DNA of 64,000 bases, from contig JAJEJC010000007.1 of the NCBI GenBank assembly GCA_022828105.1, positions 1 to 64,000 on the forward strand, read 5' to 3'. The translations under genes were made by a program, and so were the position numbers. Below, one piece after another: positions 1-64,000 of this stretch (positions are counted from its first letter, which is position 1; each line of letters begins with the position of its first letter). The notes beneath the pieces were generated by a model. That model was not told where the DNA came from, did no database searches, and saw only the letters and a list, made by a program, of their open reading frames with translations. This DNA is from Dehalococcoidia bacterium. GTDB taxonomy: Bacteria > Chloroflexota > Dehalococcoidia > Bin125.

Positions 1-1
1 G

Positions 2-1081
2 GCGGCGGAGGTGCGCCGGCGCGCCGGCGCGCTGGCCCGGCTCGACGCGGCCTGCGCCCTGGCCGAGCTCGCCGCCGCGCGCGCCTGGACGCGGCCCGAG
101 CTGGACCACTCGAGCGAGTTGGAGATCGAGGCGGGGCGGCATCCGATCCTCGAGGCGCGCGCGCCCGAGGGCGGCTTCGTGCCCAACGATCTGCGGCTCG
201 GCGCGGACGGCGTGCGCGTACCGCAGGTCGTGCTCGTCACAGGACCGAACATGGCCGGCAAGTCGACCTACCTGCGCCAGGCGGCGCTGATCGTGGTGCT
301 GGCCCAGGCGGGCGCGTTCGTGCCGGCGGCGCGCGCGCGTGTGGGGCTGGTCGACCGCATCTACGCGCGGGTCGGCGCGCACGACGAGCTCGTGCGCGGA
401 CGCTCGACGTTCATGGTCGAAATGCTGGAGACGGCGCGGCTGCTGCACGGCGCAGGCGAGCGCTCGCTGCTGCTGCTGGACGAAATCGGGCGCGGCACCT
501 CGACCTGGGACGGCATGGCCATCGCCCGCGCGGTCGCCGAGGAGTTGGCGGGGCGTCCCGAGCGCGGGCCGCGCACGCTCTTCGCGACCCATTTCCACGA
601 ACTGACGTCCCTGGCCGGCGAGTTTCCGCGCATCGCGAACGCCGCGGTCCAGGTCGAAGAGCTGGAGTCGGGCGAGCTCGTGTTTCCCTACCGCGTGGCG
701 GCAGGCGCGGCCGATCGTTCCTATGGGGTGCAGGTGGCGCGGCAGGCGGGACTGCCGGAGCGGGTCGTGCGCCGCGCGTCGGAGTTGCTCGAGCGCTTCG
801 AACAGGGCCGCGGCGCCCGCTCGGGCGCGGCCGCTCCGCCGGGCGCGAAGCCCGCAGCGGGGCCGGAACGGAGCGCCGCGCCGCAGTTGATGTTGATGCC
901 GCCGCCGCTGCATCCAATCCTGAGCGACCTCGCCGATCTGGATGTGGACGGACTCACGCCGCTGGAGGCGATCTCGGCGCTCTACGCCCTGCGCGATCAG
1001 GCGCGGACCGAGTTGCGCGGGTCGAGCTCAGGTTCAAGCACAAGCGCGGCGCCGAGCCTGACCGCCGAGGCCGGCTCGTGA
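2..1081 (+). CDS. mutS: DNA mismatch repair protein MutS, C-terminal part (5' end outside window)
   Basis: C-terminal ATPase half of MutS, which recognises mismatches and recruits MutL. The reading frame is open from the first bases, so the mismatch-binding N-terminal domains lie upstream. Visible motifs are the Walker A GPNMAGKST (about nt 242), the Walker B/signature LLLLDEIGRGTSTWDG (about nt 466-515) and the MutS-specific FATHFHEL. A helix-rich tail with an Ala/Gly/Pro-rich linker follows and ends in a conserved-looking segment (PLEAISALYAL), the usual MutS clamp/dimerisation end. The stop overlaps the mutL start (GTGA), so the two genes are translationally coupled. Identity is secure. 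Confidence 0.97.
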   Translation, partial: AAEVRRRAGALARLDAACALAELAAARAWTRPELDHSSELEIEAGRHPILEARAPEGGFVPNDLRLGADGVRVPQVVLVTGPNMAGKSTYLRQAALIVVLAQAGAFVPAARARVGLVDRIYARVGAHDELVRGRSTFMVEMLETARLLHGAGERSLLLLDEIGRGTSTWDGMAIARAVAEELAGRPERGPRTLFATHFHELTSLAGEFPRIANAAVQVEELESGELVFPYRVAAGAADRSYGVQVARQAGLPERVVRRASELLERFEQGRGARSGAAAPPGAKPAAGPERSAAPQLMLMPPPLHPILSDLADLDVDGLTPLEAISALYALRDQARTELRGSSSGSSTSAAPSLTAEAGS

Positions 1082-2952
1082 GCCGGGCTGCGGGCCGCGC
1101 GGTCCGGGACGCCGCTGAGCCGGGCGGGCAGACAAGGCCGCCGATACGGCAACCAGCGAGGCCGATTCGCGAGCTCGCAGATCCGGTTGCCGCGCAGATC
1201 GCGGCGGGGGAAGTGGTGGAGCGTCCGGCGGCGGCGCTCAAGGAGCTGATCGAGAACGCGGCCGACGCCGGCGCCGAGCGGCTGCAGATCGAGATCGCGG
1301 CCGCCGGGCGCGAGCGGATCGCGGTGCACGACGACGGCTGCGGGATCGCCGAGCATGAGCTCGCGCTCGCCTTTCGCCGCCACGCGACTTCGAAGCTGGA
1401 GCGGGTCGCGGACCTGTCCCGGCTGGCCAGCTACGGCTTTCGCGGCGAAGCGCTGCCGGCGATCGCCGCCGCCGCGGGACGGGTGCGGATGACGTCGCGG
1501 CCACGCGGCGCGGCGCGGGCGGCGCGGATCGAGTTCGAGGACGGCGTGAGCCTGGGTCTGCGGCCGGCCGCGCGGGCCGAGGGGACGACGGTCGAGGTCG
1601 ACGATCTGTTCGCCAACCAGCCCGCCCGCCGCGCCTTTCTGGCCGGACCGCGGGCGGAGCGAGCGGCCATTTTGCGCACGGCGACCGATGCGGTCCTGGC
1701 GCGTCCCGGGGCCTCGCTGCGGCTGCGGCTGGATGCGCGCAGCCCGCTCGCGCACGAGCCGGCCGCGGGCGACGCGGAGTCGCAGCTGCGGGCCGCCGCG
1801 GCGTCGGTCTTCAACAACCGCGCGGCCGAGCGGGCGGCCTGGCTGGAGCGCCGCTCGGAAGACGGCGCGGTCGCCCTGGACGGGCTGGCAGGCGCGTCGG
1901 ATGACGCGCGTCGGACCCGCGACGGCCTCAGGCTGTTCGTCAACGGCCGTCCGGTGCACGACCGGCGGCTGTCCTTCGCCGTGCAGGAGGCCTACCGCGG
2001 CTGGCTTGCGGCCGGCGCGTTTCCGCTCTGCGTGGTGCGGCTGACCGTGCCGGCGGAGGCGGTCGATGTGAACATCCATCCGGCCAAGACCGAGGTCAAG
2101 TTGCGCGATCCGGGCGCCGCGTTCGGGCTGATCCAGCGCGCGATCCGCGAGGCGCTCGCGCGCGAAAGCTACCGCTCGCCGCCGCGGCTCGGCGCGCGAT
2201 CGCACGAGGCGGAACAACCGGACCTGCCGGACCAGGCGGAGCCGGGTTCGACGACCAGACCGGTCTTCGACGGGACCGGACCGCGCGTCGCGCTGCCGAC
2301 GCCCGTCCCGCGCGCGGCGGTCCTGGCCGAGCCGCGACTGGGCGGTTGGGAGCAGGCGTCCAGCGCCGTGCGCGACGAGCGGCTGCCGCCCTTGCGCATG
2401 GTCGGCCAGTTGCACCGCACCTTCATCATCGCCGAAGGTCCGGCCGGCCTCGTGCTGGTCGACCAGCACGGCGCGCACGAGCGGGTCGTCTACGAGCGGC
2501 TCTTGGCCGCGCCCGAGGATGCCGCCCGCGCCCTGCAGCCGCTGCTCGAGCCCGTGCTGATCAACCTGGACGCGGCCGAGGCGGCGAGTTGGTCGGCGGC
2601 GCGGGAGCGACTGGACGGGCTGGGCTTCCGAGTCGAGCCGTTCGGCGAGCGCACGCTGCGCGTGCGCGCCGTGCCGGCGGCGCTGCAAACCGCCGACGCC
2701 GAGCGCCTGCTGCGCGGCGTGCTTGCGGATCTCGGCGACGAGCCGGCTGAGCCGGAGCGCTTCGACCGGGCCGCGGCCTCGGCCGCCTGCCACGTCTCCG
2801 TGCGCCGCGGCGCGGTGCTCGATCCGCCCGCAATGGCCGCACTGCTGCGCGACCTCGAGCGCTGCCGCCAACCGCACACCTGCCCCCACGGCCGTCCGAC
2901 GCTGGTCGAGATCGCGGCCGACGACGTGCTGCGCCGGTTCGGCCGCAAGTAG
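1078..2952 (+). CDS. mutL: DNA mismatch repair endonuclease MutL
   Basis: GHKL ATPase that links MutS to strand incision. N-terminal motifs: ELIENAADAGA (catalytic Glu and Asn, residues 56-66), DDGCGI (about 85) and SYGFRGEAL (about 121). The C-terminal domain has nuclease-type motifs: DQHGAHERVVYE (about 462, matching DQHA-x2-E-x4-E with Ala replaced by Gly), ACH (about 570), CPHGRPT (about 602) and FGR four residues from the end. It is therefore probably a nicking MutL, as in bacteria without MutH. The GTG start overlapping mutS is the only ATG/GTG/TTG before the conserved IRELADPVAAQIAAGEVVERP segment, so the roughly 29-residue leader seems real. Length 624 aa is typical. Confidence 0.97.
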   Translation: MSRAAGRAVRDAAEPGGQTRPPIRQPARPIRELADPVAAQIAAGEVVERPAAALKELIENAADAGAERLQIEIAAAGRERIAVHDDGCGIAEHELALAFRRHATSKLERVADLSRLASYGFRGEALPAIAAAAGRVRMTSRPRGAARAARIEFEDGVSLGLRPAARAEGTTVEVDDLFANQPARRAFLAGPRAERAAILRTATDAVLARPGASLRLRLDARSPLAHEPAAGDAESQLRAAAASVFNNRAAERAAWLERRSEDGAVALDGLAGASDDARRTRDGLRLFVNGRPVHDRRLSFAVQEAYRGWLAAGAFPLCVVRLTVPAEAVDVNIHPAKTEVKLRDPGAAFGLIQRAIREALARESYRSPPRLGARSHEAEQPDLPDQAEPGSTTRPVFDGTGPRVALPTPVPRAAVLAEPRLGGWEQASSAVRDERLPPLRMVGQLHRTFIIAEGPAGLVLVDQHGAHERVVYERLLAAPEDAARALQPLLEPVLINLDAAEAASWSAARERLDGLGFRVEPFGERTLRVRAVPAALQTADAERLLRGVLADLGDEPAEPERFDRAAASAACHVSVRRGAVLDPPAMAALLRDLERCRQPHTCPHGRPTLVEIAADDVLRRFGRK

Positions 2953-2994
2953 CGCCTCACGCCTCACGAGCGGTGCGCGCGGCCAGAACGAGCG

Positions 2995-3021
2995 AGCCGC
3001 CCGGCGAACTGCGAGGCGGCT
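2995..3021. terminator. Possible bidirectional terminator hairpin
   Basis: Inverted repeat AGCCGCC/GGCGGCT (7 bp, 13-nt loop) in the short gap between the convergent mutL and ABC permease genes. There is no T-run, so an intrinsic terminator is only a possibility. The rest of this gap shows nothing else. Confidence 0.3.
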
Positions 3022-3049
3022 TCACTACGTGAACGCGGTTGTCGTTGGG

Positions 3050-4402
3050 CTATGTGCCGCGCAGGCGCGGATCGAGAATGTCGCGCAGGGCGTCGCCCAT
3101 CATGTTGAAGCCGAACACGGCAATCGCGATTGCAGCGCCGGGTACCACCGCCATCCACCAGTACTGCGCGCCGTAGGTTAGCGCGAGTCCGCCGGCGTCG
3201 CGGCCCCAGGTGGGGAACGGCGGCGGGATGCCGAAGCCGAGGAAGGAAATGGCCGCCTCGGCCAGCACGGCGACACCGAGGTTGATCGAGGAGAGGATGA
3301 TGATCGTGGCCATCACGTTGGGGATGATGTGGGCGACCATGATCCGCGCGTTCGACGCGCCCAGCGCGCGGGCGGCCTCGACGTACTGGGCGGCACGGGT
3401 CGAGAGCACGGCGCCGCGCACGATCCGGGAATTGCCGGCGGCAAGCACGACCGCCAGGGTGACAATTACGACAGTCGTGCGCGGGAAGACTTCCCACAGC
3501 CATTCGTCGCCGAAGCCGGCCTGCGGGCCGATGTTGGGCCCCCGGCCGAGGCCGAAAAACCCGTCGCCGCCGGAGCCCAGGACCGCGATGATGCCCAGGA
3601 TCAGGAAGATCGCCGGGAACGCGTTCCAGACGTCGACCACTCGCTGAATGGCCAGGTCGATATCGGGCAACGGCGAACGGCGCGAGGGGATCTGTCCGAG
3701 CAGACTGTCGGAGAGACGATCTATCTGCTCCTGGAGTAGTCCCAGCGTCGCGATGTTCACTAAGCGCAGCGCGAGTTGCGCGGCCAGGAAGGCAAGCGCG
3801 AAGGGCAAGGCGGCAAACCACCACAATGGGCCGGGCAGACCGAGCAGGAGCGGGGGTCCCCGCATCTGCCAGCCGATCCCCGCTCCGGCGAAGTAGCCGG
3901 AGACGAGTCCGATCGCGGTCGCCAGGAACGCGGTCACGAGGACCGTGCCAATCCCGACCAGGACCGTTACCTCTGCGCCATAGACGATCCGAGTCGTGTA
4001 GTCGCGGCCCAGATTGTCGGTGCCCAGCACGTGGTCCCAGGTCGGGGCGATAAACCGGTCGTAGGGGGCGATCGCGTAGGGCACCACGTTTCTCAGGCCG
4101 GACGTGTCCGTGGTCTGGATCCAGGGTGCAAAGAAGGCGACCAGCACGCAGGCCAGCAAGATCACCCCGCCGAACGCGCCCAGGTACTTGCGCCGGCGGT
4201 ACATCCACCAGGGCATGATCACGACGGCGATCAGAAAGCCGATGGAACCGGCCACGATCATCGCCGCGAGCGCGCTGATGAAGCCGATCGGACTCTCCAA
4301 GGAGCGGTCGATCAGACTCTCGATCATGCTTCGGGCACGGTCGGCGAAACTCTCACGGCTCTGGATGACGACGACCTCGTCAAGCACGGTCGATTCGGAC
4401 AT
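3050..4402 (-). CDS. ABC transporter permease, DppC/OppC type
   Basis: Inner-membrane permease of a peptide/nickel-type (family 5) importer and the last gene of a three-gene operon. It carries the EAA loop (EAARALGASNARIMVAHIIPN, about residue 345) that contacts the ATPase, the LGTDNLGRD segment typical of DppC, and the ending DALRDILDPRLRG. At 450 aa it is much longer than usual (about 280-310): there is an extra N-terminal hydrophobic region (about 38-97) and an additional stretch at about 180-240 that includes a hydrophobic segment. It follows the DppB-type gene by 30 bp. No ATPase is encoded nearby. Confidence 0.92.
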   Translation of the reverse strand: MSESTVLDEVVVIQSRESFADRARSMIESLIDRSLESPIGFISALAAMIVAGSIGFLIAVVIMPWWMYRRRKYLGAFGGVILLACVLVAFFAPWIQTTDTSGLRNVVPYAIAPYDRFIAPTWDHVLGTDNLGRDYTTRIVYGAEVTVLVGIGTVLVTAFLATAIGLVSGYFAGAGIGWQMRGPPLLLGLPGPLWWFAALPFALAFLAAQLALRLVNIATLGLLQEQIDRLSDSLLGQIPSRRSPLPDIDLAIQRVVDVWNAFPAIFLILGIIAVLGSGGDGFFGLGRGPNIGPQAGFGDEWLWEVFPRTTVVIVTLAVVLAAGNSRIVRGAVLSTRAAQYVEAARALGASNARIMVAHIIPNVMATIIILSSINLGVAVLAEAAISFLGFGIPPPFPTWGRDAGGLALTYGAQYWWMAVVPGAAIAIAVFGFNMMGDALRDILDPRLRGT

Positions 4403-4432
4403 GATCGTGCACCTTCCCAGTAGCCGCCTCGG

Positions 4433-5398
4433 CTAGGAGTACCTGATTCGCGGGTCGACCAGCGAATAGGCGAGATCGACGACGAGATTGATGATGATCA
4501 CGAACAGCGCGATCACGACCATGATGCCCATGACCACGGGGATGTCGCGGCGCTTGAGGGCTTCGATCATCTTCAGCCCCATGCCGGGCAGGTTGAAGAT
4601 GCTTTCCATGATCACCGAGCCGCCGATCAGCAGCGAGGCCTGTAGTCCGATCACGGTCAGCACCGGGATCAGCGCGTTGCGCATCGCGTGCCGGACGATC
4701 ACGGCGTTTTCTTGCAGACCCTTGGCCCGCGCAGTGCGGACGTAGTCCTGGCGCAGAACCTCAAGCATCTCGCCCCTGGTCAGACGCATCATCGGACCGG
4801 CCAGGGCGACGCCCAGGAGAATGGCGGGCACGTACATCTTGCGTAAGTTCTCGCCTAAGTCCTCGGTCGGCGAGGAATATGTCACTGGCAGGGCGGGCAG
4901 GCCGAGCGAGGGGAAGATGATGCTGATCACGATCACGGCCAGCCAGAAGCCCGGCAAGGCGAGCGCCAGCACCGCCAGTCCGCGCAAGAAGTAGTCGGCG
5001 GCCGAATCCTGCCTCACGGCCGAGATCACTCCGACAGGCAACGCCACGAGCGTACCCACGACCAGGGAGAGGAAGCCCAACTCCATGGTCACGGGAATGC
5101 GGCTCTGCAATTCCTCGTTCACGGTGCGGAACGAACCCTGCAGCGATGTGCCGAGGTCGCCCTGCAGCGCGTTCCAGAGCCAGTTTCCGTAGCGCTCGTG
5201 CCAGGGCCGGTCGAGACCGAGTTGCGACTCGATCCGCTCGCGGAACTCATGCACGCTCTCACCTTGACCGGTGTACTCCTCCAACAACGTGTCGACGAAG
5301 TCGCCGGGCAGCAACTCAACCAGCAACGAGACCAGAATCGTCACCCCAAGCAGCGTCGGGATGATCAGCAGGAGCCGTCTGATGATGTACTGGTTCAT
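4433..5398 (-). CDS. ABC transporter permease, DppB/OppB type
   Basis: Partner permease of a peptide-type importer, 321 aa, normal length. It begins with the family-typical MNQYIIRRLLLIIPTLLG and has a GLDRPWHERYGNWLWNALQGDLG segment, about six membrane spans, the EAA loop (DYVRTARAKGLQENAVIVRHAMRNALIPV) and the end VDLAYSLVDPRIRYS. It sits between the binding-protein gene (upstream, beyond a long hairpin) and the DppC-type gene. The substrate cannot be read from the sequence; peptides, glycosides and opine-like compounds are all possible for this family. Confidence 0.94.
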   Translation of the reverse strand: MNQYIIRRLLLIIPTLLGVTILVSLLVELLPGDFVDTLLEEYTGQGESVHEFRERIESQLGLDRPWHERYGNWLWNALQGDLGTSLQGSFRTVNEELQSRIPVTMELGFLSLVVGTLVALPVGVISAVRQDSAADYFLRGLAVLALALPGFWLAVIVISIIFPSLGLPALPVTYSSPTEDLGENLRKMYVPAILLGVALAGPMMRLTRGEMLEVLRQDYVRTARAKGLQENAVIVRHAMRNALIPVLTVIGLQASLLIGGSVIMESIFNLPGMGLKMIEALKRRDIPVVMGIMVVIALFVIIINLVVDLAYSLVDPRIRYS

Positions 5399-5429
5399 GC
5401 CGCTCTATCCCATGTTGCTGCAGAGAGCG

Positions 5430-5466
5430 CGAACATCCGCCGTCCATCGGGCCCGGCGGATGTTCG
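5430..5466 (-). terminator. Strong intercistronic hairpin after the binding-protein gene
   Basis: Perfect 13-bp inverted repeat CGAACATCCGCCG/CGGCGGATGTTCG with an 11-nt loop, in the 88-bp gap between the binding-protein stop and the first permease start. There is no T-run. By position it could protect the upstream transcript end and/or partly terminate, giving more binding protein than permease, as in other ABC operons. This role is inferred. Confidence 0.6.
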
Positions 5467-5486
5467 TGAGCGCTCAGCGCTCCGGA

Positions 5487-7559
5487 TTAGGTCAGCTCGT
5501 CCTTGAGCCCCTGGTCGAGCCAGACGTACGGCTCGAAGGCGCCGCCCCAGCCGTAGGTGGTCTTGGGGTGGACGTTGTCGAAGTCGTTCTGCTTGACCCA
5601 GGGGTTGAAGGCGTAGACGCCCGGTGTGGCGACGTACGGCACGTAGTACATCTTCTCGGCCAGGTAGCGCTGGATGTTGTTGATCGCCTCGATTCGTTCC
5701 TCGAGGTCGAGCAGCGCGCGCTGATCGTCGAACATCTGGTGCAGCTCGTCGTCGAGCTCCGGACCGCCGCCGACCGCCGCGTTGGGGTGGCCGAACGTGT
5801 CGGCGTCGACCGGCGACCAGCCCTCGGCGTTGCCGCCGGTGTCGAGTGCCAGCACCGCATCGCGGTTGTCGGGCGAGCGACCGGAGGAACCCCAGTTGTG
5901 CCGACCGGAAGTGCGCGAGTAGACCGCCGCGAAGAGGTCCTCGGGGTCGGTCGCGCCGCCGTAGAACGGCCCAAGCGCCAGGTGGCTGGACTCGCCGTCC
6001 CAGGTGTCGGGGAAGTTGCCGCGGAAGATCGATGCGATGTACGCGGCGTACTCCTTGGAGAAGCGCTCGAAGCGGAAGCCGGACAGGGCGACCGACGCGA
6101 TACAGGCGTCGTACAGGTTGTTGGTCGCCGCGCCGTAGTCGGCCGTGTCGTGCGACAGCGCTTCCACGCCGTCCGGGTAGCCGGCCGCGTCCATCAGCTT
6201 CTGCGCCTCGGCGCGGTTCAGCTCGAAGTACTGCGAGTTCGGTCCGAAGTCATCGCCCTTGGGGTCGAGCCAGAACGGCGGCAACTGCGAGATGCCGCTC
6301 TGCCAGCCGCCGCGGCCGGTGTCGTCGGTCTGCTCAAGCACGCGGTCGCGATCGAGCGACATCGACAGCGCCTGGCGCATGCGAATGTCGTTCCAGGGCG
6401 CGATCGAGTAGTTGAAGTAGAAGCCGCCCGGCACCGTGTTGGGGGTGAAGACGAAGAAGCGTTCTCGGTCGTACTCGGCCGGAATCGCGTCGTTCATCTG
6501 CTGGTAGACCGCCGCTGAGAGCAGCGACATGTCCAGGTTGCCGTCCGCGATCGCCTGGATCAGAACGTTCGGGTCATTCTGCATCGTCTTGGTGATCTCG
6601 GCCTGATAGGGCGCGCCGCTGTCACCGTAGTCGTTGTGCCAGTTCGGGTTGCGACTCCAGCGCAACGCGACGCCCGGCTCGAACTCTTCGAAGACCCACG
6701 GACCCGCGCCGACCGGACGTTGGGCGACCGTGCCGTCGTCGACGATTTCCGGCGGGATGAACCACAGGTGCTGCGAAGAGGAAGCCAGGGTCAGGAACGG
6801 CGCGTGCGGCCGGTGCAGTCCGACCGTGATCGCATTGTCTTCGCCCGGCTCGAAGGATGAGACGACCTTGTCCCAGCCGGCCGCGTTCGGCGACACCTCG
6901 CGGAAGCGGTCGTACGTGTACATGATGTCGTCGATGGTCAGCTGACGGCCGTTGAGCGGCTCGACATCGTGCCAGTAGACATCGTCGCGGATGTTGAACA
7001 CGTATGTGGTGGCGTCGATGATCTCGGGCAGTCGCGAGGCGTCCTCTGAGATCTCGGCGGTGTTGATTGGCGAGATGCCCGGTGCGCCCTCGACCTCGCG
7101 GATCAGCTTGGCGTAGTGATAGGCCGAGCCGATCTGGGTGCGGTAGGTGAGGTTCTCGTACGGGTCCAGCGTGGGCGGGTCGCCCGAGCTGAGGCCGACG
7201 TACGGCGCGACGCCCGAGCCGCCCTCGCCGGGAGCGGGGATGACCGAGACGGCCTGCTGCTGCATCGCCTGTTGCTGCTGCTGCTGCGCGCCCGACTCTT
7301 GCTGCGCGGCCTGGTCGGCCTGCTGCTGCGCCGCGTCCTGCTGCTGCATCGCCTGCTGCTGCTGCTGCTGCATCGCCTGCTGCTGATCGGCCTGCTGCTG
7401 CTGGACCTGCGCTGCGGTCTGCCCATCGTCGTCGTCATCGCCGCAGCCGACCAGGGCCAGTCCGGCTGCGCCCACGCCGGCGCGAGCCGACGCCCCCAGG
7501 AGCGCGCGGCGCGACATGCGGCGCCGACGCATCCTCTGCCAATAGTTTCGCTCGCTCAT
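5487..7559 (-). CDS. ABC transporter substrate-binding lipoprotein (family 5, peptide type), Tat-exported
   Basis: Extracytoplasmic solute-binding lipoprotein of about 690 aa. The N-terminus has a twin-arginine motif (SRRALLG) before a hydrophobic stretch and the lipobox LVGC (Cys39). A linker very rich in glutamine (about residues 51-102, repeating units like QQQQAMQ) separates the anchor from the family-5 binding domain (VGLSSGDPPTLDPYENL, then INTAEISEDASRLPEI and WHDVEPLNGRQLTIDDIMYTY). I chose the ATG at 7559 because GGAGG lies just 5 nt upstream; an ATG four codons earlier would leave that RBS inside the gene. First gene of the importer operon. Ligand unknown. Confidence 0.93.
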   Translation of the reverse strand: MSERNYWQRMRRRRMSRRALLGASARAGVGAAGLALVGCGDDDDDGQTAAQVQQQQADQQQAMQQQQQQAMQQQDAAQQQADQAAQQESGAQQQQQQAMQQQAVSVIPAPGEGGSGVAPYVGLSSGDPPTLDPYENLTYRTQIGSAYHYAKLIREVEGAPGISPINTAEISEDASRLPEIIDATTYVFNIRDDVYWHDVEPLNGRQLTIDDIMYTYDRFREVSPNAAGWDKVVSSFEPGEDNAITVGLHRPHAPFLTLASSSQHLWFIPPEIVDDGTVAQRPVGAGPWVFEEFEPGVALRWSRNPNWHNDYGDSGAPYQAEITKTMQNDPNVLIQAIADGNLDMSLLSAAVYQQMNDAIPAEYDRERFFVFTPNTVPGGFYFNYSIAPWNDIRMRQALSMSLDRDRVLEQTDDTGRGGWQSGISQLPPFWLDPKGDDFGPNSQYFELNRAEAQKLMDAAGYPDGVEALSHDTADYGAATNNLYDACIASVALSGFRFERFSKEYAAYIASIFRGNFPDTWDGESSHLALGPFYGGATDPEDLFAAVYSRTSGRHNWGSSGRSPDNRDAVLALDTGGNAEGWSPVDADTFGHPNAAVGGGPELDDELHQMFDDQRALLDLEERIEAINNIQRYLAEKMYYVPYVATPGVYAFNPWVKQNDFDNVHPKTTYGWGGAFEPYVWLDQGLKDELT

Positions 7560-7798
7560 GTGAACCTCCATTGCGGGACCATCCCGCCGGTGACTCTACG
7601 CCCGACAAGAAGACTGTCGGGTCAGTTCAGAGCATCGTACAACACGGTGACGCGGCGAACTGGCAGATTGCGGCGGTTAGTTCACAAACTCGTACAAATC
7701 GCACGGGCGCGCCGACGCCCGCCGTTCGCCGGCCCAGGGCGGGAAGGCGAACCGGGTTCCGGCTGTTCGATACGGGACGGGCGGGCCTGGTGTGTGGG
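7560..7798 (-). promoter_or_regulatory. Leader/promoter region of the peptide-type importer operon
   Basis: No gene seen. The stretch holds two small inverted repeats just upstream of the binding-protein start: GCGGGA-CCA-TCCCGC (7573-7587) and CCCGACA-7 nt-TGTCGGG (7601-7621). They may be an operator or a leader structure. A clear -35/-10 pair could not be assigned. The other end abuts the 3' end of tmRNA. Confidence 0.35.
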
Positions 7799-8155
7799 TG
7801 GTGGAGACGGGGGAGAATCGAACTCCCCGTCCAGACGGCCGTGCGCCGCTGCCTCTACGCGCGTAGCTCTCGCTTGTGTTGTCCCCGTCGGCCGGCGCGG
7901 GAGCCTACCGTTACCGACGGGTGAGCGGGACTGGTCTTAGCGCTGCGCTCCCGCGAGTCGCAGCGAGCAGCCGGATGTGTCGGCGCCGCATCCCCTCCGA
8001 CCCGGCAGCGGGTGAGGAGCGGCGTCACCGCGGTTAAGCGGCGAGGGCGAGTTCCCTGGATTCGCCAGTTAGGGAGTGTTGGCGCGGTTTCGCGAGCAAC
8101 GCCAGCTCGGCACGCAGCAACGAAACATCAACCGCTGTCGAACCCTTTCGTCCCC
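7799..8155 (-). ncRNA. ssrA: Transfer-messenger RNA (tmRNA)
   Basis: Rescues stalled ribosomes by acting as tRNA-Ala and then as a short mRNA. The 5' end GGGGACGAAAGGGTTCGACAG and the 3' end, with a T-arm (GGGGAGTTCGATTCTCCCC) and CGTCTCCACCA, form a 7-bp acceptor stem (one G-U pair), and the CCA is encoded. A tag reading frame runs from a GCG resume codon (8091-8093) to TAA (8034-8036) and would give AKPRQHSLTGESRELALAA, whose end is the usual degradation signal. The resume codon is inferred from frame and position. smpB lies 145 bp upstream on the same strand. One-piece form, 357 nt. Confidence 0.95.
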
Positions 8156-8300
8156 ACGCAGGGCTTGCGCGCCGGTCGGTCCCGGCGCTTCGTCATCGTA
8201 CCAACCGCAGCGCGCGACAGGCGGGTCCGAGCCGCTTGGTCAGTGTCGGAGGCGGAATCGGGTGTTCGCCGATACATCAGCCGACGCTCCAGCCGACATG

Positions 8301-8801
8301 TCAGCGGCGCAGCGCCTGTTCGATCCGGCGCTGGGCCTCGCGCTCGGCGATCCGTTCGCGCTTCTCGTGCTGGCGTCGGCCGCGGCCGACCCCGATCTCC
8401 AGCTTGGCCAGCCCGCGGCTCAGGTAGACCCGCAGCGGCACCAAGGACAGTCCGCGCTCGGCGAAGGCCTGCTCGAGCTGGCGAATCTCGCGCCGGTGCA
8501 ACAGCAGCCGGCGCTCGCGAGTCGGCTCGTGATTGGCGGCGCCCGACGGTTCATAGCGGGCGATGTGCGCGCCGACGAGCAGCAGCTCGCCGTCTCGCGG
8601 GCGGCAATACGCCTCCTGGATCGAGATGCGTCCCAGCCGAACGCTCTTGATCTCGGAGCCGGTCAGGCTGAGCCCGGCCTCGTAGACGCGCAGGATCTCG
8701 TACTGATAGTGGGCTCGCCGGTTGCGGGCGACGATGCGGTCGTTAGCGCCCGCTCCGCTCGCCTCGCCCGCCGCGCGCCGCGACTTCGATTTCTTGGCCA
8801 T
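8301..8801 (-). CDS. smpB: SsrA-binding protein SmpB
   Basis: Binds the tRNA-like domain of tmRNA and is needed for trans-translation. The 166-aa protein shows the family core: a basic start (MAKKSKSRR), NRRAHYQYEIL, EAGLSLTGSEIKSVRLGRISIQEAYCR, GELLLVGAHIARYEPSG, RERRLLLHRREIRQLE, and a basic C-terminal tail that in the family inserts into the mRNA channel. It is slightly longer than usual because of an N-terminal basic/Ala-rich extension. The gene lies directly upstream of its RNA partner, with which it may share regulation. Confidence 0.96.
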   Translation of the reverse strand: MAKKSKSRRAAGEASGAGANDRIVARNRRAHYQYEILRVYEAGLSLTGSEIKSVRLGRISIQEAYCRPRDGELLLVGAHIARYEPSGAANHEPTRERRLLLHRREIRQLEQAFAERGLSLVPLRVYLSRGLAKLEIGVGRGRRQHEKRERIAEREAQRRIEQALRR

Positions 8802-8846
8802 GCCACGAGCTTAGGCGGAATAGAGACGGATGCCGGACGGAATAGC

Positions 8847-9107
8847 ATGACGCCGATGCGTCTCAGGCCAACTGTGAGCGGAAGCCAAGCGCGCCAGCGG
8901 CAGATCGACGCGGCCCAACGCTGGGGCCTGCGGATCGTGGCGCTGGGCTCGGCCGCCGGTCTGTTGATGGCGCTGGGGGCCGGCGCGGCGGTGCTGGCGC
9001 ATCCGCCGCTATTCGCCGAGTTGCGGCCCTGGTGGCCGCCGCTGGCGGCGGTCGGACTGTTGTCGACCGCCGCCGGCTATTGGCTGCTGTGGGGACGCGG
9101 CCGCTAG
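8847..9107 (+). CDS. Small membrane protein, unknown function
   Basis: Predicted 86-aa protein (or 83 aa from a second ATG three codons later). After a polar start come two hydrophobic segments, about residues 27-52 (WGLRIVALGSAAGLLMALGAGAAVLA) and about 61-83, joined by a short proline-rich loop, and a basic end. Divergent from smpB and convergent with the glycine-betaine binding-protein gene, sharing a CTAG at the stops. The neat stop overlap and clear two-helix pattern argue for a real gene; I recognise no family. Confidence 0.55.
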   Translation: MTPMRLRPTVSGSQARQRQIDAAQRWGLRIVALGSAAGLLMALGAGAAVLAHPPLFAELRPWWPPLAAVGLLSTAAGYWLLWGRGR

Positions 9108-10321
9108 CTTTCTTCGGCCAGCGCCGCGAGCACGCGCTCGGCGACGTCGGCGGGCACGCGCGACATCCATGCGTCCTGGTGGTTCTGGAGGTACCAGATG
9201 GCTCCGGCGTCGGGCGTCTCGTCGTTGTCGCCCATCCAGATCTCGGTGTCGATCTGTTCCGCGGCGCTGTAGTCCCAGGCGCGGAGGAATTCGATCACCT
9301 CAGGCGCTCGATCCAGCAGGCTGGTGTTGACCGCGATGCGCACCTCGGAGGACGGGTAGGCGCAGCCCTGATCGCCGTTCCAGCACTCTTCGGTCCACTC
9401 CGGCTCTTCCAGCCGGTAGAGGTCGAGCGTGGCGGTTGGCTTGGTCGGACCCCAGATGTAGCCGAGCCAGTTGTCGCCGCGAGCGTATGCGCCTTCGAGA
9501 TCGGCGAACAGCGCCGCGCCGCTGCCCGGGTCGACCACGTCAACGACGTCCTCGAGCCCATAGGCGGCGACCTTGTTGAGGTTCACGAGTTCGCAGGCCC
9601 AGCCGGCGATGCAGCCCACGAAGCGGGCCTTGCCGCGCGAGTCGGCGGTCACGAACAGTTCCTGGTAGTCAGGCAGGTCGAACACCGAGACCAGATCGGG
9701 GTTGGCATCCTTGACGTACTGCGGGATGACCCAGCCTTCCCAGTTCTCGTCCAGGCTGTCGCCGAGCAGTTCGATCACGCCTTCATCGAGTTCGTCGATC
9801 CAGGGCTGCTGGGCCGGCCAGATCTCGAGCGTGACGTGGGTGTCGTTGTTGGTCAGACCCGCCCAGAGCGAGACGGTGTCACCGGCGACCAGCTCGGTCG
9901 GGTAGCCGTAGCCGTGCTCAACGATGTAGGAGACCACGCGGGTCTGCACTTCGGCCGAGAGCCAGTTCAGGTCCGAGAAGACAATCGGATCCTTCGGCTC
10001 CGCCTGCATCGCCTGCTGTTGTTGCTGTGGTTGCTGGCTCTGTTGCGCGGCGGCCTGCTCCTGCTGCTCAGCTTGCTGCTGGGCGGCGGCGACGGTCTGC
10101 TGCTCTTGCTGCGGCTGCTCCGCCTGCATGGCCTGCTGTTGCTGCTGCTCGGGCTGGGCCGCTTCGGCGGCCTGCTGCTGTTCCTGTTGCGGCTGCTCTG
10201 CGACTGCCTGCTGTTGCTCGTCGTCCGACGAACAGGCGGGGCCGAGAATCGCGACCGCAGCGACCAGCCCCGCGCCGACAAGTCCCACGCGGCGCAACCG
10301 ATTCGTTCCCATCAAACGCAC
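9104..10321 (-). CDS. Glycine-betaine/proline-type ABC substrate-binding lipoprotein
   Basis: Binding protein (OpuAC/ProX-like) of a quaternary-amine type importer, 405 aa. Signal peptide with lipobox GPAC (Cys30), then a glutamine/alanine-rich linker (about 36-107) and the binding domain with DPIVFSDLNWLSAEVQTRVVSYIVEHGYGYPTELVAGDTVSLWAGL, typical of the family, and a tryptophan-rich body (WPAQQPW, WEGWVIPQYV) that could form the aromatic ligand cage. The likely start is GTG at 10321, near AGGTGA; an ATG three codons later is possible. Last gene of the operon ATPase, permease, small protein, binding protein. The exact ligand is not readable. Confidence 0.9.
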   Translation of the reverse strand: MRLMGTNRLRRVGLVGAGLVAAVAILGPACSSDDEQQQAVAEQPQQEQQQAAEAAQPEQQQQQAMQAEQPQQEQQTVAAAQQQAEQQEQAAAQQSQQPQQQQQAMQAEPKDPIVFSDLNWLSAEVQTRVVSYIVEHGYGYPTELVAGDTVSLWAGLTNNDTHVTLEIWPAQQPWIDELDEGVIELLGDSLDENWEGWVIPQYVKDANPDLVSVFDLPDYQELFVTADSRGKARFVGCIAGWACELVNLNKVAAYGLEDVVDVVDPGSGAALFADLEGAYARGDNWLGYIWGPTKPTATLDLYRLEEPEWTEECWNGDQGCAYPSSEVRIAVNTSLLDRAPEVIEFLRAWDYSAAEQIDTEIWMGDNDETPDAGAIWYLQNHQDAWMSRVPADVAERVLAALAEES

Positions 10322-10468
10322 TCATCACCTCGATGTCTCGCTCAGCGCCAAGTCGACGCCGTTGTGCTCTGTGCAACCTATCAGACCAGATCGCCGCACT
10401 TGCACTGCGACAATTCGAGACGGATCAGTTCCTGTTCGAATCGGGAGCGGGACTACGGGACTGGTGGC

Positions 10469-10687
10469 TCAGTCTTGAGTGCGACGGGCTCGGGTGACGC
10501 GGTAGGCGGCCCACAGTGTCATGGAAATCGCCATGAGGACAAACAGCGCCTTTGCTCCGCCGAGGAAGGCATTGGGCGACAGTTCGGGGTCGGCCAGCGC
10601 GAAGCCTGCGAGCACCCAGCAAAACACCGCGATCAACACCGTCGAGAGGATCCGGAGTCGGCTGGCCCGCTGGATAAATCGTTCCAA
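10469..10687 (-). CDS. Small membrane protein within the betaine-type importer operon
   Basis: Predicted 72-aa protein between the permease and binding-protein genes on the same strand, 33 bp after the permease. It has two hydrophobic segments (about residues 14-33, STVLIAVFCWVLAGFALA, and about 43-62) and basic ends. I recognise no family. It may be an accessory membrane subunit, or a chance frame in a GC-rich spacer; the hydrophobic pattern and operon position favour a real gene. Confidence 0.5.
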   Translation of the reverse strand: MERFIQRASRLRILSTVLIAVFCWVLAGFALADPELSPNAFLGGAKALFVLMAISMTLWAAYRVTRARRTQD

Positions 10688-10720
10688 GGCGCGTTCCTCT
10701 CTGCGCTCGCTCAGTCGCGC

Positions 10721-11743
10721 TCAGTCGCCGCTGACGGCTTCCTGCTGCCGACGTGTCAGCGCCTGCGTCACGCGATCCATGATGATCGCCAGGAAGACGA
10801 TGCCCAATCCGGCGATGAACGCGTTGCCCGGTTCAATCCGGCCCAGGCCCTGATAGACCTTGAGGCCCAGTCCTCCGGCGCCGATCAATGAAGCGATGGC
10901 GACCATCGACAGCGCCATCAGCGTGGTCTGGTTCACGCCGGCCATGATGGTTGGAATGGCGAGCGGAATCTTGACCTTGAGCAGCATCTGGCGCTGCGTC
11001 GCGCCGAACGACTCGGCGGCTTCCAGCGTCTCGGCCGGCAACTGGCGGATGCCGAGATTGGTCAAACGAACCGCCGGCGGCACGGCGAAGATGAGCGATG
11101 CCAACACGCCCGAGACGTTGCCCAGCCCGAGGAAGGCGACGACGGGCACGAGGTAGACGAACGAAGGCATCGTTTGCATGGCATCGAGGATCGGCCGCAG
11201 AAAGACGTCGAGCCGATCGCTCTGCGACGACCAGATGCCCATCGGCACCGCAATCGCAATCGACAGCGTGACGGTCACGATAATCAGCGCGACGGTCTCC
11301 ATCGTCGCCGGCCAGAGCCCGAAGACGGCCAACACCAACAGCGCCGCGACCGAGCCGAAGGCCATCCGCCAACTCACCATCAGCAGGCAGATTAAGCCCG
11401 TCATGGCGATGAACGCCGGCCAGGGAAACCAGAGCAGCATGTCTTCCAGGCTGACCAGGAACCAGGTCATGACGTCCTTGATGCTCTGGAAGAACCATGA
11501 GACGTTGGACGTCAACCAGTCAACCGCATCGTCGAGCGCGTTGCCGACATCGCGGCCGACATCGATCGGCACCTCGTCGCTGCCGACGGCGTACGCGATC
11601 AGGAAGCTGAGCATGATGCCCAACACTGCCAGCGGCCGCACGTACCAATGCTCGGGGAGCGGTTGTCCGGCCTTCGGCGAGGCAATCAGCCTCCACAACC
11701 AGGCCAATGGCAGCAACAGACGCCTCCCTGACTGCTGGTCCAT
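10721..11743 (-). CDS. Glycine-betaine/proline-type ABC transporter permease
   Basis: Membrane subunit (ProW/OpuAB type), 340 aa. A first hydrophobic segment (VLGIMLSFLIAYAVG) is followed by an amphipathic stretch (VGNALDDAVDWLTSNVSWFFQSIKDVM), then about five further spans and the permease domain core (PILDAMQTMPSFVYLVPVVAFLGLGNVSGVLASLIFAVPPAVRLTNLGIRQLPAETLEAAESFGAT), where EAAESFGAT is the ATPase-contact loop. It lies 11 bp after the ATPase gene, so they are cotranscribed. Confidence 0.94.
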   Translation of the reverse strand: MDQQSGRRLLLPLAWLWRLIASPKAGQPLPEHWYVRPLAVLGIMLSFLIAYAVGSDEVPIDVGRDVGNALDDAVDWLTSNVSWFFQSIKDVMTWFLVSLEDMLLWFPWPAFIAMTGLICLLMVSWRMAFGSVAALLVLAVFGLWPATMETVALIIVTVTLSIAIAVPMGIWSSQSDRLDVFLRPILDAMQTMPSFVYLVPVVAFLGLGNVSGVLASLIFAVPPAVRLTNLGIRQLPAETLEAAESFGATQRQMLLKVKIPLAIPTIMAGVNQTTLMALSMVAIASLIGAGGLGLKVYQGLGRIEPGNAFIAGLGIVFLAIIMDRVTQALTRRQQEAVSGD

Positions 11744-11754
11744 GCGCGCTGCTC

Positions 11755-12825
11755 CTATTCCGCCGCGATCGCCGCTGCGGCCTCGTCGGAGACCATCGCC
11801 CGGGCCAGTCGTTGCAGCGGGATCACCCCTACCAGATTGCCCGAATCATCCACCACCTGCAGCGGCTGTGTCGCCGACAAGCCGGCCGGCACCAGTTCGT
11901 CCAGCACCGCGTCCTCGCGCACCACGTAGCGATCCTCGGTCGGGCCGGCCAGCGCTTCTGCGCTGCTGTCCATGATTGATGCCGCAGTGACCATCCCGTG
12001 CAGGCGTACGTCCTGCGTGAACTCGCGGACGAACGCGTCAACCGGATTGAGCACGACATCGTTGGGCGCGCCGAGCTGCACGATCTCGCCGTCGCGCATG
12101 ATCGCGATCCGGTCGCCGACGCGGACGGCCTCGTTGAGATCGTGGGTGATGAACACAATCGTCTTTTGGACCGACGACTGCAGCGCGAGCAACTCGTCCT
12201 GCAGATCCCGGCGGATCACCGGGTCGAGCGCGGAGAACGGCTCGTCCATCAGCAGGATCGGCGTCTCCATGGCCAGCCCGCGGGCAAGGCCCACGCGCTG
12301 CTTCATGCCGCCCGAGAGCTGGTTGGGCATCGACGCGATCCAATCGGCCAATCCGACCAGCTCCAGCGCGTTGACAGCGCGTTCGCGCCGCTCCCTGCGG
12401 GCGACGCCGCCTATCTCCAGCGGCAGCGCCACATTCTCCAATACCGTGCGGTGCGGCATCAGGCCGAAGTGCTGAAAGACCATTGCCAGATCCTTGCGGC
12501 GGGTTTCGCGCAACTCGTCGTCCGCCATCCCGGTGATCGCTCGGTCGTCGATCCAGACCTCGCCGGCCGACGGCTCAATCAGCCGGTTGATGCAGCGCAC
12601 CAGGGTCGATTTGCCGCAGCCCGAGAGCCCCATCACGACGAACAGTTCGCCCTGCGCAATGTCGATCGTGATGTCGCGCAGACCGACCACCGCGCCGGTC
12701 GCCTCCTGCACCTCGTCCTTGGACTGCCCGGATCGAGAGAGTTCGAGACCCTCAAGGTCGGAGTCGCCGAAGACCTTGTAGAGGCCGCGAATGCTGAGCG
12801 CGGTCCGGCCTTCGGCAGCGGTCAT
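11755..12825 (-). CDS. Glycine-betaine/proline-type ABC transporter ATP-binding protein
   Basis: ATPase (ProV/OpuAA type), 356 aa. Walker A GLSGCGKST at residues 66-74, Q-loop VFQHFGLMPHRTVLENV, signature LSGGMKQRVGLARGLA, Walker B ILLMDEP and switch His in FITHD. The roughly 30-residue insertion ahead of the VGLRDITIDI strand is typical of ProV. The C-terminus (about 290-356) looks like one or a partial pair of CBS modules (YVVREDAVLDELVPAGLSATQPLQVVDDSGNLVGVI), which in relatives sense ionic strength. The frame is open further upstream, but the ATG chosen begins where homology starts. First gene of the importer operon. Confidence 0.94.
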   Translation of the reverse strand: MTAAEGRTALSIRGLYKVFGDSDLEGLELSRSGQSKDEVQEATGAVVGLRDITIDIAQGELFVVMGLSGCGKSTLVRCINRLIEPSAGEVWIDDRAITGMADDELRETRRKDLAMVFQHFGLMPHRTVLENVALPLEIGGVARRERRERAVNALELVGLADWIASMPNQLSGGMKQRVGLARGLAMETPILLMDEPFSALDPVIRRDLQDELLALQSSVQKTIVFITHDLNEAVRVGDRIAIMRDGEIVQLGAPNDVVLNPVDAFVREFTQDVRLHGMVTAASIMDSSAEALAGPTEDRYVVREDAVLDELVPAGLSATQPLQVVDDSGNLVGVIPLQRLARAMVSDEAAAAIAAE

Positions 12826-12900
12826 CGCAGAATCCTCTCCGATCCGATCGGCGCCGGATGCGCACGGATCGGCACTCGCGCACAGACTACTCTTGACGCC

Positions 12901-13359
12901 ATGCTTGACGTAACGCCCACCCGTTTGCGAGTCTTCCTGGCCGCCCTGGGCGCGGTGTCGCTGGGAGCGGTGTTGCTGATCGCGATTGGCTGCAACAGCG
13001 GCGGCGGCGGCATCTTCTCCGGCGTCGGAGGTTCGGGCCAGGCCGCGCTGCATATCGACGAAGCGGCCGAAGACAAGGCCGTGCTGACGCCTCTGACCCG
13101 CCCGCTAAAGCTGGACGAGCCATTCTGGCTGCGGCTGGAGATGAACGAACCCGTCGACGCCGACCACATCCTCGTGCGGGTCGAGTACGACGCCGGCGCG
13201 CGGGAGTTCTTCGAGCTCCGAGACGTGCGCTTCGATGTGGATCCGCCCTGGAAGGTTGCCGCGATTCCGCTGCAACTGACCGACGACGGGGACTTCAACA
13301 TCGCGCTGATCGTCAACTCCCGCAAAGTGACCGACGTCAAGGTGACGGTCGAGAACTGA
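12901..13359 (+). CDS. Small lipoprotein, unknown function
   Basis: 152-aa predicted lipoprotein: an N-terminal hydrophobic helix ends in AIGC (Cys31), followed by a glycine-rich stretch, then a domain that looks mainly beta (RPLKLDEPFWLRLEMNEPV, ILVRVEYDAGAREFFELRDV, VKVTVEN at the end). This resembles an Ig-like or sugar-binding-like sandwich, but I recognise no family. Divergent from the ABC ATPase gene with a 75-bp gap that must hold both promoters. The reading frame is open upstream, antisense to the ATPase; the lipoprotein signal fixes the start. Confidence 0.72.
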   Translation: MLDVTPTRLRVFLAALGAVSLGAVLLIAIGCNSGGGGIFSGVGGSGQAALHIDEAAEDKAVLTPLTRPLKLDEPFWLRLEMNEPVDADHILVRVEYDAGAREFFELRDVRFDVDPPWKVAAIPLQLTDDGDFNIALIVNSRKVTDVKVTVEN

Positions 13360-13404
13360 GCGGCCAGGCAATCGAGGCCGTGACCGGGCTGCGCTACCCT
13401 GCGC

Positions 13405-13427
13405 ATCGTGCCCGCGCGGGGCACGAT
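13405..13427 (+). terminator. Hairpin between lipoprotein gene and fhs
   Basis: Perfect 9-bp inverted repeat ATCGTGCCC/GGGCACGAT with a 5-nt loop, 45 bp after the lipoprotein stop and 24 bp before the fhs start. It has no T-run. It may terminate the upstream gene or be a leader structure for fhs. I saw no riboswitch consensus here. Confidence 0.4.
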
Positions 13428-13451
13428 ACGGGGCCAGCCGAGAGGTGATCG

Positions 13452-15083
13452 ATGCGGCCGATCGTAGACGTGGCAGCGGAGCTCGGACTGTCGGCGGACG
13501 ATCTGGATCTGTATGGACGCCACAAGGCGAAACTGACCGCAGGCGCGCTGGCGCGATTGGCCGAACGGCCGCAGGGCGACCTGGTCCTGGTCACGGGAAT
13601 GACCCCGACGACGGCCGGCGAAGGCAAGACCACGACCGCGATCGGTCTCACTCAGGCGCTGCGCCGGACCGGCGCTAATGCGGCCGTCGCGCTGCGTGAG
13701 CCCTCGATGGGTCCGGTCTTCGGGATCAAGGGCGGCGGCACCGGCGGCGGCGCCTCGCAGGTGTTGCCCGCCGACGACATCAACCTGCATTTCACCGGCG
13801 ACCTGCACGCCGTCACGGCGGCCAACAACCTGCTGGCCGCGGCGATTGACAACTCGTTGTTTCACGGCAATCCGCTCGGCCTCGACGCGCGCCGGATCAC
13901 CTGGCGGCGCTGCCTGGACATGAACGACCGCGCCCTGCGCGGCGCCGTGATCGGCATGGGCGGCGCGACGGATGGGATCGTGCGCGAGGAGTCGTTCGAC
14001 ATCACGCCGGCCTCCGAGGTCATGGCGATCCTCTCCGTGGCGGGCGATCTCGACAATCTGCATCGCAGATTGGGCGACGTGATTGTCGGCTACACCGGCG
14101 CGACGCCGATCCAGCCGGTCACCTGTCGCGAGCTCGGCGTGGACGGCGCGATGACCGTGCTGCTCAAGGACGCGATCCGACCGAACCTGGCTCAGACCGG
14201 CGAGGGCGGACCCGCGTTCGTGCACGGAGGCCCGTTCGCCAACATCGCCCTGGGCTGCAACTCGATCGCCGCGACCCGCGCCTCGCTGGCGACCGCCGAG
14301 ATCACCGTGACGGAAGCCGGCTTTGGCTCCGACCTGGGCGCGGAGAAGTTCTTCAACGTCGTCTCGCGGATCGGCGGATTCGAGCCGCAGGCGGCCGTGA
14401 TCGTCGCCACCGCGCGCGCAATCAAGCGGCACGGCGGCCGGCCCGCCCGCGACCTTGAGGTTGAAGACCTGGAGGCGCTGGAAGCGGGTCTGCCCAACCT
14501 CGACGCGCATATCGACAACGTCGTCACGCACGGCGTGATCCCGATCGTGGCCGTCAACCGCTTCCCCTCGGACACGCAGGCCGAGCTGGACGCGGTGCTG
14601 GCGCACTGCCGCCGTCGCGGCGTGCGCGCGGCCGTCGCCGATCCCTACGGCGGCGGCGGTGAGGCATGCCTCGATCTCGCCGCCGAGGTGCGAGACGCGC
14701 TGGCCGGGGAGCGCCCGCAGTTCACGCGCCTGTATGAGCCCGAGCAGCCGCTGCGCGAGAAGATCGAGACGGTCGCGCGGCGGGTCTACGGCGCGGGATC
14801 GGTCTCGTTCGCGCGCCTCGCCGAACTGACGCTGCGCCGTGCCCGACGCCTGGGACAGGAAGACTGGCCGGTCTGCATCGCCAAGACGCAGTACTCCCTG
14901 TCCGACGATGCCTCCCGCCTGGGCCGGCCGGACAATCACGAGTTCACGGTGCGCGACGTGCGCCCCTCGGCCGGAGCAGGTTTTGTCGTGATCATCTCGG
15001 GCGAGATCATGACGATGCCCGGCTTGCCGCGCTCACCGGCGGCGACCCAGTTCGACCACACCGCGGACACACACACGGCCTGA
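13452..15083 (+). CDS. fhs: Formate--tetrahydrofolate ligase
   Basis: ATP-dependent joining of formate to tetrahydrofolate, giving 10-formyl-THF for one-carbon metabolism in the cytoplasm. The 543-aa protein shows family hallmarks: start RPIVDVAAELGLSADDLDLYGRHKAKL, the P-loop-like TPTTAGEGKTTTAIGL, the glycine-rich GIKGGGTGGGASQVLPADDINLHFTGD, then AVTAANNLL, RRCLDMNDRALR and DLGAEKFFNVVSR. Length is normal. AGAGGTGAT precedes the ATG. nudC begins 4 bp after the stop, suggesting an operon. A formyl-THF hydrolase-like gene at 56 kb could use its product. Confidence 0.96.
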   Translation: MRPIVDVAAELGLSADDLDLYGRHKAKLTAGALARLAERPQGDLVLVTGMTPTTAGEGKTTTAIGLTQALRRTGANAAVALREPSMGPVFGIKGGGTGGGASQVLPADDINLHFTGDLHAVTAANNLLAAAIDNSLFHGNPLGLDARRITWRRCLDMNDRALRGAVIGMGGATDGIVREESFDITPASEVMAILSVAGDLDNLHRRLGDVIVGYTGATPIQPVTCRELGVDGAMTVLLKDAIRPNLAQTGEGGPAFVHGGPFANIALGCNSIAATRASLATAEITVTEAGFGSDLGAEKFFNVVSRIGGFEPQAAVIVATARAIKRHGGRPARDLEVEDLEALEAGLPNLDAHIDNVVTHGVIPIVAVNRFPSDTQAELDAVLAHCRRRGVRAAVADPYGGGGEACLDLAAEVRDALAGERPQFTRLYEPEQPLREKIETVARRVYGAGSVSFARLAELTLRRARRLGQEDWPVCIAKTQYSLSDDASRLGRPDNHEFTVRDVRPSAGAGFVVIISGEIMTMPGLPRSPAATQFDHTADTHTA

Positions 15084-15087
15084 ACCG

Positions 15088-16041
15088 ATGCCAGAGTTTC
15101 GCAACACCTTCTCCGGCAACCCGCTCGATCGCGAGGCGGCCCGCCGCCGCGACGAATCGTGGGTCAGCGAACAGCTCGACGATCCTGCCGCGCTCTTCCT
15201 GCCCCTGCGCGATCTGACGTTCCCAATACGGTCCATGCGCAGCCAGGACGGTGGCATGCGGCTCGCCTGGTGCGCGCTGCCCGCGGACGCCGATGTCGAG
15301 CGGTATCCGCCGCTCTTGCTCGGTACCAGCGGTTGGGTCGCCCGCTTCGCGATCGACGCCGCCGCGGCGCCGGATCGGTTCGCGCTGCCCGACGATGCGA
15401 GCTTCATGGACCTGCGCGCCGCCGCGCCGCTGCTCGACGCCGACGACGCCGGCATCGCCGCCCAGGCCCGCTCGTTCCTCGACTGGCATCAGCGGCACCG
15501 GTTCTGCGCGGTCTGTGGAGAGCCGACTCGCCACGTGCAGGGCGGCATCTATCGCAAGTGCACGACCTGCCCGGCGGAGCACTTTCCCCGCACCGATCCG
15601 GTCGTGATCACGGTCGTAATCGATCCTGACCGAGATCGCTGTTTACTCGGCCGTCAGGCCTCGTGGCCGCCCGGCATGTTCTCGGCGCTGGCCGGCTTCA
15701 TCGATCACGGTGAATCGATCGAGGACGCGGTTCGCCGCGAGGTTGCCGAGGAATCCGGCATCGACGCGGTCAATGTGCGCTACCACTCGTCCCAGCCCTG
15801 GCCCTTCCCTTCCTCGCTGATGATCGGCTGCCACGCCGACGCGGGCAGCTCGGAGATCAACTACGACGAGTGGGAGATGGACGACGTGCGTTGGTTTACC
15901 CGTGATGAAATCAATCACTCGCTGAAGCAACCGGCGGCGCAGCTTGGTCAGCCCGGATTGCCCGAGGGCGCGCTCTCGCTGCCCGGACCGATGGCGATTG
16001 CGCACACGCTGATCACGGCCTGGGCAGAGCGCCAGGTCTGA
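15088..16041 (+). CDS. nudC: NADH pyrophosphatase NudC
   Basis: Nudix hydrolase that cleaves NADH to NMNH and AMP and in other bacteria removes NAD caps from RNA. A four-Cys zinc ribbon is visible (CAVC...CTTC, about residues 140-163), then the Nudix box GFIDHGESIEDAVRREVAEESG (about 203-224) and the NudC-specific SQPWPFPSSLM motif that selects NAD substrates. Length 317 aa is slightly above the usual 260-315. The N-terminal domain is variable, as in the family. It follows fhs by 4 bp. Confidence 0.95.
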   Translation: MPEFRNTFSGNPLDREAARRRDESWVSEQLDDPAALFLPLRDLTFPIRSMRSQDGGMRLAWCALPADADVERYPPLLLGTSGWVARFAIDAAAAPDRFALPDDASFMDLRAAAPLLDADDAGIAAQARSFLDWHQRHRFCAVCGEPTRHVQGGIYRKCTTCPAEHFPRTDPVVITVVIDPDRDRCLLGRQASWPPGMFSALAGFIDHGESIEDAVRREVAEESGIDAVNVRYHSSQPWPFPSSLMIGCHADAGSSEINYDEWEMDDVRWFTRDEINHSLKQPAAQLGQPGLPEGALSLPGPMAIAHTLITAWAERQV

Positions 16042-16096
16042 GAGTTCGCTCGAAGTTCATCCCGCCTCACCCGGCTTGCGATGTACGCTCGGTCCT

Positions 16097-17653
16097 ATGC
16101 AGCATTCTCGCCTCGCCCTGCCGGGCATCGCACTTGCCATTCTGATCGCCCTCTGCTCCGTCGCCGCATTCGCAGCCTGCTCCTCGGATGAAGAATCGGC
16201 GCAGCCGCAACAGGCACAGACGACTCCTGCAGCCCAGGCCAATCAGAGCGCGGAGCACGAGCAATCTTCCGCCGCAAGCAGCACCGAGGAACCGCAGGCG
16301 CAAGCAAAGTCTGTCGAGACCGAGACGCAGTCGAGCGATGAGCAGGCAGAGTCGCAGGCGCAGCCCGAAACGGACCCGCAAAAAGAGCAAGCCGTCAGCG
16401 AGACCTCGGATCAGAGCCAACCGCAAGAAGCTGACCAGGCTGCGCAAGACACTGCCAGCGATCAGGCGCAGTCGGCAGACGAATCGGTCCAACAAGAGCA
16501 AGAGTTGGAGCAACAGCAGCAGGGCGAGCCGGCAGCCGAGCAACCGAGCGGACCGTCCGAGCGCGAACGACTGCAGATGCGGGCCGAGGAGATTGCCGCC
16601 CAGGCCACGGTGTCCGATCTCGTTGGCCTGAACGCCTGGCTGAACGGCGAAGAGACCACGATCGCGCTCGAACTGGCCAAGGGCAACATCGTCCTTGTTG
16701 ACTTCTGGACCTACTCCTGCATCAACTGTGTGCGCACGTTGCCGTTCCTCACTGCCTGGGACGAGAAGTACCGCGACCACGGACTCGTGATCATCGGCGT
16801 ACACACCCCCGAGTTCAAGTTCGAAGAACAGGTCGACAACGTCAGCAACGCGATCGCCGAGCACGACATCGAGTACCTGGTCGCGATGGACAACGACTAT
16901 CGCACCTGGCGAGTGCTGCAGGGGAGCCGCGGATTCTGGCCGCGCAAGTTCCTGATTGGACCGACACCCGACGGATCGCCGATGGGCGTGCGCTACGACC
17001 ACATCGGCGAAGGCGACTACGAAGAGACCGAGCATCAGATCCGGGCCGCGCTGGAAGCGATTGGCAGAGACCTCTCCGGCGTGCCTTTCGGCGTCGAAGT
17101 CGCAGTGCCGGATCGCTCCGATGTCGCACGCGGCGTCCAGACGCGCGAACTCTACGCCGGCTGGCGACGCAACACCGGCGGCGGCGGACCGTACGCGGGC
17201 CAGGAGGAGTACTTCCTCGCCGGCCTCGACGTCGAGCATCTCTATCGGGATGTCGACAGCGACGATCGCGTGCACAACCTCTGGTACGTGGAGGGGCTCT
17301 GGCGCGCCGAGTCGGAAGCGATTGTGCACGCCCGCACCACCAAGAATCTCGAGGATTACATGGCGCTGATCGTCCGCGCGCGGACGGTCAACGTGGTGCT
17401 CACCGTGGCCGAGGACGGCCAACCCTATGACGTGTTCGTCCAGTTCAACGACGACTGGGTCCAGCCGGGCTTCGCCGGCGAGCACATCCAGTGGGACGGC
17501 AGCGGACGCTCGTTCATTCGCGTGAACGAGAACGACCTGTATCGCCTGCTGTTCTTCGAAGACTTCACCGCGGGCGAGCTCAAGCTCAGCTCCAACTCCG
17601 ATCAGTTCCGCATTTTCGCCTTCACCTTCGGCTCCTACGTCGGCGGTGAGTAG
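16097..17653 (+). CDS. Thioredoxin-fold lipoprotein (redoxin domain, CxxC)
   Basis: Extracytoplasmic thiol-disulfide protein of about 518 aa. Signal peptide and lipobox FAAC (Cys28), then about 135 residues of Gln/Glu/Ser/Ala-rich linker. A thioredoxin domain follows: LVDFWTYSCINCVRTLPFL, with active site C208-I-N-C211, and GLVIIGVHTPEFKFE. The C-terminal region (about 320-518, YAGWRRNTGGGG, LEDYMALIVRARTVNVVL, LYRLLFF) resembles the beta domain attached to DipZ/thiol-disulfide isomerase-like redoxins. I start at the ATG directly before the signal peptide; an upstream TTG is possible. The next gene is a second thioredoxin-fold lipoprotein. Confidence 0.85.
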   Translation: MQHSRLALPGIALAILIALCSVAAFAACSSDEESAQPQQAQTTPAAQANQSAEHEQSSAASSTEEPQAQAKSVETETQSSDEQAESQAQPETDPQKEQAVSETSDQSQPQEADQAAQDTASDQAQSADESVQQEQELEQQQQGEPAAEQPSGPSERERLQMRAEEIAAQATVSDLVGLNAWLNGEETTIALELAKGNIVLVDFWTYSCINCVRTLPFLTAWDEKYRDHGLVIIGVHTPEFKFEEQVDNVSNAIAEHDIEYLVAMDNDYRTWRVLQGSRGFWPRKFLIGPTPDGSPMGVRYDHIGEGDYEETEHQIRAALEAIGRDLSGVPFGVEVAVPDRSDVARGVQTRELYAGWRRNTGGGGPYAGQEEYFLAGLDVEHLYRDVDSDDRVHNLWYVEGLWRAESEAIVHARTTKNLEDYMALIVRARTVNVVLTVAEDGQPYDVFVQFNDDWVQPGFAGEHIQWDGSGRSFIRVNENDLYRLLFFEDFTAGELKLSSNSDQFRIFAFTFGSYVGGE

Positions 17654-17703
17654 CGTTGAGCGATTGCCAGGTGTCCAGAGGGTTCCAGCGAGCGAGGATT
17701 TCC

Positions 17704-18921
17704 ATGCATCTCAAGCCACAGTGGGCGGTCGGCCGCGGGACGCTGGCGCTCGCATCACTCGCGACGGCAGCGCTGTTGGCGCTCGCCGCCTGTAGTTCCG
17801 GCTCCGACGAGCAGCAGCAGGCGCAGGCGGCTGCTGCGGCACAGCAGGCCGACGACCAGGACTCCGCCGAAACAACAGCGCGGGCATCGACTTCCAGCGG
17901 AGCGGCGGAGACCGAGCAGCAGCACCAGCCGCAGTCCGCTGCTCGGACGGATGAGGGTGATCAGGTCGATCAGGCCCAGCAGCAAGCTCAAGACACTGAC
18001 GAAGCTGAGCAGTCCGTAGCGCAGGACGACGGCGCTTCCGAGGCGGCCAGTCCGGGCGGTGCGATCGCGATCGTCCAGGAAGCGGCCTACGACGATCTCA
18101 GTCCGCGACTGCAACTGCTGCGCGACTCCGGCTACCCGGTCTACGTGAGCGGCGATTACATCGTCGCGCTCGGCACGCCCGATGTCTCTCCCGGCACGCA
18201 CCGCGTCTCCGTCGTGATCGAAGGTCCCTCCGGACTGGTCGAGTTCCCCGCGATCAGCGTGACGGTGACGCCTGATGTCGACGCCGGCGCGACACAGGAC
18301 GTCCTGGCCCGCTTCGCCCGCTTCCCCGATGGTGTGCGCGGCTTCCATGTCGCGACCATCGACTTCGCAAGCGCGGGACGCTGGAACCTGATTCTGCAGA
18401 TTCCCGCCGAAACGGGATTCGATTACGTCGGACTGGCGCTCGACGTACCCGAGGACACCTCCGCGCCGTCCGTCGGCGACGCCGCCCCGGCCTCGGCCAG
18501 CCGCACGCTGCTCGACGTGGCCAACATCGCCGACCTGTCGACCGGCGAGACTCCTGACCCTGGTCTCTATCTGATCTCGGTCTCCGACGCGCTCCAGGAC
18601 GGCAGGCCGTTCGTCGTGGTCTTCGCCTCGCCCGGTTTCTGCACCAACGCCTTCTGCGGTCCGCAGGCCGAGGTCCTCTCGGAGGTCCGCGAGCGGCACG
18701 GAGACGCCGCCAACTACATTCATATCGACCTGTACGAGAATCCCGAGCAGGTGCGTCTGGGCGAGGAGCCGATCGAGACGCCGATCCTCGAGGAGTGGGG
18801 ACTGCACACCGACGAGTGGACGTTCGTGGTCAACGCCGAGGGCGTCGTGGTCGCGCGCTTCGAGGCCTTCGCCCCCTTCGAGGAGGTCGAAGCGGCGCTG
18901 GCCGCGATCCTCGATAGCTAA
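17704..18921 (+). CDS. Thioredoxin-fold lipoprotein with CTNAFC motif
   Basis: 405-aa predicted lipoprotein: signal with LAAC (Cys30), a Gln/Ala/Glu-rich linker to about 120, a middle beta-rich domain (YVSGDYIVALGTPDVSPGTHRVSVVI, about 160-260) and a C-terminal thioredoxin-like domain (PFVVVFASPGFCTNAFCGPQAEVLSEV...YIHIDLYENPEQ...EWGLHTDEWTFVVNAEG). The Cys pair is C313-x4-C318, not the classical CxxC. Likely a periplasmic or cell-surface thiol protein; substrate unknown. The ATG chosen starts the signal peptide. Its TAA overlaps the TAG of the convergent rhodanese gene (CTAA at 18918-18921). Confidence 0.8.
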   Translation: MHLKPQWAVGRGTLALASLATAALLALAACSSGSDEQQQAQAAAAAQQADDQDSAETTARASTSSGAAETEQQHQPQSAARTDEGDQVDQAQQQAQDTDEAEQSVAQDDGASEAASPGGAIAIVQEAAYDDLSPRLQLLRDSGYPVYVSGDYIVALGTPDVSPGTHRVSVVIEGPSGLVEFPAISVTVTPDVDAGATQDVLARFARFPDGVRGFHVATIDFASAGRWNLILQIPAETGFDYVGLALDVPEDTSAPSVGDAAPASASRTLLDVANIADLSTGETPDPGLYLISVSDALQDGRPFVVVFASPGFCTNAFCGPQAEVLSEVRERHGDAANYIHIDLYENPEQVRLGEEPIETPILEEWGLHTDEWTFVVNAEGVVVARFEAFAPFEEVEAALAAILDS

Positions 18922-19772
18922 TCTTCAGGCGTCTCCATCGGGTGCTCAAGCGCGTTGCCGTACTCGTGCCATGAGGCGTCGTAGTTGCGGCTCTGGTTGT
19001 ACCCGAGCAGTTGCAACAGCCAGTATCCGTGCGCCGCACGGATGCCGCCCTGTCAATAGGTCGTGACCGTCTTCTCCGGCGTGATGCCCAGATCGGCCAG
19101 CATTGCCCGCAACTCGGCCGGCGGCTTGAGCGTGCGCACCGGATTCTCCAGCGTGTCGAGCCACTCCAGATGCACCGCGCCGGGAATGCGGCCGCCGCGC
19201 TGGGTTCCGCGCTTGTTCGCGCCCGTCCACTCGCCATCCGAGCGCACGTCCCAGAAGACGTGGTTGTCGTCCTCGATCGCGGCGGGGATGTCGTCCAGCC
19301 GGCAAATCGAGTCGTCGTGCGGCGCCGCGGGCACGGGATACTCGACCACCTGCGGACGCAGGTTCTGACGCGAGAGTGGTCGGCCCTCGGCGTACCACTT
19401 GTCCAGGCCTCCGTGCAGGATCTTGAAGTTGGTGTGGCCGAATCGATCAAACGTCCACCACGTCCTCGCGGCGTAAAGCGAGCCCGAGCCGTCGTATCCG
19501 ACCACCGTGGTATCGGGCGTGATACCCAACCGGCCAACCAGTTGCGCCCACTGTGCCGGATCCGACATTCCGTAGATCTGAGAGTCGTCGCGCGGATCCG
19601 TCTTCCAGTAGCGCGACAACGACCAGACTGCGCCGGGAATGTGCAGACGCAGATAGCCGTCCAGCAGGTCGCAGTCGAGTACGACCACATCGTCGTCGTC
19701 AATGTGATCCGCCAGCCAGTCGGTTTCGCAGATCAGTTCCGGCCGCGTCCAGCCGTCAGCGTTGCTCGTCAT
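18918..19772 (-). CDS. Rhodanese-type sulfurtransferase, predicted selenoprotein (Sec at residue 240)
   Basis: Two-domain rhodanese (thiosulfate/3-mercaptopyruvate sulfurtransferase family). The N-terminal domain shows VVVLDCDLLDGYLRLHIPGAVWSL and the C-terminal domain VFWDVRSDGEWTG...GRIPGAVHLEW. The catalytic loop, normally YCxGGxRA, reads Y-(TGA)-QGGIRA: TGA at 19053-19055 replaces the active-site Cys codon. Beyond it the frame stays open and conserved for 44 residues (AAHGYWLLQLLGY, NYDASWHEYGN) to TAG at 18918-18920, overlapping the neighbour's stop by four bases. A perfect 8-bp hairpin follows the TGA. A nonsense mutation is the alternative, but intact downstream homology and hairpin argue against it. 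284 aa with Sec. Confidence 0.88.
19025..19052 (-). promoter_or_regulatory. Candidate bacterial SECIS element of the rhodanese gene
   Basis: On the coding strand, 9 nt after the TGA begins a perfect inverted repeat ATCCGTGC-GGC-GCACGGAT (stem 19036-19043 with 19025-19032, loop 19033-19035). The apical loop starts 17 nt after the TGA and begins with G, within the usual spacing and loop-G preference of bacterial SECIS hairpins read by SelB. It lies within coding sequence, as expected in bacteria. Confidence 0.72.
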
Positions 19773-19840
19773 CGGTTCCTGCTCCCGCCTGTGATCCGTG
19801 TCCTGAGTGTGGCTGCAATCGGGTTCGGTTCGCGCGTAGG

Positions 19841-21331
19841 CTACTCCGACCCGCTGTCTTGAGATTGATCCTCGTCGCTGTCGCCATCGTCGTCGCTCGT
19901 CACTTCCTCTGGACCCGACTGGGGCTCGGTGTCCGCGCCGGCCGTGGGATCGTACTCGCCGCGCAGGTACTCGATGGCGACGAAGAGTTGGATGTCCTGT
20001 CCGGCCTCGAAACCGGTGTCGGGGATCGCGATCTCGATGTCGGGCGCGATCCCGACTCCCTCGACCGGCTCGCTGCCTGGCGTCAGGTAGCGCGCGATCG
20101 AGACGTACAGCACGCTGCCGTCGGAGAGCTGGCGGGGAATGTTGACGGTGCCCTTGCCGGTGGTCGTCGTGCCAATCAGGACCGCGCGTCCCTGATCGCG
20201 CAGCGCGGCGGCCATGACCTCGGCGCCCGAGGCGCTGCCTTCATTGATCAGCAACACCAACTGCAGTTCCAGCCCCGCCCCGCCGGCGCTGTCGCGGAAA
20301 ATCTCCTCATCGCCCTCGCGGTCGATCTGACGCAGCACGATGCCCTCGTCCATGAACTCGCCGGTCGTCTCGACCGTCGCGCGCAGCAGACCGCCGGGGT
20401 TGCCGCGTACATCGATGATCAAACTGTCCAGGCCCGCGTTACGAGCCGCGTCGAGCAGATCGATCAATTCGTTGCGAGTCCGCTCGGTGAACTGGGAGAT
20501 GAGGATGTAGCCGATATCGGCGACGGGTTGGCCGGAACGGTCGGTGATCGGCAGTGACTCCACGCTGGGCACCACGATCCGGTCGCGGGTCACGACGATC
20601 AGTTCTTCCTCGCCGTCGGCGTGACGGACCAGCAGCTCCACGTCGGTGCCGCGCGGTCCGCGAATGACCGCGACGGCCTGCTCCAGGCTCCAACCTTCGG
20701 TCGACTCGCCGTTGACCTCGAGGATGATGTCGCCCGACCGGATCCCGGACTGCTCGGCGGGCGATCCGTTGAAGGGACGGATGATGACAATCGCCCCCTC
20801 GACGATGTTGACCGTCGCGCCGATGCCCTCGAACGACCCGCCGATGTCCTCGCTGCCCAGTCGATAGCGTTCGGCGTCAATGAACACCGTGTGCTCGTCG
20901 CCAAGCGCATCAAGGATGCCGTTGATCGCCGCCTCGCGGGCGTCCAGCGCCTCGAACGTGGCAGGCTCGACAAACTCGCGGTCCAGGACCTCGATGATCT
21001 CGTCGAGCAGCGCGAATCGCGAGTCGCGGCCGGGCGCAGCTTCCGCCCGTTCTGCGGCCTGTTCTTCGCTGTCGACCGGTTGGACCGCCGCGGGAATGCC
21101 GGCTGGACCGGAGCCGTCGCGCGAACTGCGCAGGAACTGACCGTAATCGTCGCTGGCGTCGATCACCCGCATCACACCGATCCCGAGCGCAAACGCGGCC
21201 CCGATCATGACGAAGATCAGCAGCGCGATCGACCCTCGGCCGGGCCCGCCGCCGCTGCCCGTGGGCTCCGGAACGACTGCCCGCTGTCCACCATCGCCGC
21301 CGGCCGGCGGATCCCATCGCAGCTCCGACAT
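19841..21331 (-). CDS. S41 family C-terminal processing peptidase (CtpA-like)
   Basis: Membrane-anchored serine protease of about 496 aa. An N-terminal anchor helix (IALLIFVMIGAAFALGIGVM) is followed by a PDZ domain (GIGATVNIVEGAIVIIRPFNGSPAEQSGIRSGDIILEVNG) and the S41 domain: IIDVRGNPGGLL, LLINEGSASGAEVMAAALRDQGRAVLIG (nucleophile Ser near 363) and TTTTGKGTVN (general-base Lys near 390). A Glu/Asp/Ser-rich tail ends the protein. I chose the ATG at 21331 because GGAGG lies 4 nt before it, giving a short cytoplasmic Pro/Gly-rich head. Family members process or degrade envelope proteins. Confidence 0.93.
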   Translation of the reverse strand: MSELRWDPPAGGDGGQRAVVPEPTGSGGGPGRGSIALLIFVMIGAAFALGIGVMRVIDASDDYGQFLRSSRDGSGPAGIPAAVQPVDSEEQAAERAEAAPGRDSRFALLDEIIEVLDREFVEPATFEALDAREAAINGILDALGDEHTVFIDAERYRLGSEDIGGSFEGIGATVNIVEGAIVIIRPFNGSPAEQSGIRSGDIILEVNGESTEGWSLEQAVAVIRGPRGTDVELLVRHADGEEELIVVTRDRIVVPSVESLPITDRSGQPVADIGYILISQFTERTRNELIDLLDAARNAGLDSLIIDVRGNPGGLLRATVETTGEFMDEGIVLRQIDREGDEEIFRDSAGGAGLELQLVLLINEGSASGAEVMAAALRDQGRAVLIGTTTTGKGTVNIPRQLSDGSVLYVSIARYLTPGSEPVEGVGIAPDIEIAIPDTGFEAGQDIQLFVAIEYLRGEYDPTAGADTEPQSGPEEVTSDDDGDSDEDQSQDSGSE

Positions 21332-21471
21332 CAGCCTCCGCCTCTCAGCGCGCCGCGCATCGCGCAGGCGTGGACATACTGTCAACGCCGTTCGTTGTCT
21401 GTATCATCGCATCCAAATTACAGTGAGCCTCGTGGATCAACGATAGTCCCGGGAGTTCGAAGGAGACCGTC

Positions 21472-21861
21472 ATGCCAGCCGTCGCCGGATACAGCCACGT
21501 CGCCATCTGCGTATCGAATGTCGAGTCGTCGCGGCGCTTCTATGGAGAACAGCTCGGACTGGGAGAGATCGACCGTCCCGACTTCGGCTTCCCCGGCGCC
21601 TGGTACGAGGTCGGCGCGCTGCAGTTGCACCTGATGGAACGCAAGCTGGAGTCGGACGTCGAGGGGATCGGCCCGCACTTCGCGCTCTATATCCCGACCG
21701 ACGACTTCCACAGCGAAGTCGAGCGCCTGCGAACCGAAGGCGTCTCGATCATGGTCGAGCCGAACCAGCGGGACAACGACGGCATCTGGGCCGCTTTCTG
21801 CACTGACCCGGACGGTAACATCATCGAGCTCACCGACATGGGTCCCGATCACCACAAGTAA
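21472..21861 (+). CDS. VOC family (glyoxalase/bleomycin-resistance fold) protein
   Basis: 129-aa single vicinal-oxygen-chelate domain protein: start YSHVAICVSNVESSRRFYGEQLGL, middle GAWYEVGALQLHLME, and end FCTDPDGNIIELTDM, with the metal-ligand pattern His...His/Glu...Glu. Members are glyoxalases, dioxygenases, epimerases or resistance proteins; the reaction cannot be told from sequence. AAGGAG lies 7 nt before the ATG. Divergent from the S41 protease gene, with a lower-GC promoter gap of about 140 bp. Confidence 0.9.
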   Translation: MPAVAGYSHVAICVSNVESSRRFYGEQLGLGEIDRPDFGFPGAWYEVGALQLHLMERKLESDVEGIGPHFALYIPTDDFHSEVERLRTEGVSIMVEPNQRDNDGIWAAFCTDPDGNIIELTDMGPDHHK

Positions 21862-21897
21862 GGCGCTTGATACGGCGCCGGCGCATACGCTGAGTCC

Positions 21898-22827
21898 GTG
21901 ACCTCCACAGCGGACGCCGTTCTGATCTGTCCTGGACAAGGGGCGCAGCGCGCCGGCGGCGTGGCCGACCTCGCCGAACGGTTCGAGGATCTCTCAGCCG
22001 CAGGCCGCGATGCCTTTGCAACCGCCTCCGCAATCGTCGGATGTGACCTCTGGCAACTTGGTCTGAGTCCCGACCCGGCGGACGAACGCGCGCTGCGCAT
22101 GCCGTCGCTGCTGCAGCCCTATCTCGTCGCCTGGGCGGCGGCCGAACACGCGCAATCCGCGGACAGCATCGGTCCGCTGCGATTCGTCACCGGCCATTCA
22201 AGCGGGCTCAACTCGGCAATCGCGATCTCGGGCGCGGTGGACCTGGAATCGACCCTGCGATTCGCCTCGGAGTGCGGTCGCAATCTGGATCGCGACTGCG
22301 CCAACACTCCCGGCGGGCTGCTGGCATTGGTCGGCGCGGGACGCACATCGGCCGAGACCATCGCCGCCGAGTCGGGCGCTTCGCTGGCCAATCACAACGC
22401 CCCCGATCAGACCGTACTCGGAGGCTCTTTCGCCGCGATCGAGCGGGCATCGAGCCTGGCTTCCGCCCACGACTGCCAAGCAGTTGCGTTGCGAGTCGCC
22501 GGCGCGTTTCACACTCCGTTCTTCGCGTCGTCGGACCTTGCCAATCGCGCCTGGATTGACGCATTGCCGATTGCCGACCGGTTCACTCCAATCGTCGGCA
22601 ATCACAGCGGGCAGATCATCACCACCGCTGAAGACTTGCGGGCCGAACTGCGCGCGCAGTACGTACGCCCCGTCGAGTGGCTGTCCGTGCTGCAAACGCT
22701 TTACGGTGCGGGTGCGCGGCGCTTCATCACCCTCGGTCCGGGCAACGTCATGGCCGGACTTGTGCGACGCTACGGCAAGACCGTTCCCGACCGCATCCAG
22801 ATCCGGCGCAGCGCACAGCTGCGCTGA
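21898..22827 (+). CDS. FabD-like acyltransferase (malonyl-CoA:ACP transacylase family)
   Basis: 309-aa acyltransferase domain protein. Motifs: ICPGQGAQ near the start, nucleophile elbow GHSSG (Ser about 100; FabD usually GHSLG), an Asn-rich ANHNAPDQTVLGG segment, catalytic His in AGAFHTPFF (about 204), and LGPGNVMAGLVRR. The second catalytic loop and the Arg used to bind the malonyl carboxylate should be compared: I do not see the usual RxxxM arrangement clearly (QEAAP is also absent), so it might accept another acyl group. No other fab genes adjoin. GTG start 36 bp after the VOC gene. Confidence 0.85.
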   Translation: MTSTADAVLICPGQGAQRAGGVADLAERFEDLSAAGRDAFATASAIVGCDLWQLGLSPDPADERALRMPSLLQPYLVAWAAAEHAQSADSIGPLRFVTGHSSGLNSAIAISGAVDLESTLRFASECGRNLDRDCANTPGGLLALVGAGRTSAETIAAESGASLANHNAPDQTVLGGSFAAIERASSLASAHDCQAVALRVAGAFHTPFFASSDLANRAWIDALPIADRFTPIVGNHSGQIITTAEDLRAELRAQYVRPVEWLSVLQTLYGAGARRFITLGPGNVMAGLVRRYGKTVPDRIQIRRSAQLR

Positions 22828-22858
22828 GGCATCCGTCAAGAGAGAGAGTCTTCCGCCC

Positions 22859-23524
22859 ATGTCCAGCTACGACTCCGATTTCATCCTGACCACGACCCGC
22901 TCGGTGCGGCTGCGACTCGACTTCGACCGCCCTATCGAACCGGAAGTGATCACCGACTGCCTGGAAATCGCGCTGCAAGCCCCGACCGCGTCCAACTCGC
23001 AGCAGTGGCAGTGGTTCGTGATCACCGACCCGAAGAAGATCGCCGGGATCGCGAGCATCTACAAAGACAGTTTCATGGAGTTGGCCAGGTCCCGGGCTGA
23101 CGAGGGCCCACGCTGGCCAGTTGGCGACTCGCGCGCCGACGCCGCCGATGGCGTCACCCGCTCGGCGACCTACCTGGCCGAGAACATGCACCGCTGTCCG
23201 GCGCTGCTGATCGCGTGCATCACCGGCCGCGTCGAAGACGCCGGACCGATGGCGCAAGCCGGCACCTACGGATCAATCCTGCCAGGGGCCTGGTCGTTCA
23301 TGCTGGCCGCCCGCTCGCGCGGGATCGGCATGGCCTGGACGACCCTGCATCTGCGCGACGAGCCACTCTCGCGCGACCTTCTCGGAATCCCCGAGGACGT
23401 GACTCAGGCGGTCCTGTTTCCGATGGCCTACTTCACCGGCGAGACATTCAAACCCGCCCCGCGCGTCCCGCTCGAACAGGTCGTGCACTGGAACCAGTGG
23501 GGCCAGCGCACGCCGGACGCCTAG
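22859..23524 (+). CDS. Nitroreductase family flavoprotein
   Basis: 221-aa FMN-dependent nitroreductase-fold enzyme: an Arg-rich start (TTTRSVRLRLDFDRPI), CLEIALQAPTASNSQQWQWFVITD (FMN and substrate region), and AGTYGSILPGAWSFMLAARSRGIGMAWTTLHL, the conserved second FMN region, then LGIPEDVTQAVLFPMAYFTG. It uses NAD(P)H to reduce nitro, quinone or enone compounds; the substrate is unknown. Starts 31 bp after the FabD-like gene; stop shares CTAG with a convergent gene. Confidence 0.9.
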   Translation: MSSYDSDFILTTTRSVRLRLDFDRPIEPEVITDCLEIALQAPTASNSQQWQWFVITDPKKIAGIASIYKDSFMELARSRADEGPRWPVGDSRADAADGVTRSATYLAENMHRCPALLIACITGRVEDAGPMAQAGTYGSILPGAWSFMLAARSRGIGMAWTTLHLRDEPLSRDLLGIPEDVTQAVLFPMAYFTGETFKPAPRVPLEQVVHWNQWGQRTPDA

Positions 23525-23928
23525 TCCGCCGGGACATCCCGCCGTTCGCCCAGCGCCTCGTCGCGCCCGGCCCGCTCGCCGTCGGCGACGCCGGCCTGAA
23601 ACGCCTCCTCGGCCAGTTCCAGCAGCCTGGCTCGGCCGGCCAGGACTCCGGCAAACCAACTGTCCGGATTGGGCACCCGATCAAGGAACAGCCACTCGGC
23701 CGCCTCTCGGCCTCGCTGGTAGCCCTGCTCACGCTCCGAGACCAGCGCCTCCTCCTTACCCCGATCGACCTCCTCGCCGGCCGCTTCCCGGCCGCGCGTC
23801 CTGGACTCGGCCACATCGAGTTCGGTCGGTCCACGGTCGAAGATGCCGGTCGCGCCGCCCAGACCGGCCATCAGCAAAACGCCCCCGGCGAACGACAGGA
23901 CCAGTGTGAGTGCGAAGCGAGCCTTCAA
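23521..23928 (-). CDS. Small membrane protein with FDRGPT motif (paralogue 2), unknown function
   Basis: 135-aa protein: an N-terminal hydrophobic helix (ALTLVLSFAGGVLLMAGLGG), then FDRGPTELDVAESRTRGREAAGEEV and a charged Ala/Glu/Arg/Gly-rich helical region with regularly spaced glycines (GYQRGREAAEW, GVLAGRARLLELAEEAFQAGVADGERAG). The same helix plus FDRGPT(D/E)LDV layout is present in the gene just upstream, which it overlaps by four bases, so this looks like a tandem duplication. No known family recognised; the repeated Gly spacing suggests a packed helical or glycine-zipper structure outside the membrane. Confidence 0.7.
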   Translation of the reverse strand: MKARFALTLVLSFAGGVLLMAGLGGATGIFDRGPTELDVAESRTRGREAAGEEVDRGKEEALVSEREQGYQRGREAAEWLFLDRVPNPDSWFAGVLAGRARLLELAEEAFQAGVADGERAGRDEALGERRDVPAD

Positions 23929-24434
23929 GGTTCACCTCCCCCGTTCACTTCATTCGCGGCTGAAGCGCGGGTCGACCCCCCTGAGACCGAGGACCAGCCA
24001 CGGTTGAACCCCGCCATCCAACCTTCCCAATACCGGTCGGCGATGTTGATCTCCTCCGACTGCATTCCCGCTGCATAACCGCCGTCCCAGTCGAATCCCT
24101 CGCGAACGCCCGCACTCAGGTTGGGCGAGACCGATGATCCATCGGCGTTTCCCTCGTAGTAACCCTCCCACCAGGCTTCCTCCAGCGCCTCGGTCCAGTA
24201 CGACTCCGCGTCCGCTGTCCCCTGGTCGAACCCCGCTCGGTAGGCGGCGCTGACATCGAGATCGGTCGGCCCGCGGTCGAACAGGTCGCTGCCGACTCCG
24301 AGCGCGAAGACCAGCGCTAGTCCGGCCATGAATGCGCCGAGATACCAGCGAACCTGACCGGCAGCCCGCCGCGGGCGCTCGCGACCAAGCTCCTCGAGTT
24401 CACTCAGATCCGGCGGACGATTCCAGTGCGCCAC
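23925..24434 (-). CDS. Small membrane protein with FDRGPT motif (paralogue 1), unknown function
   Basis: 169-aa protein: a cytoplasmic polar head (NRPPDLSELEELGRERPRRA), one membrane helix (WYLGAFMAGLALVFALGVGS), then FDRGPTDLDVSAAYRAGFDQG and a segment with repeating G-x(3-8)-W/Y units (WWEGYYEGNADG, YWEGWMAGFNRGW). Related to the next gene through the FDRGPTxLDV motif and spacing. It starts 7 bp after the MFS gene and overlaps the following gene by four bases, so the four genes DUF3090, MFS, this and its paralogue form one operon. Function unknown. Confidence 0.7.
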   Translation of the reverse strand: MAHWNRPPDLSELEELGRERPRRAAGQVRWYLGAFMAGLALVFALGVGSDLFDRGPTDLDVSAAYRAGFDQGTADAESYWTEALEEAWWEGYYEGNADGSSVSPNLSAGVREGFDWDGGYAAGMQSEEINIADRYWEGWMAGFNRGWSSVSGGSTRASAANEVNGGGEP

Positions 24435-24440
24435 GAGGCA

Positions 24441-25757
24441 TCACCCGCCTCCCGCAGTGGCCCCGGCCGCCATCGGCTCCAGGGCCGACGCGCCGGACCT
24501 GGTCCATCCCATCACCCGTCCCAACAGCAGCGCGGCGAGCGCCACCAGCGCGCCCAGTGCGGCCACCCAGAAGATCATCTCAACCGAGAAAAACGCGCCC
24601 ACAATCGCGATCAGAAAGGATGCGAATCCGCCCACGTCCCAAGCGAGCTGGAAGGTCGCCGTCGCGCCGCCGCGCTGCGTGTCCGACACGCGATCCACGG
24701 CCAGCGCAAGGAGTCCCGTGTGCGCGCCGCCCATGCCAATTCCGGTCAGGATGCCGGCCAGCCAGAGCATTGGCGCGGTCTCCGACATCGCGACCAATGA
24801 CATCCCGGCGAAGGTAGCGATCAGTCCGGGAATGATCACCGGCACCCGGCCGACGCGGTCGGAGGTGCGCCCGGCCAGCGGCCGCGAGATCATCGCCCCG
24901 ACTCCTGAGAACATGAAGAACAGGGCCACCGTGCCCAGGTTGCGGTGTGGTTGGTCGGCCAGTGGCTCCAGGAATGCGGCGGCGACCGAGAATCCCAGCG
25001 TCACGCTGAGGAAGACGAGCATCGGAAACACCGCGCGAGCCGGAATCAGCGACTTCAGTGAGACCGGCGGGTGACCGGAGGGGTGCGCCGGCGGCTCGCG
25101 CTGAACGACGGTAACCAAGAGCGAGAGCAGCGCCGTCACCGCGCCCAGTAACAGCACCCCTTCGAACCCGGCCAGCGCCGCGATCCCGGCGCCGCCGAGC
25201 GGCGCGAGCGTCTGCGAGAAGCTGGTCGAGAGCCCGAAGAAGCCCAGGCCCTCGCCGCGCCGCACCGGCGGCACGATCTCCGCGACCAGCGATCCGGCCG
25301 AGGTGGGATAGGCCGCCATGCCGACTCCCTGCACGCAACGCAATGCGAACAGCGCCCAGAGGTTGTCCGTGAAGATCATCAGAATGAACGACGCCGCGAA
25401 CGCGACCAACGCAAAGCGCATCTGCCGAATCCGGTGACCGCCGTCGCTCCAGCGTCCGACGAAGGGCCGCAGGAAGATTGGGATCGCCGCGTATCCGCCG
25501 ACGACCAGGCCCACTTCGAGCAGGCTGAAGCCAAGATCGGTCATCTCGCGCGGCAGCGTCGTCGTCAGGTAGAAGAAACAGGCGAAGAATGACGCCGTGC
25601 CGAACAGTGAGAAGAAGAACTGGGCAGTCCAGAGCTTTGGTCGTTGCGGAGGTAACCGAGCGGCGACCCGCGCCACGGTCCTGAGCAACCCGGCATGCTG
25701 CGGCGCCGCCCGGGCGGTCAGCCAATCTCGATGGTTCGCGCGTTCACGTGCCGACAA
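24441..25757 (-). CDS. MFS transporter
   Basis: 438-aa major-facilitator permease with about 12 hydrophobic spans. The first span (LWTAQFFFSLFGTASFFACFFYL) and the loop-2/3 motif FLRPFVGRWSDGGHRIRQMR are typical drug/proton-antiporter-like signatures, with a matching second-half loop SRPLAGRTSDRVGRVPVII. No substrate can be assigned; efflux is a fair guess from the motifs. The gene begins 16 bp after the DUF3090 gene and precedes the two FDRGPT-motif proteins. Confidence 0.9.
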   Translation of the reverse strand: MSARERANHRDWLTARAAPQHAGLLRTVARVAARLPPQRPKLWTAQFFFSLFGTASFFACFFYLTTTLPREMTDLGFSLLEVGLVVGGYAAIPIFLRPFVGRWSDGGHRIRQMRFALVAFAASFILMIFTDNLWALFALRCVQGVGMAAYPTSAGSLVAEIVPPVRRGEGLGFFGLSTSFSQTLAPLGGAGIAALAGFEGVLLLGAVTALLSLLVTVVQREPPAHPSGHPPVSLKSLIPARAVFPMLVFLSVTLGFSVAAAFLEPLADQPHRNLGTVALFFMFSGVGAMISRPLAGRTSDRVGRVPVIIPGLIATFAGMSLVAMSETAPMLWLAGILTGIGMGGAHTGLLALAVDRVSDTQRGGATATFQLAWDVGGFASFLIAIVGAFFSVEMIFWVAALGALVALAALLLGRVMGWTRSGASALEPMAAGATAGGG

Positions 25758-25772
25758 CGAGCGCCTCCCGAC

Positions 25773-26318
25773 CTATAGCTCGGGCGGCCCGATTTCGGCC
25801 AGTGCGTCTGCGGCGTGACCATTCGTGCGCGGGCAGAGATGCTCCGTTCCTTCGAGCGGCTCCTTGCACAGCGGGCAGGTCGGGCGCCCGCCGGCAACGG
25901 TCTCTTCGGCCTGCGCCGCAAACAGCCGCGCTCGCGGCCGATCGATGTCGACGCGCAGCGTTGGTTGCGGGTTGACGCCGCCCTCTTCCACATCGGTGGC
26001 GAAAAGCGTGATCAGATCTGCATCCTCGTTGTAGCCAAGCGCGATCCGGCCGGCGAGAAACTCGTGCGTCGGCTGATGGGGAAACGGCTCGAGCGGACGC
26101 GCCGCGGGACGCCGGCCCTCGCCGGAGGCGCGGTGCCGGGCGAGCACCTGCTGGATCGCTTCAGAGAGCGCGCTGACCTGCGTCTTTTCGCACCAGATCG
26201 ATGCGGTCTTGTCGCCGGCCGTGACGCGCAGCCGAAAGCGCCGCTGCCCGGGCGGGCCAATCGCCTCCGCCTCAAGCACTTCCGCCACACCCAGATCGTG
26301 CTCCGCGCCATTGGCCAT
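25773..26318 (-). CDS. DUF3090 family protein
   Basis: 181-aa protein of the DUF3090 family, known mainly from Actinobacteria and Chloroflexi. Start NGAEHDLGVAEVLEAEAIGPPGQRRFRLRV, then TASIWCEKTQVSALSEAIQQVL, FLAGRIALGYNEDADLITLFA, RVDIDRPRARLFAAQAEETV and a C-terminal zinc-binding-looking pair (CPLCKEPLEGTEHLCPRTNGH). Function is not established. The ATG chosen matches the family start; the open frame continues upstream through the promoter region and antisense to the peroxiredoxin, which is not coding. Confidence 0.88.
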   Translation of the reverse strand: MANGAEHDLGVAEVLEAEAIGPPGQRRFRLRVTAGDKTASIWCEKTQVSALSEAIQQVLARHRASGEGRRPAARPLEPFPHQPTHEFLAGRIALGYNEDADLITLFATDVEEGGVNPQPTLRVDIDRPRARLFAAQAEETVAGGRPTCPLCKEPLEGTEHLCPRTNGHAADALAEIGPPEL

Positions 26319-26411
26319 GGGCTGAGTATACCGAGGAGCTAGGATCAGACCCAACGAATCCTTCGTCTCAGCAGCCGGCGCGTCCACGCGCCGCGCGAAA
26401 GCAGGACTCCC

Positions 26412-26879
26412 GTGGCAGTAGACATCGGCCAAGCGGCGCCCGACTTCACCTTGATGGACGGCGACCGCAAGGAACACACGCTCTCCGACTTCCGAGGTCA
26501 GAAAGTCGTCGTGGCCTGGTACGTGCTCGCCTTCACCGGCGGTTGAACGAACGAACTGAGCCGCTTCCAGGAACTTCACTCCGAGTTCCAGGAAACGGGC
26601 GCCCAGGTGCTGGGCATCTCGGTCGACTCTCCTTTCGCCAACGGCGCATACGCCATCGAACTGGGCCTTGAATTCCCACTGTTGGGCGACTTCCCCTGGG
26701 GCAAGACTGCCAAGGCCTGGGGCATCCTCAACGAGGAACGCGGCTTCTCGGCTCGCATGACCTACGTGATTGATGAGCAAGGCGTCGTACGTCACATCGT
26801 CGACGCACAACGCGACTTCAATGCCCATCCAGAGGGCGCGTTGGAGTTTCTTCAGTCGCTCGACGCGGATGGGAGCTAG
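26412..26879 (+). CDS. Peroxiredoxin (AhpC/TSA family), predicted selenoprotein (Sec at residue 45)
   Basis: Thiol-dependent peroxidase fold: GTG start, then [37 protein letters not shown], and an in-frame TGA (26544-26546) exactly at the peroxidatic cysteine, followed by [15 protein letters not shown]. The standard motif is FT(G/P)GCTNEL, so TGA stands for Cys. The frame stays conserved to the end ([43 protein letters not shown]-like [13 protein letters not shown]). Full length 155 aa with Sec is normal for the family. AGGA lies 5 nt before the GTG. Without recoding only a 44-residue fragment would be made. A hairpin follows the TGA. Confidence 0.9.
26565..26594 (+). promoter_or_regulatory. 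Candidate bacterial SECIS element of the peroxiredoxin gene
   Basis: Eighteen nt after the TGA, TTCC-A-GGAACT and AGTTCC-A-GGAA form a 10-bp stem with one A/A mismatch around an 8-nt loop (26576-26583), which starts 29 nt after the TGA. The distance fits bacterial SECIS hairpins. The loop (TCACTCCG) lacks the usual early G, so this is weaker than the rhodanese case. Confidence 0.5.
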
Positions 26880-27152
26880 GCGTGGCCGATCCGATGCCAA
26901 CGCATTGACCAAACCTGCTGTGCCGCTTTGGCTGGTGAGATTTGAGTTAACTGGGTATGCAGTATAACAATTGAGCATGTAGTTATCACCATGCTCAGCA
27001 CTATTGTACTGTTTGATGACATAATGGGAACGTTTGCACAGCGTTGACAAAGATTACAAGATCCTTGAACATAAGCAGTGCGCAAGGTGAATACGTTAAG
27101 TAGACTCTGCGCGTGACCGCTTGGCGGCGAGTCGACTCCTCGGAGTACTCCA
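26880..27152. other. AT-richer intergenic region, probable promoter
   Basis: Unlike its surroundings this stretch is AT-rich (about 26940-27100) and has no convincing gene on either strand. It includes a TTGACA (about 27041) followed some 17-18 nt later by a weak -10-like AACATA, pointing toward the next gene. No tRNA or riboswitch recognised. Confidence 0.4.
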
Positions 27153-27410
27153 ATGGTTACTTCCGTAACCCAGGGCCTCGTCGCCCCTCAAGACTGCGTT
27201 CACGAGTGGTTGATTGACTCGCCTCACGGCGCGCGGTCCGAAGGCTACTGCGGTCGCTGCCACGTGCGCGGCGTGTTCTTCAACTCGATTCCTGACGAAG
27301 TCCGGATCAATAACTCCGACATCTTCACCAGCCGGCGGCCCGGGACTCGGGACAACTGGTCTGAAGTCGATACCGAGTCCGAACTGCGCGCCATGTACGC
27401 GCGCCGCTGA
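27153..27410 (+). CDS. Small Cys-containing protein, unknown function
   Basis: 85-aa protein with Cys and His residues that could bind zinc (DCVHEWLIDSP, then EGYCGRCHVRG with a CxxCH), followed by a polar tail (RRPGTRDNWSEVDTESELRAMY). The CVHEW...CxxC start resembles small zinc-ribbon proteins seen in actinobacteria and Chloroflexi, but I cannot name a family. The CxxCH could bind haem only if exported, and no signal peptide is visible, so zinc is likelier. Probably transcribed from the AT-rich region upstream. Confidence 0.65.
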   Translation: MVTSVTQGLVAPQDCVHEWLIDSPHGARSEGYCGRCHVRGVFFNSIPDEVRINNSDIFTSRRPGTRDNWSEVDTESELRAMYARR

Positions 27411-27480
27411 GTCCTGCTGATTCCTGTGGTCCCCCGGGCCGGCAGGCCGTCAAGCGACCCTGCGGGCTTAGACTGCTTGC

Positions 27481-27789
27481 ATGAGTAGACGCAGCGGCGG
27501 CACTGATGCAGGCGGCTCGGCGGACTTGTCCGCCGACCTTGCCAGTTTCGCGGTGCGCTCCGTGCCGTTCGACGAGTGGGTCGACATCGACACGCTCATA
27601 CATCGCAGCTCAGTGACCTCCGGCGATTTCGACTACGTCTTGCGACCGCTCTGTCCCGACTGCGGGGTTGAGGCGGAGATTGAATACGAGACCCTGGAAC
27701 CGGAAGCCGACGGCGGGCGCGAAGTGATCTCCGCGCTGGTCTGCGTGCCCTGCAGCCTGCTCTGGGAGCCCGACCAGCCCGACGACTGA
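27481..27789 (+). CDS. Small CxxC/CxxC protein, unknown function
   Basis: 102-aa acidic protein. The N-terminal 50 residues are polar (SGGTDAGGSADLSADLASFAV), then SFDYVL-like strands with two Cys pairs, LCPDCGVEAEIEYETLE and SALVCVPCSLLWEPDQ, about 32 residues apart, a pattern expected of a zinc ribbon. It follows another small Cys-pair protein by 70 bp on the same strand and precedes a MoaD-like gene. No family recognised. Confidence 0.6.
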   Translation: MSRRSGGTDAGGSADLSADLASFAVRSVPFDEWVDIDTLIHRSSVTSGDFDYVLRPLCPDCGVEAEIEYETLEPEADGGREVISALVCVPCSLLWEPDQPDD

Positions 27790-27893
27790 TGAAGGCTGAT
27801 CGTACCGACTGCATTGGCCTGCGCAGACGCCGTCCGCATCCCGCGCTACCCTCTAGCTCAAACAAGCCTTGCAGAACGAATCGAGCTGCGTCG

Positions 27894-28169
27894 ATGAGTG
27901 TTTCCGTGCGCATTCCGACTCCGCTGCGCTCTCTCACTGCCGACCAGGACGTCGTGGAGGCGGCTGGAGACACGCTCCAGCAACTCGTGCTGGACCTTGA
28001 GCGCCAGTTCCCCGGCATCGGCGATCGCATCATTGACGAGGACGGCGAAATCCGGCGGTTCGTCAACCTGTTCGTCAACGGCGAAGACGTCCGTTTCCTC
28101 GACGGCCTGCACACCGCGTTGAGCCAGGGCGACGAAGTGTCCATCGTCCCCGCCGTGGCGGGCGGCTGA
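27894..28169 (+). CDS. MoaD/ThiS-like sulfur-carrier protein
   Basis: 91-aa ubiquitin-fold protein: VRIPTPLRSLTADQDVVEAAGDTLQQLVLDLERQFPGI, then IRRFVNLFVNGEDVRFLDGLHTALSQGDEVSIVPAVAGG. It ends exactly in Gly-Gly, as needed for adenylation and thiocarboxylate formation, so it may carry sulfur for molybdopterin, thiamin, cysteine or another product. The pattern FVNGEDVRFLDGLHT is closest to MoaD-family and CysO-like proteins. I take the ATG at 27894; the open frame upstream lacks homology. The enoyl-CoA hydratase gene starts 6 bp later. No activating (MoeB-type) enzyme is nearby. Confidence 0.88.
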   Translation: MSVSVRIPTPLRSLTADQDVVEAAGDTLQQLVLDLERQFPGIGDRIIDEDGEIRRFVNLFVNGEDVRFLDGLHTALSQGDEVSIVPAVAGG

Positions 28170-28175
28170 GTCGCC

Positions 28176-28982
28176 ATGAGCGTTCGCATCGACACCGACG
28201 GCAATGTCGCAACGATCACGCTCGACCGGCCCGAGCGGATGAACGCCATCAACCCGGAGATGTCGCAGCAACTCGACGAGTTCTGGTCCGAGTTCGACCG
28301 CGACGACGCGCTGCACGTGGCGATCATCACCGGCGCCGGCCGCGCCTTCTGCGCAGGCCGCGATCTCGTCCGCCCCGACGCTCACAACGACGAGATCGAG
28401 CGCGCCGCTTCTTCTGCAACCAGACGCCAGGCCGATCCGTCGAACGCGGCCGGGCTATCAAGCTGGGGCCCCGACAAGACCTGGAAGCCCGTGATCGCCG
28501 CGATCAACGGCTGGTGCCTGGCCGGCGGTTTCGCCCTGGCGCTCTCCTGCGACCTGCGAATCATGAGCGACACGGCGCGGATCGGCTCGATGGCGCCGCG
28601 CCGCGGTCTGCTGCCCGGCGGCGGCCAGGTGCAGCGGCTGGCCCGCTACGTGCCCTTTGGCAAAGCGCTGGAGTTGCTGCTGCGCGCCAACCACCTCGAC
28701 GCCCACGAGGCGCACCGGATCGGCCTGGCCAATGCCGTCACCTCGCCGGACGACTTGCTACCGACCGCACTTGAATGGGCCGAAGAGATCGCCTCCAATG
28801 CGCCGCTGGCCGTGCGCGCTTCGAAGCGCGCGGCGTACGAGGGCGTGCTGCTGCAGTCCGGATTCGCCGAGGGCATGACGCTGGAGTCGCAACTCTATTC
28901 TGAGATCATGATCACGGAAGACGCGCGCGAAGGTACGACCGCCTTCGCCGAGAAACGCCCCGCCGAGTTCAAGGGCCGTTGA
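28176..28982 (+). CDS. Enoyl-CoA hydratase/isomerase family protein
   Basis: 268-aa crotonase-fold enzyme. The oxyanion-hole regions are AIITGAGRAFCAGRDLVRPD and INGWCLAGGFALALSCDLRIM; the segment normally holding the catalytic Glu reads PRRGLLPGGGQVQRLARYV, so one of the two usual acids is replaced by Arg, which suggests an isomerase, dehalogenase or other activity rather than plain hydration. The C-terminal region (SNAPLAVRASKRAAYEGVLL...EDAREGTTAFAEKRPAEFKGR) is standard. Substrate unknown. It closely follows the MoaD-like gene and precedes an amidase. Confidence 0.92.
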   Translation: MSVRIDTDGNVATITLDRPERMNAINPEMSQQLDEFWSEFDRDDALHVAIITGAGRAFCAGRDLVRPDAHNDEIERAASSATRRQADPSNAAGLSSWGPDKTWKPVIAAINGWCLAGGFALALSCDLRIMSDTARIGSMAPRRGLLPGGGQVQRLARYVPFGKALELLLRANHLDAHEAHRIGLANAVTSPDDLLPTALEWAEEIASNAPLAVRASKRAAYEGVLLQSGFAEGMTLESQLYSEIMITEDAREGTTAFAEKRPAEFKGR

Positions 28983-29023
28983 TCCACGCAGGCGTCCTCC
29001 GCCCAACGGCAGGAGCACGCCAG

Positions 29024-30412
29024 ATGGTCGACACATTCTCTTCCCTCAACGAGATCGCCCGCGCAGTCCGCGAGCGGGAAGTCTCGGCCGTCGAGATGCT
29101 GGAAGCGCATCTCGCACGGATCGATGAGGTCAATCCAACCCTCAATGCGGTCGTAGCGCTCTGCCGCGATCGGGCCAGGACTGAGGCCGCAGCCGCCGAC
29201 GCCGCGATCGCCGGAGAAACTGAACTCGGGCCGTTGCACGGCGTGCCGATCACGCTCAAGGACTCGCACGACACCGAGGGCGTGGTGACGACCGGCGGCA
29301 CGCTGGGACGCAAGGACTTCGTCCCCGAGGCCGACTCCACCGTTGCGGCGCGCCTGCGCGGCGCAGGCGCGATCCTGATGGGCAAGACCAACACGCCCGA
29401 GTTGACGCTCTCCGGCGAGACCGACAATCTCGTCTACGGCCAGACCCGCAATCCGTTCAATCCCGATCGCACGCCGGGCGGCTCCAGCGGCGGCGCGGCG
29501 GCCATCGTCTCGGCCGGTGGGTCGCCGCTCGACCTGGGCAGCGACACAGGCGGCAGCATCCGCTTGCCGTCGCACTTCAGCGGTCTCTGCGGAATCAAGC
29601 CCACCGCCGGTCGCGTGCCGCGTACAGGACACATCGTGTCCTGGGACATGGGCGCGCTCGAGGCCTGGACCACGATCGGCCCGATGTGCCGATACGTCGA
29701 CGATCTCGAGCTGGCCTTGTCGATCATTGCCGGTCCGGATGGCATCGATCCCTTCATTCATCCCGTGCCGTTGCGCGACTCGGCCGATGTCGACCTGAGC
29801 AGCTTGAACATCGCGTGGTACTCGGATGTCGACGGCTACCTCGAACCGGATGACGATACTCGAGCTGTGCTCGACGACGCCGTGACCGCGCTGGCCGAGC
29901 GGGTTTCGACGGTCGAGCGCGACACGCCTCCGGCGCTGGCCGAGTACGTGGATCTCTGGCCTCGCGTCGGCGGCGGCGACGGCCGCGCATGGGTCACGCG
30001 CATCCTCGACCGGTGGGGCACCACGGAAGAGTCGGAATTCCTCAAGAAAGGCTTCGACCGGATTGAGCCGACGGCCACCGATGTCTTCACCGAATCGCTG
30101 GAGCGCCAGGATCGGTTCCGCAGCGAGATGCTGCAATTCATCCAACCCTACGACGCCATGATCGCGCCGGTCGCCGCGCGCCCCGCTCCCGAACACGGCC
30201 AGACCTACAGCGCCGAGCTGCGCACCATATTCTATACGGGGCCGTACAACATCGCGGGATGGCCCGGTACGGCGCTGCGCTGCGGCGAGTCCAGCGACGG
30301 CCTGCCCATTGGCGTGCAAATCCTCGCCCATCCCTGGCGCGAGGACGTGACCCTCGCCCTGGCGCGAGCACTGGAGAGCGATCTCGGTGGTTGGCAGCGA
30401 CCGCCGATCTGA
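29024..30412 (+). CDS. Amidase (amidase signature family)
   Basis: 462-aa amide hydrolase. The Ser-cisSer-Lys triad is visible: Lys in PITLKDSHDTEGVVTTGG, cis-Ser in TPGGSSGGAAAIVSAG, and nucleophile Ser in LDLGSDTGGSIRLPSHFSGLCGIKPT. It lacks clear GatA-specific features and no gatB/gatC is adjacent, so it is probably a catabolic amidase rather than the Glu-tRNA amidotransferase. The end SDGLPIGVQILAHPWREDVTLALARALE is typical. ATG chosen because AGGAG lies 8 nt upstream. Substrate unknown. Confidence 0.93.
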   Translation: MVDTFSSLNEIARAVREREVSAVEMLEAHLARIDEVNPTLNAVVALCRDRARTEAAAADAAIAGETELGPLHGVPITLKDSHDTEGVVTTGGTLGRKDFVPEADSTVAARLRGAGAILMGKTNTPELTLSGETDNLVYGQTRNPFNPDRTPGGSSGGAAAIVSAGGSPLDLGSDTGGSIRLPSHFSGLCGIKPTAGRVPRTGHIVSWDMGALEAWTTIGPMCRYVDDLELALSIIAGPDGIDPFIHPVPLRDSADVDLSSLNIAWYSDVDGYLEPDDDTRAVLDDAVTALAERVSTVERDTPPALAEYVDLWPRVGGGDGRAWVTRILDRWGTTEESEFLKKGFDRIEPTATDVFTESLERQDRFRSEMLQFIQPYDAMIAPVAARPAPEHGQTYSAELRTIFYTGPYNIAGWPGTALRCGESSDGLPIGVQILAHPWREDVTLALARALESDLGGWQRPPI

Positions 30413-30416
30413 CTCG

Positions 30417-31046
30417 TCACTCGTTCACTGGCAGGACCCGATCGAGCCAGTCGATTAGCAGGCGCCATAGGTCGTCGCGGCGCTGGCGCAGAGAGTGCGT
30501 GGCATCCTCCAGGGTGTGCAACTCGCGCCCCTGTCCGGCGAGCGAGTAAACCCATTCGGACAGTCGCGGCGGCAGGCGCCAGTCGGCCCCGCCGTGAATC
30601 AGCAGCAACGGACGCGGGGCCAGCGACCGGACCTCGGACGGCTCAATGCCCATGGTCTGTGTCGAGAGCGCGCAGGTCGCTGCCACATGCGGCGAGCGCG
30701 CTGCGGCGCGAATCACGATCGCACCCCCATAGGAATGGCCGATCAGCGCGAGCTGCCGGATGCCCTGTTCCGCAATCCAGTCGACTCCGGCGAGCAGGTC
30801 GGCTGTGCCGTCGTCGATTGGTCCCGGCGAGGTCTTGACCCGAAAGTCGAGCCGCAGCACGCCAATGCCTACCTGAGGCATCAACGCCGCGAGGTCGGCA
30901 TAGATACCTTCGGCCGGCCCGTCGAAGCCGCCGTCGAATCCACCCACGCAGATCAGACCGCCGCGGACCTTGCCCTCGGCGGGCGGATGCCAGAGCGCGT
31001 CGATCGGGCCCAGCGCGGACGGGACGACCACTTCGGGTGATTCCAT
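30417..31046 (-). CDS. Alpha/beta hydrolase (dienelactone-hydrolase-like)
   Basis: 209-aa alpha/beta-hydrolase. Nucleophile elbow GHSYGGAIVIRAAARSP (Ser about 100), acid region PRPLLLIHGGADWRLPP, and His near DATHSLRQRRDDLWRLLIDWL. The N-terminus GPIDALWHPPAEGKVRGGLICVGGFDGGFDG shows the first strands and oxyanion hole. Substrate unknown. Convergent with the amidase (4 bp apart) and divergent from the CoA-ligase gene, whose promoter must lie in the 44 bp between them. Confidence 0.86.
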   Translation of the reverse strand: MESPEVVVPSALGPIDALWHPPAEGKVRGGLICVGGFDGGFDGPAEGIYADLAALMPQVGIGVLRLDFRVKTSPGPIDDGTADLLAGVDWIAEQGIRQLALIGHSYGGAIVIRAAARSPHVAATCALSTQTMGIEPSEVRSLAPRPLLLIHGGADWRLPPRLSEWVYSLAGQGRELHTLEDATHSLRQRRDDLWRLLIDWLDRVLPVNE

Positions 31047-31090
31047 ATCGCTTGATACGCTACTTGGGCGTTCATGAGGAAGGCCCGTTT

Positions 31091-32542
31091 ATGACCTTTG
31101 TTCCGACCGATGCCGCCCGCGAGACCGATGCGCAGGCGGCGCTGCAGACCGCGTTCGCGCCGCAATCCGTGGCCATTGCAGGCGTCTCGCCGCGCACGAC
31201 CGGCTGGGGCGGCGGGCAGATGTTCCTGCGCGCCATCCGCAATCTCGATCGCGTGCCGCAGGTCTACTGCCTCAATCCGCGCGGCGGCGAACTCGACGAC
31301 GGCACCCCGCTCTACCGCTCGCTCGCCGAGGTCCCCGGTCCGGTCGAGTCGCTGATCTCCGCCGTACCCGCGTCGGCGATCCTCGGCCTGGTCGACGATG
31401 CCGTCGCCAAGGGCGTCAAGGTCATCCACCTCTTCACCGCCGGATTCGGCGAGACCGGCAGCGACGAGCGAGCCGAACTCGAATCCGAAGTCCTCAGCAA
31501 GCTGCGGCAGGCCGGGATCCGCCTGATCGGCCCGAACTGCATGGGCGTTCACTCGACCCGCGGCGGCGTCTCATGGATGGACGACAGTGGCTCGACACCG
31601 GGACACGTCGGCATGCTTTCGCAGTCGGGCATGAACGCTTCGGAAGTCGTCGGCCACGGCGCGCGGCGCGGGATTGACTTCTCCAACGTCGCCTCCTTCG
31701 GCAACGCCTCCGATCTGAACGAGGCCGACTACCTCGAATTCCTCGCCAACGATCCCGACTCCCATATCGTGCTCGCTTACCTCGAAGGCATCCGTAACGG
31801 CCGCCGCTTCCTCGGCGTGGCCCGCGAGATGTCGCAACGACGCAAGCCGCTGGTCGTGCTCAAGGGCGGCCTGACCGAGGCGGGCTCTCGCGCGGCAGCG
31901 TCGCACACAGGCTCATTGGCCGGTTCGGCCCAGATCTGGGATGCAGTGCAAAAGCAGGGCGGCTTCATGCCGGCGAACAGCGTCGAGGAGCTGCTTGACC
32001 TGGCCGTCACCATCGAGCGGATGCCCGGTGTCTCCGGACCTCGCTGCGCCGTCCTCGGAGGCGGTGGCGGCGTTTCGGTGCTGGCCGCCGACATCTGCGA
32101 TCGCAACAACATCCCGGTGCCCTGGTTCGCCGATCAGACCCAGCAGGTGCTGCGCGAGTTCACGCCCGTCGCCGGCACCTCGATTCGCAACCCGCTCGAC
32201 GCCGGCTTCATGCTCGAGGGCGACAAGATGGAAACCGCCCTGCGTGCGGTCGCCGACGACCCCGGCATCGATTGGCTCATGGTCCACACCGGCGCGGACG
32301 GCGGCGGTCCGCGCGGTCGGCAGGACGATCATGCCCGGCAGATGGCCGAGGGCCTTGCCGCGATCGTGCCGAAACTGAGTAAGCCGCTCGCCGTCGTCAT
32401 TCGCCAGGCGCGCACCGGCGAGGGCTTCGAGCGCGGCCTCGACCTCCAGCATCGGCTCAACGGCCACGGCATCGCCTGCTTCCAGAGCATTGACGCCTGC
32501 GCACTTGCCGTGCGGCGATACCTAGACTGGCAGCAGCGCTAG
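31091..32542 (+). CDS. Acyl-CoA synthetase (NDP-forming) alpha-type / CoA-binding protein
   Basis: 483-aa protein like the alpha part of NDP-forming acyl-CoA synthetases. CoA-binding Rossmann domain (SVAIAGVSPRTTGWGGGQMFLRAI... VYCLNPRGGELDDGTPLYRSLAEVPGPVESLISAVPA), then GIRLIGPNCMGVHSTRGGVSWMD, a succinyl-CoA-ligase-like domain (GMLSQSGMNASEVVGHGARRGIDFSNVASFGNASDLNEADYLEFL) and SHTGSLAGSAQIWDAVQKQGGF with the His that is phosphorylated in relatives. The beta (ATP-grasp) half is not fused and no separate beta gene is near. ATG with GAGGAAGG upstream. Confidence 0.9.
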   Translation: MTFVPTDAARETDAQAALQTAFAPQSVAIAGVSPRTTGWGGGQMFLRAIRNLDRVPQVYCLNPRGGELDDGTPLYRSLAEVPGPVESLISAVPASAILGLVDDAVAKGVKVIHLFTAGFGETGSDERAELESEVLSKLRQAGIRLIGPNCMGVHSTRGGVSWMDDSGSTPGHVGMLSQSGMNASEVVGHGARRGIDFSNVASFGNASDLNEADYLEFLANDPDSHIVLAYLEGIRNGRRFLGVAREMSQRRKPLVVLKGGLTEAGSRAAASHTGSLAGSAQIWDAVQKQGGFMPANSVEELLDLAVTIERMPGVSGPRCAVLGGGGGVSVLAADICDRNNIPVPWFADQTQQVLREFTPVAGTSIRNPLDAGFMLEGDKMETALRAVADDPGIDWLMVHTGADGGGPRGRQDDHARQMAEGLAAIVPKLSKPLAVVIRQARTGEGFERGLDLQHRLNGHGIACFQSIDACALAVRRYLDWQQR

Positions 32543-32551
32543 GGAGTCGAT

Positions 32552-32860
32552 ATGGCCTGGATCAAGCCGCGCCGCATGCTGAGAGCCCCCGACTCGAGCG
32601 TCACCGCGCTCGATGAGCAGGGCGCCACGCTGCAGATTGACGGACTCTTCTGCGGCGTCTGCGCCAACCGAGTCAGCAATTCGCTCAGCCGCCTCGACGG
32701 AGTCGAGTCGGCCTCCTGCGACCTCGAGAGCGCCATCGCGACCGTCCGCCTGAGCGGAACCGTCGATGAGGCAGAACTCAGACAGGCCGTGCTCGACGCC
32801 GCCTACGCCAAGCCGCTGCGACGCGCCGCCGAGCGCGCCGCTCGGGCGGTCGGCCTCTAG
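32552..32860 (+). CDS. Heavy-metal-associated (HMA) domain protein
   Basis: 102-aa protein with one HMA-like domain: TLQIDGLFCGVCANRVSNSLSRLDGVESASCDLESAIATVRLSGTVDEAELRQAVLDAAY. The metal site reads CGVC where copper chaperones have (M)xCxxC. There is a short basic N-terminal extension and an Arg/Ala-rich tail. It could be a copper or zinc chaperone, or a detached transporter domain, but no P-type ATPase is nearby. Starts 9 bp after the CoA-ligase gene; the endonuclease IV gene begins 2 bp after its stop. Confidence 0.85.
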   Translation: MAWIKPRRMLRAPDSSVTALDEQGATLQIDGLFCGVCANRVSNSLSRLDGVESASCDLESAIATVRLSGTVDEAELRQAVLDAAYAKPLRRAAERAARAVGL

Positions 32861-32862
32861 TC

Positions 32863-33750
32863 ATGGCGCGGACGCCCAGCCTCGGCGCGCACGTCTCCTC
32901 CGCCGGAGGCATCGACAAGGCGGTCGACCGCGCCGTCGACCTGGGCGCGGAGTCCTTTCAGATCTTCGGCGCGGCCCCACAGATGTGGAAGCGCAAGCAT
33001 CATCCCGACGAAGACACCGAGTCCTACCGCCAGAAGTTCACACAGGCCAGGCTCAAGTCGTCCTTCATCCACGCCGTCTACCTGATCAATCTCGCCTCGC
33101 CCGACGACGAATTGCTGCGCAAGTCGACCGACACCCTGACCGCCGAGCTGGACCTGGCCGCTCGGATCGGCGCAGACGGCGTCATCTTCCACGTCGGTTC
33201 GCACATGGGCTCGGGCTTCGACCACGCCTTGCCCAGAATCGCGGCGGGCATGAGGGAGGCGCTGGATCGGACGCCGGACGACGCGCTGTTGTTGTTGGAA
33301 AACAACGCCGGCGCGGGTCGATCCGTTGGATCAACCTTCTCGGAACTCTCGGCAATCATGAATGCCGTCGACAACCCCCGCGTGCGCATCTGCCTCGACA
33401 CCTGCCACGCGCACGCGGCCGGCTACAACGTGGCCACCATCGCCGGACTCAAGGCGACCGTGGACGAGTTTCAACGCGAGCTCGGCGCAGACAAGCTCGC
33501 TGCGATCCATGCCAACGATTCCAAGACCCCACTCGGCTCAGGTAGGGATCGGCACGAGAACATCGGCCAGGGAACCATCGGTGTCAAGGCCTTCAGGCGG
33601 ATGGTGCGGAACCGTCTGTTTCGCAAGGCGGCCTGGTTGCTGGAAGTCCCCGGATACGAGGGCAACGGACCAGGCAAGGCCGACGTTGAGGTCCTCAAGT
33701 CGCTGCGCGACGACGCCGACGTGCCGGACGTCCCCGCCCCGAGCGGCTAA
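32863..33750 (+). CDS. nfo: Endonuclease IV (AP endonuclease)
   Basis: 295-aa zinc-dependent apurinic/apyrimidinic endonuclease of base-excision repair. Start LGAHVSSAGGIDKAVDRAVDLGAESFQIFGAAPQMWK, then HAVYLINLASPD, HVGSHMG, LLLENNAGAGRSVGSTFSEL, RICLDTCHAHAAGYNV, AIHANDSKTPLGSGRDRHENIGQGTIG and LLEVPGYEGNGPGKADVEVLKSL, which include the trinuclear zinc ligands (His, Glu, Asp, His). Length is normal. It sits immediately downstream of the HMA gene. Confidence 0.96.
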   Translation: MARTPSLGAHVSSAGGIDKAVDRAVDLGAESFQIFGAAPQMWKRKHHPDEDTESYRQKFTQARLKSSFIHAVYLINLASPDDELLRKSTDTLTAELDLAARIGADGVIFHVGSHMGSGFDHALPRIAAGMREALDRTPDDALLLLENNAGAGRSVGSTFSELSAIMNAVDNPRVRICLDTCHAHAAGYNVATIAGLKATVDEFQRELGADKLAAIHANDSKTPLGSGRDRHENIGQGTIGVKAFRRMVRNRLFRKAAWLLEVPGYEGNGPGKADVEVLKSLRDDADVPDVPAPSG

Positions 33751-33763
33751 CCAGCGTTGGAGG

Positions 33764-34729
33764 TTAGAGCGGCGAGATTGCCCGCCGCGAGCCGCGGCCG
33801 GAACTCCGTACGTCCGGCATCACTTCGACCCCGAACACGTGCCCGACCAGACTCAAGAATGAGAGCGTCGCGTCGCTCATCGAACGCCGCCGCCGCCGAA
33901 TGACGGCGATGCTGCGCCGGATCGGCATCGCCGACTCGATCTCAATCGGCGCAAGCGCTCCGCGCTCAAGCTCTTCCTCGACGGCCACTTTGGGCAGGAA
34001 CGCCAACCCCAGTCCGCGCAACACAAGCCGCTTCGCCATCTCGAGGCTGTCGACATCGATCGAGTGCCGGGGCGAGGCGCCGGAGTTGTGAAACACCGCC
34101 TGGCTAATCGCGTGATAACTGCTGCCCGTGTCGAAGAAGATCACGGCTTCGTCGGCGATCGCCGCAGGCGAGATCGGACCCTGTCCGGCCAGCTTGTGGT
34201 GTTGCCCGGCAAGCAGCACGATGTCGTCTTCGTAGAGCGGGACCGACTCGATCTCCGGGTGTCCCAGTTCGCGCTCGAAGCCGATCTGCACCTCGTCGTC
34301 CAGCACCATCTGCGAGACCTCGTGGCTACGGCCGGTGCGGATAGAGATTTCGACGTTGGGCTGCGCTGCGGCGTAGCGCTGCAACAAACCGGGCAGGACA
34401 TAGGTGCCGACCGTGGGCGCCGTGCCGATTACCAGGCTCCCGCCGCCGCCGGCGCGCAACGCATGGATCGCTTCTGCCGCGTCGCGGGCGGCCTGCAGCG
34501 TGCGTTGCGCGTGCGGCAGCAGTGCCCGGCCGGCATCCGTCAGCCTCACCCGTCGACCAAGCCGCTCGAACAGCGTGACCCCAAGCTGCGCCTCCATCTG
34601 GGCAATCCGCGCCGAGACCGTTGGCTGGGTCAGATTGAGACGTTCGGCTGCGCGCGAGAACGATCGCGCCCCCGAGACCTCGACGAAGGCCTCAAGCCTG
34701 GCCAGATCGATCCCGTGAATGCCCTGCAT
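33764..34729 (-). CDS. LysR family transcriptional regulator
   Basis: 321-aa LysR-type regulator. N-terminal winged helix: IDLARLEAFVEVSGARSFSRAAERLNLTQPTVSARIAQMEAQLGVTLFERLGRRVRLTDAGRALLPHAQRTL. The C-terminal periplasmic-binding-like effector domain includes GSLVIGTAPTVGTYVLPGLLQRYAAAQPNVEISIRTG, close to the CysB/CynR/CbbR type. ATG at 34729 has GGAAGG upstream; a GTG five codons earlier is less likely. It is the last gene of an operon with a 2Fe-2S ferredoxin, so targets cannot be inferred by divergence. Confidence 0.93.
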   Translation of the reverse strand: MQGIHGIDLARLEAFVEVSGARSFSRAAERLNLTQPTVSARIAQMEAQLGVTLFERLGRRVRLTDAGRALLPHAQRTLQAARDAAEAIHALRAGGGGSLVIGTAPTVGTYVLPGLLQRYAAAQPNVEISIRTGRSHEVSQMVLDDEVQIGFERELGHPEIESVPLYEDDIVLLAGQHHKLAGQGPISPAAIADEAVIFFDTGSSYHAISQAVFHNSGASPRHSIDVDSLEMAKRLVLRGLGLAFLPKVAVEEELERGALAPIEIESAMPIRRSIAVIRRRRRSMSDATLSFLSLVGHVFGVEVMPDVRSSGRGSRRAISPL

Positions 34730-34750
34730 GTTGCAGCCTTCCACCGGCCG

Positions 34751-35071
34751 CTAGCCGGAGCGGACTCCCGTCTTGCGCACGGTTACCTCGCCATACACAC
34801 CCAACTGGCAAGCCAGGCGCACCGGGTCGTTGAGCGCATTCCTGCCGCGCTGATTGAGCAGCGCTTCCTCTTCCGCGCGGCCCATCTCAGAGAGGTGTTC
34901 CGCTCCCGCGATCACGGTGACAAAACAACCGGCGCAGCGGCACTGCATGTCGCACTGGTTGGGCCACCACATGCCGGCGTCGCGAGCCGCCTGCATCAAC
35001 CGCTCACCCTCGGGAACATCGACCGTCAGACCGGACGGTTCGATCGTGACCGTGTGCCGAGCTCCGAACAT
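34751..35071 (-). CDS. 2Fe-2S ferredoxin
   Basis: 106-aa plant/adrenodoxin-type ferredoxin: VTIEPSGLTVDVPEGERLMQAARDAGMWWPNQCDMQCRCAGCFVTVI...RLACQLGVYGEVTV. The cluster ligands are C-x4-C-x2-C (QCDMQCRCAGC; several Cys are close together) and a distal Cys in ACQ. Soluble electron carrier, partner unknown. It begins 4 bp after an uncharacterised gene and is followed 21 bp later by the LysR gene. Confidence 0.92.
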   Translation of the reverse strand: MFGARHTVTIEPSGLTVDVPEGERLMQAARDAGMWWPNQCDMQCRCAGCFVTVIAGAEHLSEMGRAEEEALLNQRGRNALNDPVRLACQLGVYGEVTVRKTGVRSG

Positions 35072-35075
35072 CTGC

Positions 35076-35432
35076 TTACCCTGCTACGTTCGCTCGCGTG
35101 ACTCCGGCAAAGCCGAGAAAGTCGTCCTCCCAGCTCAACACCTGCTCGACGAATCCTCTGGGTACCGGCCGAATCTGCGATGTGTCGATGCCGTCGGTCG
35201 ACAGCGTGTCGAGCGGCGGGCCGACCTGGACGTTTTCCTCGACCATCTTGGCCATCACCGCGTCGACGACGAGGCCGCGCGCGTCGGGATCGACGCCTTC
35301 CTCGATGGCCGTCCACTCCATGTCCAACACGAGATCGACGAAGCCGCCGGTCACCATCAGACCTTCTTCGGATAGCTGCTCGGCGATCCACTCCCCGGCT
35401 TCGTTCATCAGCGCTTCGCTTGGTCGTGGCAT
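35076..35432 (-). CDS. Conserved-looking hypothetical protein in ferredoxin operon
   Basis: 118-aa acidic protein: PRPSEALMNEAGEWIAEQLSEEGLMVTGGFVDLVLDMEWTAIEEG, then DARGLVVDAVMAKMVEENVQVGPP and a C-terminal stretch VPRGFVEQVLSWEDDFLGFAG. It has mostly helical character and no signal or membrane segment. I recognise no family. ATG chosen; AAGGAG lies 11 nt before it, and a TTG eight codons earlier is an alternative. Directly precedes the ferredoxin gene (4 bp). Confidence 0.65.
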   Translation of the reverse strand: MPRPSEALMNEAGEWIAEQLSEEGLMVTGGFVDLVLDMEWTAIEEGVDPDARGLVVDAVMAKMVEENVQVGPPLDTLSTDGIDTSQIRPVPRGFVEQVLSWEDDFLGFAGVTRANVAG

Positions 35433-35460
35433 CGGATCGCTTGCTCCTTGGTCCAATCGT

Positions 35461-35658
35461 TCAGTCGCCGACGATCTCTGGTCTGTGGCTGTCGGTGATC
35501 GTCACATCGTTGTCGACGCCGAGACCTGACTGCAGCACCACGATCAACAGCATCAGCAGGATCACGGCTCCGGCCAGGATCAACACAGTCTTTCGGACTC
35601 GGGCCCAGAGCCGAGACGCCAGCGCCGACGCCGGGTCCAGTCCTGCACGTATCCGCAT
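35461..35658 (-). CDS. Single-span small membrane protein, unknown function
   Basis: 65-aa protein: basic head (MRIRAGLDPASALASRLWARVRKT), one strong membrane helix (VLILAGAVILLMLLIVVLQSGLG) and a short polar tail (VDNDVTITDSHRPEIVGD). First gene of the apparent operon with the hypothetical protein, ferredoxin and LysR genes. Function unknown. A real small protein is likely because of the clear helix and operon position. Confidence 0.6.
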   Translation of the reverse strand: MRIRAGLDPASALASRLWARVRKTVLILAGAVILLMLLIVVLQSGLGVDNDVTITDSHRPEIVGD

Positions 35659-35780
35659 GCGCTCATCTTACTCCCGACACCAACCGGCGACGGCAAGACG
35701 CGCCAGAGATTGACCGCGTGCGTGGATGCAGGAACAATGCAGTCCACAACCTCCGCATTCCCGCGATTGACTGGTGCACT

Positions 35781-36932
35781 ATGACCCGACCCATCCTCCA
35801 CACCGAGATGTGCGACCTCCTGGACATCGAATACCCCATCGCGCTGGCCGGCATGGGACCGACCGTCGGCGGCGGACAGGGCGGCGTCGCCGGACCCGAA
35901 CTCGTCGCCGCGATCTCCAACGCCGGCGGACTCGGCGTGCTCGGCGCGGCCGGATTCCCGCCGGACCGCCTCGAAGCTCAGATCCGTCGCATTCAGGACC
36001 TCACCGACCGGCCCTTCGGCGTCGACATCCTCGTCCCCTCCAACGTCGCGGCGCGTCCCAGAGGGCGTCAGCGACCCGCGGACCCGCGCGACCTCCTGCC
36101 GGATGACCACAAGCAGGTGATCGGCGGCATCCGCGCCGATCTCGACCTGCCCGACGTCCAGGCCTCGCGCGCCGATGTCCGTACCCCGCGCTTTACGCCG
36201 CAGGACCAGGTCGACACGATCACCGGCATGCAGGTGCCCGTGCTCGCCACCGGACTCGGTAACCCCGCGCCCTTCGTCGACCAGGTCCACGAGGCCAACG
36301 GCAAAGTGATCTCGCTGGTCGGCAATGTCAAGAACGCCCGCCGAGTCAACGAGGGCAACGCCGACATCGTCGTCGCCCAGGGCCACGAGGCCGGCGGTCA
36401 CACCGGCCGCATCGGCACCATGGCGCTGCTCCCGCAGGTGCTCGACGCTGTCGCCCCCAAGCCGGTGATCGCCGCCGGCGGCATCGGCGACGGCCGCGGC
36501 CTCGCCGCCGCCCTCGCCATGGGCTGCGTCGGCGTCTGGTGCGGTACCGTCTTCATCCCCACCCAGGAAGCCAACCTCGACGAGTTCCGCAAGCGCCGCA
36601 TCCTCGCCGCCAACGACGAGGACACCCGCGTCACCCGCCTCTACTCGGGCAAGACCATGCGCAACATCACCAACGAGCTGATCGAAGCCTGGGAAGACTC
36701 CGGCACCCAGGCCCTGCCCATGGGCCTCCAGGGTCTCCTGATCGCAGACATCGCCGAAGCCGCCAAGCAGGGCGAGCGAGAAGACCTCCTCATGAACGCC
36801 GCCGGCCAAATCTCCGGCCTCCTCCACGAACTCCGCCCGGCCGCCGAAGTTCTCGAAGAAATGGTCCGAGAAGCAGTCGAGGTGTTCACCTCAAGGTTGC
36901 CCGCGAACGTCAAGGCCTCGGTTGGGGCTTGA
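35781..36932 (+). CDS. Nitronate monooxygenase / 2-nitropropane dioxygenase-like flavoprotein
   Basis: 383-aa FMN TIM-barrel enzyme: LHTEMCDLLDIEYPIALAGMGPTVGGGQGGVAGPELVAAISNAGGLGVLGAAGF, then PFGVDILVPSNV, FVDQVHEANGKVISLVGNVKNARRVNEGNADIVVAQGHEAGGHTGRIGTMALLPQVLDAV and PVIAAGGIGDGRGLAAALAMGCVGVWCGTVFI (FMN phosphate binding). A hydrophilic insertion (RPRGRQRPADPRDLLPDDH, about residues 93-115) is unusual. Substrates could be nitronates, or it may act as an enoyl reductase or IMPDH-like enzyme. The ATG begins the homology. Divergent from the small-protein operon. Confidence 0.9.
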   Translation: MTRPILHTEMCDLLDIEYPIALAGMGPTVGGGQGGVAGPELVAAISNAGGLGVLGAAGFPPDRLEAQIRRIQDLTDRPFGVDILVPSNVAARPRGRQRPADPRDLLPDDHKQVIGGIRADLDLPDVQASRADVRTPRFTPQDQVDTITGMQVPVLATGLGNPAPFVDQVHEANGKVISLVGNVKNARRVNEGNADIVVAQGHEAGGHTGRIGTMALLPQVLDAVAPKPVIAAGGIGDGRGLAAALAMGCVGVWCGTVFIPTQEANLDEFRKRRILAANDEDTRVTRLYSGKTMRNITNELIEAWEDSGTQALPMGLQGLLIADIAEAAKQGEREDLLMNAAGQISGLLHELRPAAEVLEEMVREAVEVFTSRLPANVKASVGA

Positions 36933-36994
36933 GGAAGCCCATAGTCAACGACCTAAAGAATGCCGATGAGTTTGTCCGCTAAGAGAAGCAGGAG

Positions 36995-37957
36995 ATGACT
37001 AACAGCCACCAACTGGCACAGCTTGTGGAAGAATCCATCGTCGCTGCTGCCCAGTCGCAGATAGAGGCAATTCAGAGGTTGACAGGTTGGGATAACCGCG
37101 AGCTAAATCGCCGCATAGCGCACTCCAAGGAATCTTTAGACCTGTTGTCCACTGGCGGAACTCCAAACTACGACGATGCAGTCGTTGCCCTGCTCTATCT
37201 CCTTCGCTATCACTACGCCCATGTGAACCTTGCCTGGTCCTTGCTGGCTGCCGCCCACCCGCTTGACCGCGCTGCTGCCTTGGTGCGAGAAGACAATGCT
37301 CTCCAAGTCGTTGACTTCGGAGCTGGTACGTCGGCCATGTATTGCGGTCTCGTTTTGTTCATCTCGGAGCTGATCGAACTCGGGCACAGTGTCGGCTCAA
37401 TCGTTGTGCAATCGGTCGAGCCATCACTTGCGATGCGGGCAATGGGAGTTGCCTTTGGACAGGAGTTTCGTTCCCGAGCAAAGAGCACCAACCTACGAGG
37501 CTTCGGTCCTCTCCCCGCCCTTACTCAGGCGCTCGATCTAGTGGAACACTCCTTTCATCAGGATCGCTCCAAGATTCAACGGCTCGGGAGGAACCGCTTG
37601 CTCAGCGCAATGCACACCATTTACGAGGGTCCTGGGCATTCGCTGGAACTCAAAGGATCATTGAGCAAGCTCAACTGGCGTCTATCACCTACCGAGGGTC
37701 TCATGACCTTTCACATCTCCAAGCAGCGGGGCGCGGTCGAAATCGCGCCATTCAAGGGGGAGGGGCGCTCCCTCGGCCTAGAGGAGAGACTGCCTCAGCG
37801 AACGCTGAGTGAGTTGGACCGGATGTGCAGGAATATCGGCTTCGTCCGATATCCCAACAACCCCATGGCGAGACAGGCCTTTCCAGTCACTAAGGACGCC
37901 GCCGCCCTACACTGGACTAACCTCCCTCCTGCGAACATTCTGGGAAATCCACAGTAG
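36995..37957 (+). CDS. SAM-dependent methyltransferase-like protein, unknown function
   Basis: 320-aa protein with a probable Rossmann methyltransferase core: ALQVVDFGAGTSAMYCGLVLF (motif I), IVVQSVEPSLAMRAMG (motif II, acidic residue), then RNRLLSAMHTIYEGPGHSLELKGSL. N-terminal 110 residues are helical (NRRIAHSKESLDLLSTGG, NYDDAVVALLYLLRYHYAHVNLAWSLL). The layout faintly recalls Rsm22-like rRNA methyltransferases, but this is not firm. Base and codon use is visibly less GC-rich than neighbours, suggesting transfer. The radical-SAM gene starts 7 bp after its stop, so the two probably act together. Confidence 0.65.
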   Translation: MTNSHQLAQLVEESIVAAAQSQIEAIQRLTGWDNRELNRRIAHSKESLDLLSTGGTPNYDDAVVALLYLLRYHYAHVNLAWSLLAAAHPLDRAAALVREDNALQVVDFGAGTSAMYCGLVLFISELIELGHSVGSIVVQSVEPSLAMRAMGVAFGQEFRSRAKSTNLRGFGPLPALTQALDLVEHSFHQDRSKIQRLGRNRLLSAMHTIYEGPGHSLELKGSLSKLNWRLSPTEGLMTFHISKQRGAVEIAPFKGEGRSLGLEERLPQRTLSELDRMCRNIGFVRYPNNPMARQAFPVTKDAAALHWTNLPPANILGNPQ

Positions 37958-37963
37958 GACGAG

Positions 37964-38932
37964 ATGCCAGCTACACAAAGGAGTTCGCTACCAGCCACTC
38001 TTCAGAGGGCCAGCACCACTTACGCCGATGCCAGCCAGATCCTCACTAAGGCCACCGGCTTCATGTCCGAGTACGACTTCACCCTCAACCCCTACTCGGG
38101 CTGCGGGTTCGGCTGCACCTATTGCTACGCGGCTTTCTTCGCCCGCGACGCCGAAAAGCGCGACAACTGGGGCAACTGGGTCGATGTCAAGCAGAACGCC
38201 GTCGATCTCCTGAGTCGCCCGCGACAACAGGCCAAGCTCGACGGCGCCCGCATCTACATGTCCTCTGTCACCGACGCCTATCAACCTGTCGAGCGCAGGC
38301 TCAATCTCACCCGGCAGCTCCTGGAGATCATGGCATTCGGCGCGCCGGTCGAGTCGGACGTGAACGTGCAGTCAAGCATGTTCGCCGAGTCGCCGGCAGC
38401 CTCTTACGGCGACAGCGGTCATTCGCCCAAGCTCGTGGTCCAGACCCGCTCGCCCGACGTCACCCGCGACATCGATCTCTTCCAGCAAATCGAAGCGAAC
38501 GGCGGTCGCGTCCAGATCAATATGACCGTTACGACCGACAACGAAGACGTGCGTAAGAGATTCGAACCGTCTTGCCCTGCGAATCAGCGTCGGATCGATG
38601 CCATTCAGCAAGTGCATGAGGCGGGCATTCAGGCCTGTGTCACACTTACACCGATGATCTGGTCCGACGATCCCCAGGCCTTCGCGAGCAGCTTGCTCGA
38701 CACAGGCATTGAGCGCTTCATCATCCAGCCATTCAAATTCACGGGCGGCAAGTTCGTCGCTCAGACCCGCGACGGCGCACTACAGCTCATGGCCGAGCTG
38801 CTGGACTGTCACCCGCATCCTAAGGTCATCGAGCGCGAGTACATGAAGCGCTATCGCGACGCACTCAGCGTCTTCCGCGGGACGCTGCCGAACCTCGGCG
38901 AGGAGCGAGATGGCTTCGCACCGCCCTTCTAG
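37964..38932 (+). CDS. Radical SAM protein, spore-photoproduct-lyase-like (SPL/Rv2578c type)
   Basis: 322-aa radical SAM enzyme. The 4Fe-4S motif is C47-x3-C51-x2-C54 (NPYSGCGFGCTYCYAAFFAR), preceded by ILTKATGFMSEYDFTLNPY as in the Rv2578c-like family. Then IYMSSVTDAYQPVERRLNLTRQLLEIM, LVVQTRSPDVTRDIDLFQQIEA, VQINMTVTTDNEDVRKRFEPSCPANQRRIDAIQQVHEAGIQACVTLTPMIW. Substrate unknown: family members repair DNA, modify RNA or are uncharacterised. It pairs with a methyltransferase-like gene upstream. The C-rich, G-poor spacer follows. Confidence 0.88.
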   Translation: MPATQRSSLPATLQRASTTYADASQILTKATGFMSEYDFTLNPYSGCGFGCTYCYAAFFARDAEKRDNWGNWVDVKQNAVDLLSRPRQQAKLDGARIYMSSVTDAYQPVERRLNLTRQLLEIMAFGAPVESDVNVQSSMFAESPAASYGDSGHSPKLVVQTRSPDVTRDIDLFQQIEANGGRVQINMTVTTDNEDVRKRFEPSCPANQRRIDAIQQVHEAGIQACVTLTPMIWSDDPQAFASSLLDTGIERFIIQPFKFTGGKFVAQTRDGALQLMAELLDCHPHPKVIEREYMKRYRDALSVFRGTLPNLGEERDGFAPPF

Positions 38933-39236
38933 GGAGTTCCATCAGTCCCCCCATCCTTCCGGCAGCACACCCGCACACCCGCCGAATAGCCCGACCGACA
39001 ACCACCAACACCCATCCACAACCGCACAAATCCGTCGAAAACCGAACAAAATCGAACAAGTCCGTACACCGAAACCTGACCACAGCCGACCAGATCCAAC
39101 CACTTCCTTCCACCCCGAATCCCACGAAACCCAGCAAAACACTGGAGATCCTCGCCGGCCGTTCTCTTTCCCGCGCCAGGAAAAAAGTCTCAACTAGCCA
39201 CCCTGAACCGATCAAATCGCCTCCTACAATCCGAAC
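38933..39236 (+). terminator. C/A-rich, G-poor spacer; possible Rho-dependent terminator region
   Basis: About 300 bp with no convincing gene. The plus strand is very rich in C and A and poor in G (many CCGAACAAAATCG, CCACAACCG-like stretches), so the transcript would be unstructured and C-rich, as at rut sites used by Rho downstream of genes. Two overlapping open frames (one per strand) are low-complexity and not supported. A promoter for the CoA-transferase pair must also lie near the end of it. Confidence 0.45.
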
Positions 39237-40520
39237 ATGACACAAACAGCGCTCGACGGCGTCCGCATCCTCGACCTCACCTCCGAGATGGGTTGGTATG
39301 CGGGCAAGTTGCTCGCCGACCTCGGCGCCGACGTGATCAAGGTCGAGCCGGTCGGCGGCGACCCCGCTCGCGGCCGCGCGCCCTACTGGAACGGTGCGCC
39401 GGGACGCGAGACCTCCCTGCGCTTCTGGTACTTCAACGCCAACAAGCGCTCGGTCACGGTTGATCTCGGCCAGTACGACGGCCGCTGGCTGTTCGGCGAA
39501 CTGGTCAAGACCGCCGACATCGTGATCGAGTCCTGGACCGCACCCGAGCGCTCCGAGCTGGCGGAACTCGGAGTCGAACCCGTCGCCTGTATGGACGCCC
39601 AACCAGACTTGATCTGGGTCTCGATCACGGGATTCGGACTCGACGGCCCGCGCTCCGGCTGGCAAGTCACCGACCTGATCGCCCAGGCCGCCTCGGGCAT
39701 CGCCACCCTGGCCGGATACCCCGACGGCTCCCCGATGCGCATCGCGGGCAACCAGGCCTACATCGTGGCCGGCATCTCGGCGGCGCAGGGAGCGCTGCTC
39801 GCGCTGCTCCAGGCCGAAGCAATCGGCGCAGGACAGCGGGTTGAGACCTCAATCCAGGAGGCGCTCTCGATCTGCCAGGAGACTGCGCACCTGCAGTGGG
39901 ACTTCCAGGGCACATCACGGGAACGCATCGGCGAGCAGCACCGCATGCCCGGCATCGGCACCTACCAGACGCGCGACGGCTACATCTACTCCGCCGTCGG
40001 CATCCCCGGTTTCGGCTCTCCCTGGTCCGAGTTGATCCGCTGGATGGACGAAGAGGGTCAGGCCGAGGATCTGATCGAACCTGTCTACGCCGAGACCTTC
40101 GCCAACTTCAACATGCGCGCCCTGGGCGTGCAGGAGGAGCTGGCCAAGCTCGCTCCGATCATGAATCGGGCGCAGGAAGTGCTGACCGCCTTCTACGCCT
40201 CGAAGACCTCGCTGGAGGCCTACGAGCAGGGACAGGCCAGGCGGCTGCTGATCGGCATGGTCGCCTCGCCCGCCGACATCGGCGACGACGAACACCTCAA
40301 GGCGCGCGAGTGGTGGCTGGAGATCGACCAGCCGACCAGGTTGGGCGCGGACGACGCCCAGATCCGATTCCCCGGTCCGCCCTACCGGCTCTCGGAGACG
40401 CCGACCGAGATTCGCCGTCCGGCCCCAAAGATCGGTGAACATAACCAGGAAGTCTGGGTGGACGAAGTCGGCATTCCCGCCGAGGACCTGATCGCATTCG
40501 CCGGAGAGGGCGCGGTATGA
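39237..40520 (+). CDS. CaiB/BaiF family CoA-transferase (first of two)
   Basis: 427-aa class III CoA-transferase that moves CoA between acyl groups by an Asp-anhydride mechanism. Start LDGVRILDLTSEMGWYAGKLLADLGADVIKVEPVGGDPAR, then NANKRSVTVDLGQYDG, LIWVSITGFGLDGPRSGWQVTDLIAQAASGIATLAGYPDGSP (the Asp in D-L-I-A-Q-A is the usual nucleophile) and PMLNA-like AGISAAQGALLALLQAE. A second CaiB gene overlaps by four bases (ATGA), so a heteromer is likely. CoA donor and acceptor unknown. Confidence 0.93.
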   Translation: MTQTALDGVRILDLTSEMGWYAGKLLADLGADVIKVEPVGGDPARGRAPYWNGAPGRETSLRFWYFNANKRSVTVDLGQYDGRWLFGELVKTADIVIESWTAPERSELAELGVEPVACMDAQPDLIWVSITGFGLDGPRSGWQVTDLIAQAASGIATLAGYPDGSPMRIAGNQAYIVAGISAAQGALLALLQAEAIGAGQRVETSIQEALSICQETAHLQWDFQGTSRERIGEQHRMPGIGTYQTRDGYIYSAVGIPGFGSPWSELIRWMDEEGQAEDLIEPVYAETFANFNMRALGVQEELAKLAPIMNRAQEVLTAFYASKTSLEAYEQGQARRLLIGMVASPADIGDDEHLKAREWWLEIDQPTRLGADDAQIRFPGPPYRLSETPTEIRRPAPKIGEHNQEVWVDEVGIPAEDLIAFAGEGAV

Positions 40521-41779
40521 CCTCGCAGACATCGCTCAACGGAACCAACGGGACTCGACCGCTCGACGGCATTCGCGTCGCCGACTTCTCCTGGTTCGGC
40601 GCCGGCCCGATTGCCGGACGCACGATGGCCGACTTCGGCGCCGACGTCATCCGCATCGAGTCCGAGGCCCGCGTTGACGGTCTCCGCCTGGGACAGCCGC
40701 AGAAGCCGGGAAAGTCGGGCTACAACGTCTGCGCCTACTTCAACAACTTCAACGCCGACAAGCGCTCCTTCCTGCTCAACATGTCGGCCGAGGGCTCGCG
40801 CGAGGTCGCCTTGCGCATCATCGAGCGCTCCGACATCTTCCTCTCCAATCTCACCCCGCGTGTGATCGAACGCTGGGGCCTGACCTACGAGGAACTCTGC
40901 GAAGTCAAGCCCGACATCATCGCCGCGTACCAGCCAATGCAGGGACTGTGGGGGCCGCACCGCGATTTCCTCGGCTTCGGCGCCGTGCTCACGCCGACCA
41001 CCGGCATCTCCCATCTCTCCGGCGACCCCGACCGTCGCCCGGTCGGGGTCGGCACCAACTATCCCGACTACGCCGTCAATCCCGGCCACACCATCGTCGC
41101 GATCCTCGCCGCACTGCGGCATCGACGCCGAACCGGCCGAGGTCAGCGGATCGAACTCGCACAGATCGAGTCGGTCGCGGCGACGATGGGGCCTGCGCTG
41201 ATGGACTACACGGTCAACGGCGTCAACCAGGACCGCAAGGGCAATCGCTCGACCTGGATGTGCCCGCACGGCATCTACCGCTGCGCCGACGATCCCTCCG
41301 GCCGCGAGCGCTGGATCGCCATCGCGATTCGCGACGACGCCGAGTGGGAATCACTCTGCGCCGTCGCCGAGGGCTCGTCCTTCGCCTCTGACGATCGCTT
41401 CGCCACCCTGCTCGGCCGCCGCAGGAACGAGGCCGTGCTCAACCAAGCCATCTCGGACTGGACCGCGTCATTCGATGCCGCATCGCTCGCCGTCCACCTG
41501 CAGTCGGTCGGAATCCCGGCGGCGCTGATCCAGGACGCCGAGGACATGTGCGAGCACGACGACCACCTCGCCGAGCGCGGCTTCTACGCCTATCTCGATC
41601 ACCCCGAAACCGGCATCTCGCTCTACGACGGACCCACGGTCAAGCTGCACGACACGCCCGGCTACCTCGCCTCGCCCGCCCCGCTCTTCGGCGAGCACAC
41701 GTTTGAAGTCGCAACCGATGTCCTCGGCTACTCGGCCCAAGAAGTCGCGGAGCTCACCGCCTCCGGCGTGCTGGCTTAG
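40517..41779 (+). CDS. CaiB/BaiF family CoA-transferase (second of two)
   Basis: 420-aa class III CoA-transferase: LDGIRVADFSWFGAGPIAGRTMADFGADVIRIESEARVDGLR, FNADKRSFLLNMSAEGSREVAL, FLSNLTPRVIERWGLTYEELCEVKPDIIAAYQPMQGLWGPHRDFLGFGAVLTPTTGIS, GTNYPDYAVNPGHTIVAILAALRHRRRTGRGQRIELAQIES. At the position where the first copy has Asp in the DLIAQA motif, this one reads GFGAVLTPTTG, so the catalytic Asp appears absent and it may be a structural partner. Overlaps the first gene by four bases. Confidence 0.92.
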   Translation: MTSQTSLNGTNGTRPLDGIRVADFSWFGAGPIAGRTMADFGADVIRIESEARVDGLRLGQPQKPGKSGYNVCAYFNNFNADKRSFLLNMSAEGSREVALRIIERSDIFLSNLTPRVIERWGLTYEELCEVKPDIIAAYQPMQGLWGPHRDFLGFGAVLTPTTGISHLSGDPDRRPVGVGTNYPDYAVNPGHTIVAILAALRHRRRTGRGQRIELAQIESVAATMGPALMDYTVNGVNQDRKGNRSTWMCPHGIYRCADDPSGRERWIAIAIRDDAEWESLCAVAEGSSFASDDRFATLLGRRRNEAVLNQAISDWTASFDAASLAVHLQSVGIPAALIQDAEDMCEHDDHLAERGFYAYLDHPETGISLYDGPTVKLHDTPGYLASPAPLFGEHTFEVATDVLGYSAQEVAELTASGVLA

Positions 41780-41785
41780 TTCTGC

Positions 41786-42628
41786 CTAGCCCCCGCCGCC
41801 GAAACCCAACTCGCGCTCGAGGAACGGGCCGACCGGCTGGATGCCCTGCGGCATGAAGTCCCAGTGACCGCAGGGCAACCAGACCAGCTCTTTCGGCTCG
41901 GACAGCAATTCGTAGAACCGCTGCGTCGCCTCCGGCGTGATCAAATCGTCCCGCTCGCCGGCCACAACCTGGATGGCGCGGCCGGCCATCATCGCCGCGT
42001 AGACACCGGGATCGCTCAGCAGATCCGCCAACTCGCCGGCGCTCCCGCCGCGCCCCGACAGCGTGCTCGCCCCGGAAATGCAGAATGAAGCCGCCTTGAC
42101 CCGCTCGTCCAGTCCGACGAACGGCGCACCGCGCATCCCGCCCATCGAGAAGCCGACGAATCCGACCCGCTCGGCGTCAACCTCCGGCCGCTTCGACAGG
42201 TAGTCGAGCGTGCGCATCCAGTCGACCACCGTCTGCAACGACTGGTCCAACCGCCGCATCGGCCAGCGCTGGAAATCTTCCATCGAGACCGCCCGCCTCG
42301 CGCGTTCGCCGTGACCGGCCTGATCGATCGTGGCGCAGATCGCGCCGCGCTGGACCCACTGCTCGGCCGGCCAGAGCACGTAGTCGCTGGACTTGTCCAG
42401 CGTGCCCGGATGCCCGACCAGCACCAGGGGTCGCGGACCCTCGGCTTCGGCCGACTGAATCAGCAATCCGCTGATCCGCTCGTCGTAGCGCGACGTGATC
42501 TCAAACCGCTCGACCGTAATCCCGCCGCCCTCGCCCGCCTGCGCGGTCTGCGCGTCGAACGGCAAGTCGCGGTCGTAACCAAACGCAAGCTCGCGCAACA
42601 GGCGCAACTGGTCGGTGTCGTCACTCAT
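41786..42628 (-). CDS. Alpha/beta hydrolase (dienelactone hydrolase-like)
   Basis: 280-aa alpha/beta hydrolase: start region SRYDERISGLLIQSAEAEGPRPLVLVGHPGTLDKS, nucleophile elbow GFSMGGMRGAPFVGLD, acid VAGERDDLITPEATQRFYELL and His in LPCGHWDFMPQG, followed by ERELGF. It resembles acetyl-xylan-esterase/dipeptidyl-peptidase-like hydrolases with the extra N-terminal segment. Its ATG overlaps the end of the FtsX-type permease gene by 8 bp, so it belongs to that operon. Substrate unknown. Confidence 0.86.
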   Translation of the reverse strand: MSDDTDQLRLLRELAFGYDRDLPFDAQTAQAGEGGGITVERFEITSRYDERISGLLIQSAEAEGPRPLVLVGHPGTLDKSSDYVLWPAEQWVQRGAICATIDQAGHGERARRAVSMEDFQRWPMRRLDQSLQTVVDWMRTLDYLSKRPEVDAERVGFVGFSMGGMRGAPFVGLDERVKAASFCISGASTLSGRGGSAGELADLLSDPGVYAAMMAGRAIQVVAGERDDLITPEATQRFYELLSEPKELVWLPCGHWDFMPQGIQPVGPFLERELGFGGGG

Positions 42629-45600
42629 ATCTCAATGCCTCGGCAATCGTCGTGCGTGCCGCCTGTCTTGCGGGGAAGTAGGTCAGCACGAGCGAGGCAA
42701 TGAACGCGCCGATCAGGATCGGCAGGATCGTACCCAGCGGGACGTACATGTCGATCTCGCCGAACGTGCCTTCGGCAAACAGTCTCCAGGCGAGTCCCAG
42801 CGCAAGCGCCGTGCCCAATCCAAGCCCCAGCAAGGCGATGAATCCCATCTCCAGCAGTAACTCGAATCCGACCAGCCGCGCCTGGAAGCCAATCGCCCGC
42901 AGGACGCCGATCTGTTGCCGGCGCTCAACCACCGCGCGCAGGGCGATCACGCCCAGCGCCGCCAGACCCGCGACCAGACCAATGCCAATGAATCCCTGGA
43001 ACAGGGCCAGGATCGACGACTGCGTGCTCTGCTGGCGTTTGAGTTCGCCCTGGATATCGACGGCGAAGATGCGCAGCTCGCGCTCGATGCCCTGCGCGAC
43101 ATCGAGCGAGTCCGCCCCGTCTCGCGTGGAGATGTAGTGCCGCGTGGTCTCGGACTGTCCGATTACCTGGTTAGCGATTGACTCAGGCAGTAGCAACGTC
43201 GGCAGTCCGCCCTCCTCGCCGTCGAGGTCGACGAAGGCGCCGCTGACCCGCTCCAGCACAGCAATCACTTCGACTTGTCGGGCGCTGGCGCCCAGACCCA
43301 CCTCAACCACGATCCTTGGCAGCCGGGTCGACTCATCAGTGACGCCGTCGGGTGTCGACCAGGGATCGAGCCCGCTCTCGTTGAATCCAAAGGCGCCGTC
43401 GATTGCATCGACGGTCACCACTGCGACCATCTCTCCGCCGGCCAACGCCGACCAGATCTCGCGCTCGTCTTCGTAGCGGTACGAGGTCGCCTGCAGCTTG
43501 ATCTCTTGCCCGGCGATGAACTCGCTGTTGACCCCACCGATCACCACCGCGTCGCGATCCTCGAGACGAACCGTGGACAGGTCGGTCTCGACGACACGGA
43601 TGTTGCCGTCGCCGTCCAATATGTGCTCTTCGGCCACCGGATTCCAGCGTTCGGCGAGCACCGTCACCGCACGCGTACCGCGCCGCGGACCGGCCTCGAT
43701 CCGTCCGGCATTCTCGATGTCCGCAAGCACGCCGCCGGCGCCCGCCTCGGCGAGGCCCGCGCGAATGTCGGAGGTCGCGTTGATCTCGGTGTTGAAAGCA
43801 AGCACCTCGAAGCCGCCGGCCGTGTCGCCGGCGGTGAAGGCCTGGCTGAACGAGGCGTTGATCGTGCTGAAGTTGACCAGTGCGAACGTGATCAGTGCGA
43901 TCATCGCAATCGTCATGCCGGTGCGATAGCGGGCCGCAGCCGGATAGGCAGCCGCTGTCCGAATCACCGGCGCCAGCCGACCCACTCCGCCGACGACTGC
44001 CCGGATAGCGCCCACGATGAGGTCGAGGTTGAAGATCAGCAGCAGCGTCCCGGCGGCGGTCAGCATCGTGCCGGCCAGTACGAACAGCTCAGGCCCTCCG
44101 TTGAGGTTGTTGTTGAAGAAGCTCTCGTGCCAGTCGTTGGGAATGAACCAGAGGAACATCACGACGCCGGCGCCAACGGTGTACAACAGCCGCTGGTTGA
44201 TCCGGCGTCCTCGCACGCGGAGCTTGTTCAGACCCATCACGATGCCCAGCGGAGTGAGCGAAATCCCGGCGATGTACAGGAACAGGCTCTCCTGTCCCAA
44301 TCCCAGATCGACCAGGTACAGGCCGCCGACCAGGAACAGCACCCACCACTGCGGATTCCAGCGCAGCACGCGCCAGCCGAACAGCAGGATCCAGGGAACC
44401 AGGCGCCGGGCGCGGCGGTTGCCGGTCAGTTGCAGGACGAACGCAATCGGCGCGCCCAGGATCAACGTCAGCGGCGTAGTCAGGACCAACACGATGCCAA
44501 TCGCGGTGGTGAAGACGCCGAGCACATTGCGCAGCACGCGCCACGGCGTCAGCGGAACGGTCTCCTCGTACTGTCCCTCCGGGATATCTCGGATCGCGGC
44601 GACGATGTTCAGCCGCGAGGCGCGGAAGCTGGAGAAGACCACGGTGATGAACGTAATCACGATGCCGATACAGGCCGAGATCACGAGGCTCTTGATCGTC
44701 ACGGTCCAGGTGAATTGGAAGCCGAAGCTCTCGAAACCCTGGTTCAGCGCGGCAATCAGGCCGATCGCGAAGAGCAACCCCAGGACGACGCCGATCACGG
44801 CCGCGCCCATGTTGTAGATCATGCCTTCGGAGATGAACATCTGAATCAGGTCATTGCGCTGCATCCCCACGGCCCGCGCGATACCCATTTCCGGTTTCCG
44901 CTCCTCGGCCAGCATGGCAAAGATCAGGAAGATCAACAGGATGCCTGCAGCGACCGAGAACGATCCCATGAACAGGAAGAGCGTGGTGAAGGCGCTGGCG
45001 ATGAACTCGGCGGCTTCCAGGCTGTCGGCCTTGATCGGGTCCGTGGCAAAACGCGGCAGTCCGTTACTCAGGTAGAGGTCCGGCTTTGCTCGCTGCAGCC
45101 CGATTAGGGCCTGGTTGATGTCATCATCGAGCGCGTCCGAAAACTCCAGCGGCGCATCCACGCCGCCGGCGCCGCTCACCAGGATCGTGTCCCACTTGTC
45201 AGGCGGCGACAGTCCTGGACCTAACAGCTCCTGATACTGAGCCATCGACAGCAGGCCGCCGGCCGCCCCCGGTTCCAGATTGCCGGTCAGGACGGCGTCA
45301 CGGCCGATCGCGGCGACCGTGTACTGGCGAGGCTGACCGAGCACATAGAGACGGACTCGGTCGCCGGGCTCGGCGTCAAGTTCGCGCGCCGCGATCTCGT
45401 TGATCACAATCTCATCCGTGGCCAGTCCCGTCAGACGCAGCAAGTCGCCGTCCTCGTCGCGGACCGCGTCGAGCCGGTCGACCATCGCCGGGTCCACGCC
45501 GACCAAGAAGAACTGCGGCTCGATCAGGCCGGCGTCGGGGTGTTCAATCGGGACGAGTTCAAAGCGCGAGCCAAAGATCGCGTCGATCCGGTCGTCGCCG

Positions 45601-45974
45601 GCGAAGTGCGACTGCAGATCTCGCAAGACCTGGTCGGGAATCGTGTCGCCGACACGCTCGCCGTCGCTTGTGTCAATCTCCTCGGGCTCGATGAAGTGGT
45701 CGATCCGCTCCAGGCTGTCCAGCGCGAGCCCTCGGATGCTGACTGCCAGCGAATCGCCTGTCGAGAACGCAATCGTCACGATGATCGTGGCCAGCGTGAG
45801 GCCCATCGTGACGAGTACCGTCTGCGCCCGACGGCGCGGGATGTTGCGTAAGCCCATACGCACGAGGATCGGCCGCTTGAGGAAGATGAACGCAATCACC
45901 GCCGCCGCCACGCCGGCGATGGCGACGACGATCCACATCAACCGGATCGTGGGCAGACCGAAGAGTTCTTCCAT
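42621..45974 (-). CDS. Large ABC transporter permease, FtsX/MacB type (1117 aa)
   Basis: 1117-aa membrane protein with two FtsX-like regions. The first half: spans at about 10-33 and 55-75 (ILVRMGLRNIPRRRAQTVLVTMGLTLATIIVTIAF), an extracytoplasmic MacB-like domain (to about 310) and three spans (about 330-470). Then several extra spans (about 480-660: LVPWILLFGWRVL, WVLFLVGGLYLVDLG). A second extracytoplasmic domain (about 715-990) and a final FtsX domain (about 1000-1117, GFIGIGLVAGLAALGVIALRAVVERRQQIGVLRAIGF... YFPARQAARTTIAEALRYE). About twice normal length, so it may act as a complete permease. ATPase gene is just upstream. Confidence 0.9.
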   Translation of the reverse strand: MEELFGLPTIRLMWIVVAIAGVAAAVIAFIFLKRPILVRMGLRNIPRRRAQTVLVTMGLTLATIIVTIAFSTGDSLAVSIRGLALDSLERIDHFIEPEEIDTSDGERVGDTIPDQVLRDLQSHFAGDDRIDAIFGSRFELVPIEHPDAGLIEPQFFLVGVDPAMVDRLDAVRDEDGDLLRLTGLATDEIVINEIAARELDAEPGDRVRLYVLGQPRQYTVAAIGRDAVLTGNLEPGAAGGLLSMAQYQELLGPGLSPPDKWDTILVSGAGGVDAPLEFSDALDDDINQALIGLQRAKPDLYLSNGLPRFATDPIKADSLEAAEFIASAFTTLFLFMGSFSVAAGILLIFLIFAMLAEERKPEMGIARAVGMQRNDLIQMFISEGMIYNMGAAVIGVVLGLLFAIGLIAALNQGFESFGFQFTWTVTIKSLVISACIGIVITFITVVFSSFRASRLNIVAAIRDIPEGQYEETVPLTPWRVLRNVLGVFTTAIGIVLVLTTPLTLILGAPIAFVLQLTGNRRARRLVPWILLFGWRVLRWNPQWWVLFLVGGLYLVDLGLGQESLFLYIAGISLTPLGIVMGLNKLRVRGRRINQRLLYTVGAGVVMFLWFIPNDWHESFFNNNLNGGPELFVLAGTMLTAAGTLLLIFNLDLIVGAIRAVVGGVGRLAPVIRTAAAYPAAARYRTGMTIAMIALITFALVNFSTINASFSQAFTAGDTAGGFEVLAFNTEINATSDIRAGLAEAGAGGVLADIENAGRIEAGPRRGTRAVTVLAERWNPVAEEHILDGDGNIRVVETDLSTVRLEDRDAVVIGGVNSEFIAGQEIKLQATSYRYEDEREIWSALAGGEMVAVVTVDAIDGAFGFNESGLDPWSTPDGVTDESTRLPRIVVEVGLGASARQVEVIAVLERVSGAFVDLDGEEGGLPTLLLPESIANQVIGQSETTRHYISTRDGADSLDVAQGIERELRIFAVDIQGELKRQQSTQSSILALFQGFIGIGLVAGLAALGVIALRAVVERRQQIGVLRAIGFQARLVGFELLLEMGFIALLGLGLGTALALGLAWRLFAEGTFGEIDMYVPLGTILPILIGAFIASLVLTYFPARQAARTTIAEALRYE

Positions 45975-46029
45975 GTCGCAGATGCCCTCGCGTTGAGAAT
46001 CGTCCGACGCAGCAGCCCGCTGAGCGCCG

Positions 46030-46800
46030 CTAGCTGCCGAGCTGCCGGTGAATCGTCTCGCCCTCGATCAACCCGTCACGCATATGAATCGTGCGGTTCG
46101 CTCGCCGCCCGATGTTCTCGTCGTGCGTGACGATCACAAACGTCTGCTGATTGCGCTCATTTAGATCCTCGAGCAAGTCCATGATCTGGTTGGCGTTGGT
46201 CGAGTCGAGGTCGCCGGTCGGTTCATCGCCCCAGACGATGGCAGGATCATTGACCAGGGCTCGGGCAATGGTCACGCGCTGGCGTTGGCCGCCCGAGAGC
46301 TGGGCCGGGCGATGACCGGCCCAGTCGCGCAGGTCGACCTGCTCCAGGGCGAGCATCGCCCGTTCTCGGGACTCTCGCTGACCCACGCCGCCGAGCAGCA
46401 GCGGCAATTCGACATTCTCGACCGATGAAAGCACCGGCAGCAGGTTGTAGAACTGGAAGATGAACCCCATCCGTCTGGCGCGATGATCGGTGCGCTCCGT
46501 GTCGGGCATGTCGTGGATGCTGCGCCCCTCGACGTAGATCTCACCCTGATCGATCGTCTCCAGTCCCGACAGGCAGTTGAGCAGCGTCGTCTTGCCGCAG
46601 CCCGACGGTCCCATGATCGTCACCATCTCGCCCTTCGCCACGGTCAGCGTCGCGCCGCGCAGCGCGTGAACGGGCTGTCCCGCCCCCGCATAGGTCTTGT
46701 GCACGTCGCGGGCGACGATGATCGAATTGGCCGCCGCTCGGGCGGCCGCCGACTTCTGCGGAGCGGGTTCGGCTTCAAGGTCCAACGGACGAGTGGTCAT
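46030..46800 (-). CDS. ABC transporter ATP-binding protein (LolD/MacB-like)
   Basis: 256-aa ATPase: Walker [14 protein letters not shown]-loop [24 protein letters not shown], signature [16 protein letters not shown], Walker [14 protein letters not shown] (Trp precedes the Gly-Asp-Glu) and switch His in FVIVTHDE. The DEPTGDLD and FYNLLP patterns are typical of the FtsE/LolD/MacB group working with FtsX-like permeases. I chose ATG at 46800 with AGGAG 6 nt before it; the frame is open upstream without homology. 55 bp separate it from the permease gene; they form one operon with a hydrolase. Exporter cargo unknown. Confidence 0.93.
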
Positions 46801-47030
46801 GGAGGACTCCTCACGAGCCATGTGAGACTCGGTGCGATCGCACGACGCTGCCTCGCAGCTGCGCCTGCTGCTGCGGCTCCGACCCAGCCTATCCCGCCCC
46901 TGCGTAATCGCGGGGTCATCGACTCGGAAAATCGCGGTCAGCGCGCGGAAATGTAGAGCAACGAATAGCCGCTGTCCCGCGATCACGTAGCGTTCGTGGC
47001 ATCGCCCAACGCGAACGAACGGACCCAACC

Positions 47031-47333
47031 ATGACCGAAACCGCCAGCCTGATGGAAACCGCCGACCAGTTCGCCCAGGACTTGATCGCGAACAACATCG
47101 CCGGACTGATGCCGGTCTTCACACCGGTCGGCATCGGGCAGGCGATGGCGCTGCAGGCACAGCCGGGCTCGGCCGAGGGCTCGGAGAGCTTCGAGATCGA
47201 CGACCAGGGCGACAATCTCCTGCACATCACGTTTCGCGGTCCGGAGAGCGCCGGCGGCGACGGCACGATCTTCACCCAGTGGGTCGAAGTCGAGGGTTTC
47301 TGGAAGGTCGACGCAATCGGCCGCGTGGAGTAG
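47031..47333 (+). CDS. Small protein, unknown function
   Basis: 100-aa acidic cytoplasmic protein: a helical first half ([38 protein letters not shown]) and a strand-rich second half ([18 protein letters not shown]...[22 protein letters not shown]). The second half recalls NTF2/SnoaL-like folds, which often have such FWKVD-like strands, but this is not firm. Divergent from the ABC ATPase gene by 230 bp of mainly featureless GC-rich DNA; convergent with the FAH-like gene (3 bp). Confidence 0.6.
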
Positions 47334-47336
47334 CGG

Positions 47337-48092
47337 TTAGGTCAGGCTCAACTCGACATCGCCAATGCCCGGAAATGCGATCGTCACCTCCATGCCGGCC
47401 TGCCCGCCGGGATGCAGCGCGGCTGCTCCCGTGGTGATGATCTCGCCCTCCGCGACCGTCATGCCGCGATTGTTGATCTCGTTCACGGTCGCGACCAGCA
47501 CTTCGACTGGATTGGGACGTCCGTCGCGACCCTCGGCCACGACCTCGCCGTCGATCTGAATCGAGCAGGGCAGGCTGACGAGATCCTTGTTCCGCCAGTC
47601 GTCGATCTCCGGACCCACGATCAGCGCCTGGTTGCCGACGCCGTCGGCCGCCATGCTGGGGAACTCAGGCGCGCCGCCGAAGCGGTTGTTCGGCGCTTCA
47701 ATCACGATGTAGGCATTGGACACGCCGTCCAGCACCGAATCCCGGCTGTGTCCGCCGTCGGTCGGCGCGTACTCTCGACCCACTCGGAACGCGACCTCAG
47801 CCTCAAGGATGCAGGTGACGAACTCGTCGCCCGGGATCGAAGCAGGCGAGTCGATCACCATGCCCTCGAAGAACGGCGCAAGCACCATGTCGCCGCCGAT
47901 CACCGCCGCTTTCCAGGCGACCGCCGGTCGCGGGTTGCGCGACCAACGCTCCCAGTAGATGCGGCCACCGTCGTCGGCGTTCTGCGGCCGGCAGGACTCG
48001 GGGATTGGCGGCAGTGGTAGTCCGTTGGCAGTCGCTTGATCGAGGAAATCTGCGGCTTGCTTCACCTGGGCGTCGGAGAGAGCGTCGGGCAT
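47337..48092 (-). CDS. Fumarylacetoacetate-hydrolase-like / 2-keto-4-pentenoate hydratase family protein
   Basis: 251-aa protein of the FAH superfamily (hydratase/decarboxylase type, as 2-oxopent-4-enoate hydratase): AWKAAVIGGDMVLAPFFEGMVIDSPASI, then FVTCILEAEVAFRVGREY (acidic metal ligands Glu...Glu), VSNAYIVIEAPNNRFGG, IVGPEIDDWRNKDL and MTVAEGEIITTGAAALHPGGQAGMEVTIAFPGIGDVELSL. The metal-binding E-x-E...pattern fits. Catabolic role for aromatic meta-cleavage products is possible but unproven. ATG at 48092 chosen by homology; the frame is open upstream. Confidence 0.88.
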   Translation of the reverse strand: MPDALSDAQVKQAADFLDQATANGLPLPPIPESCRPQNADDGGRIYWERWSRNPRPAVAWKAAVIGGDMVLAPFFEGMVIDSPASIPGDEFVTCILEAEVAFRVGREYAPTDGGHSRDSVLDGVSNAYIVIEAPNNRFGGAPEFPSMAADGVGNQALIVGPEIDDWRNKDLVSLPCSIQIDGEVVAEGRDGRPNPVEVLVATVNEINNRGMTVAEGEIITTGAAALHPGGQAGMEVTIAFPGIGDVELSLT

Positions 48093-48185
48093 TGTGGCAT
48101 CCAATCGGACTGTTCGGTTCGCTGAGTCGTACCAGCAGGATAAGAGCCTCGCGGCTGCGTCCCTGCTTCGGGTTACCCTGCCGGC

Positions 48186-48776
48186 ATGACCCACAACACG
48201 CCGCGACCCGTTGACGAGCTGGTCGACTTTCTTTACTCGCTGGGTACGGCCGACGTTGACCACACCGGCCACGACTTCCTCTCCCATCTGCGGGCGGTCC
48301 GCGATTTGCTGGTTGAGCACGACGCCGGGGACGAGTTAGCCGCCGCGGGATTGTTCCACTCGATCTACGGCACCGAGAAGTTCCGGGACTTCTCTCTGCC
48401 GCTTGACCAGCGTCAGCAAGTGCGCGACCTGATCGGCGATCGCGCCGAGCGCATTGCCTGGCTCAACTGCATAATGGATCGCACCACATTCGACGCGGCG
48501 GTCGTGGCCGCATTGGACGGGGTCTCGGAGCTGACAATCGCTGATCGCGAGGGCAATCCGCCTGTTGCGGTCACGCTTGAACAGCTTCGCGACCTGGCGA
48601 CAGTCCACCTCTTCGACTGGCTGGAGCAGGTCGAGCGCTCCGAGTTTGGTTGGGGCTACCGTCGCGAGGCCTATCGCAACATGGCGAAACTCGTTGGTCC
48701 CGACGCACAGGCGTTGCACGCCGAGGTCTTCGCCCGCGAGCCCGCCGCGCCCGCGACAAGGGCCGCCGGAGCCTAG
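48186..48776 (+). CDS. DUF6817 family (HD-like) protein
   Basis: 196-aa protein. The core DHTGHDFLSHLRAVRDLLVEHDAGDELAAAGLFHSIYGTEKFRDFSL resembles DUF6817, an HD-superfamily-like helical domain with spaced His residues, followed by RQQVRDLIGDRAERIAWLNCIMDRTTF. Metal-dependent phosphohydrolase activity is plausible from the fold but untested. No operon partner is clear; the thiolase-like gene starts about 100 bp later. Confidence 0.78.
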   Translation: MTHNTPRPVDELVDFLYSLGTADVDHTGHDFLSHLRAVRDLLVEHDAGDELAAAGLFHSIYGTEKFRDFSLPLDQRQQVRDLIGDRAERIAWLNCIMDRTTFDAAVVAALDGVSELTIADREGNPPVAVTLEQLRDLATVHLFDWLEQVERSEFGWGYRREAYRNMAKLVGPDAQALHAEVFAREPAAPATRAAGA

Positions 48777-48873
48777 CGCGGTTCGCGCCGCGTTCCTGTC
48801 CTAGACTGCGCACGTCCTGGCGGCGTTGACTGCGCCGACAGGCCCGACCTGATGTCCTTGAAGGGAGCAAGCG

Positions 48874-50136
48874 GTGACGACCGACATTGACGCAACGGCT
48901 GGCAAGTATCTGCGCGACAAGTACGCCATCATCGGCGTTGGCGAGACGACCTACACGCGCGGATCGGGGATGACCACCCGAGCCCTCGGCACGTGGGCGA
49001 TCAAGAACGCGATGGACGACGCGGGGATTCCGGCGTCCGAGATCGACGGGATGATGTCCTACTCGGGCAACGACTCAACGGCGTCGCCGATGCTCGCCGG
49101 GGACCTCGGCATCCGGCTCAACTTCTACATGGACGTTCAGGGTGGCGGCTCGTCGTCGGAGGCGCTGATCGGCCTTGCCATCGGCGCGATCGAGGCCGGC
49201 ATGTGCGAAACGGTCGTCGTCTTCCGTTCGATGAACGGCTTTTCGCAGGTCCGCATCGGCGGGACCGGCGCGCGCGCCTCGGTGCCGGTCGGCGGCGACG
49301 CGCTGCACGCGGCCGCCTACGGCTGGTTCTCGGCCGGACAGAACTTCTCCCCCACCTTTATGCGCCACATGTACGACTACGGCACCACGCCCGAACAGGT
49401 GGCGATGGTCAAGGTGATCCACTCCGAGCACGCCTCCAACAACCCCAAGGCCTACTACAAACAGCGCGTGACGGTCGAGGACGTGGTCAACTCGCGGATG
49501 ATCTGCAAGCCGCTGCACCTGCTCGACTGCTGTGTCGAGACCGACAACGCAACGGCGCTGATCGTCACCTCAGTCGACAAGGCGTACGACTACGCCAACA
49601 CCCCGGCTCGGATCCTCGGTGTGGCCGGCCGCGTTTGCAAGCCGCGCATCGACATGCACTTCCAGCACGGTCCGATCTCGACCGTTGCCGGTCACTACAT
49701 CAAGGACATCATCTACCGCAACGCGGGCGTCGGTCCCGAGGACATCCAGTGCACCGGCGCCTACGACGCCTTCACCTTCACTTCGATGCTGCAACTTGAG
49801 GACTACGGCTTCTGCGAGAAAGGCGAGGGCGGCGACTACGTCTCCTCCGGGATCATGCGCTTGGGCGGCGAGCGGCCCAACAACACGTCCGGCGGTCACC
49901 TCTGCGAGGGCTACACGCACGGGATGAACATGATCATCGAGAACGTGCGCCAGCTTCGCGGCCAGGTTGACGACTATTGCCCGGTCGACGGCAACGGCAA
50001 CAAGCAGCACACCTTCAACTACGCCGAGCCGGCGGCGGGCGGCGGTTGCCGCCAGGTTCCCGATGTCGAGATTACGCAGAACCTGGGCTGGGCGATGCCC
50101 GGCACCGGTTCCTCGCTAATCATGCGCAAGGGCTAG
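48874..50136 (+). CDS. Thiolase-like lipid-transfer protein (SCP2-thiolase/Ltp2-like)
   Basis: 420-aa thiolase-fold protein: YAIIGVGETTYTRGSGMTTRALGTWAIKNAMDDAGIPASEIDGM, VQGGGSSSEALIGLAIGAIEAGMCETVVV, and EGYTHGMNMIIENVRQLRG near the end. The residue matching the catalytic Cys of thiolases (usually CxSG/CASG) falls in GGGSSSEA, with no Cys, as in Ltp2-type retro-aldolases of steroid side-chain degradation. The following gene is a DUF35-type OB-fold protein, the partner type used by Ltp2. GTG start with AAGGGAG 6 nt upstream. Substrate unknown. Confidence 0.88.
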   Translation: MTTDIDATAGKYLRDKYAIIGVGETTYTRGSGMTTRALGTWAIKNAMDDAGIPASEIDGMMSYSGNDSTASPMLAGDLGIRLNFYMDVQGGGSSSEALIGLAIGAIEAGMCETVVVFRSMNGFSQVRIGGTGARASVPVGGDALHAAAYGWFSAGQNFSPTFMRHMYDYGTTPEQVAMVKVIHSEHASNNPKAYYKQRVTVEDVVNSRMICKPLHLLDCCVETDNATALIVTSVDKAYDYANTPARILGVAGRVCKPRIDMHFQHGPISTVAGHYIKDIIYRNAGVGPEDIQCTGAYDAFTFTSMLQLEDYGFCEKGEGGDYVSSGIMRLGGERPNNTSGGHLCEGYTHGMNMIIENVRQLRGQVDDYCPVDGNGNKQHTFNYAEPAAGGGCRQVPDVEITQNLGWAMPGTGSSLIMRKG

Positions 50137-50179
50137 AGCGGAACTCAGCAACGACGACGAAACCGAACAGGAGCCGAAG

Positions 50180-50716
50180 ATGCCGCAGGGCGAATACCTG
50201 GGAATGACCCTCACCGTTCTTGACCTCGACCAGGAAAACCTGGCCTACTTCCAACACTGCGCCGACCACGACTTCCATCTCCAGCAGTGCGCCGACCCGG
50301 ACTGTGGATTGATCCGTTACCCGCCGGGCACCGCCTGCCCCTGGTGCTCGGGACGCGAGTTCAACTGGGTGCCGGTTGACGCGCGAGGGGAGGTGCACTC
50401 CTACGGCGAGGTCCACCACGCCATCCAGCCCGCCTTCCGCGAGCGCGCGCCCTACATGATCCTGCTGGTCGAGCTCGACACGCAGTCAGGCGTTCCGACC
50501 GAACATGAGGCGCTGCGCGTCGCGGGCAACCTGGTTGACGCCGATGGCAACTTTGCCGGCCCTGACCTGGTCAAGCAGGTCGGCATCGGCTCGCGGATGC
50601 GAATGGTCTTCGCCGACGTCGCCGATGGCCTGGCGCTCCCCCACTGGACCCTGGACGAAGATGCCGAACAGCCGGACTCGCCCTGGCGCTATCCGCAGGA
50701 AGTCAACGGCGTCTAG
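50180..50716 (+). CDS. OB-fold/zinc-ribbon protein (DUF35 type)
   Basis: 178-aa DUF35-type protein: an N-terminal zinc ribbon QQCADPDCGLIRYPPGTACPWCSG (C-x4-C-x10-C-x2-C) and a C-terminal OB fold (FNWVPVDARGEVHSYGEVHH...YMILLVELDTQSGVPTEH, VGIGSRMRMVFADVAD). Such proteins bind acyl-CoA and form complexes with thiolase-like partners. AGGAG lies 6 nt before the ATG. It follows the thiolase-like gene by 43 bp and precedes two SDR genes, fitting a catabolic operon. Confidence 0.9.
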   Translation: MPQGEYLGMTLTVLDLDQENLAYFQHCADHDFHLQQCADPDCGLIRYPPGTACPWCSGREFNWVPVDARGEVHSYGEVHHAIQPAFRERAPYMILLVELDTQSGVPTEHEALRVAGNLVDADGNFAGPDLVKQVGIGSRMRMVFADVADGLALPHWTLDEDAEQPDSPWRYPQEVNGV

Positions 50717-50731
50717 AAACGGATTCCGGAG

Positions 50732-51559
50732 ATGGCCGAGCGCGGTATCCAGCGATTCCAGGGCAAGGTCGCCCTCGTCACCGGAGGCGCATCGGGCATG
50801 GGCGCGGAGACATCGATCCGCCTCGCCCGAGAGGGCGCGTCCGTCGCGGTCGTGGGTCTGCCCGACGATCCGCGCGGCACAGATGTCGTCGCGCAAATCA
50901 CCGACGCCGGGGGTCACTCGATCTACGTGGGCGCAGATGTCTCGCGCGAGACCGACTGCGACGCCGCCGCGCAGGCCGCCGTCGACGCCTTCGGGCGGAT
51001 CGACCTGTGCATGGCCGCCGCCGGCATCCTCAATGCCCACTACGTGTCGGGCGAAGTCCCGGAAGACAATCTCGCCGCCGACCGACGGGCCGGACACATC
51101 ATCAACAAGCCGGTCGAGTTCTGGGAGAAGGTGCTCTCCGTCAACTTGACCGGCGTGATGCTGACCAATCGCGCCGTCGCCCGACACATGATTGCCCAGG
51201 GCGACGGCGGCGCGATCGTCAACATCTCCTCCGGCGCGGCCAAGATTCCGATGGCCGGCTCGGCCGAGTACTCGGTCTCCAAGACCGGCGTCTGGATGCT
51301 CACTCGCGTCCTCGCCCTGGAGCTTGCTCCGCATAGCATCCGCGTCAACACCGTCGCGCCGGGCGTGATCGACACGCCGATGGCGCTCGGCCTCTCGCAG
51401 GACGAAGAGCGCCGCGCCGCCTTCGAGCGGCTCGTTCCCCTCGGCCGCCTCGGCGAGGCAGAGGACATCGCCGAGGCAACCCTCTTCCTGCTCAGCGACC
51501 AGTCCGGCTACATCACCGGTCAAATCCTCCACCCCGACGGCGGCCTGTTCACCGGCTGA
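50732..51559 (+). CDS. Short-chain dehydrogenase/reductase (first of two)
   Basis: 275-aa SDR enzyme: NAD(P)-binding VALVTGGASGMGAETSIRLAREGASVAVVG, NAG-like AAAGILNAHYVS, catalytic Ser in NISSGAAKIPMAG and Tyr-x3-Lys in AEYSVSKTGVWMLTR, then VNTVAPGVIDTPM and ITGQILHPDGGLFTG. The region after the AAAG motif (GEVPEDNLAADRRAGHIINKPVEFWEKV) is longer than in typical SDRs and is shared with the next gene. Substrate unknown; redox step of a CoA-linked or cyclic-ketone pathway is plausible given the neighbours. Confidence 0.94.
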   Translation: MAERGIQRFQGKVALVTGGASGMGAETSIRLAREGASVAVVGLPDDPRGTDVVAQITDAGGHSIYVGADVSRETDCDAAAQAAVDAFGRIDLCMAAAGILNAHYVSGEVPEDNLAADRRAGHIINKPVEFWEKVLSVNLTGVMLTNRAVARHMIAQGDGGAIVNISSGAAKIPMAGSAEYSVSKTGVWMLTRVLALELAPHSIRVNTVAPGVIDTPMALGLSQDEERRAAFERLVPLGRLGEAEDIAEATLFLLSDQSGYITGQILHPDGGLFTG

Positions 51560-51594
51560 ACACTGCAAACCATCTGCCTGCAAGGAGTCGAACC

Positions 51595-52434
51595 ATGCCG
51601 TTGCCACCCGAAGAGGCGTTGGACCGTTTCCAGGGCAAGGTCGCCGTCGTCACCGGCGGAGCATCGGGCATGGGCCGCGAATCATCGATCCGGCTCGCTC
51701 GGGAGGGCGCCTCAGTGATCGTGGCCGGCCTGCCCGACGACCAGCGCGGCGCGGAGACGGTCTCGATGGTCGAGGCGGTCGGCGGGCAAGCGGTCTACGT
51801 CGGCGTCGACGTCACGCGAGAGGAAGACTGCGATGCGATGGCGCAGGCGGCCCTCGATCACTTCGGCCGACTCGATCTGTGCGTCGCGGCGGCGGGCATT
51901 TCGCACGCCGGCTACGTGTCCGGCGAGGTGACCGAAGGCGAGCCGCTGTTGGGCGGCTCGCACCGCCACGTGATCCACAAGCCGGTCGAGTACTGGGAGA
52001 AGGTGCTCGCGGTCAATCTGAACGGCGTCATGCTGACGAATCGCGCGGTCGCTCGGGTCATGCTGGAGCAGGGTCAGGGCGGTTCGATCGTCAACATCTC
52101 ATCAGGCGCAGCCAAGGCGCCGATTCGCGGCATGGCCGACTACTGCGTCTCCAAGGCCGGCGTCTGGATGCTGACCCGCTGTTTGGCGCTCGAGTTGGCG
52201 CCGAGCAACATCCGCGTCAACACCGTTGCGCCCGGACTGATCGACACGCCGATGACACTCGCCGTGACCACCGACGAAGAGCGGCGTCAGCGGCGCATCG
52301 AGGGCATTCCGCTGAATCGGCTTGGGGAGCCAGCGGACATCGCCGAGGCCGCCCTCTTCCTGCTCAGCGACCAGGCCGGCTACATCACCGGCCAGATCCT
52401 GCACCCCGACGGCGGCATCTTCGTCGGGAGCTAG
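51595..52434 (+). CDS. Short-chain dehydrogenase/reductase (second of two)
   Basis: 279-aa SDR paralogous to the preceding gene along its whole length: VAVVTGGASGMGRESSIRLAREGASVIVAG, AAAGISHAGYVSGEVTEGEPLLGGSHRHVIHKPVEYWEKVLAVNLNGVMLTNRAVAR, NISSGAAKAPIRG, ADYCVSKAGVWMLTR and VNTVAPGLIDTPMTLAV. Same unusual insertion after AAAG. Tandem duplication with divergence is likely, perhaps for opposite or successive steps. AAGGAG lies 7 nt before the ATG; stop shares CTAG with the convergent AAA-ATPase gene. Confidence 0.94.
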   Translation: MPLPPEEALDRFQGKVAVVTGGASGMGRESSIRLAREGASVIVAGLPDDQRGAETVSMVEAVGGQAVYVGVDVTREEDCDAMAQAALDHFGRLDLCVAAAGISHAGYVSGEVTEGEPLLGGSHRHVIHKPVEYWEKVLAVNLNGVMLTNRAVARVMLEQGQGGSIVNISSGAAKAPIRGMADYCVSKAGVWMLTRCLALELAPSNIRVNTVAPGLIDTPMTLAVTTDEERRQRRIEGIPLNRLGEPADIAEAALFLLSDQAGYITGQILHPDGGIFVGS

Positions 52435-53618
52435 TCGTCCAAGTTCGGCATCGTGCGGATCATGAACTCGTCAAACATCGGCACGGTGAATGCAATCTCT
52501 CCGTGACCCGGGCTCCAGATCATCCCCTTGTCGATCATGCTCTTGCGGACGGGAGAAAGTGACGTAATCTCTCGCCCAAGAACCGTTGCCACACTGCTGG
52601 TTCGATATGGTCCAGAGCCGAGTTTCGCCATACCACGTGCGTAGCGAAGTTCTGAAGGAGTGAGCCGGTCGAAGCGAACACGAAAGAAACTCTTGTCCAA
52701 GTCAATCTGGGCACTGGCTCCCCCACTGACGACATCAGCGATGGCTATTGGTGACCCTGTTGCGACATTCCAAACGTGTTTGCCCCATTCTTGAAGGAAG
52801 TATGGATAGCCCTGAGTTTGCTCAACGATCTGGTTCAGAGCCTCCTGCTCGATTTCGAGCCCTTCGTCCTGAACAGGCTTGGCAATCGCCCGACTGGCAT
52901 CTGCGAAGTTCAGAGACCCAATCTCGACGAAATCGAAGAGTCGTTCGGCATAGGACTTGGCAACTCCCAATTGACCTCGAATCTGAGGCAGGCCGGCGCC
53001 AACCAAGGTGACCGGCAAGCTCCGTTGCGCGGAGCGGTGCAATGCAGTGATCAAGGCTGCAAGCTCCGCTTCCCGTACATACTGCAGTTCGTCGACGAAT
53101 ATGGCAATACAGGTGTTGCCAGCTTGCGCCGCCCGTCCCGCCGACTCCAAGAGCTGTTGAAGGTCAAGTTCTAGGTCGCCATTGTCGGCGACTCCGGGTT
53201 CGGTAGCGAAGTCCAGCTTGAACGTGACCCCAGCTCCGATGGAGACATTCCAAGCTTCTGCAAAGTTAGTGAGCGCTCCTAGCGCCGCGGAGGCGAGATG
53301 TTTAGCTGACTCGACGCGAGAAAGCGAGATTAGCGAAGTGCGGAGAGCCGGCACCAGCAGCGAGGGCAACGATCGATCCTCTGGTGCTTCAACGGACACT
53401 GCGGTGATTCCTTCGCCTTCGGCATCGACCCGAATCCTGTCAAGGAGAACCGTCTTGCCGACGCCTCGAAGTCCGACGAGCACAATGCTCTTGCTGTAAC
53501 GCCCGATCCTTAGGCGTGCCAGGGCGATTCTCGCCGTCTCCTGCACCTGATCGCGCCCGGCAAGCTCAGGTGGCGGAGAACCCGCGCCTGGGGTGAACGG
53601 ATTGCGAATCGGGTCCAT
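52431..53618 (-). CDS. AAA ATPase (archaeal-ATPase/AAA_16-like)
   Basis: 395-aa protein: start NPFTPGAGSPPPELAGRDQVQETARIALARL, Walker A VLVGLRGVGKTVLLDRI, Walker B NTCIAIFVDELQYV, sensor region LPVTLVGAGLPQI, GYPYFLQEWGKHVW, then a C-terminal winged-helix-like part (LTPSELRYARGMAKLGSGPYRTSSVATVLGREITSL). This matches stand-alone AAA proteins of the ORC/CDC6-like type common in Actinobacteria and archaea, sometimes linked to mobile or defence regions. Base use appears somewhat less GC-rich than neighbours. Convergent with SDR-2 and sharing CTAG. Function unknown. Confidence 0.85.
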   Translation of the reverse strand: MDPIRNPFTPGAGSPPPELAGRDQVQETARIALARLRIGRYSKSIVLVGLRGVGKTVLLDRIRVDAEGEGITAVSVEAPEDRSLPSLLVPALRTSLISLSRVESAKHLASAALGALTNFAEAWNVSIGAGVTFKLDFATEPGVADNGDLELDLQQLLESAGRAAQAGNTCIAIFVDELQYVREAELAALITALHRSAQRSLPVTLVGAGLPQIRGQLGVAKSYAERLFDFVEIGSLNFADASRAIAKPVQDEGLEIEQEALNQIVEQTQGYPYFLQEWGKHVWNVATGSPIAIADVVSGGASAQIDLDKSFFRVRFDRLTPSELRYARGMAKLGSGPYRTSSVATVLGREITSLSPVRKSMIDKGMIWSPGHGEIAFTVPMFDEFMIRTMPNLDD

Positions 53619-53655
53619 GACGCTCTTCTATCAGTTTGAGCAGATTATCGGTGGT

Positions 53656-53688
53656 TGATTGGATTATAGAGAGGTGATCGGGTTATAG
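53656..53688. repeat. Two near-identical 14-bp direct repeats in a promoter gap
   Basis: TGATTGGATTATAG (53656-53669) and TGATCGGGTTATAG (53675-53688) differ at two positions and lie 19 bp apart in the AT-richer gap between the divergent AAA-ATPase and FtsX genes. They could be operator half-sites or -10-like elements; the function is a guess. Confidence 0.35.
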
Positions 53689-53729
53689 CGCAGGACCCAT
53701 CTCGAAGAGCTCGCGATACGCTACCTTCG

Positions 53730-54941
53730 ATGCTCACCTTGGCTATCCAACAACTCCTCACCAAGAAACTGCGCAGCTCCCTGACCGTGCTCGGCTTCGG
53801 TGTTTGCGTCAACCTCTACATCGTCGTCACGACCGTGATGCGATTCATCACCGACGACCTCGATCTCCAAGTCCAGCGATTCACGGGCGTGCTCTTTGTC
53901 CAATCGCGCGGACTGGCGGGTATGTCGGGTATCGAGTGGCCGCCAATTTCCTCGACGATTTCGAACGCCGAAGCGCGCGCGGTGCTATCTCAACCCGCCG
54001 TCGATCCGAGGCGCTCGACCAGGGTCGCGTTCGCCTCGCTGGCCCCGCCTCCCTATCCGACCGCGCCGCCCGAGGCGCTGCTGGTCGGCATCGAAGAGGG
54101 CAAGGAGGACGTCTTCCTCGGCGGCGCAGAGGCCGCCGCAGGTCGAATTCACTTTCCCCAGCGCAATGGAACCGACGCAGCCGCGCCCGCGATTCTCGGC
54201 ATCCTCGCCGCGCGGCACTTCGCCGCTGCGGCGTCGGCGACGACGGAAGTGCCATCGCCCGTAGGCCCGATCGCGCTGGCTGCGCTGGGTAGTACGATTT
54301 CGGTCCGCGGTCACGAGTTCGAAGTCCAGGGCATCATCGAGCCCGAGACGAACCAGTTGTTGCGATCGGCGGTCATGGTGCCGCTTGAGAGCGCACAGAC
54401 TGTTCTGCAGGCGCCCGATGTGGTCTCAGCGATGCTGATCTCACCCAAGCGGGCGACGGACATCGAGCCGCTGCAATCCGTGATCGAGTCCGACCACCAA
54501 GAGCTCATGGTGATCTCGGACAAGCAGCTCGCCGAGAACGCGAGAAAGCTGCTCGACCGCGTCAATCAACTCTTCAATGTCGTGCGCTGGACCTCGGTCT
54601 CGGTGGCGGCGCTGCTGATTGCCATCGTGATGTTCGTCTCCGTCCTTGAACGAACCCGCGAACTGGGCACGCTGCGGGCCATCGGCGCGCCGCGCCGCGC
54701 CTTGCTCTCGCTGATTCTGTCCGAGTCGGCAGGCTTCGCCGTCGCCGGCTCGATGGTCGGGGTACCGATGTCCCGAGTCGTGATCCGTCAGGCCCTTGGT
54801 CCGGACGCGGCCGGCCTGCGATCGCGAAGAATCGAGTATGGCGCGGCCGGAATCCTCAGCCTCTGCTCGATGCTTGCGGCGCTGATGCCCGCCTGGCGCG
54901 CCGTCCAGGTCGATCCGATCATCGCCCTGCGATACGAGTGA
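53730..54941 (+). CDS. ABC transporter permease, FtsX/MacB type
   Basis: 403-aa permease of usual MacB/LolC-like size. An N-terminal span (LTKKLRSSLTVLGFGVCVNLYIVVTTVM), a soluble domain (about residues 40-270) and three C-terminal spans: VVRWTSVSVAALLIAIVMFVSVLERTRELGTLRAIGAPRRALLSLILSESAGFAVAGS, and YGAAGILSLCSMLAALMPAWRAVQVDPIIALRYE at the end. The matching ATPase gene starts 10 bp after the stop. The transported substrate is unknown; an exporter of lipoprotein, lipid or peptide is likely for this family. Confidence 0.92.
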   Translation: MLTLAIQQLLTKKLRSSLTVLGFGVCVNLYIVVTTVMRFITDDLDLQVQRFTGVLFVQSRGLAGMSGIEWPPISSTISNAEARAVLSQPAVDPRRSTRVAFASLAPPPYPTAPPEALLVGIEEGKEDVFLGGAEAAAGRIHFPQRNGTDAAAPAILGILAARHFAAAASATTEVPSPVGPIALAALGSTISVRGHEFEVQGIIEPETNQLLRSAVMVPLESAQTVLQAPDVVSAMLISPKRATDIEPLQSVIESDHQELMVISDKQLAENARKLLDRVNQLFNVVRWTSVSVAALLIAIVMFVSVLERTRELGTLRAIGAPRRALLSLILSESAGFAVAGSMVGVPMSRVVIRQALGPDAAGLRSRRIEYGAAGILSLCSMLAALMPAWRAVQVDPIIALRYE

Positions 54942-54951
54942 GGACGGCGCC

Positions 54952-55698
54952 ATGAGTCGCAAAAGCTCGGTCGGGCAGGAATCCGAGTCCGTAGAACGGA
55001 TCCCCCTGTTATCGGCGCGCAATCTCGAACGCATCTATCGCCTCGGAGGACAGACGATCCACGCGCTTAAACCGCTGAACATGGACATTCATCGGGGCGA
55101 CTTCATCGCCATTGCGGGACCGTCCGGCTCGGGCAAGTCAACCCTGTTGCAATTGCTGGGCCTGATTGACTCTCCCACGTCGGGAGAGGTTCGAGTCCGC
55201 AGCCAGGCGGCTCAAGGTCTTGGCCGGGAACAACGGGCGTCGCTTCGACTGAACTCGCTGGGGTTCGTCTTCCAGGCGTTCAACCTGTTGCACATGCTGA
55301 CCGCGCGACAGAACGTCGAGATCGCGCTCGCGCTGGCCGGCTGTCCTCGTCGCAAGCGACGAGCGCGCGCCAGCCAGTTGCTCGAGTCGGTCGGGCTGGG
55401 CAAGCGTCTGGATCACCGGCCGTTGCAACTCTCCGGCGGCGAGCGCCAGCGCGTGGCCATCGCCCGCGCGCTCGCCAACGATCCGGAAGTGATCCTGGCT
55501 GACGAACCGACCGGCAATCTCGACTCGCAGACCGGCCTGGAGATCGTGCGCGTGCTCGAGGATCTGAACCGGGCCGGACAGACGATCGTGATGGTGACCC
55601 ACAATCTGGAGATCGCCAAACGAGCCGGTCGGCTGTTCCTGATGCGGGACGGCGGAATGCGCGAGGTTGACCCGGAGGATCCCACGGCCTTGGACTAG
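54952..55698 (+). CDS. ABC transporter ATP-binding protein (MacB/LolD type)
   Basis: 248-aa ATPase: Walker A AGPSGSGKSTLLQLLGLIDSPTSG, Q-loop VFQAFNLLHMLTARQNVEIALALA, signature LSGGERQRVAIARALA, Walker B VILADEPTGNLDS, switch His in IVMVTHNLE. The N-terminus RNLERIYRLGGQTIHALKPLNMDI is typical of the group. Forms a transport unit with the FtsX-like permease just upstream. The flavin-binding protein gene follows at a small distance on the same strand. Confidence 0.94.
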   Translation: MSRKSSVGQESESVERIPLLSARNLERIYRLGGQTIHALKPLNMDIHRGDFIAIAGPSGSGKSTLLQLLGLIDSPTSGEVRVRSQAAQGLGREQRASLRLNSLGFVFQAFNLLHMLTARQNVEIALALAGCPRRKRRARASQLLESVGLGKRLDHRPLQLSGGERQRVAIARALANDPEVILADEPTGNLDSQTGLEIVRVLEDLNRAGQTIVMVTHNLEIAKRAGRLFLMRDGGMREVDPEDPTALD

Positions 55699-55762
55699 CC
55701 TTAACCTGCAACCTGCGATCAGTGTGCAACCGCTACCCAGCGGCATTCGTCCGGGAGGTCGC

Positions 55763-56230
55763 GTGACGACCGATACCAGTCCTGGTGAAACGACGGCGGC
55801 GAACGCGCCGGATTTCTGGCCGGAGGCCCTTGAGGTGGTCAAGCAGGCGCCGATCGGGCTGTTGGCAACCACCGAGGGTCGGCAACCGCATGTCCGGCCG
55901 GTTGTGCCGGCCTACGTGGGCATGATCGCCTACGTGCTGACCGCGTCCGGATCGCCGAAGACCACGCAGATTCAATCGAATGAGCGAGTCGAGCTGCTCC
56001 ACTGGAGTTCGGACTTCCGTCATCTCAATCTCAGCGGAACGGCGAGCGTAATCGAAGACGCCGAACAGATCGCGCAGGCCGCGCCGCACTTTCCCTACAC
56101 CGTGGATGACTTTTTCGGTCCCGAGCTTCGCGCCGCGGCGCTGCTCATGATTCGGCTGGAACGAGTCTCGATCACTACGTTCAACGACATCATCGCGAAC
56201 AAGCAGCCGCGAGTCTGGCGTCCGTCCTGA
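55763..56230 (+). CDS. Pyridoxamine 5'-phosphate oxidase family (FMN/F420-type) protein
   Basis: 155-aa split-barrel protein: FWPEALEVVKQAPIGLLATTEGRQPHVRPVVPAYVGMIAYVLTASGSPKTTQIQSNERVELLHWSSDFRHLNLSGTASVIEDAEQ, then FPYTVDDFFGP and LLMIRLERVSITTFND. The pattern matches pyridoxamine-phosphate-oxidase-like general stress/FMN-binding proteins. It could bind FMN, F420 or another cofactor. I start at GTG with GGGAGG 4 nt upstream; the frame is open further upstream without homology. Confidence 0.85.
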   Translation: MTTDTSPGETTAANAPDFWPEALEVVKQAPIGLLATTEGRQPHVRPVVPAYVGMIAYVLTASGSPKTTQIQSNERVELLHWSSDFRHLNLSGTASVIEDAEQIAQAAPHFPYTVDDFFGPELRAAALLMIRLERVSITTFNDIIANKQPRVWRPS

Positions 56231-56283
56231 GGACGCGCCGCACTCGGGCTCCAGACCTCTGTCGACACTGAAAGGACTGCCCG

Positions 56284-57228
56284 ATGCGCATCGCCCTGAT
56301 TGGACAGGCGCCGTTCGGCGCAGCCGTGTTTGAGCGACTGGTCTCGGACGGTCACGAAATCGTGGGCGTGTTTACTCCGCCCGAGCGAGAGGGCGGCCGG
56401 CCGGATCCGCTGGCCCAGGCGGCGCGCGATGCAGCAATCACGCTGGTCCAACCGCGGCGCTGGCAGCGCCGAGGCGTGGTCGACGAGGAAGTCGTCGCCG
56501 AGTACGAAGCCACCAACCCCGACCTCAACGTGATGGCCTTCGTCACCCAGATCATCCCGACTCGCGTGCTCGAGTTCCCGGCCCAGAAGACGATCCAGTA
56601 CCATCCGTCGATTCTGCCCAGGCACCGCGGCCGATCGGCGATCAACCACGCCATCCTGCAGGGCGACACGATGACCGGCGTCACGATCTTCTGGGTCGAC
56701 GAAGGCATCGACACCGGTCCGATCTTGTTGCAGCGATCCTGCCCGATCGGACCGGACGCCACGCTCAACGAGGTCTACCGCGAGTACCTCTTCCCGCTCG
56801 GCGTCGAGGCCATGTCCGAAGCGGTCAAGCTGGTCGAGGCCGGCCAGGCCCCGCGTCATGTGCAGAATGAAGACGACATGACCTACGAAGGTCCCTGGGA
56901 AGGCGACATCGCGCGGATCGACTGGTCGCAACCGGCGCACGCAGTACACAACTTCATTCGCGGCTCAGACCGCGCCCCCGGCGCATGGAGCGAGATCAAC
57001 GGCGAGCGCGTGACCCTGCTTGGTTCGACCCGTTCGGATCACTTGGGCGGCGGCGCAGGCGAAGTCGCCGCTATCGACGACGGCGGCATGACCGTCGTCT
57101 GCGGCGACGGCGAGTCGGTCCGCGTCGACACCCTCGCCGTCGGCCGCGACCGACAACCGGCCGCGGACTGGGCCTCGGCCAACAGCGTTGGGGTCGGTTC
57201 TGTGTTTGCGCCCGCTCCGGCGGAGTAA
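56284..57228 (+). CDS. Formyl-tetrahydrofolate hydrolase/formyltransferase-like protein (FDH N-terminal type)
   Basis: 314-aa protein closely resembling the N-terminal hydrolase domain of 10-formyl-THF dehydrogenase (ALDH1L), more than Fmt: IGQAPFGAAVFERLVSDGHEIVGVFTPPEREGGRPDPLAQAARD, LNVMAFVTQIIPTRVLEFPAQ, catalytic YHPSILPRHRGRSAINHAILQGD and FWVDEGIDTGPILLQRSCPIGPDAT, then TYEGPWEGDIARIDWSQPAHAVHNFIRGSDRAPGAW. The His, Asp and Asn-equivalent sites are present. It probably hydrolyses or transfers the formyl group of 10-formyl-THF. No ALDH domain is fused. AAGGA lies 8 nt before the ATG. Confidence 0.87.
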   Translation: MRIALIGQAPFGAAVFERLVSDGHEIVGVFTPPEREGGRPDPLAQAARDAAITLVQPRRWQRRGVVDEEVVAEYEATNPDLNVMAFVTQIIPTRVLEFPAQKTIQYHPSILPRHRGRSAINHAILQGDTMTGVTIFWVDEGIDTGPILLQRSCPIGPDATLNEVYREYLFPLGVEAMSEAVKLVEAGQAPRHVQNEDDMTYEGPWEGDIARIDWSQPAHAVHNFIRGSDRAPGAWSEINGERVTLLGSTRSDHLGGGAGEVAAIDDGGMTVVCGDGESVRVDTLAVGRDRQPAADWASANSVGVGSVFAPAPAE

Positions 57229-57249
57229 GCGATTGTTCCGCAAGCGCCG

Positions 57250-57546
57250 CTAAGTCATGTCCTGCACGCGCTTGCCGGAGTCGACCAGCGGCGCGAAACG
57301 GGTCTTGCTCAGCGGATCGTTGCGCGACGCCTTGTCCCAGGCCGCGTCAACCATCTTTGCGTACTTCGGGTGCATCTCGCGCATCTTCGTGTTCTCGTCC
57401 TTGATGAACGCCGATCTCGCGATTAGCCGCTCGACCTGACCCTTGGTGTCACAGTCTTCGCACTCGGGCGCGGGCGCGTCGATCTTGCGGGTGAAGTGCT
57501 CCCACTCCTTGCCGCAGGCTCGGCAGGCGTATTCGTAAATCGGCAT
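57250..57546 (-). CDS. FmdB family zinc-ribbon protein
   Basis: 98-aa protein with an FmdB-type zinc ribbon at its start: MPIYEYACRACGKEWEHFTRKIDAPAPECEDCDTKGQVERLIARSAF (CxxC...CxxC). The C-terminal half is charged and helical. FmdB proteins are putative regulators with unproven function. Chosen ATG starts at the MPIYEY hallmark; the frame is open upstream. Convergent with the formyl-THF gene (21 bp). Confidence 0.9.
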   Translation of the reverse strand: MPIYEYACRACGKEWEHFTRKIDAPAPECEDCDTKGQVERLIARSAFIKDENTKMREMHPKYAKMVDAAWDKASRNDPLSKTRFAPLVDSGKRVQDMT

Positions 57547-57661
57547 GGCGTGCTCCCGGCGGCGGTGGCAGAGGATCGATCCGCCTCTCACGATGGTACG
57601 ATCTCGGCGTAACTGCCGCACCTAGTCGGCGAACATGATTGCGGTGAGGGGGAGTCGAACC

Positions 57662-58651
57662 GTGTACGGATTGCGCACGATGTTCCTCGTGGTCCTGATG
57701 GCCGGGCTGATGATGGTCGTCGGCCTCGCGGTCGCCGGTCAGATCGGGCTGATCATCATGGCCGTGATCGCCCTCGGCATCAACCTTTACAGCTACTACA
57801 ACTCGCACTCGATGGTGCCGAAGATGATGGGCGGACAGCTCGTCACGGCCCAGGAGGCGCCCGAGCTCTACCGCATCGTCGAGCGCGCCGCCTGCCAGGC
57901 AAAGATGCCACTGAAAAAGGAGCTGCTCTCGCAGTTCACCGTCGAACACCTGGAGGCGCGCTGCACTGGACACTGCCGCCCCGGCGACTGTCCCCGTCAC
58001 ATCCCCTCGGTCTACGTGATCGAGACGCCGATTCCCAACGCCTTTGCCACCGGACGCCATCCGAACCACTCCGCCGTGGCGGCCACGACCGGCATCATGG
58101 GCTTGCTCACCCAGCGCGAGTTGGCCGGCGTCATGGCCCACGAGTTGGCCCACGTCACGAACCGCGACACGCTCTGGTCGACGATCGTCGCCTCGATGGC
58201 GATGGTCATCTCCGCAATCGCGATGATCGCGCAGTTTGCGCTCTTCATGGGCTTCATGTTTGGCGGCATGGGCGGGCGTGATAGCGGCGGGGGCGGGGCC
58301 GGCCACTTGGCCGGAGCCTTAATCGTCGCGATCATCGCGCCGATCATCGCGGGCATGATCCAGATGGCGGTCAGCCGGCAGCGCGAACTCAAGGCCGACG
58401 ACACCGGCGCACGCCGCTGCAGCGATCCCGAGGCGCTCGCTTACGCACTGATGAAGCTGGAACAAGGGGTGCGGACGCCTGAGTCGCGTTACGCGGCGGA
58501 GGAAATGAAGACGGCCGAGGCGGCCAACCACATGTTCATCGTCAATCCACTCGCGGGCGGAGCAGGCCGCTTCTTCTCGACCCACCCGCCAACCGAGCAG
58601 CGAGTCGAGCGTCTCCGCAAGATCGGCGAGGATATCGGCCGCCCCTTCTAG
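57662..58651 (+). CDS. HtpX-family membrane zinc metalloprotease with Cys/His insertion
   Basis: 329-aa M48B protease. Two N-terminal spans (MFLVVLMAGLMMVVGLAV, IGLIIMAVIALGINLY), the catalytic HELAH in LAGVMAHELAHVTNRDT, and two further spans (MAMVISAIAMIAQFALFMGF, LIVAIIAPIIAGMIQ), then RQRELKADDTGA with the third ligand Glu. Normally A-lP-PkVyvi links the spans to the NAFATGR segment; here about 28 extra residues (KKELLSQFTVEHLEARCTGHCRPGDCPRH) carry a C-x2-HC-x3-DC-x2-H cluster that may bind metal. I use GTG at 57662 because GAGGGGGAG lies 7 nt upstream; an ATG 27 nt earlier is possible. Confidence 0.9.
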   Translation: MYGLRTMFLVVLMAGLMMVVGLAVAGQIGLIIMAVIALGINLYSYYNSHSMVPKMMGGQLVTAQEAPELYRIVERAACQAKMPLKKELLSQFTVEHLEARCTGHCRPGDCPRHIPSVYVIETPIPNAFATGRHPNHSAVAATTGIMGLLTQRELAGVMAHELAHVTNRDTLWSTIVASMAMVISAIAMIAQFALFMGFMFGGMGGRDSGGGGAGHLAGALIVAIIAPIIAGMIQMAVSRQRELKADDTGARRCSDPEALAYALMKLEQGVRTPESRYAAEEMKTAEAANHMFIVNPLAGGAGRFFSTHPPTEQRVERLRKIGEDIGRPF

Positions 58652-59424
58652 TCGGTCACTCGATCGGTTCTCCCGATCTCCTCGCGCAGCAGCCTGACCT
58701 CATCCTGAAGCGTCTTCAGTTCGGCGAGTATCTGCTCCTGCTCCACGTCCTGCCCCTGCTCGACGAACCATGCTGCGATCGTTGCCGTGACCATTCCGAG
58801 CAGCGCAAGACCCAGTAGCGTGACAATCGCGCCCACGATGTTGACCATGGCAGAGTGTTCGTCCTGAACCCCGTCGCCCGTCACCATCGTGTTGAGGGTC
58901 CACCAGAACCCGTCGATCCAGTTGTCAAACTCGCCAATGCCACCGACGCTGTCAGCAGACCGCTGAACGCGCATGATGGCTTCAGTTCCGCCAAACAGGA
59001 TCGTCAGCACCAGGAGCACCGAGCTTGACGCGCCTCGCTGCAGGAACATCTTGCGCGCGCGTAACGCGAACATCACCAATCGCAGCGCGCGCAGGAAGGG
59101 CACCAGCACGATGACGACGTCAAACCAGTTCTCACGCAGGAACTGAAATCGCCGTTCGGCCAACCACACCCGCACGACCAGATCGACGGCGAACGTCGCC
59201 CAGATTGCGACATCTATCCAAAACACCGTTGAGTGTGCGGTTGGCGAGGTCGCTCGGTCAATCACGTTTTCGAGCACCAGCAGCGGAATCGTGGCAATCG
59301 CCAGCGACAGGAGCAACCACCGAGTGCGCAGTTCCCAGTACTCCAGGTGGACGGACGAACGTCCACGCCGCCACGCGCCAGCCCAACCGGTCACGACACC
59401 AAGAGAATCAGCAGAGGCACTCAC
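58648..59424 (-). CDS. Ion channel protein (voltage-gated-like, divergent selectivity filter)
   Basis: 258-aa membrane protein of the ion transport family: about six spans (WLLLSLAIATIPLLVLE, WIDVAIWATFAVDLVVRVWLAE, FDVVIVLVPFLRALRLVMFALRARKMF as an S4-like Arg-rich segment, VLLVLTILFGG, pore region FDNWIDGFWWTLNTMVTGDGV, and VNIVGAIVTLLGLALLGMVTATIAAWF). A C-terminal coiled coil (EQEQILAELKTLQDEVRLLREEIG) follows. The filter region TMVTGDGVQD lacks the usual TVGYGD of potassium channels, so ion choice is uncertain. Convergent with htpX through CTAG. Confidence 0.85.
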   Translation of the reverse strand: MSASADSLGVVTGWAGAWRRGRSSVHLEYWELRTRWLLLSLAIATIPLLVLENVIDRATSPTAHSTVFWIDVAIWATFAVDLVVRVWLAERRFQFLRENWFDVVIVLVPFLRALRLVMFALRARKMFLQRGASSSVLLVLTILFGGTEAIMRVQRSADSVGGIGEFDNWIDGFWWTLNTMVTGDGVQDEHSAMVNIVGAIVTLLGLALLGMVTATIAAWFVEQGQDVEQEQILAELKTLQDEVRLLREEIGRTDRVTD

Positions 59425-59430
59425 GTCGGG

Positions 59431-61365
59431 CTACCGCAAACTCGACTTCATCGTTTCCCAGGCGTCGCGGGCGTCTTCGACCGAGCCCTCGTCCTCGATG
59501 GTGGAGATGTCGCCCGGATCGGTATCGAGCGTGACCGCCTTGAGTACGCGGCGCATGATCTTGCCCGAGCGGGTCTTGGGCAAGGCGTCGACGAAGTTGA
59601 GCTCGCCGATCACCGCGACCGGCCCCAGCTCGCCGCGAATCGTCTGCAGGATCTCGGTCTTGAGCTCGTCGCCCGGCTCGAATCCGGCCTTGAGCACGAC
59701 GAATGCCGAGATGACCTCGCCGCGAAGCTCGTCGGGACGGCCGGTGACGCCGGCCTCGGCGGCGCCGGGATGACGCAGGATGGCCGACTCGACCTCGATT
59801 GTCCCAATCCGGTGCGCGGCGATCTTGATGATCTCGTCGGCCCTGCCCGAGAACCAGACGTAGCCGTCCTCGTCGACCGAGGTGGCGTCGCCGGTGAAGT
59901 AGACCTGCTTGCCCGGCACCTTGGCCCAGTAGTCGGTCTGGTATCGCTCCGGCTCGCCCCAGAGCCGCGCGGTCAGGCCGGGGAACGGCCGCGTGATGGC
60001 GAAGATGCCCTTCTCGTCCGCCGCCAGTTCTGCACCGTCGGAGTCGAGCACCGTGCCCTCGATACCCGGCAGCGGCACGCCTGCCGAACCGGGCTTGATC
60101 GGCAGCATCTGGACGCCGTAGGGATTGCCGATGATCGGTCCGCCGGTCTCGGTCTGCCACATGTGATCGAGTACCGGAATCTGATCGCCGAAGATCTCGT
60201 GCTGGAACCACTCCCAGGCCGGCGGATTGAGCACCTCGCCGGCCGAGAAGACGCGGATCAACGAGGACATGTCGACGGCCTCGGCCGGCTCGGTCCCGGA
60301 GCGCATCAACAAACGGATCGCGGTCGGTGAAGTGAACATGCCAGTTACGCCGTGATCCTCGATGATCTTGTAGAACGTGCCGACATCGGGATAGTCGAGC
60401 GCGCCTTCAAAGGCAATCGTGGTCGCGCCGGCCAGCAGCGGGCCGTAGACGATGTAGGAGTGTCCCACGACCCAGCCGATGTCCGAGGTCGCCCACCAGA
60501 CGTCCTCGGGCTGCAGGTCGAAGACCCAGTCGGCCTGGCTGGCGACCCATACCGGGTAACCGCCGTGGGTGTGGACGCAGAGTTTGGGGCGTGCGGTGGT
60601 GCCCGAAGTGGCCAGGATGTAGGCCGGGTCGTTGGCTTCCATGGCGGCGACGGATCCGTCGCCGTCCTCACCGGCGGCGAGGAAGTCCTCCCAGCTCAAT
60701 TCCTTGTCACCGCCGATGTCGGGGCTGTCCTCAAGCCGGCGTTCGACGACGACGGTCTCGACGATCTCCCCCGCGCCCTCGTTCTCCAGCGCGCCGCGCA
60801 CGAAGTGATCGAGCGGCACGTTGCGTCCGCGCCGATAGGTGGAGTCGGTGCAGAAGATCGCCTTTGCCTCGGCCAGCTTGACCCGCTCGGCGATCGCGCC
60901 CGCGCCGAAGCCGGCGAAGATTACTAGGTGCACCGCGCCGATCCGTGCGCAGGCGAGCATCAGCGCGATGGCCTCGTAGTTGGTTGGCATGTAGACCGCC
61001 ACGCGATCGCCGCGCTCAATCCCGATTGCCCGCAGCGAGGCGGCCATACGCTCGACGTTGCGCAGGAGCTGGGCGTAGGTGTAGACCCGCTGCCCGCCGT
61101 TCTCGTCCAGCGCGATCAACGCGGCGCGGCCGCCGTTGCCGCTGTCGACCTGGGCATCGAGACAGGCGTAGGCGAGATTGGTCTCGCCGCCGATGAACCA
61201 GCGGAAGGCCGGAATCTCGCCCGGGGTCCACTCGAAGACGTCGTCCCACTCGCGAAACCAGGGAATCCTGGCGGCGGCCTCGGACCAGAAGGTCTCGGGC
61301 TCGTCCAACGCGCGGCGCTGGATCTCTCGCACGATCGGGCCGACGAGATCGATGTCTGAGGCCAT
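59431..61365 (-). CDS. Acyl-CoA synthetase (acetyl/propionyl-CoA synthetase-like)
   Basis: 644-aa AMP-forming ligase: WFREWDDVFEWTPGEIPAFRWFIGGETNLAYACLD (typical of Acs/PrpE), AMP-binding YILATSGTTARPKLCVHTHGGY, WWATSDIGWVVGHSYIVYGPLLAGAT, FSAGEVLNPPAWEWF, WQTETGGPIIGNP, FTGDATSVDEDGYVWFSGRADEIIKIAAHRIG and the C-terminal catalytic Lys in LPKTRSGKIMRR. Likely acts on acetate, propionate or a related short acid. The carboxyltransferase gene lies divergently 88 bp away; together they could feed acyl-CoA into carboxylation. Confidence 0.94.
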   Translation of the reverse strand: MASDIDLVGPIVREIQRRALDEPETFWSEAAARIPWFREWDDVFEWTPGEIPAFRWFIGGETNLAYACLDAQVDSGNGGRAALIALDENGGQRVYTYAQLLRNVERMAASLRAIGIERGDRVAVYMPTNYEAIALMLACARIGAVHLVIFAGFGAGAIAERVKLAEAKAIFCTDSTYRRGRNVPLDHFVRGALENEGAGEIVETVVVERRLEDSPDIGGDKELSWEDFLAAGEDGDGSVAAMEANDPAYILATSGTTARPKLCVHTHGGYPVWVASQADWVFDLQPEDVWWATSDIGWVVGHSYIVYGPLLAGATTIAFEGALDYPDVGTFYKIIEDHGVTGMFTSPTAIRLLMRSGTEPAEAVDMSSLIRVFSAGEVLNPPAWEWFQHEIFGDQIPVLDHMWQTETGGPIIGNPYGVQMLPIKPGSAGVPLPGIEGTVLDSDGAELAADEKGIFAITRPFPGLTARLWGEPERYQTDYWAKVPGKQVYFTGDATSVDEDGYVWFSGRADEIIKIAAHRIGTIEVESAILRHPGAAEAGVTGRPDELRGEVISAFVVLKAGFEPGDELKTEILQTIRGELGPVAVIGELNFVDALPKTRSGKIMRRVLKAVTLDTDPGDISTIEDEGSVEDARDAWETMKSSLR

Positions 61366-61453
61366 GGATCAACTCCAAATCCCATTGCAAATCAGGCAAT
61401 TCTGATCAGCGGATACCGTATGCGGAGGGTATCAGCGGAGGGGAACCGGTCCG

Positions 61454-62977
61454 ATGGACGAAGACATCATCCAGGAAGTGTTGGACGCCCGCTCGCGGGC
61501 GATGGACGCCGCGCGTCCCGAGGCGGCCGACAAGGTACACGCCAGGGACAAATTCACCGCTCGCGAGCGAATTGCGATGGTGCTCGATGCGGACAGCTTC
61601 GTCGAGTACGGCGTGCTGGCCGTGCCCGCGAACAAGTCGATGCAGGGACCGGCGGACGGGCTGGTGCAGGGCTTCGGCACTGTCGACGGGCATCCGGTGG
61701 CGATTGCGTCCTACGACTACACGGTCCAGGGCGGCACGCAGACGGCGCTCAATCACGGCAAGTTCGACCGGCTGATCGAGCTGGCGCACGAGCGCCGCTG
61801 GCCGATGATCACCTTCGCCGACGGCGGCGGCGCGCGGGCGCACGATCTGGCCGGCTCGCGCATGGGGTTGACCGGCCGCTGGGGCACCTTCGACGGCATG
61901 GCGCAACTCTCGGGCTGGGTGCCGACGGTCTCGGTCGTCTCGGGCCGCTCGTTTGCCGGCAATGCCTCGATCGCGGGACTGTCCGACTTCATCGTGGCGA
62001 CCCGCGACTCGGCGATCGGCATGGGCGGACCGCCCCTGGTCGAGGGCGCGATGGGCTTGAAACTGACGCCCGATGAAATCGGCCCGGCCGAGATGCACGA
62101 GCGGGTCGGCGGGATCGACCTGATGGTGGAGAGCGAAGCGGAGGCGATCGACGCGGCTGGCAGGTACCTGCGCTACTTCCTCTACGACCTGCCCGACGGC
62201 GACATCGATCCGTGGGCTGAGCGGATCCGCTCGATCGTGCCTTCGAATCGACGCAGGGCCTATGACATGCGACGGGTGATCCGGGCGATCATGGATCGCG
62301 ATACCGTCTTTGAGCTGCGTCCGAAGTGGGCGCCGCAACTGGTGACGGCGCTGGCCAGGCTGGGCGGACGATCGGTCGGAATCATCGCCAACCAGCCGCT
62401 CTCGGTGATTGCCGGGGCCATCGACTCCGACGCGTCGGACAAGATTGCGCGATTCATCCAGCTCTGCGACGCCTACGAGATCGCGATGGTCTCGCTGATC
62501 GACAATCCCGGCTACATGGTCGGCCGCCCGGCCGAGGAGGCGGGTATCGCGCGGCATCACGCGCGGCCGATCATCGCGCACCAGAATCGCACTGTGCCGC
62601 TCTACACGATCCAGTTGCGCAAGGCCTACGGACTCGGTCCGGCGGCGATGGGCAACTCGTATGCCAACCGCGACCTGAAGCTGGCCTGGCCGACGGCCGA
62701 GTCGGGCGGGATGGGCCTGGAAGGGGCGTCGCTGCTGGTTAACCGCGAACGCATCCGCGAGGTGGAGCAGGACGATCCGGTCGAGGCGAAACGGCTGCGC
62801 GACGAATGGGCAGCCGAGATGCGCGAGCAAAACTCGGCGATCAACGCCGGCAAGCGCTATGACTTCGACGACGTAATCGCGCCGGAGGAGACGCGCGCCC
62901 GCTTGATCGCAATGCTGCGAATGACGCCGCGAGCGCCATTGTCGCCGGTCAAGAAGCATCCGGTGGACGCTTGGTAG
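61454..62977 (+). CDS. Acyl-CoA carboxylase carboxyltransferase subunit (propionyl/methylcrotonyl-CoA type)
   Basis: 507-aa biotin-dependent carboxyltransferase beta-type protein: KVHARDKFTARERIAMVLDADSFVEYG, then VDGHPVAIASYDYTVQGGTQTALNHGKFDRLIELAHERRWPMITFADGGGARAHD, IMGGPPL-like GMGGPPLVEGAMGLKLTPDEIGPAEMHERVGGIDLMVESEAEAID, and NQPLSVIAGAIDSDASDKIARFIQLCDAYEIAMVSLIDNPGYMVG. The two crotonase-like halves with CoA sites are visible. No biotin carboxylase gene is in the window. Divergent from the acyl-CoA synthetase. AGGGGA precedes the ATG. Confidence 0.94.
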   Translation: MDEDIIQEVLDARSRAMDAARPEAADKVHARDKFTARERIAMVLDADSFVEYGVLAVPANKSMQGPADGLVQGFGTVDGHPVAIASYDYTVQGGTQTALNHGKFDRLIELAHERRWPMITFADGGGARAHDLAGSRMGLTGRWGTFDGMAQLSGWVPTVSVVSGRSFAGNASIAGLSDFIVATRDSAIGMGGPPLVEGAMGLKLTPDEIGPAEMHERVGGIDLMVESEAEAIDAAGRYLRYFLYDLPDGDIDPWAERIRSIVPSNRRRAYDMRRVIRAIMDRDTVFELRPKWAPQLVTALARLGGRSVGIIANQPLSVIAGAIDSDASDKIARFIQLCDAYEIAMVSLIDNPGYMVGRPAEEAGIARHHARPIIAHQNRTVPLYTIQLRKAYGLGPAAMGNSYANRDLKLAWPTAESGGMGLEGASLLVNRERIREVEQDDPVEAKRLRDEWAAEMREQNSAINAGKRYDFDDVIAPEETRARLIAMLRMTPRAPLSPVKKHPVDAW

Positions 62978-63887
62978 AGGGAGTAGCGGGAACAGGCGGC
63001 ACATCGACGCCTGCGGCCGCTTCCAGCATGTCGAGCGTGCTGTAGTGATGCAGCTCTTCGAATCCGGCCGCCAGAGCGGCGAGATAGGTCTGGTGGGCGG
63101 CGTTGGCGACGGGCATCGGGACCTGCAACTCGCGGGCGAGCTCCAACGCCAGAGCGACGTCTTTTTCGGCGATGTAGGTGGTAGAGGTCGGGTCTTCCCA
63201 CTGCTTGGCCAGGAACAGGTCGGCGAGGCCCATGAACGGCCGGGCGGTGCCGCTGCGCAGCTTGTCGACCAGGTCCTCGCGGTCCAATCCGGCCTTTGCT
63301 CCGACGACCAGCGCCTCCTGCACGATCAGGTGTCCGGAGAGCACGATTACGTTGTTGACCAACTTGTAGAGACAGCCCATACCGGCCTCGCCGAGATAGA
63401 GGACGTGCTCGCCGATGTGATCGAGCAGCGGTCGGACGTGCTCAAACGTGTCTGCGTCGCCGCTGCCGAGCACAGTCAGCGTCCCCTCTCCCGCACGCAC
63501 GACGCCGCCCGTAACCGGCGCGTCGATGTGGGTTACTCCCGCCTCAGTCTCCAGCTCGACGATGCGCTGCACGCCTCGTCGCGAGTTGGTGCTGAGATCG
63601 ATGTGGATGTCGCCGGGCGAGCAGCCGGCGAGGATACCGTCGGGACCGGCGGTGACCGCCTCGATCTGCGGCGGTCCGGGCAGCGAGGTGAAGACGATGG
63701 CGCAGCGCGAGGCAACCTCTGCCGCGCTGTCGGCCGGTTCAGCGCCGAGTTCGAGCAGATTTTCGATGGCCTCGGGGCGCAGATCGAAGACGACGAGTTG
63801 ATGCCCGGCGTGGATCAGTTGTCGCGCCATCGGATTGCCGATGTTGCCGGCGCCGATGAATCCGATGAGTTGGTCTCTGCTGCTCAT
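62949..63887 (-). CDS. 3-hydroxyisobutyrate dehydrogenase family oxidoreductase
   Basis: 312-aa NAD(P)-binding enzyme of the beta-hydroxyacid dehydrogenase family: IGFIGAGNIGNPMARQLIHAGHQLVVFDLRPEAIENL (nucleotide binding), HIDLSTNSRRGVQRI, THIDAPVTGGVVRAGEGTLTVLGSGDADTFEHVRPLLDHIGEHVLYLGEAGMGCLYKLVNNVIVLSGHLIVQEALVVGAKAGLD with catalytic Lys in CLYKLVNN. Substrate unknown. Its 3' end overlaps the end of the convergent carboxyltransferase gene by 29 bp. It follows by 22 bp another minus-strand gene cut by the window edge. Confidence 0.93.
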   Translation of the reverse strand: MSSRDQLIGFIGAGNIGNPMARQLIHAGHQLVVFDLRPEAIENLLELGAEPADSAAEVASRCAIVFTSLPGPPQIEAVTAGPDGILAGCSPGDIHIDLSTNSRRGVQRIVELETEAGVTHIDAPVTGGVVRAGEGTLTVLGSGDADTFEHVRPLLDHIGEHVLYLGEAGMGCLYKLVNNVIVLSGHLIVQEALVVGAKAGLDREDLVDKLRSGTARPFMGLADLFLAKQWEDPTSTTYIAEKDVALALELARELQVPMPVANAAHQTYLAALAAGFEELHHYSTLDMLEAAAGVDVPPVPATPSTKRPPDAS

Positions 63888-63909
63888 GGGCAGTTCTCCG
63901 GTCCTGCGA

Positions 63910-64000
63910 CTACAACGACGCTCCGCCGCCTTCGATCTGGACGGTCGGGACTTCGATCCCGGCGGCCGATTCGAGCGCCTGCAGGGTGGCGAGGAAGGAT
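63910..64000 (-). CDS. C-terminal end of an unidentified protein (cut by window edge)
   Basis: Only the last 29 codons and stop are inside: SFLATLQALESAAGIEVPTVQIE followed by GGGASL. This looks like a typical enzyme tail, but it is too short to name. It ends 22 bp before the downstream oxidoreductase start on the same strand, consistent with an operon. Confidence 0.55.
   Translation of the reverse strand, partial: SFLATLQALESAAGIEVPTVQIEGGGASL

Follow-up and report, generated by a model that had tools for sequence, protein, structure and literature searches.

A predicted selenocysteine-containing two-domain rhodanese in a Dehalococcoidia bacterium and its relatives among the Chloroflexota

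Organization of the locus and family of the encoded protein

The window, i.e., the whole stretch of 64,000 nucleotides that was analyzed, corresponds to positions 1 to 64000 of contig C9 in a 2.74-Mb, 10-contig, 97% complete assembly. On its minus strand, a rhodanese frame of 285 codons (284 residues and a stop) runs from an ATG at 19772 to 18918, and its sole interruption is a TGA at codon 240. The features of the locus are as follows.

18918..19772, minus strand: predicted selenocysteine (Sec)-containing two-domain rhodanese (sulfurtransferase), 284 aa with Sec240 (single open frame with one TGA; Pfam; predicted fold)
19053..19055, minus strand: codon 240, a UGA in place of the catalytic cysteine codon, predicted to be read as Sec (180 aligned homologues)
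19025..19043, minus strand: candidate bSECIS hairpin AUCCGUGC-GGC-GCACGGAU (covariation and fixed synonymous codons, both confined to Sec genes; published bSECIS model)
18921..19052, minus strand: 44 codons 3′ of the Sec codon, under purifying selection (first-, second- and third-position variation within the genus)
18918..18920, minus strand: TAG, the true stop of the frame, lying within the end of the convergent open reading frame (ORF) (sequence; the convergent ORF ends at 18921)
19841..21385, minus strand: upstream neighbor, S41 (carboxy-terminal) peptidase with a PDZ domain (Pfam Peptidase_S41, 152 bits)
17656..18921, plus strand: convergent neighbor, predicted protein that has a CTNAFC motif and matches no Pfam family (Pfam scan)

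These coordinates bear out the original prediction, made from the DNA letters alone, which described a frame ending early at TGA 19053-19055 on the codon for the catalytic cysteine, its continuation for 44 conserved residues to a TAG that overlaps the convergent gene by four bases, and a perfect 8-bp hairpin starting 9 nt past the TGA; the overlap covers 18918-18921, and the hairpin runs from 19043 down to 19025. It had also stated that ordinary gene calling would give a 239-aa protein, and mechanical ORF calling indeed yields just a 239-aa ORF (19053..19772).

Synteny of both neighbors is kept in the genus and in one genome of a related genus (G017), and no further. We found no pointer to the function of the rhodanese in its gene neighbors. 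The next ORF past the convergent one (16076-17653) has thioredoxin-like matches and a SCINC motif, so that the rhodanese gene adjoins genes for putative thiol-redox proteins. A tmRNA gene lies elsewhere in the window, at 7799-8155 on the minus strand (Rfam RF00023, 109 bits).

The protein matches the Pfam rhodanese family (PF00581) with 110.5 bits over two stretches. Its predicted fold has a mean pLDDT of 93.7, and the best structure match is the Thermus rhodanese 1uar (TM score of 0.88), in agreement with a two-domain rhodanese whose nucleophile lies in the C-terminal domain. The fold is alike over its full length in Thermus thermophilus 1uar and in CysA2, CysA3 and SseA of Mycobacterium (3hwi, 3aax and 3hzu; TM scores of 0.86 to 0.88), and these sulfurtransferases are 31 to 36% identical to the protein described here. 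They differ from it in having Cys for Sec and the loop CRI(G/A)ERSSH in place of UQGGIRAAH. Two two-domain rhodaneses of the same genome (C5:330509-331348 and C7:14143-14976) are 31 to 35% identical to it, but they are Cys paralogues without an in-frame TGA.

The active-site loop reads U-Q-G-G-I-R, with Sec240 first. The classical loop signatures are CRKGVT for thiosulfate sulfurtransferases and CG[S/T]GVT for mercaptopyruvate sulfurtransferases. UQGGIR does not fit the signature of the former. The 3-mercaptopyruvate sulfurtransferase SseA of E. coli (1urh) resembles our protein in its two rhodanese domains and its COG, but the match of the latter to the corresponding NCBIfam model (NF008557, 107.3 bits) is far under the cut-off of 250, and its loop lacks the CG[S/T]GVT motif.

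A Sec-containing "rhodanese-related sulfurtransferase" of COG2897 was predicted in 2005 from three Sargasso Sea sequences (PMC1088965), and eight Sec sequences assigned to cd01449 followed in 2008 from the Global Ocean Sampling data (PMC2398784); the original prediction was thus correct in stating that marine metagenomes had yielded rhodanese-like selenoproteins. Sec rhodaneses also appear in recent catalogues (PMC9312934, PMC13188914), one of which lists a "rhodanese-like form 4" with the motif UxxG (PMC13188914). This motif is present at the Sec residue of our protein (U240-Q-G-G243). Likened by motif and description, the COG2897 proteins and ours are both SseA-type two-domain rhodaneses with Sec for the catalytic Cys and UxxG, and they share a predicted bSECIS directly downstream and abundant Cys homologues; the COG2897 assignment of our protein is itself deduced from its SseA-type match. 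The published COG2897 cases are three plus eight metagenome sequences, whereas here the gene is clade-wide and sits in Chloroflexota genomes that are assembled and have their Sec machinery intact. It is therefore a very well supported further example of a rare, already predicted selenoprotein family and not a new kind. What is new here is the distribution in Chloroflexota, the repeated exchange of Sec and Cys, and the SECIS evidence. The earlier predictions were drawn from a few metagenome fragments, and assembled genomes across a wide bacterial group are now at hand.

Literature searches on selenoproteins of Chloroflexota or SAR202 turned up nothing specific to the Sec rhodanese gene. No model specific for a selenoprotein matched the protein in the NCBIfam scan, so automatic annotation probably truncates such genes.

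Conservation of the UGA codon and of the hairpin downstream

The codon aligned with the catalytic position was collected from 180 homologues; it is TGA in 76 and TGC or TGT in 104, and nothing else occurs. The original prediction expected Cys or Sec at residue 240 of homologues; Cys is found there in the Cys forms and in the solved rhodanese 1uar. Within the genus, TGA is kept in 14 of 15 genomes, that is, in every full-length ortholog found. The fifteenth genome, an 88% complete assembly (G012), has no ortholog, and the gene appears to be simply missing from that assembly; a fragment at a contig end was considered as the missing ortholog and rejected, as it belongs to a different Cys paralogue. 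The five other genomes of the family, at 60 to 79% identity, all have TGA too, as do dozens of more distant ones across the class. Downstream of the TGA, codons 11 to 40 have 3, 2 and 21 variable sites at positions 1, 2 and 3, respectively, within the genus, and the sequence past the interruption is thus under purifying selection. The gene is not a lone decayed copy, the case in which the original prediction was to fall, as its close relatives keep the TGA and an intact, conserved downstream part.

The hairpin consists of a perfect 8-bp stem and a 3-nt loop, GGC, with G as its first nucleotide; 9 nt separate the UGA from the stem, and the loop begins 17 nt after the UGA. The bacterial SECIS model quoted in PMC13188914 calls for an upper stem of 4 to 16 bp, a loop of 3 to 9 nt with a G as its first or second nucleotide, and a separation of 16 to 37 nt from the UGA, and the hairpin agrees with it in stem, loop, G and distance. 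Taken alone, it is weak evidence and only mildly unusual, because 11 of the 1,571 TGAs in the window (0.7%) carry a hairpin of at least 8 bp fitting the bSECIS geometry, and because its folding energy is unexceptional (z-scores of −1.0 to −1.4). It is the comparison across genomes that lifts it above chance. Among non-redundant sequences, 49 of 58 Sec genes form all five inner pairs of the stem, versus 1 of 30 Cys homologues, the latter chosen at 38% identity or more. Offsets 14 and 28 pair as C-G in 41 Sec genes, as G-C in 8 and as A-T in 3. One homologue (L060) has the compensatory stem CGUUC-GGC-GAACG, and two others (L054 and L176) show a C-G to A-U change in the stem UACGUGC-GGC-GCACGUA. 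In Sec genes, codons 246 to 248 hardly ever depart from GCG GCG CAC, whereas Cys genes encode the same amino acids with freely varying codons, with entropies of 0.27, 0.14 and 0 bits in the former versus 1.87, 1.50 and 0.97 bits in the latter. As judged from these alignments, selection at the RNA level on the hairpin tracks the Sec codon.

Eight divergent TGA homologues (L183, L185, L186, L169, L170, L173, L174 and L177) carry hairpins of a quite different kind downstream of the UGA, which suggests that SECIS elements were replaced or arose anew inside one rhodanese family.

A sequencing error or a recent pseudogene, in which the TGA would be an artifact or a real stop and the downstream part would be dead, could account for the truncated 239-aa ORF obtained by standard gene calling. 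However, the same TGA occurs in approximately 70 separately assembled genomes, the variation downstream is mainly at third positions, and the hairpin covaries. Conservation of the TGA, selection past it and covariation of the hairpin refute this explanation, whose likelihood we consider to be vanishingly small.

Selenium machinery and reading of codon 240

The original prediction had made its reading depend on a selenium machinery in the same genome, and a search for selA, selB, selC and selD found all four genes. selB, whose product includes the C-terminal SECIS-binding part (350 bits), is on C9, away from the rhodanese locus; the tRNA-Sec gene selC (70 bits, anticodon TCA) is on C7; and selA (526 bits) and selD (353 bits) are both on C4. 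The SelD gene (L027, G000:C4:303510-304451) itself carries a TGA in frame where its catalytic site is encoded, in the motif CGGUGSK, and its product is probably a second selenoprotein.

Among the matches listed, selA is present in 65 of the 71 genomes with the TGA form versus 189 of the 322 others (Fisher's P of approximately 1e-8, a value that ignores kinship). Five of the six TGA-form genomes without selA have a tRNA-Sec match over the cut-off, and one of these five (G277) has three such matches, all close to the cut-off. Neither selA nor tRNA-Sec was found in the sixth, an 81% complete assembly (G028). selB was over the cut-off in the TGA genomes of one named Dehalococcoidia and of two other named Chloroflexi assemblies, and no selB match over the cut-off was found in two Cys-form genomes, a Chloroflexi MAG and a Chloroflexaceae (L062 and L066).

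A lineage-wide reassignment of TGA, for instance to Trp or Cys, in place of local recoding would likewise open the frame through codon 240. Nevertheless, four relatives in the genus (L031, L032, L034 and L036) end the same rhodanese gene with TGA, and the use of TGA as a true stop of this very gene means that the code is not reassigned. Moreover, the catalytic codon alone is TGA, and the genome has the Sec machinery. We therefore give a changed code hardly any chance. As far as sequence can show, the TGA is thus neither an error nor the mark of a pseudogene or of a reassigned code. The features by which a bacterial selenoprotein is recognized, namely, an in-frame UGA aligned with Cys in homologues, a bSECIS stem-loop downstream, and selA, selB, selC and selD in the genome, are found here, and, from the comparison with about 60 related genomes, it is very likely that the UGA at codon 240 is read as selenocysteine and that the gene encodes a Sec-decoded two-domain rhodanese.

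Predicted function and exchange of Sec and Cys

The best inference on function is a sulfane-sulfur (or selenium) transferase that would use a selenolate as its nucleophile. In the proposed mechanism, Sec-tRNA(Sec) delivered by SelB would decode the UGA at codon 240, with SelB recognizing the stem-loop directly downstream. The selenolate would then attack a sulfane-sulfur (or selenium) donor, e.g., thiosulfate, a persulfide or mercaptopyruvate; the active-site loop would carry the chalcogen as an Se-S(e) intermediate before its release to a thiol or another acceptor. Compared with Cys, Sec would provide a more reactive nucleophile and an easier recovery from over-oxidation. Considered by itself, the sulfur-transfer function is reasonably probable. 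The handling of persulfide or selenium, the role named in the original prediction, is accordingly putative.

The protein might instead serve selenium delivery, its loop carrying selenium and handing it to SelD. The Azotobacter rhodanese forms a 1:1 perselenide with selenium, and TST has been put forward as a supplier for selenophosphate synthesis (reviewed in PMC9369223). Yet in this genome the rhodanese gene lies apart from the sel genes, the matches listed include no TGA form for many genomes of the class that have selA, and a requirement for Sec in order to deliver selenium would be circular. Such a role seems quite improbable.

The main rival to a sulfur carrier is a selenoprotein acting mainly as a redox enzyme, a peroxide or persulfide reductase, in which an Se-S bond would link Sec to a partner cysteine, for example, Cys157. 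The codon for Cys157, a possible resolving cysteine, is at 19302-19304 on the minus strand. Cys157 is present in 35 of 58 Sec forms versus 3 of 94 Cys forms, and Cys34 in 33 of 58 versus 17 of 94. Furthermore, the majority of predicted selenoproteins have thiol-based oxidoreductases as homologues (PMC9312934). However, the enrichment is not significant after control for relatedness (for Cys157, independent pairs average 2.4 to 0; sign test, P of 0.25 to 1), and 23 of the 58 Sec forms lack Cys157. The association of Cys157 with Sec in these alignments is thus suggestive but not significant, and we regard a mainly redox role as unlikely, albeit less so than selenium delivery.

The history of residue 240 was traced on a tree of 108 rows from which columns 34, 157 and 240 had been masked. 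Counted irrespective of direction, there were at least 12 changes between Sec and Cys, 8 of them forced by well-supported branches, and residue 240 has therefore switched repeatedly. The nesting of the genus with named records on this tree places it in the Chloroflexota, most likely in the Dehalococcoidia. One scenario for this class of Chloroflexota is that the Sec rhodanese with its frozen SECIS core would be an old core gene that was repeatedly converted to the Cys form, while the Sec form, at first a sulfur carrier, would have become a selenenyl-sulfide redox enzyme by gaining Cys157 as a partner; we find this scenario doubtful, somewhat more so than the redox role itself. Natural exchanges of Sec and Cys between close relatives provide matched pairs for testing the benefit of selenium in sulfur transfer.
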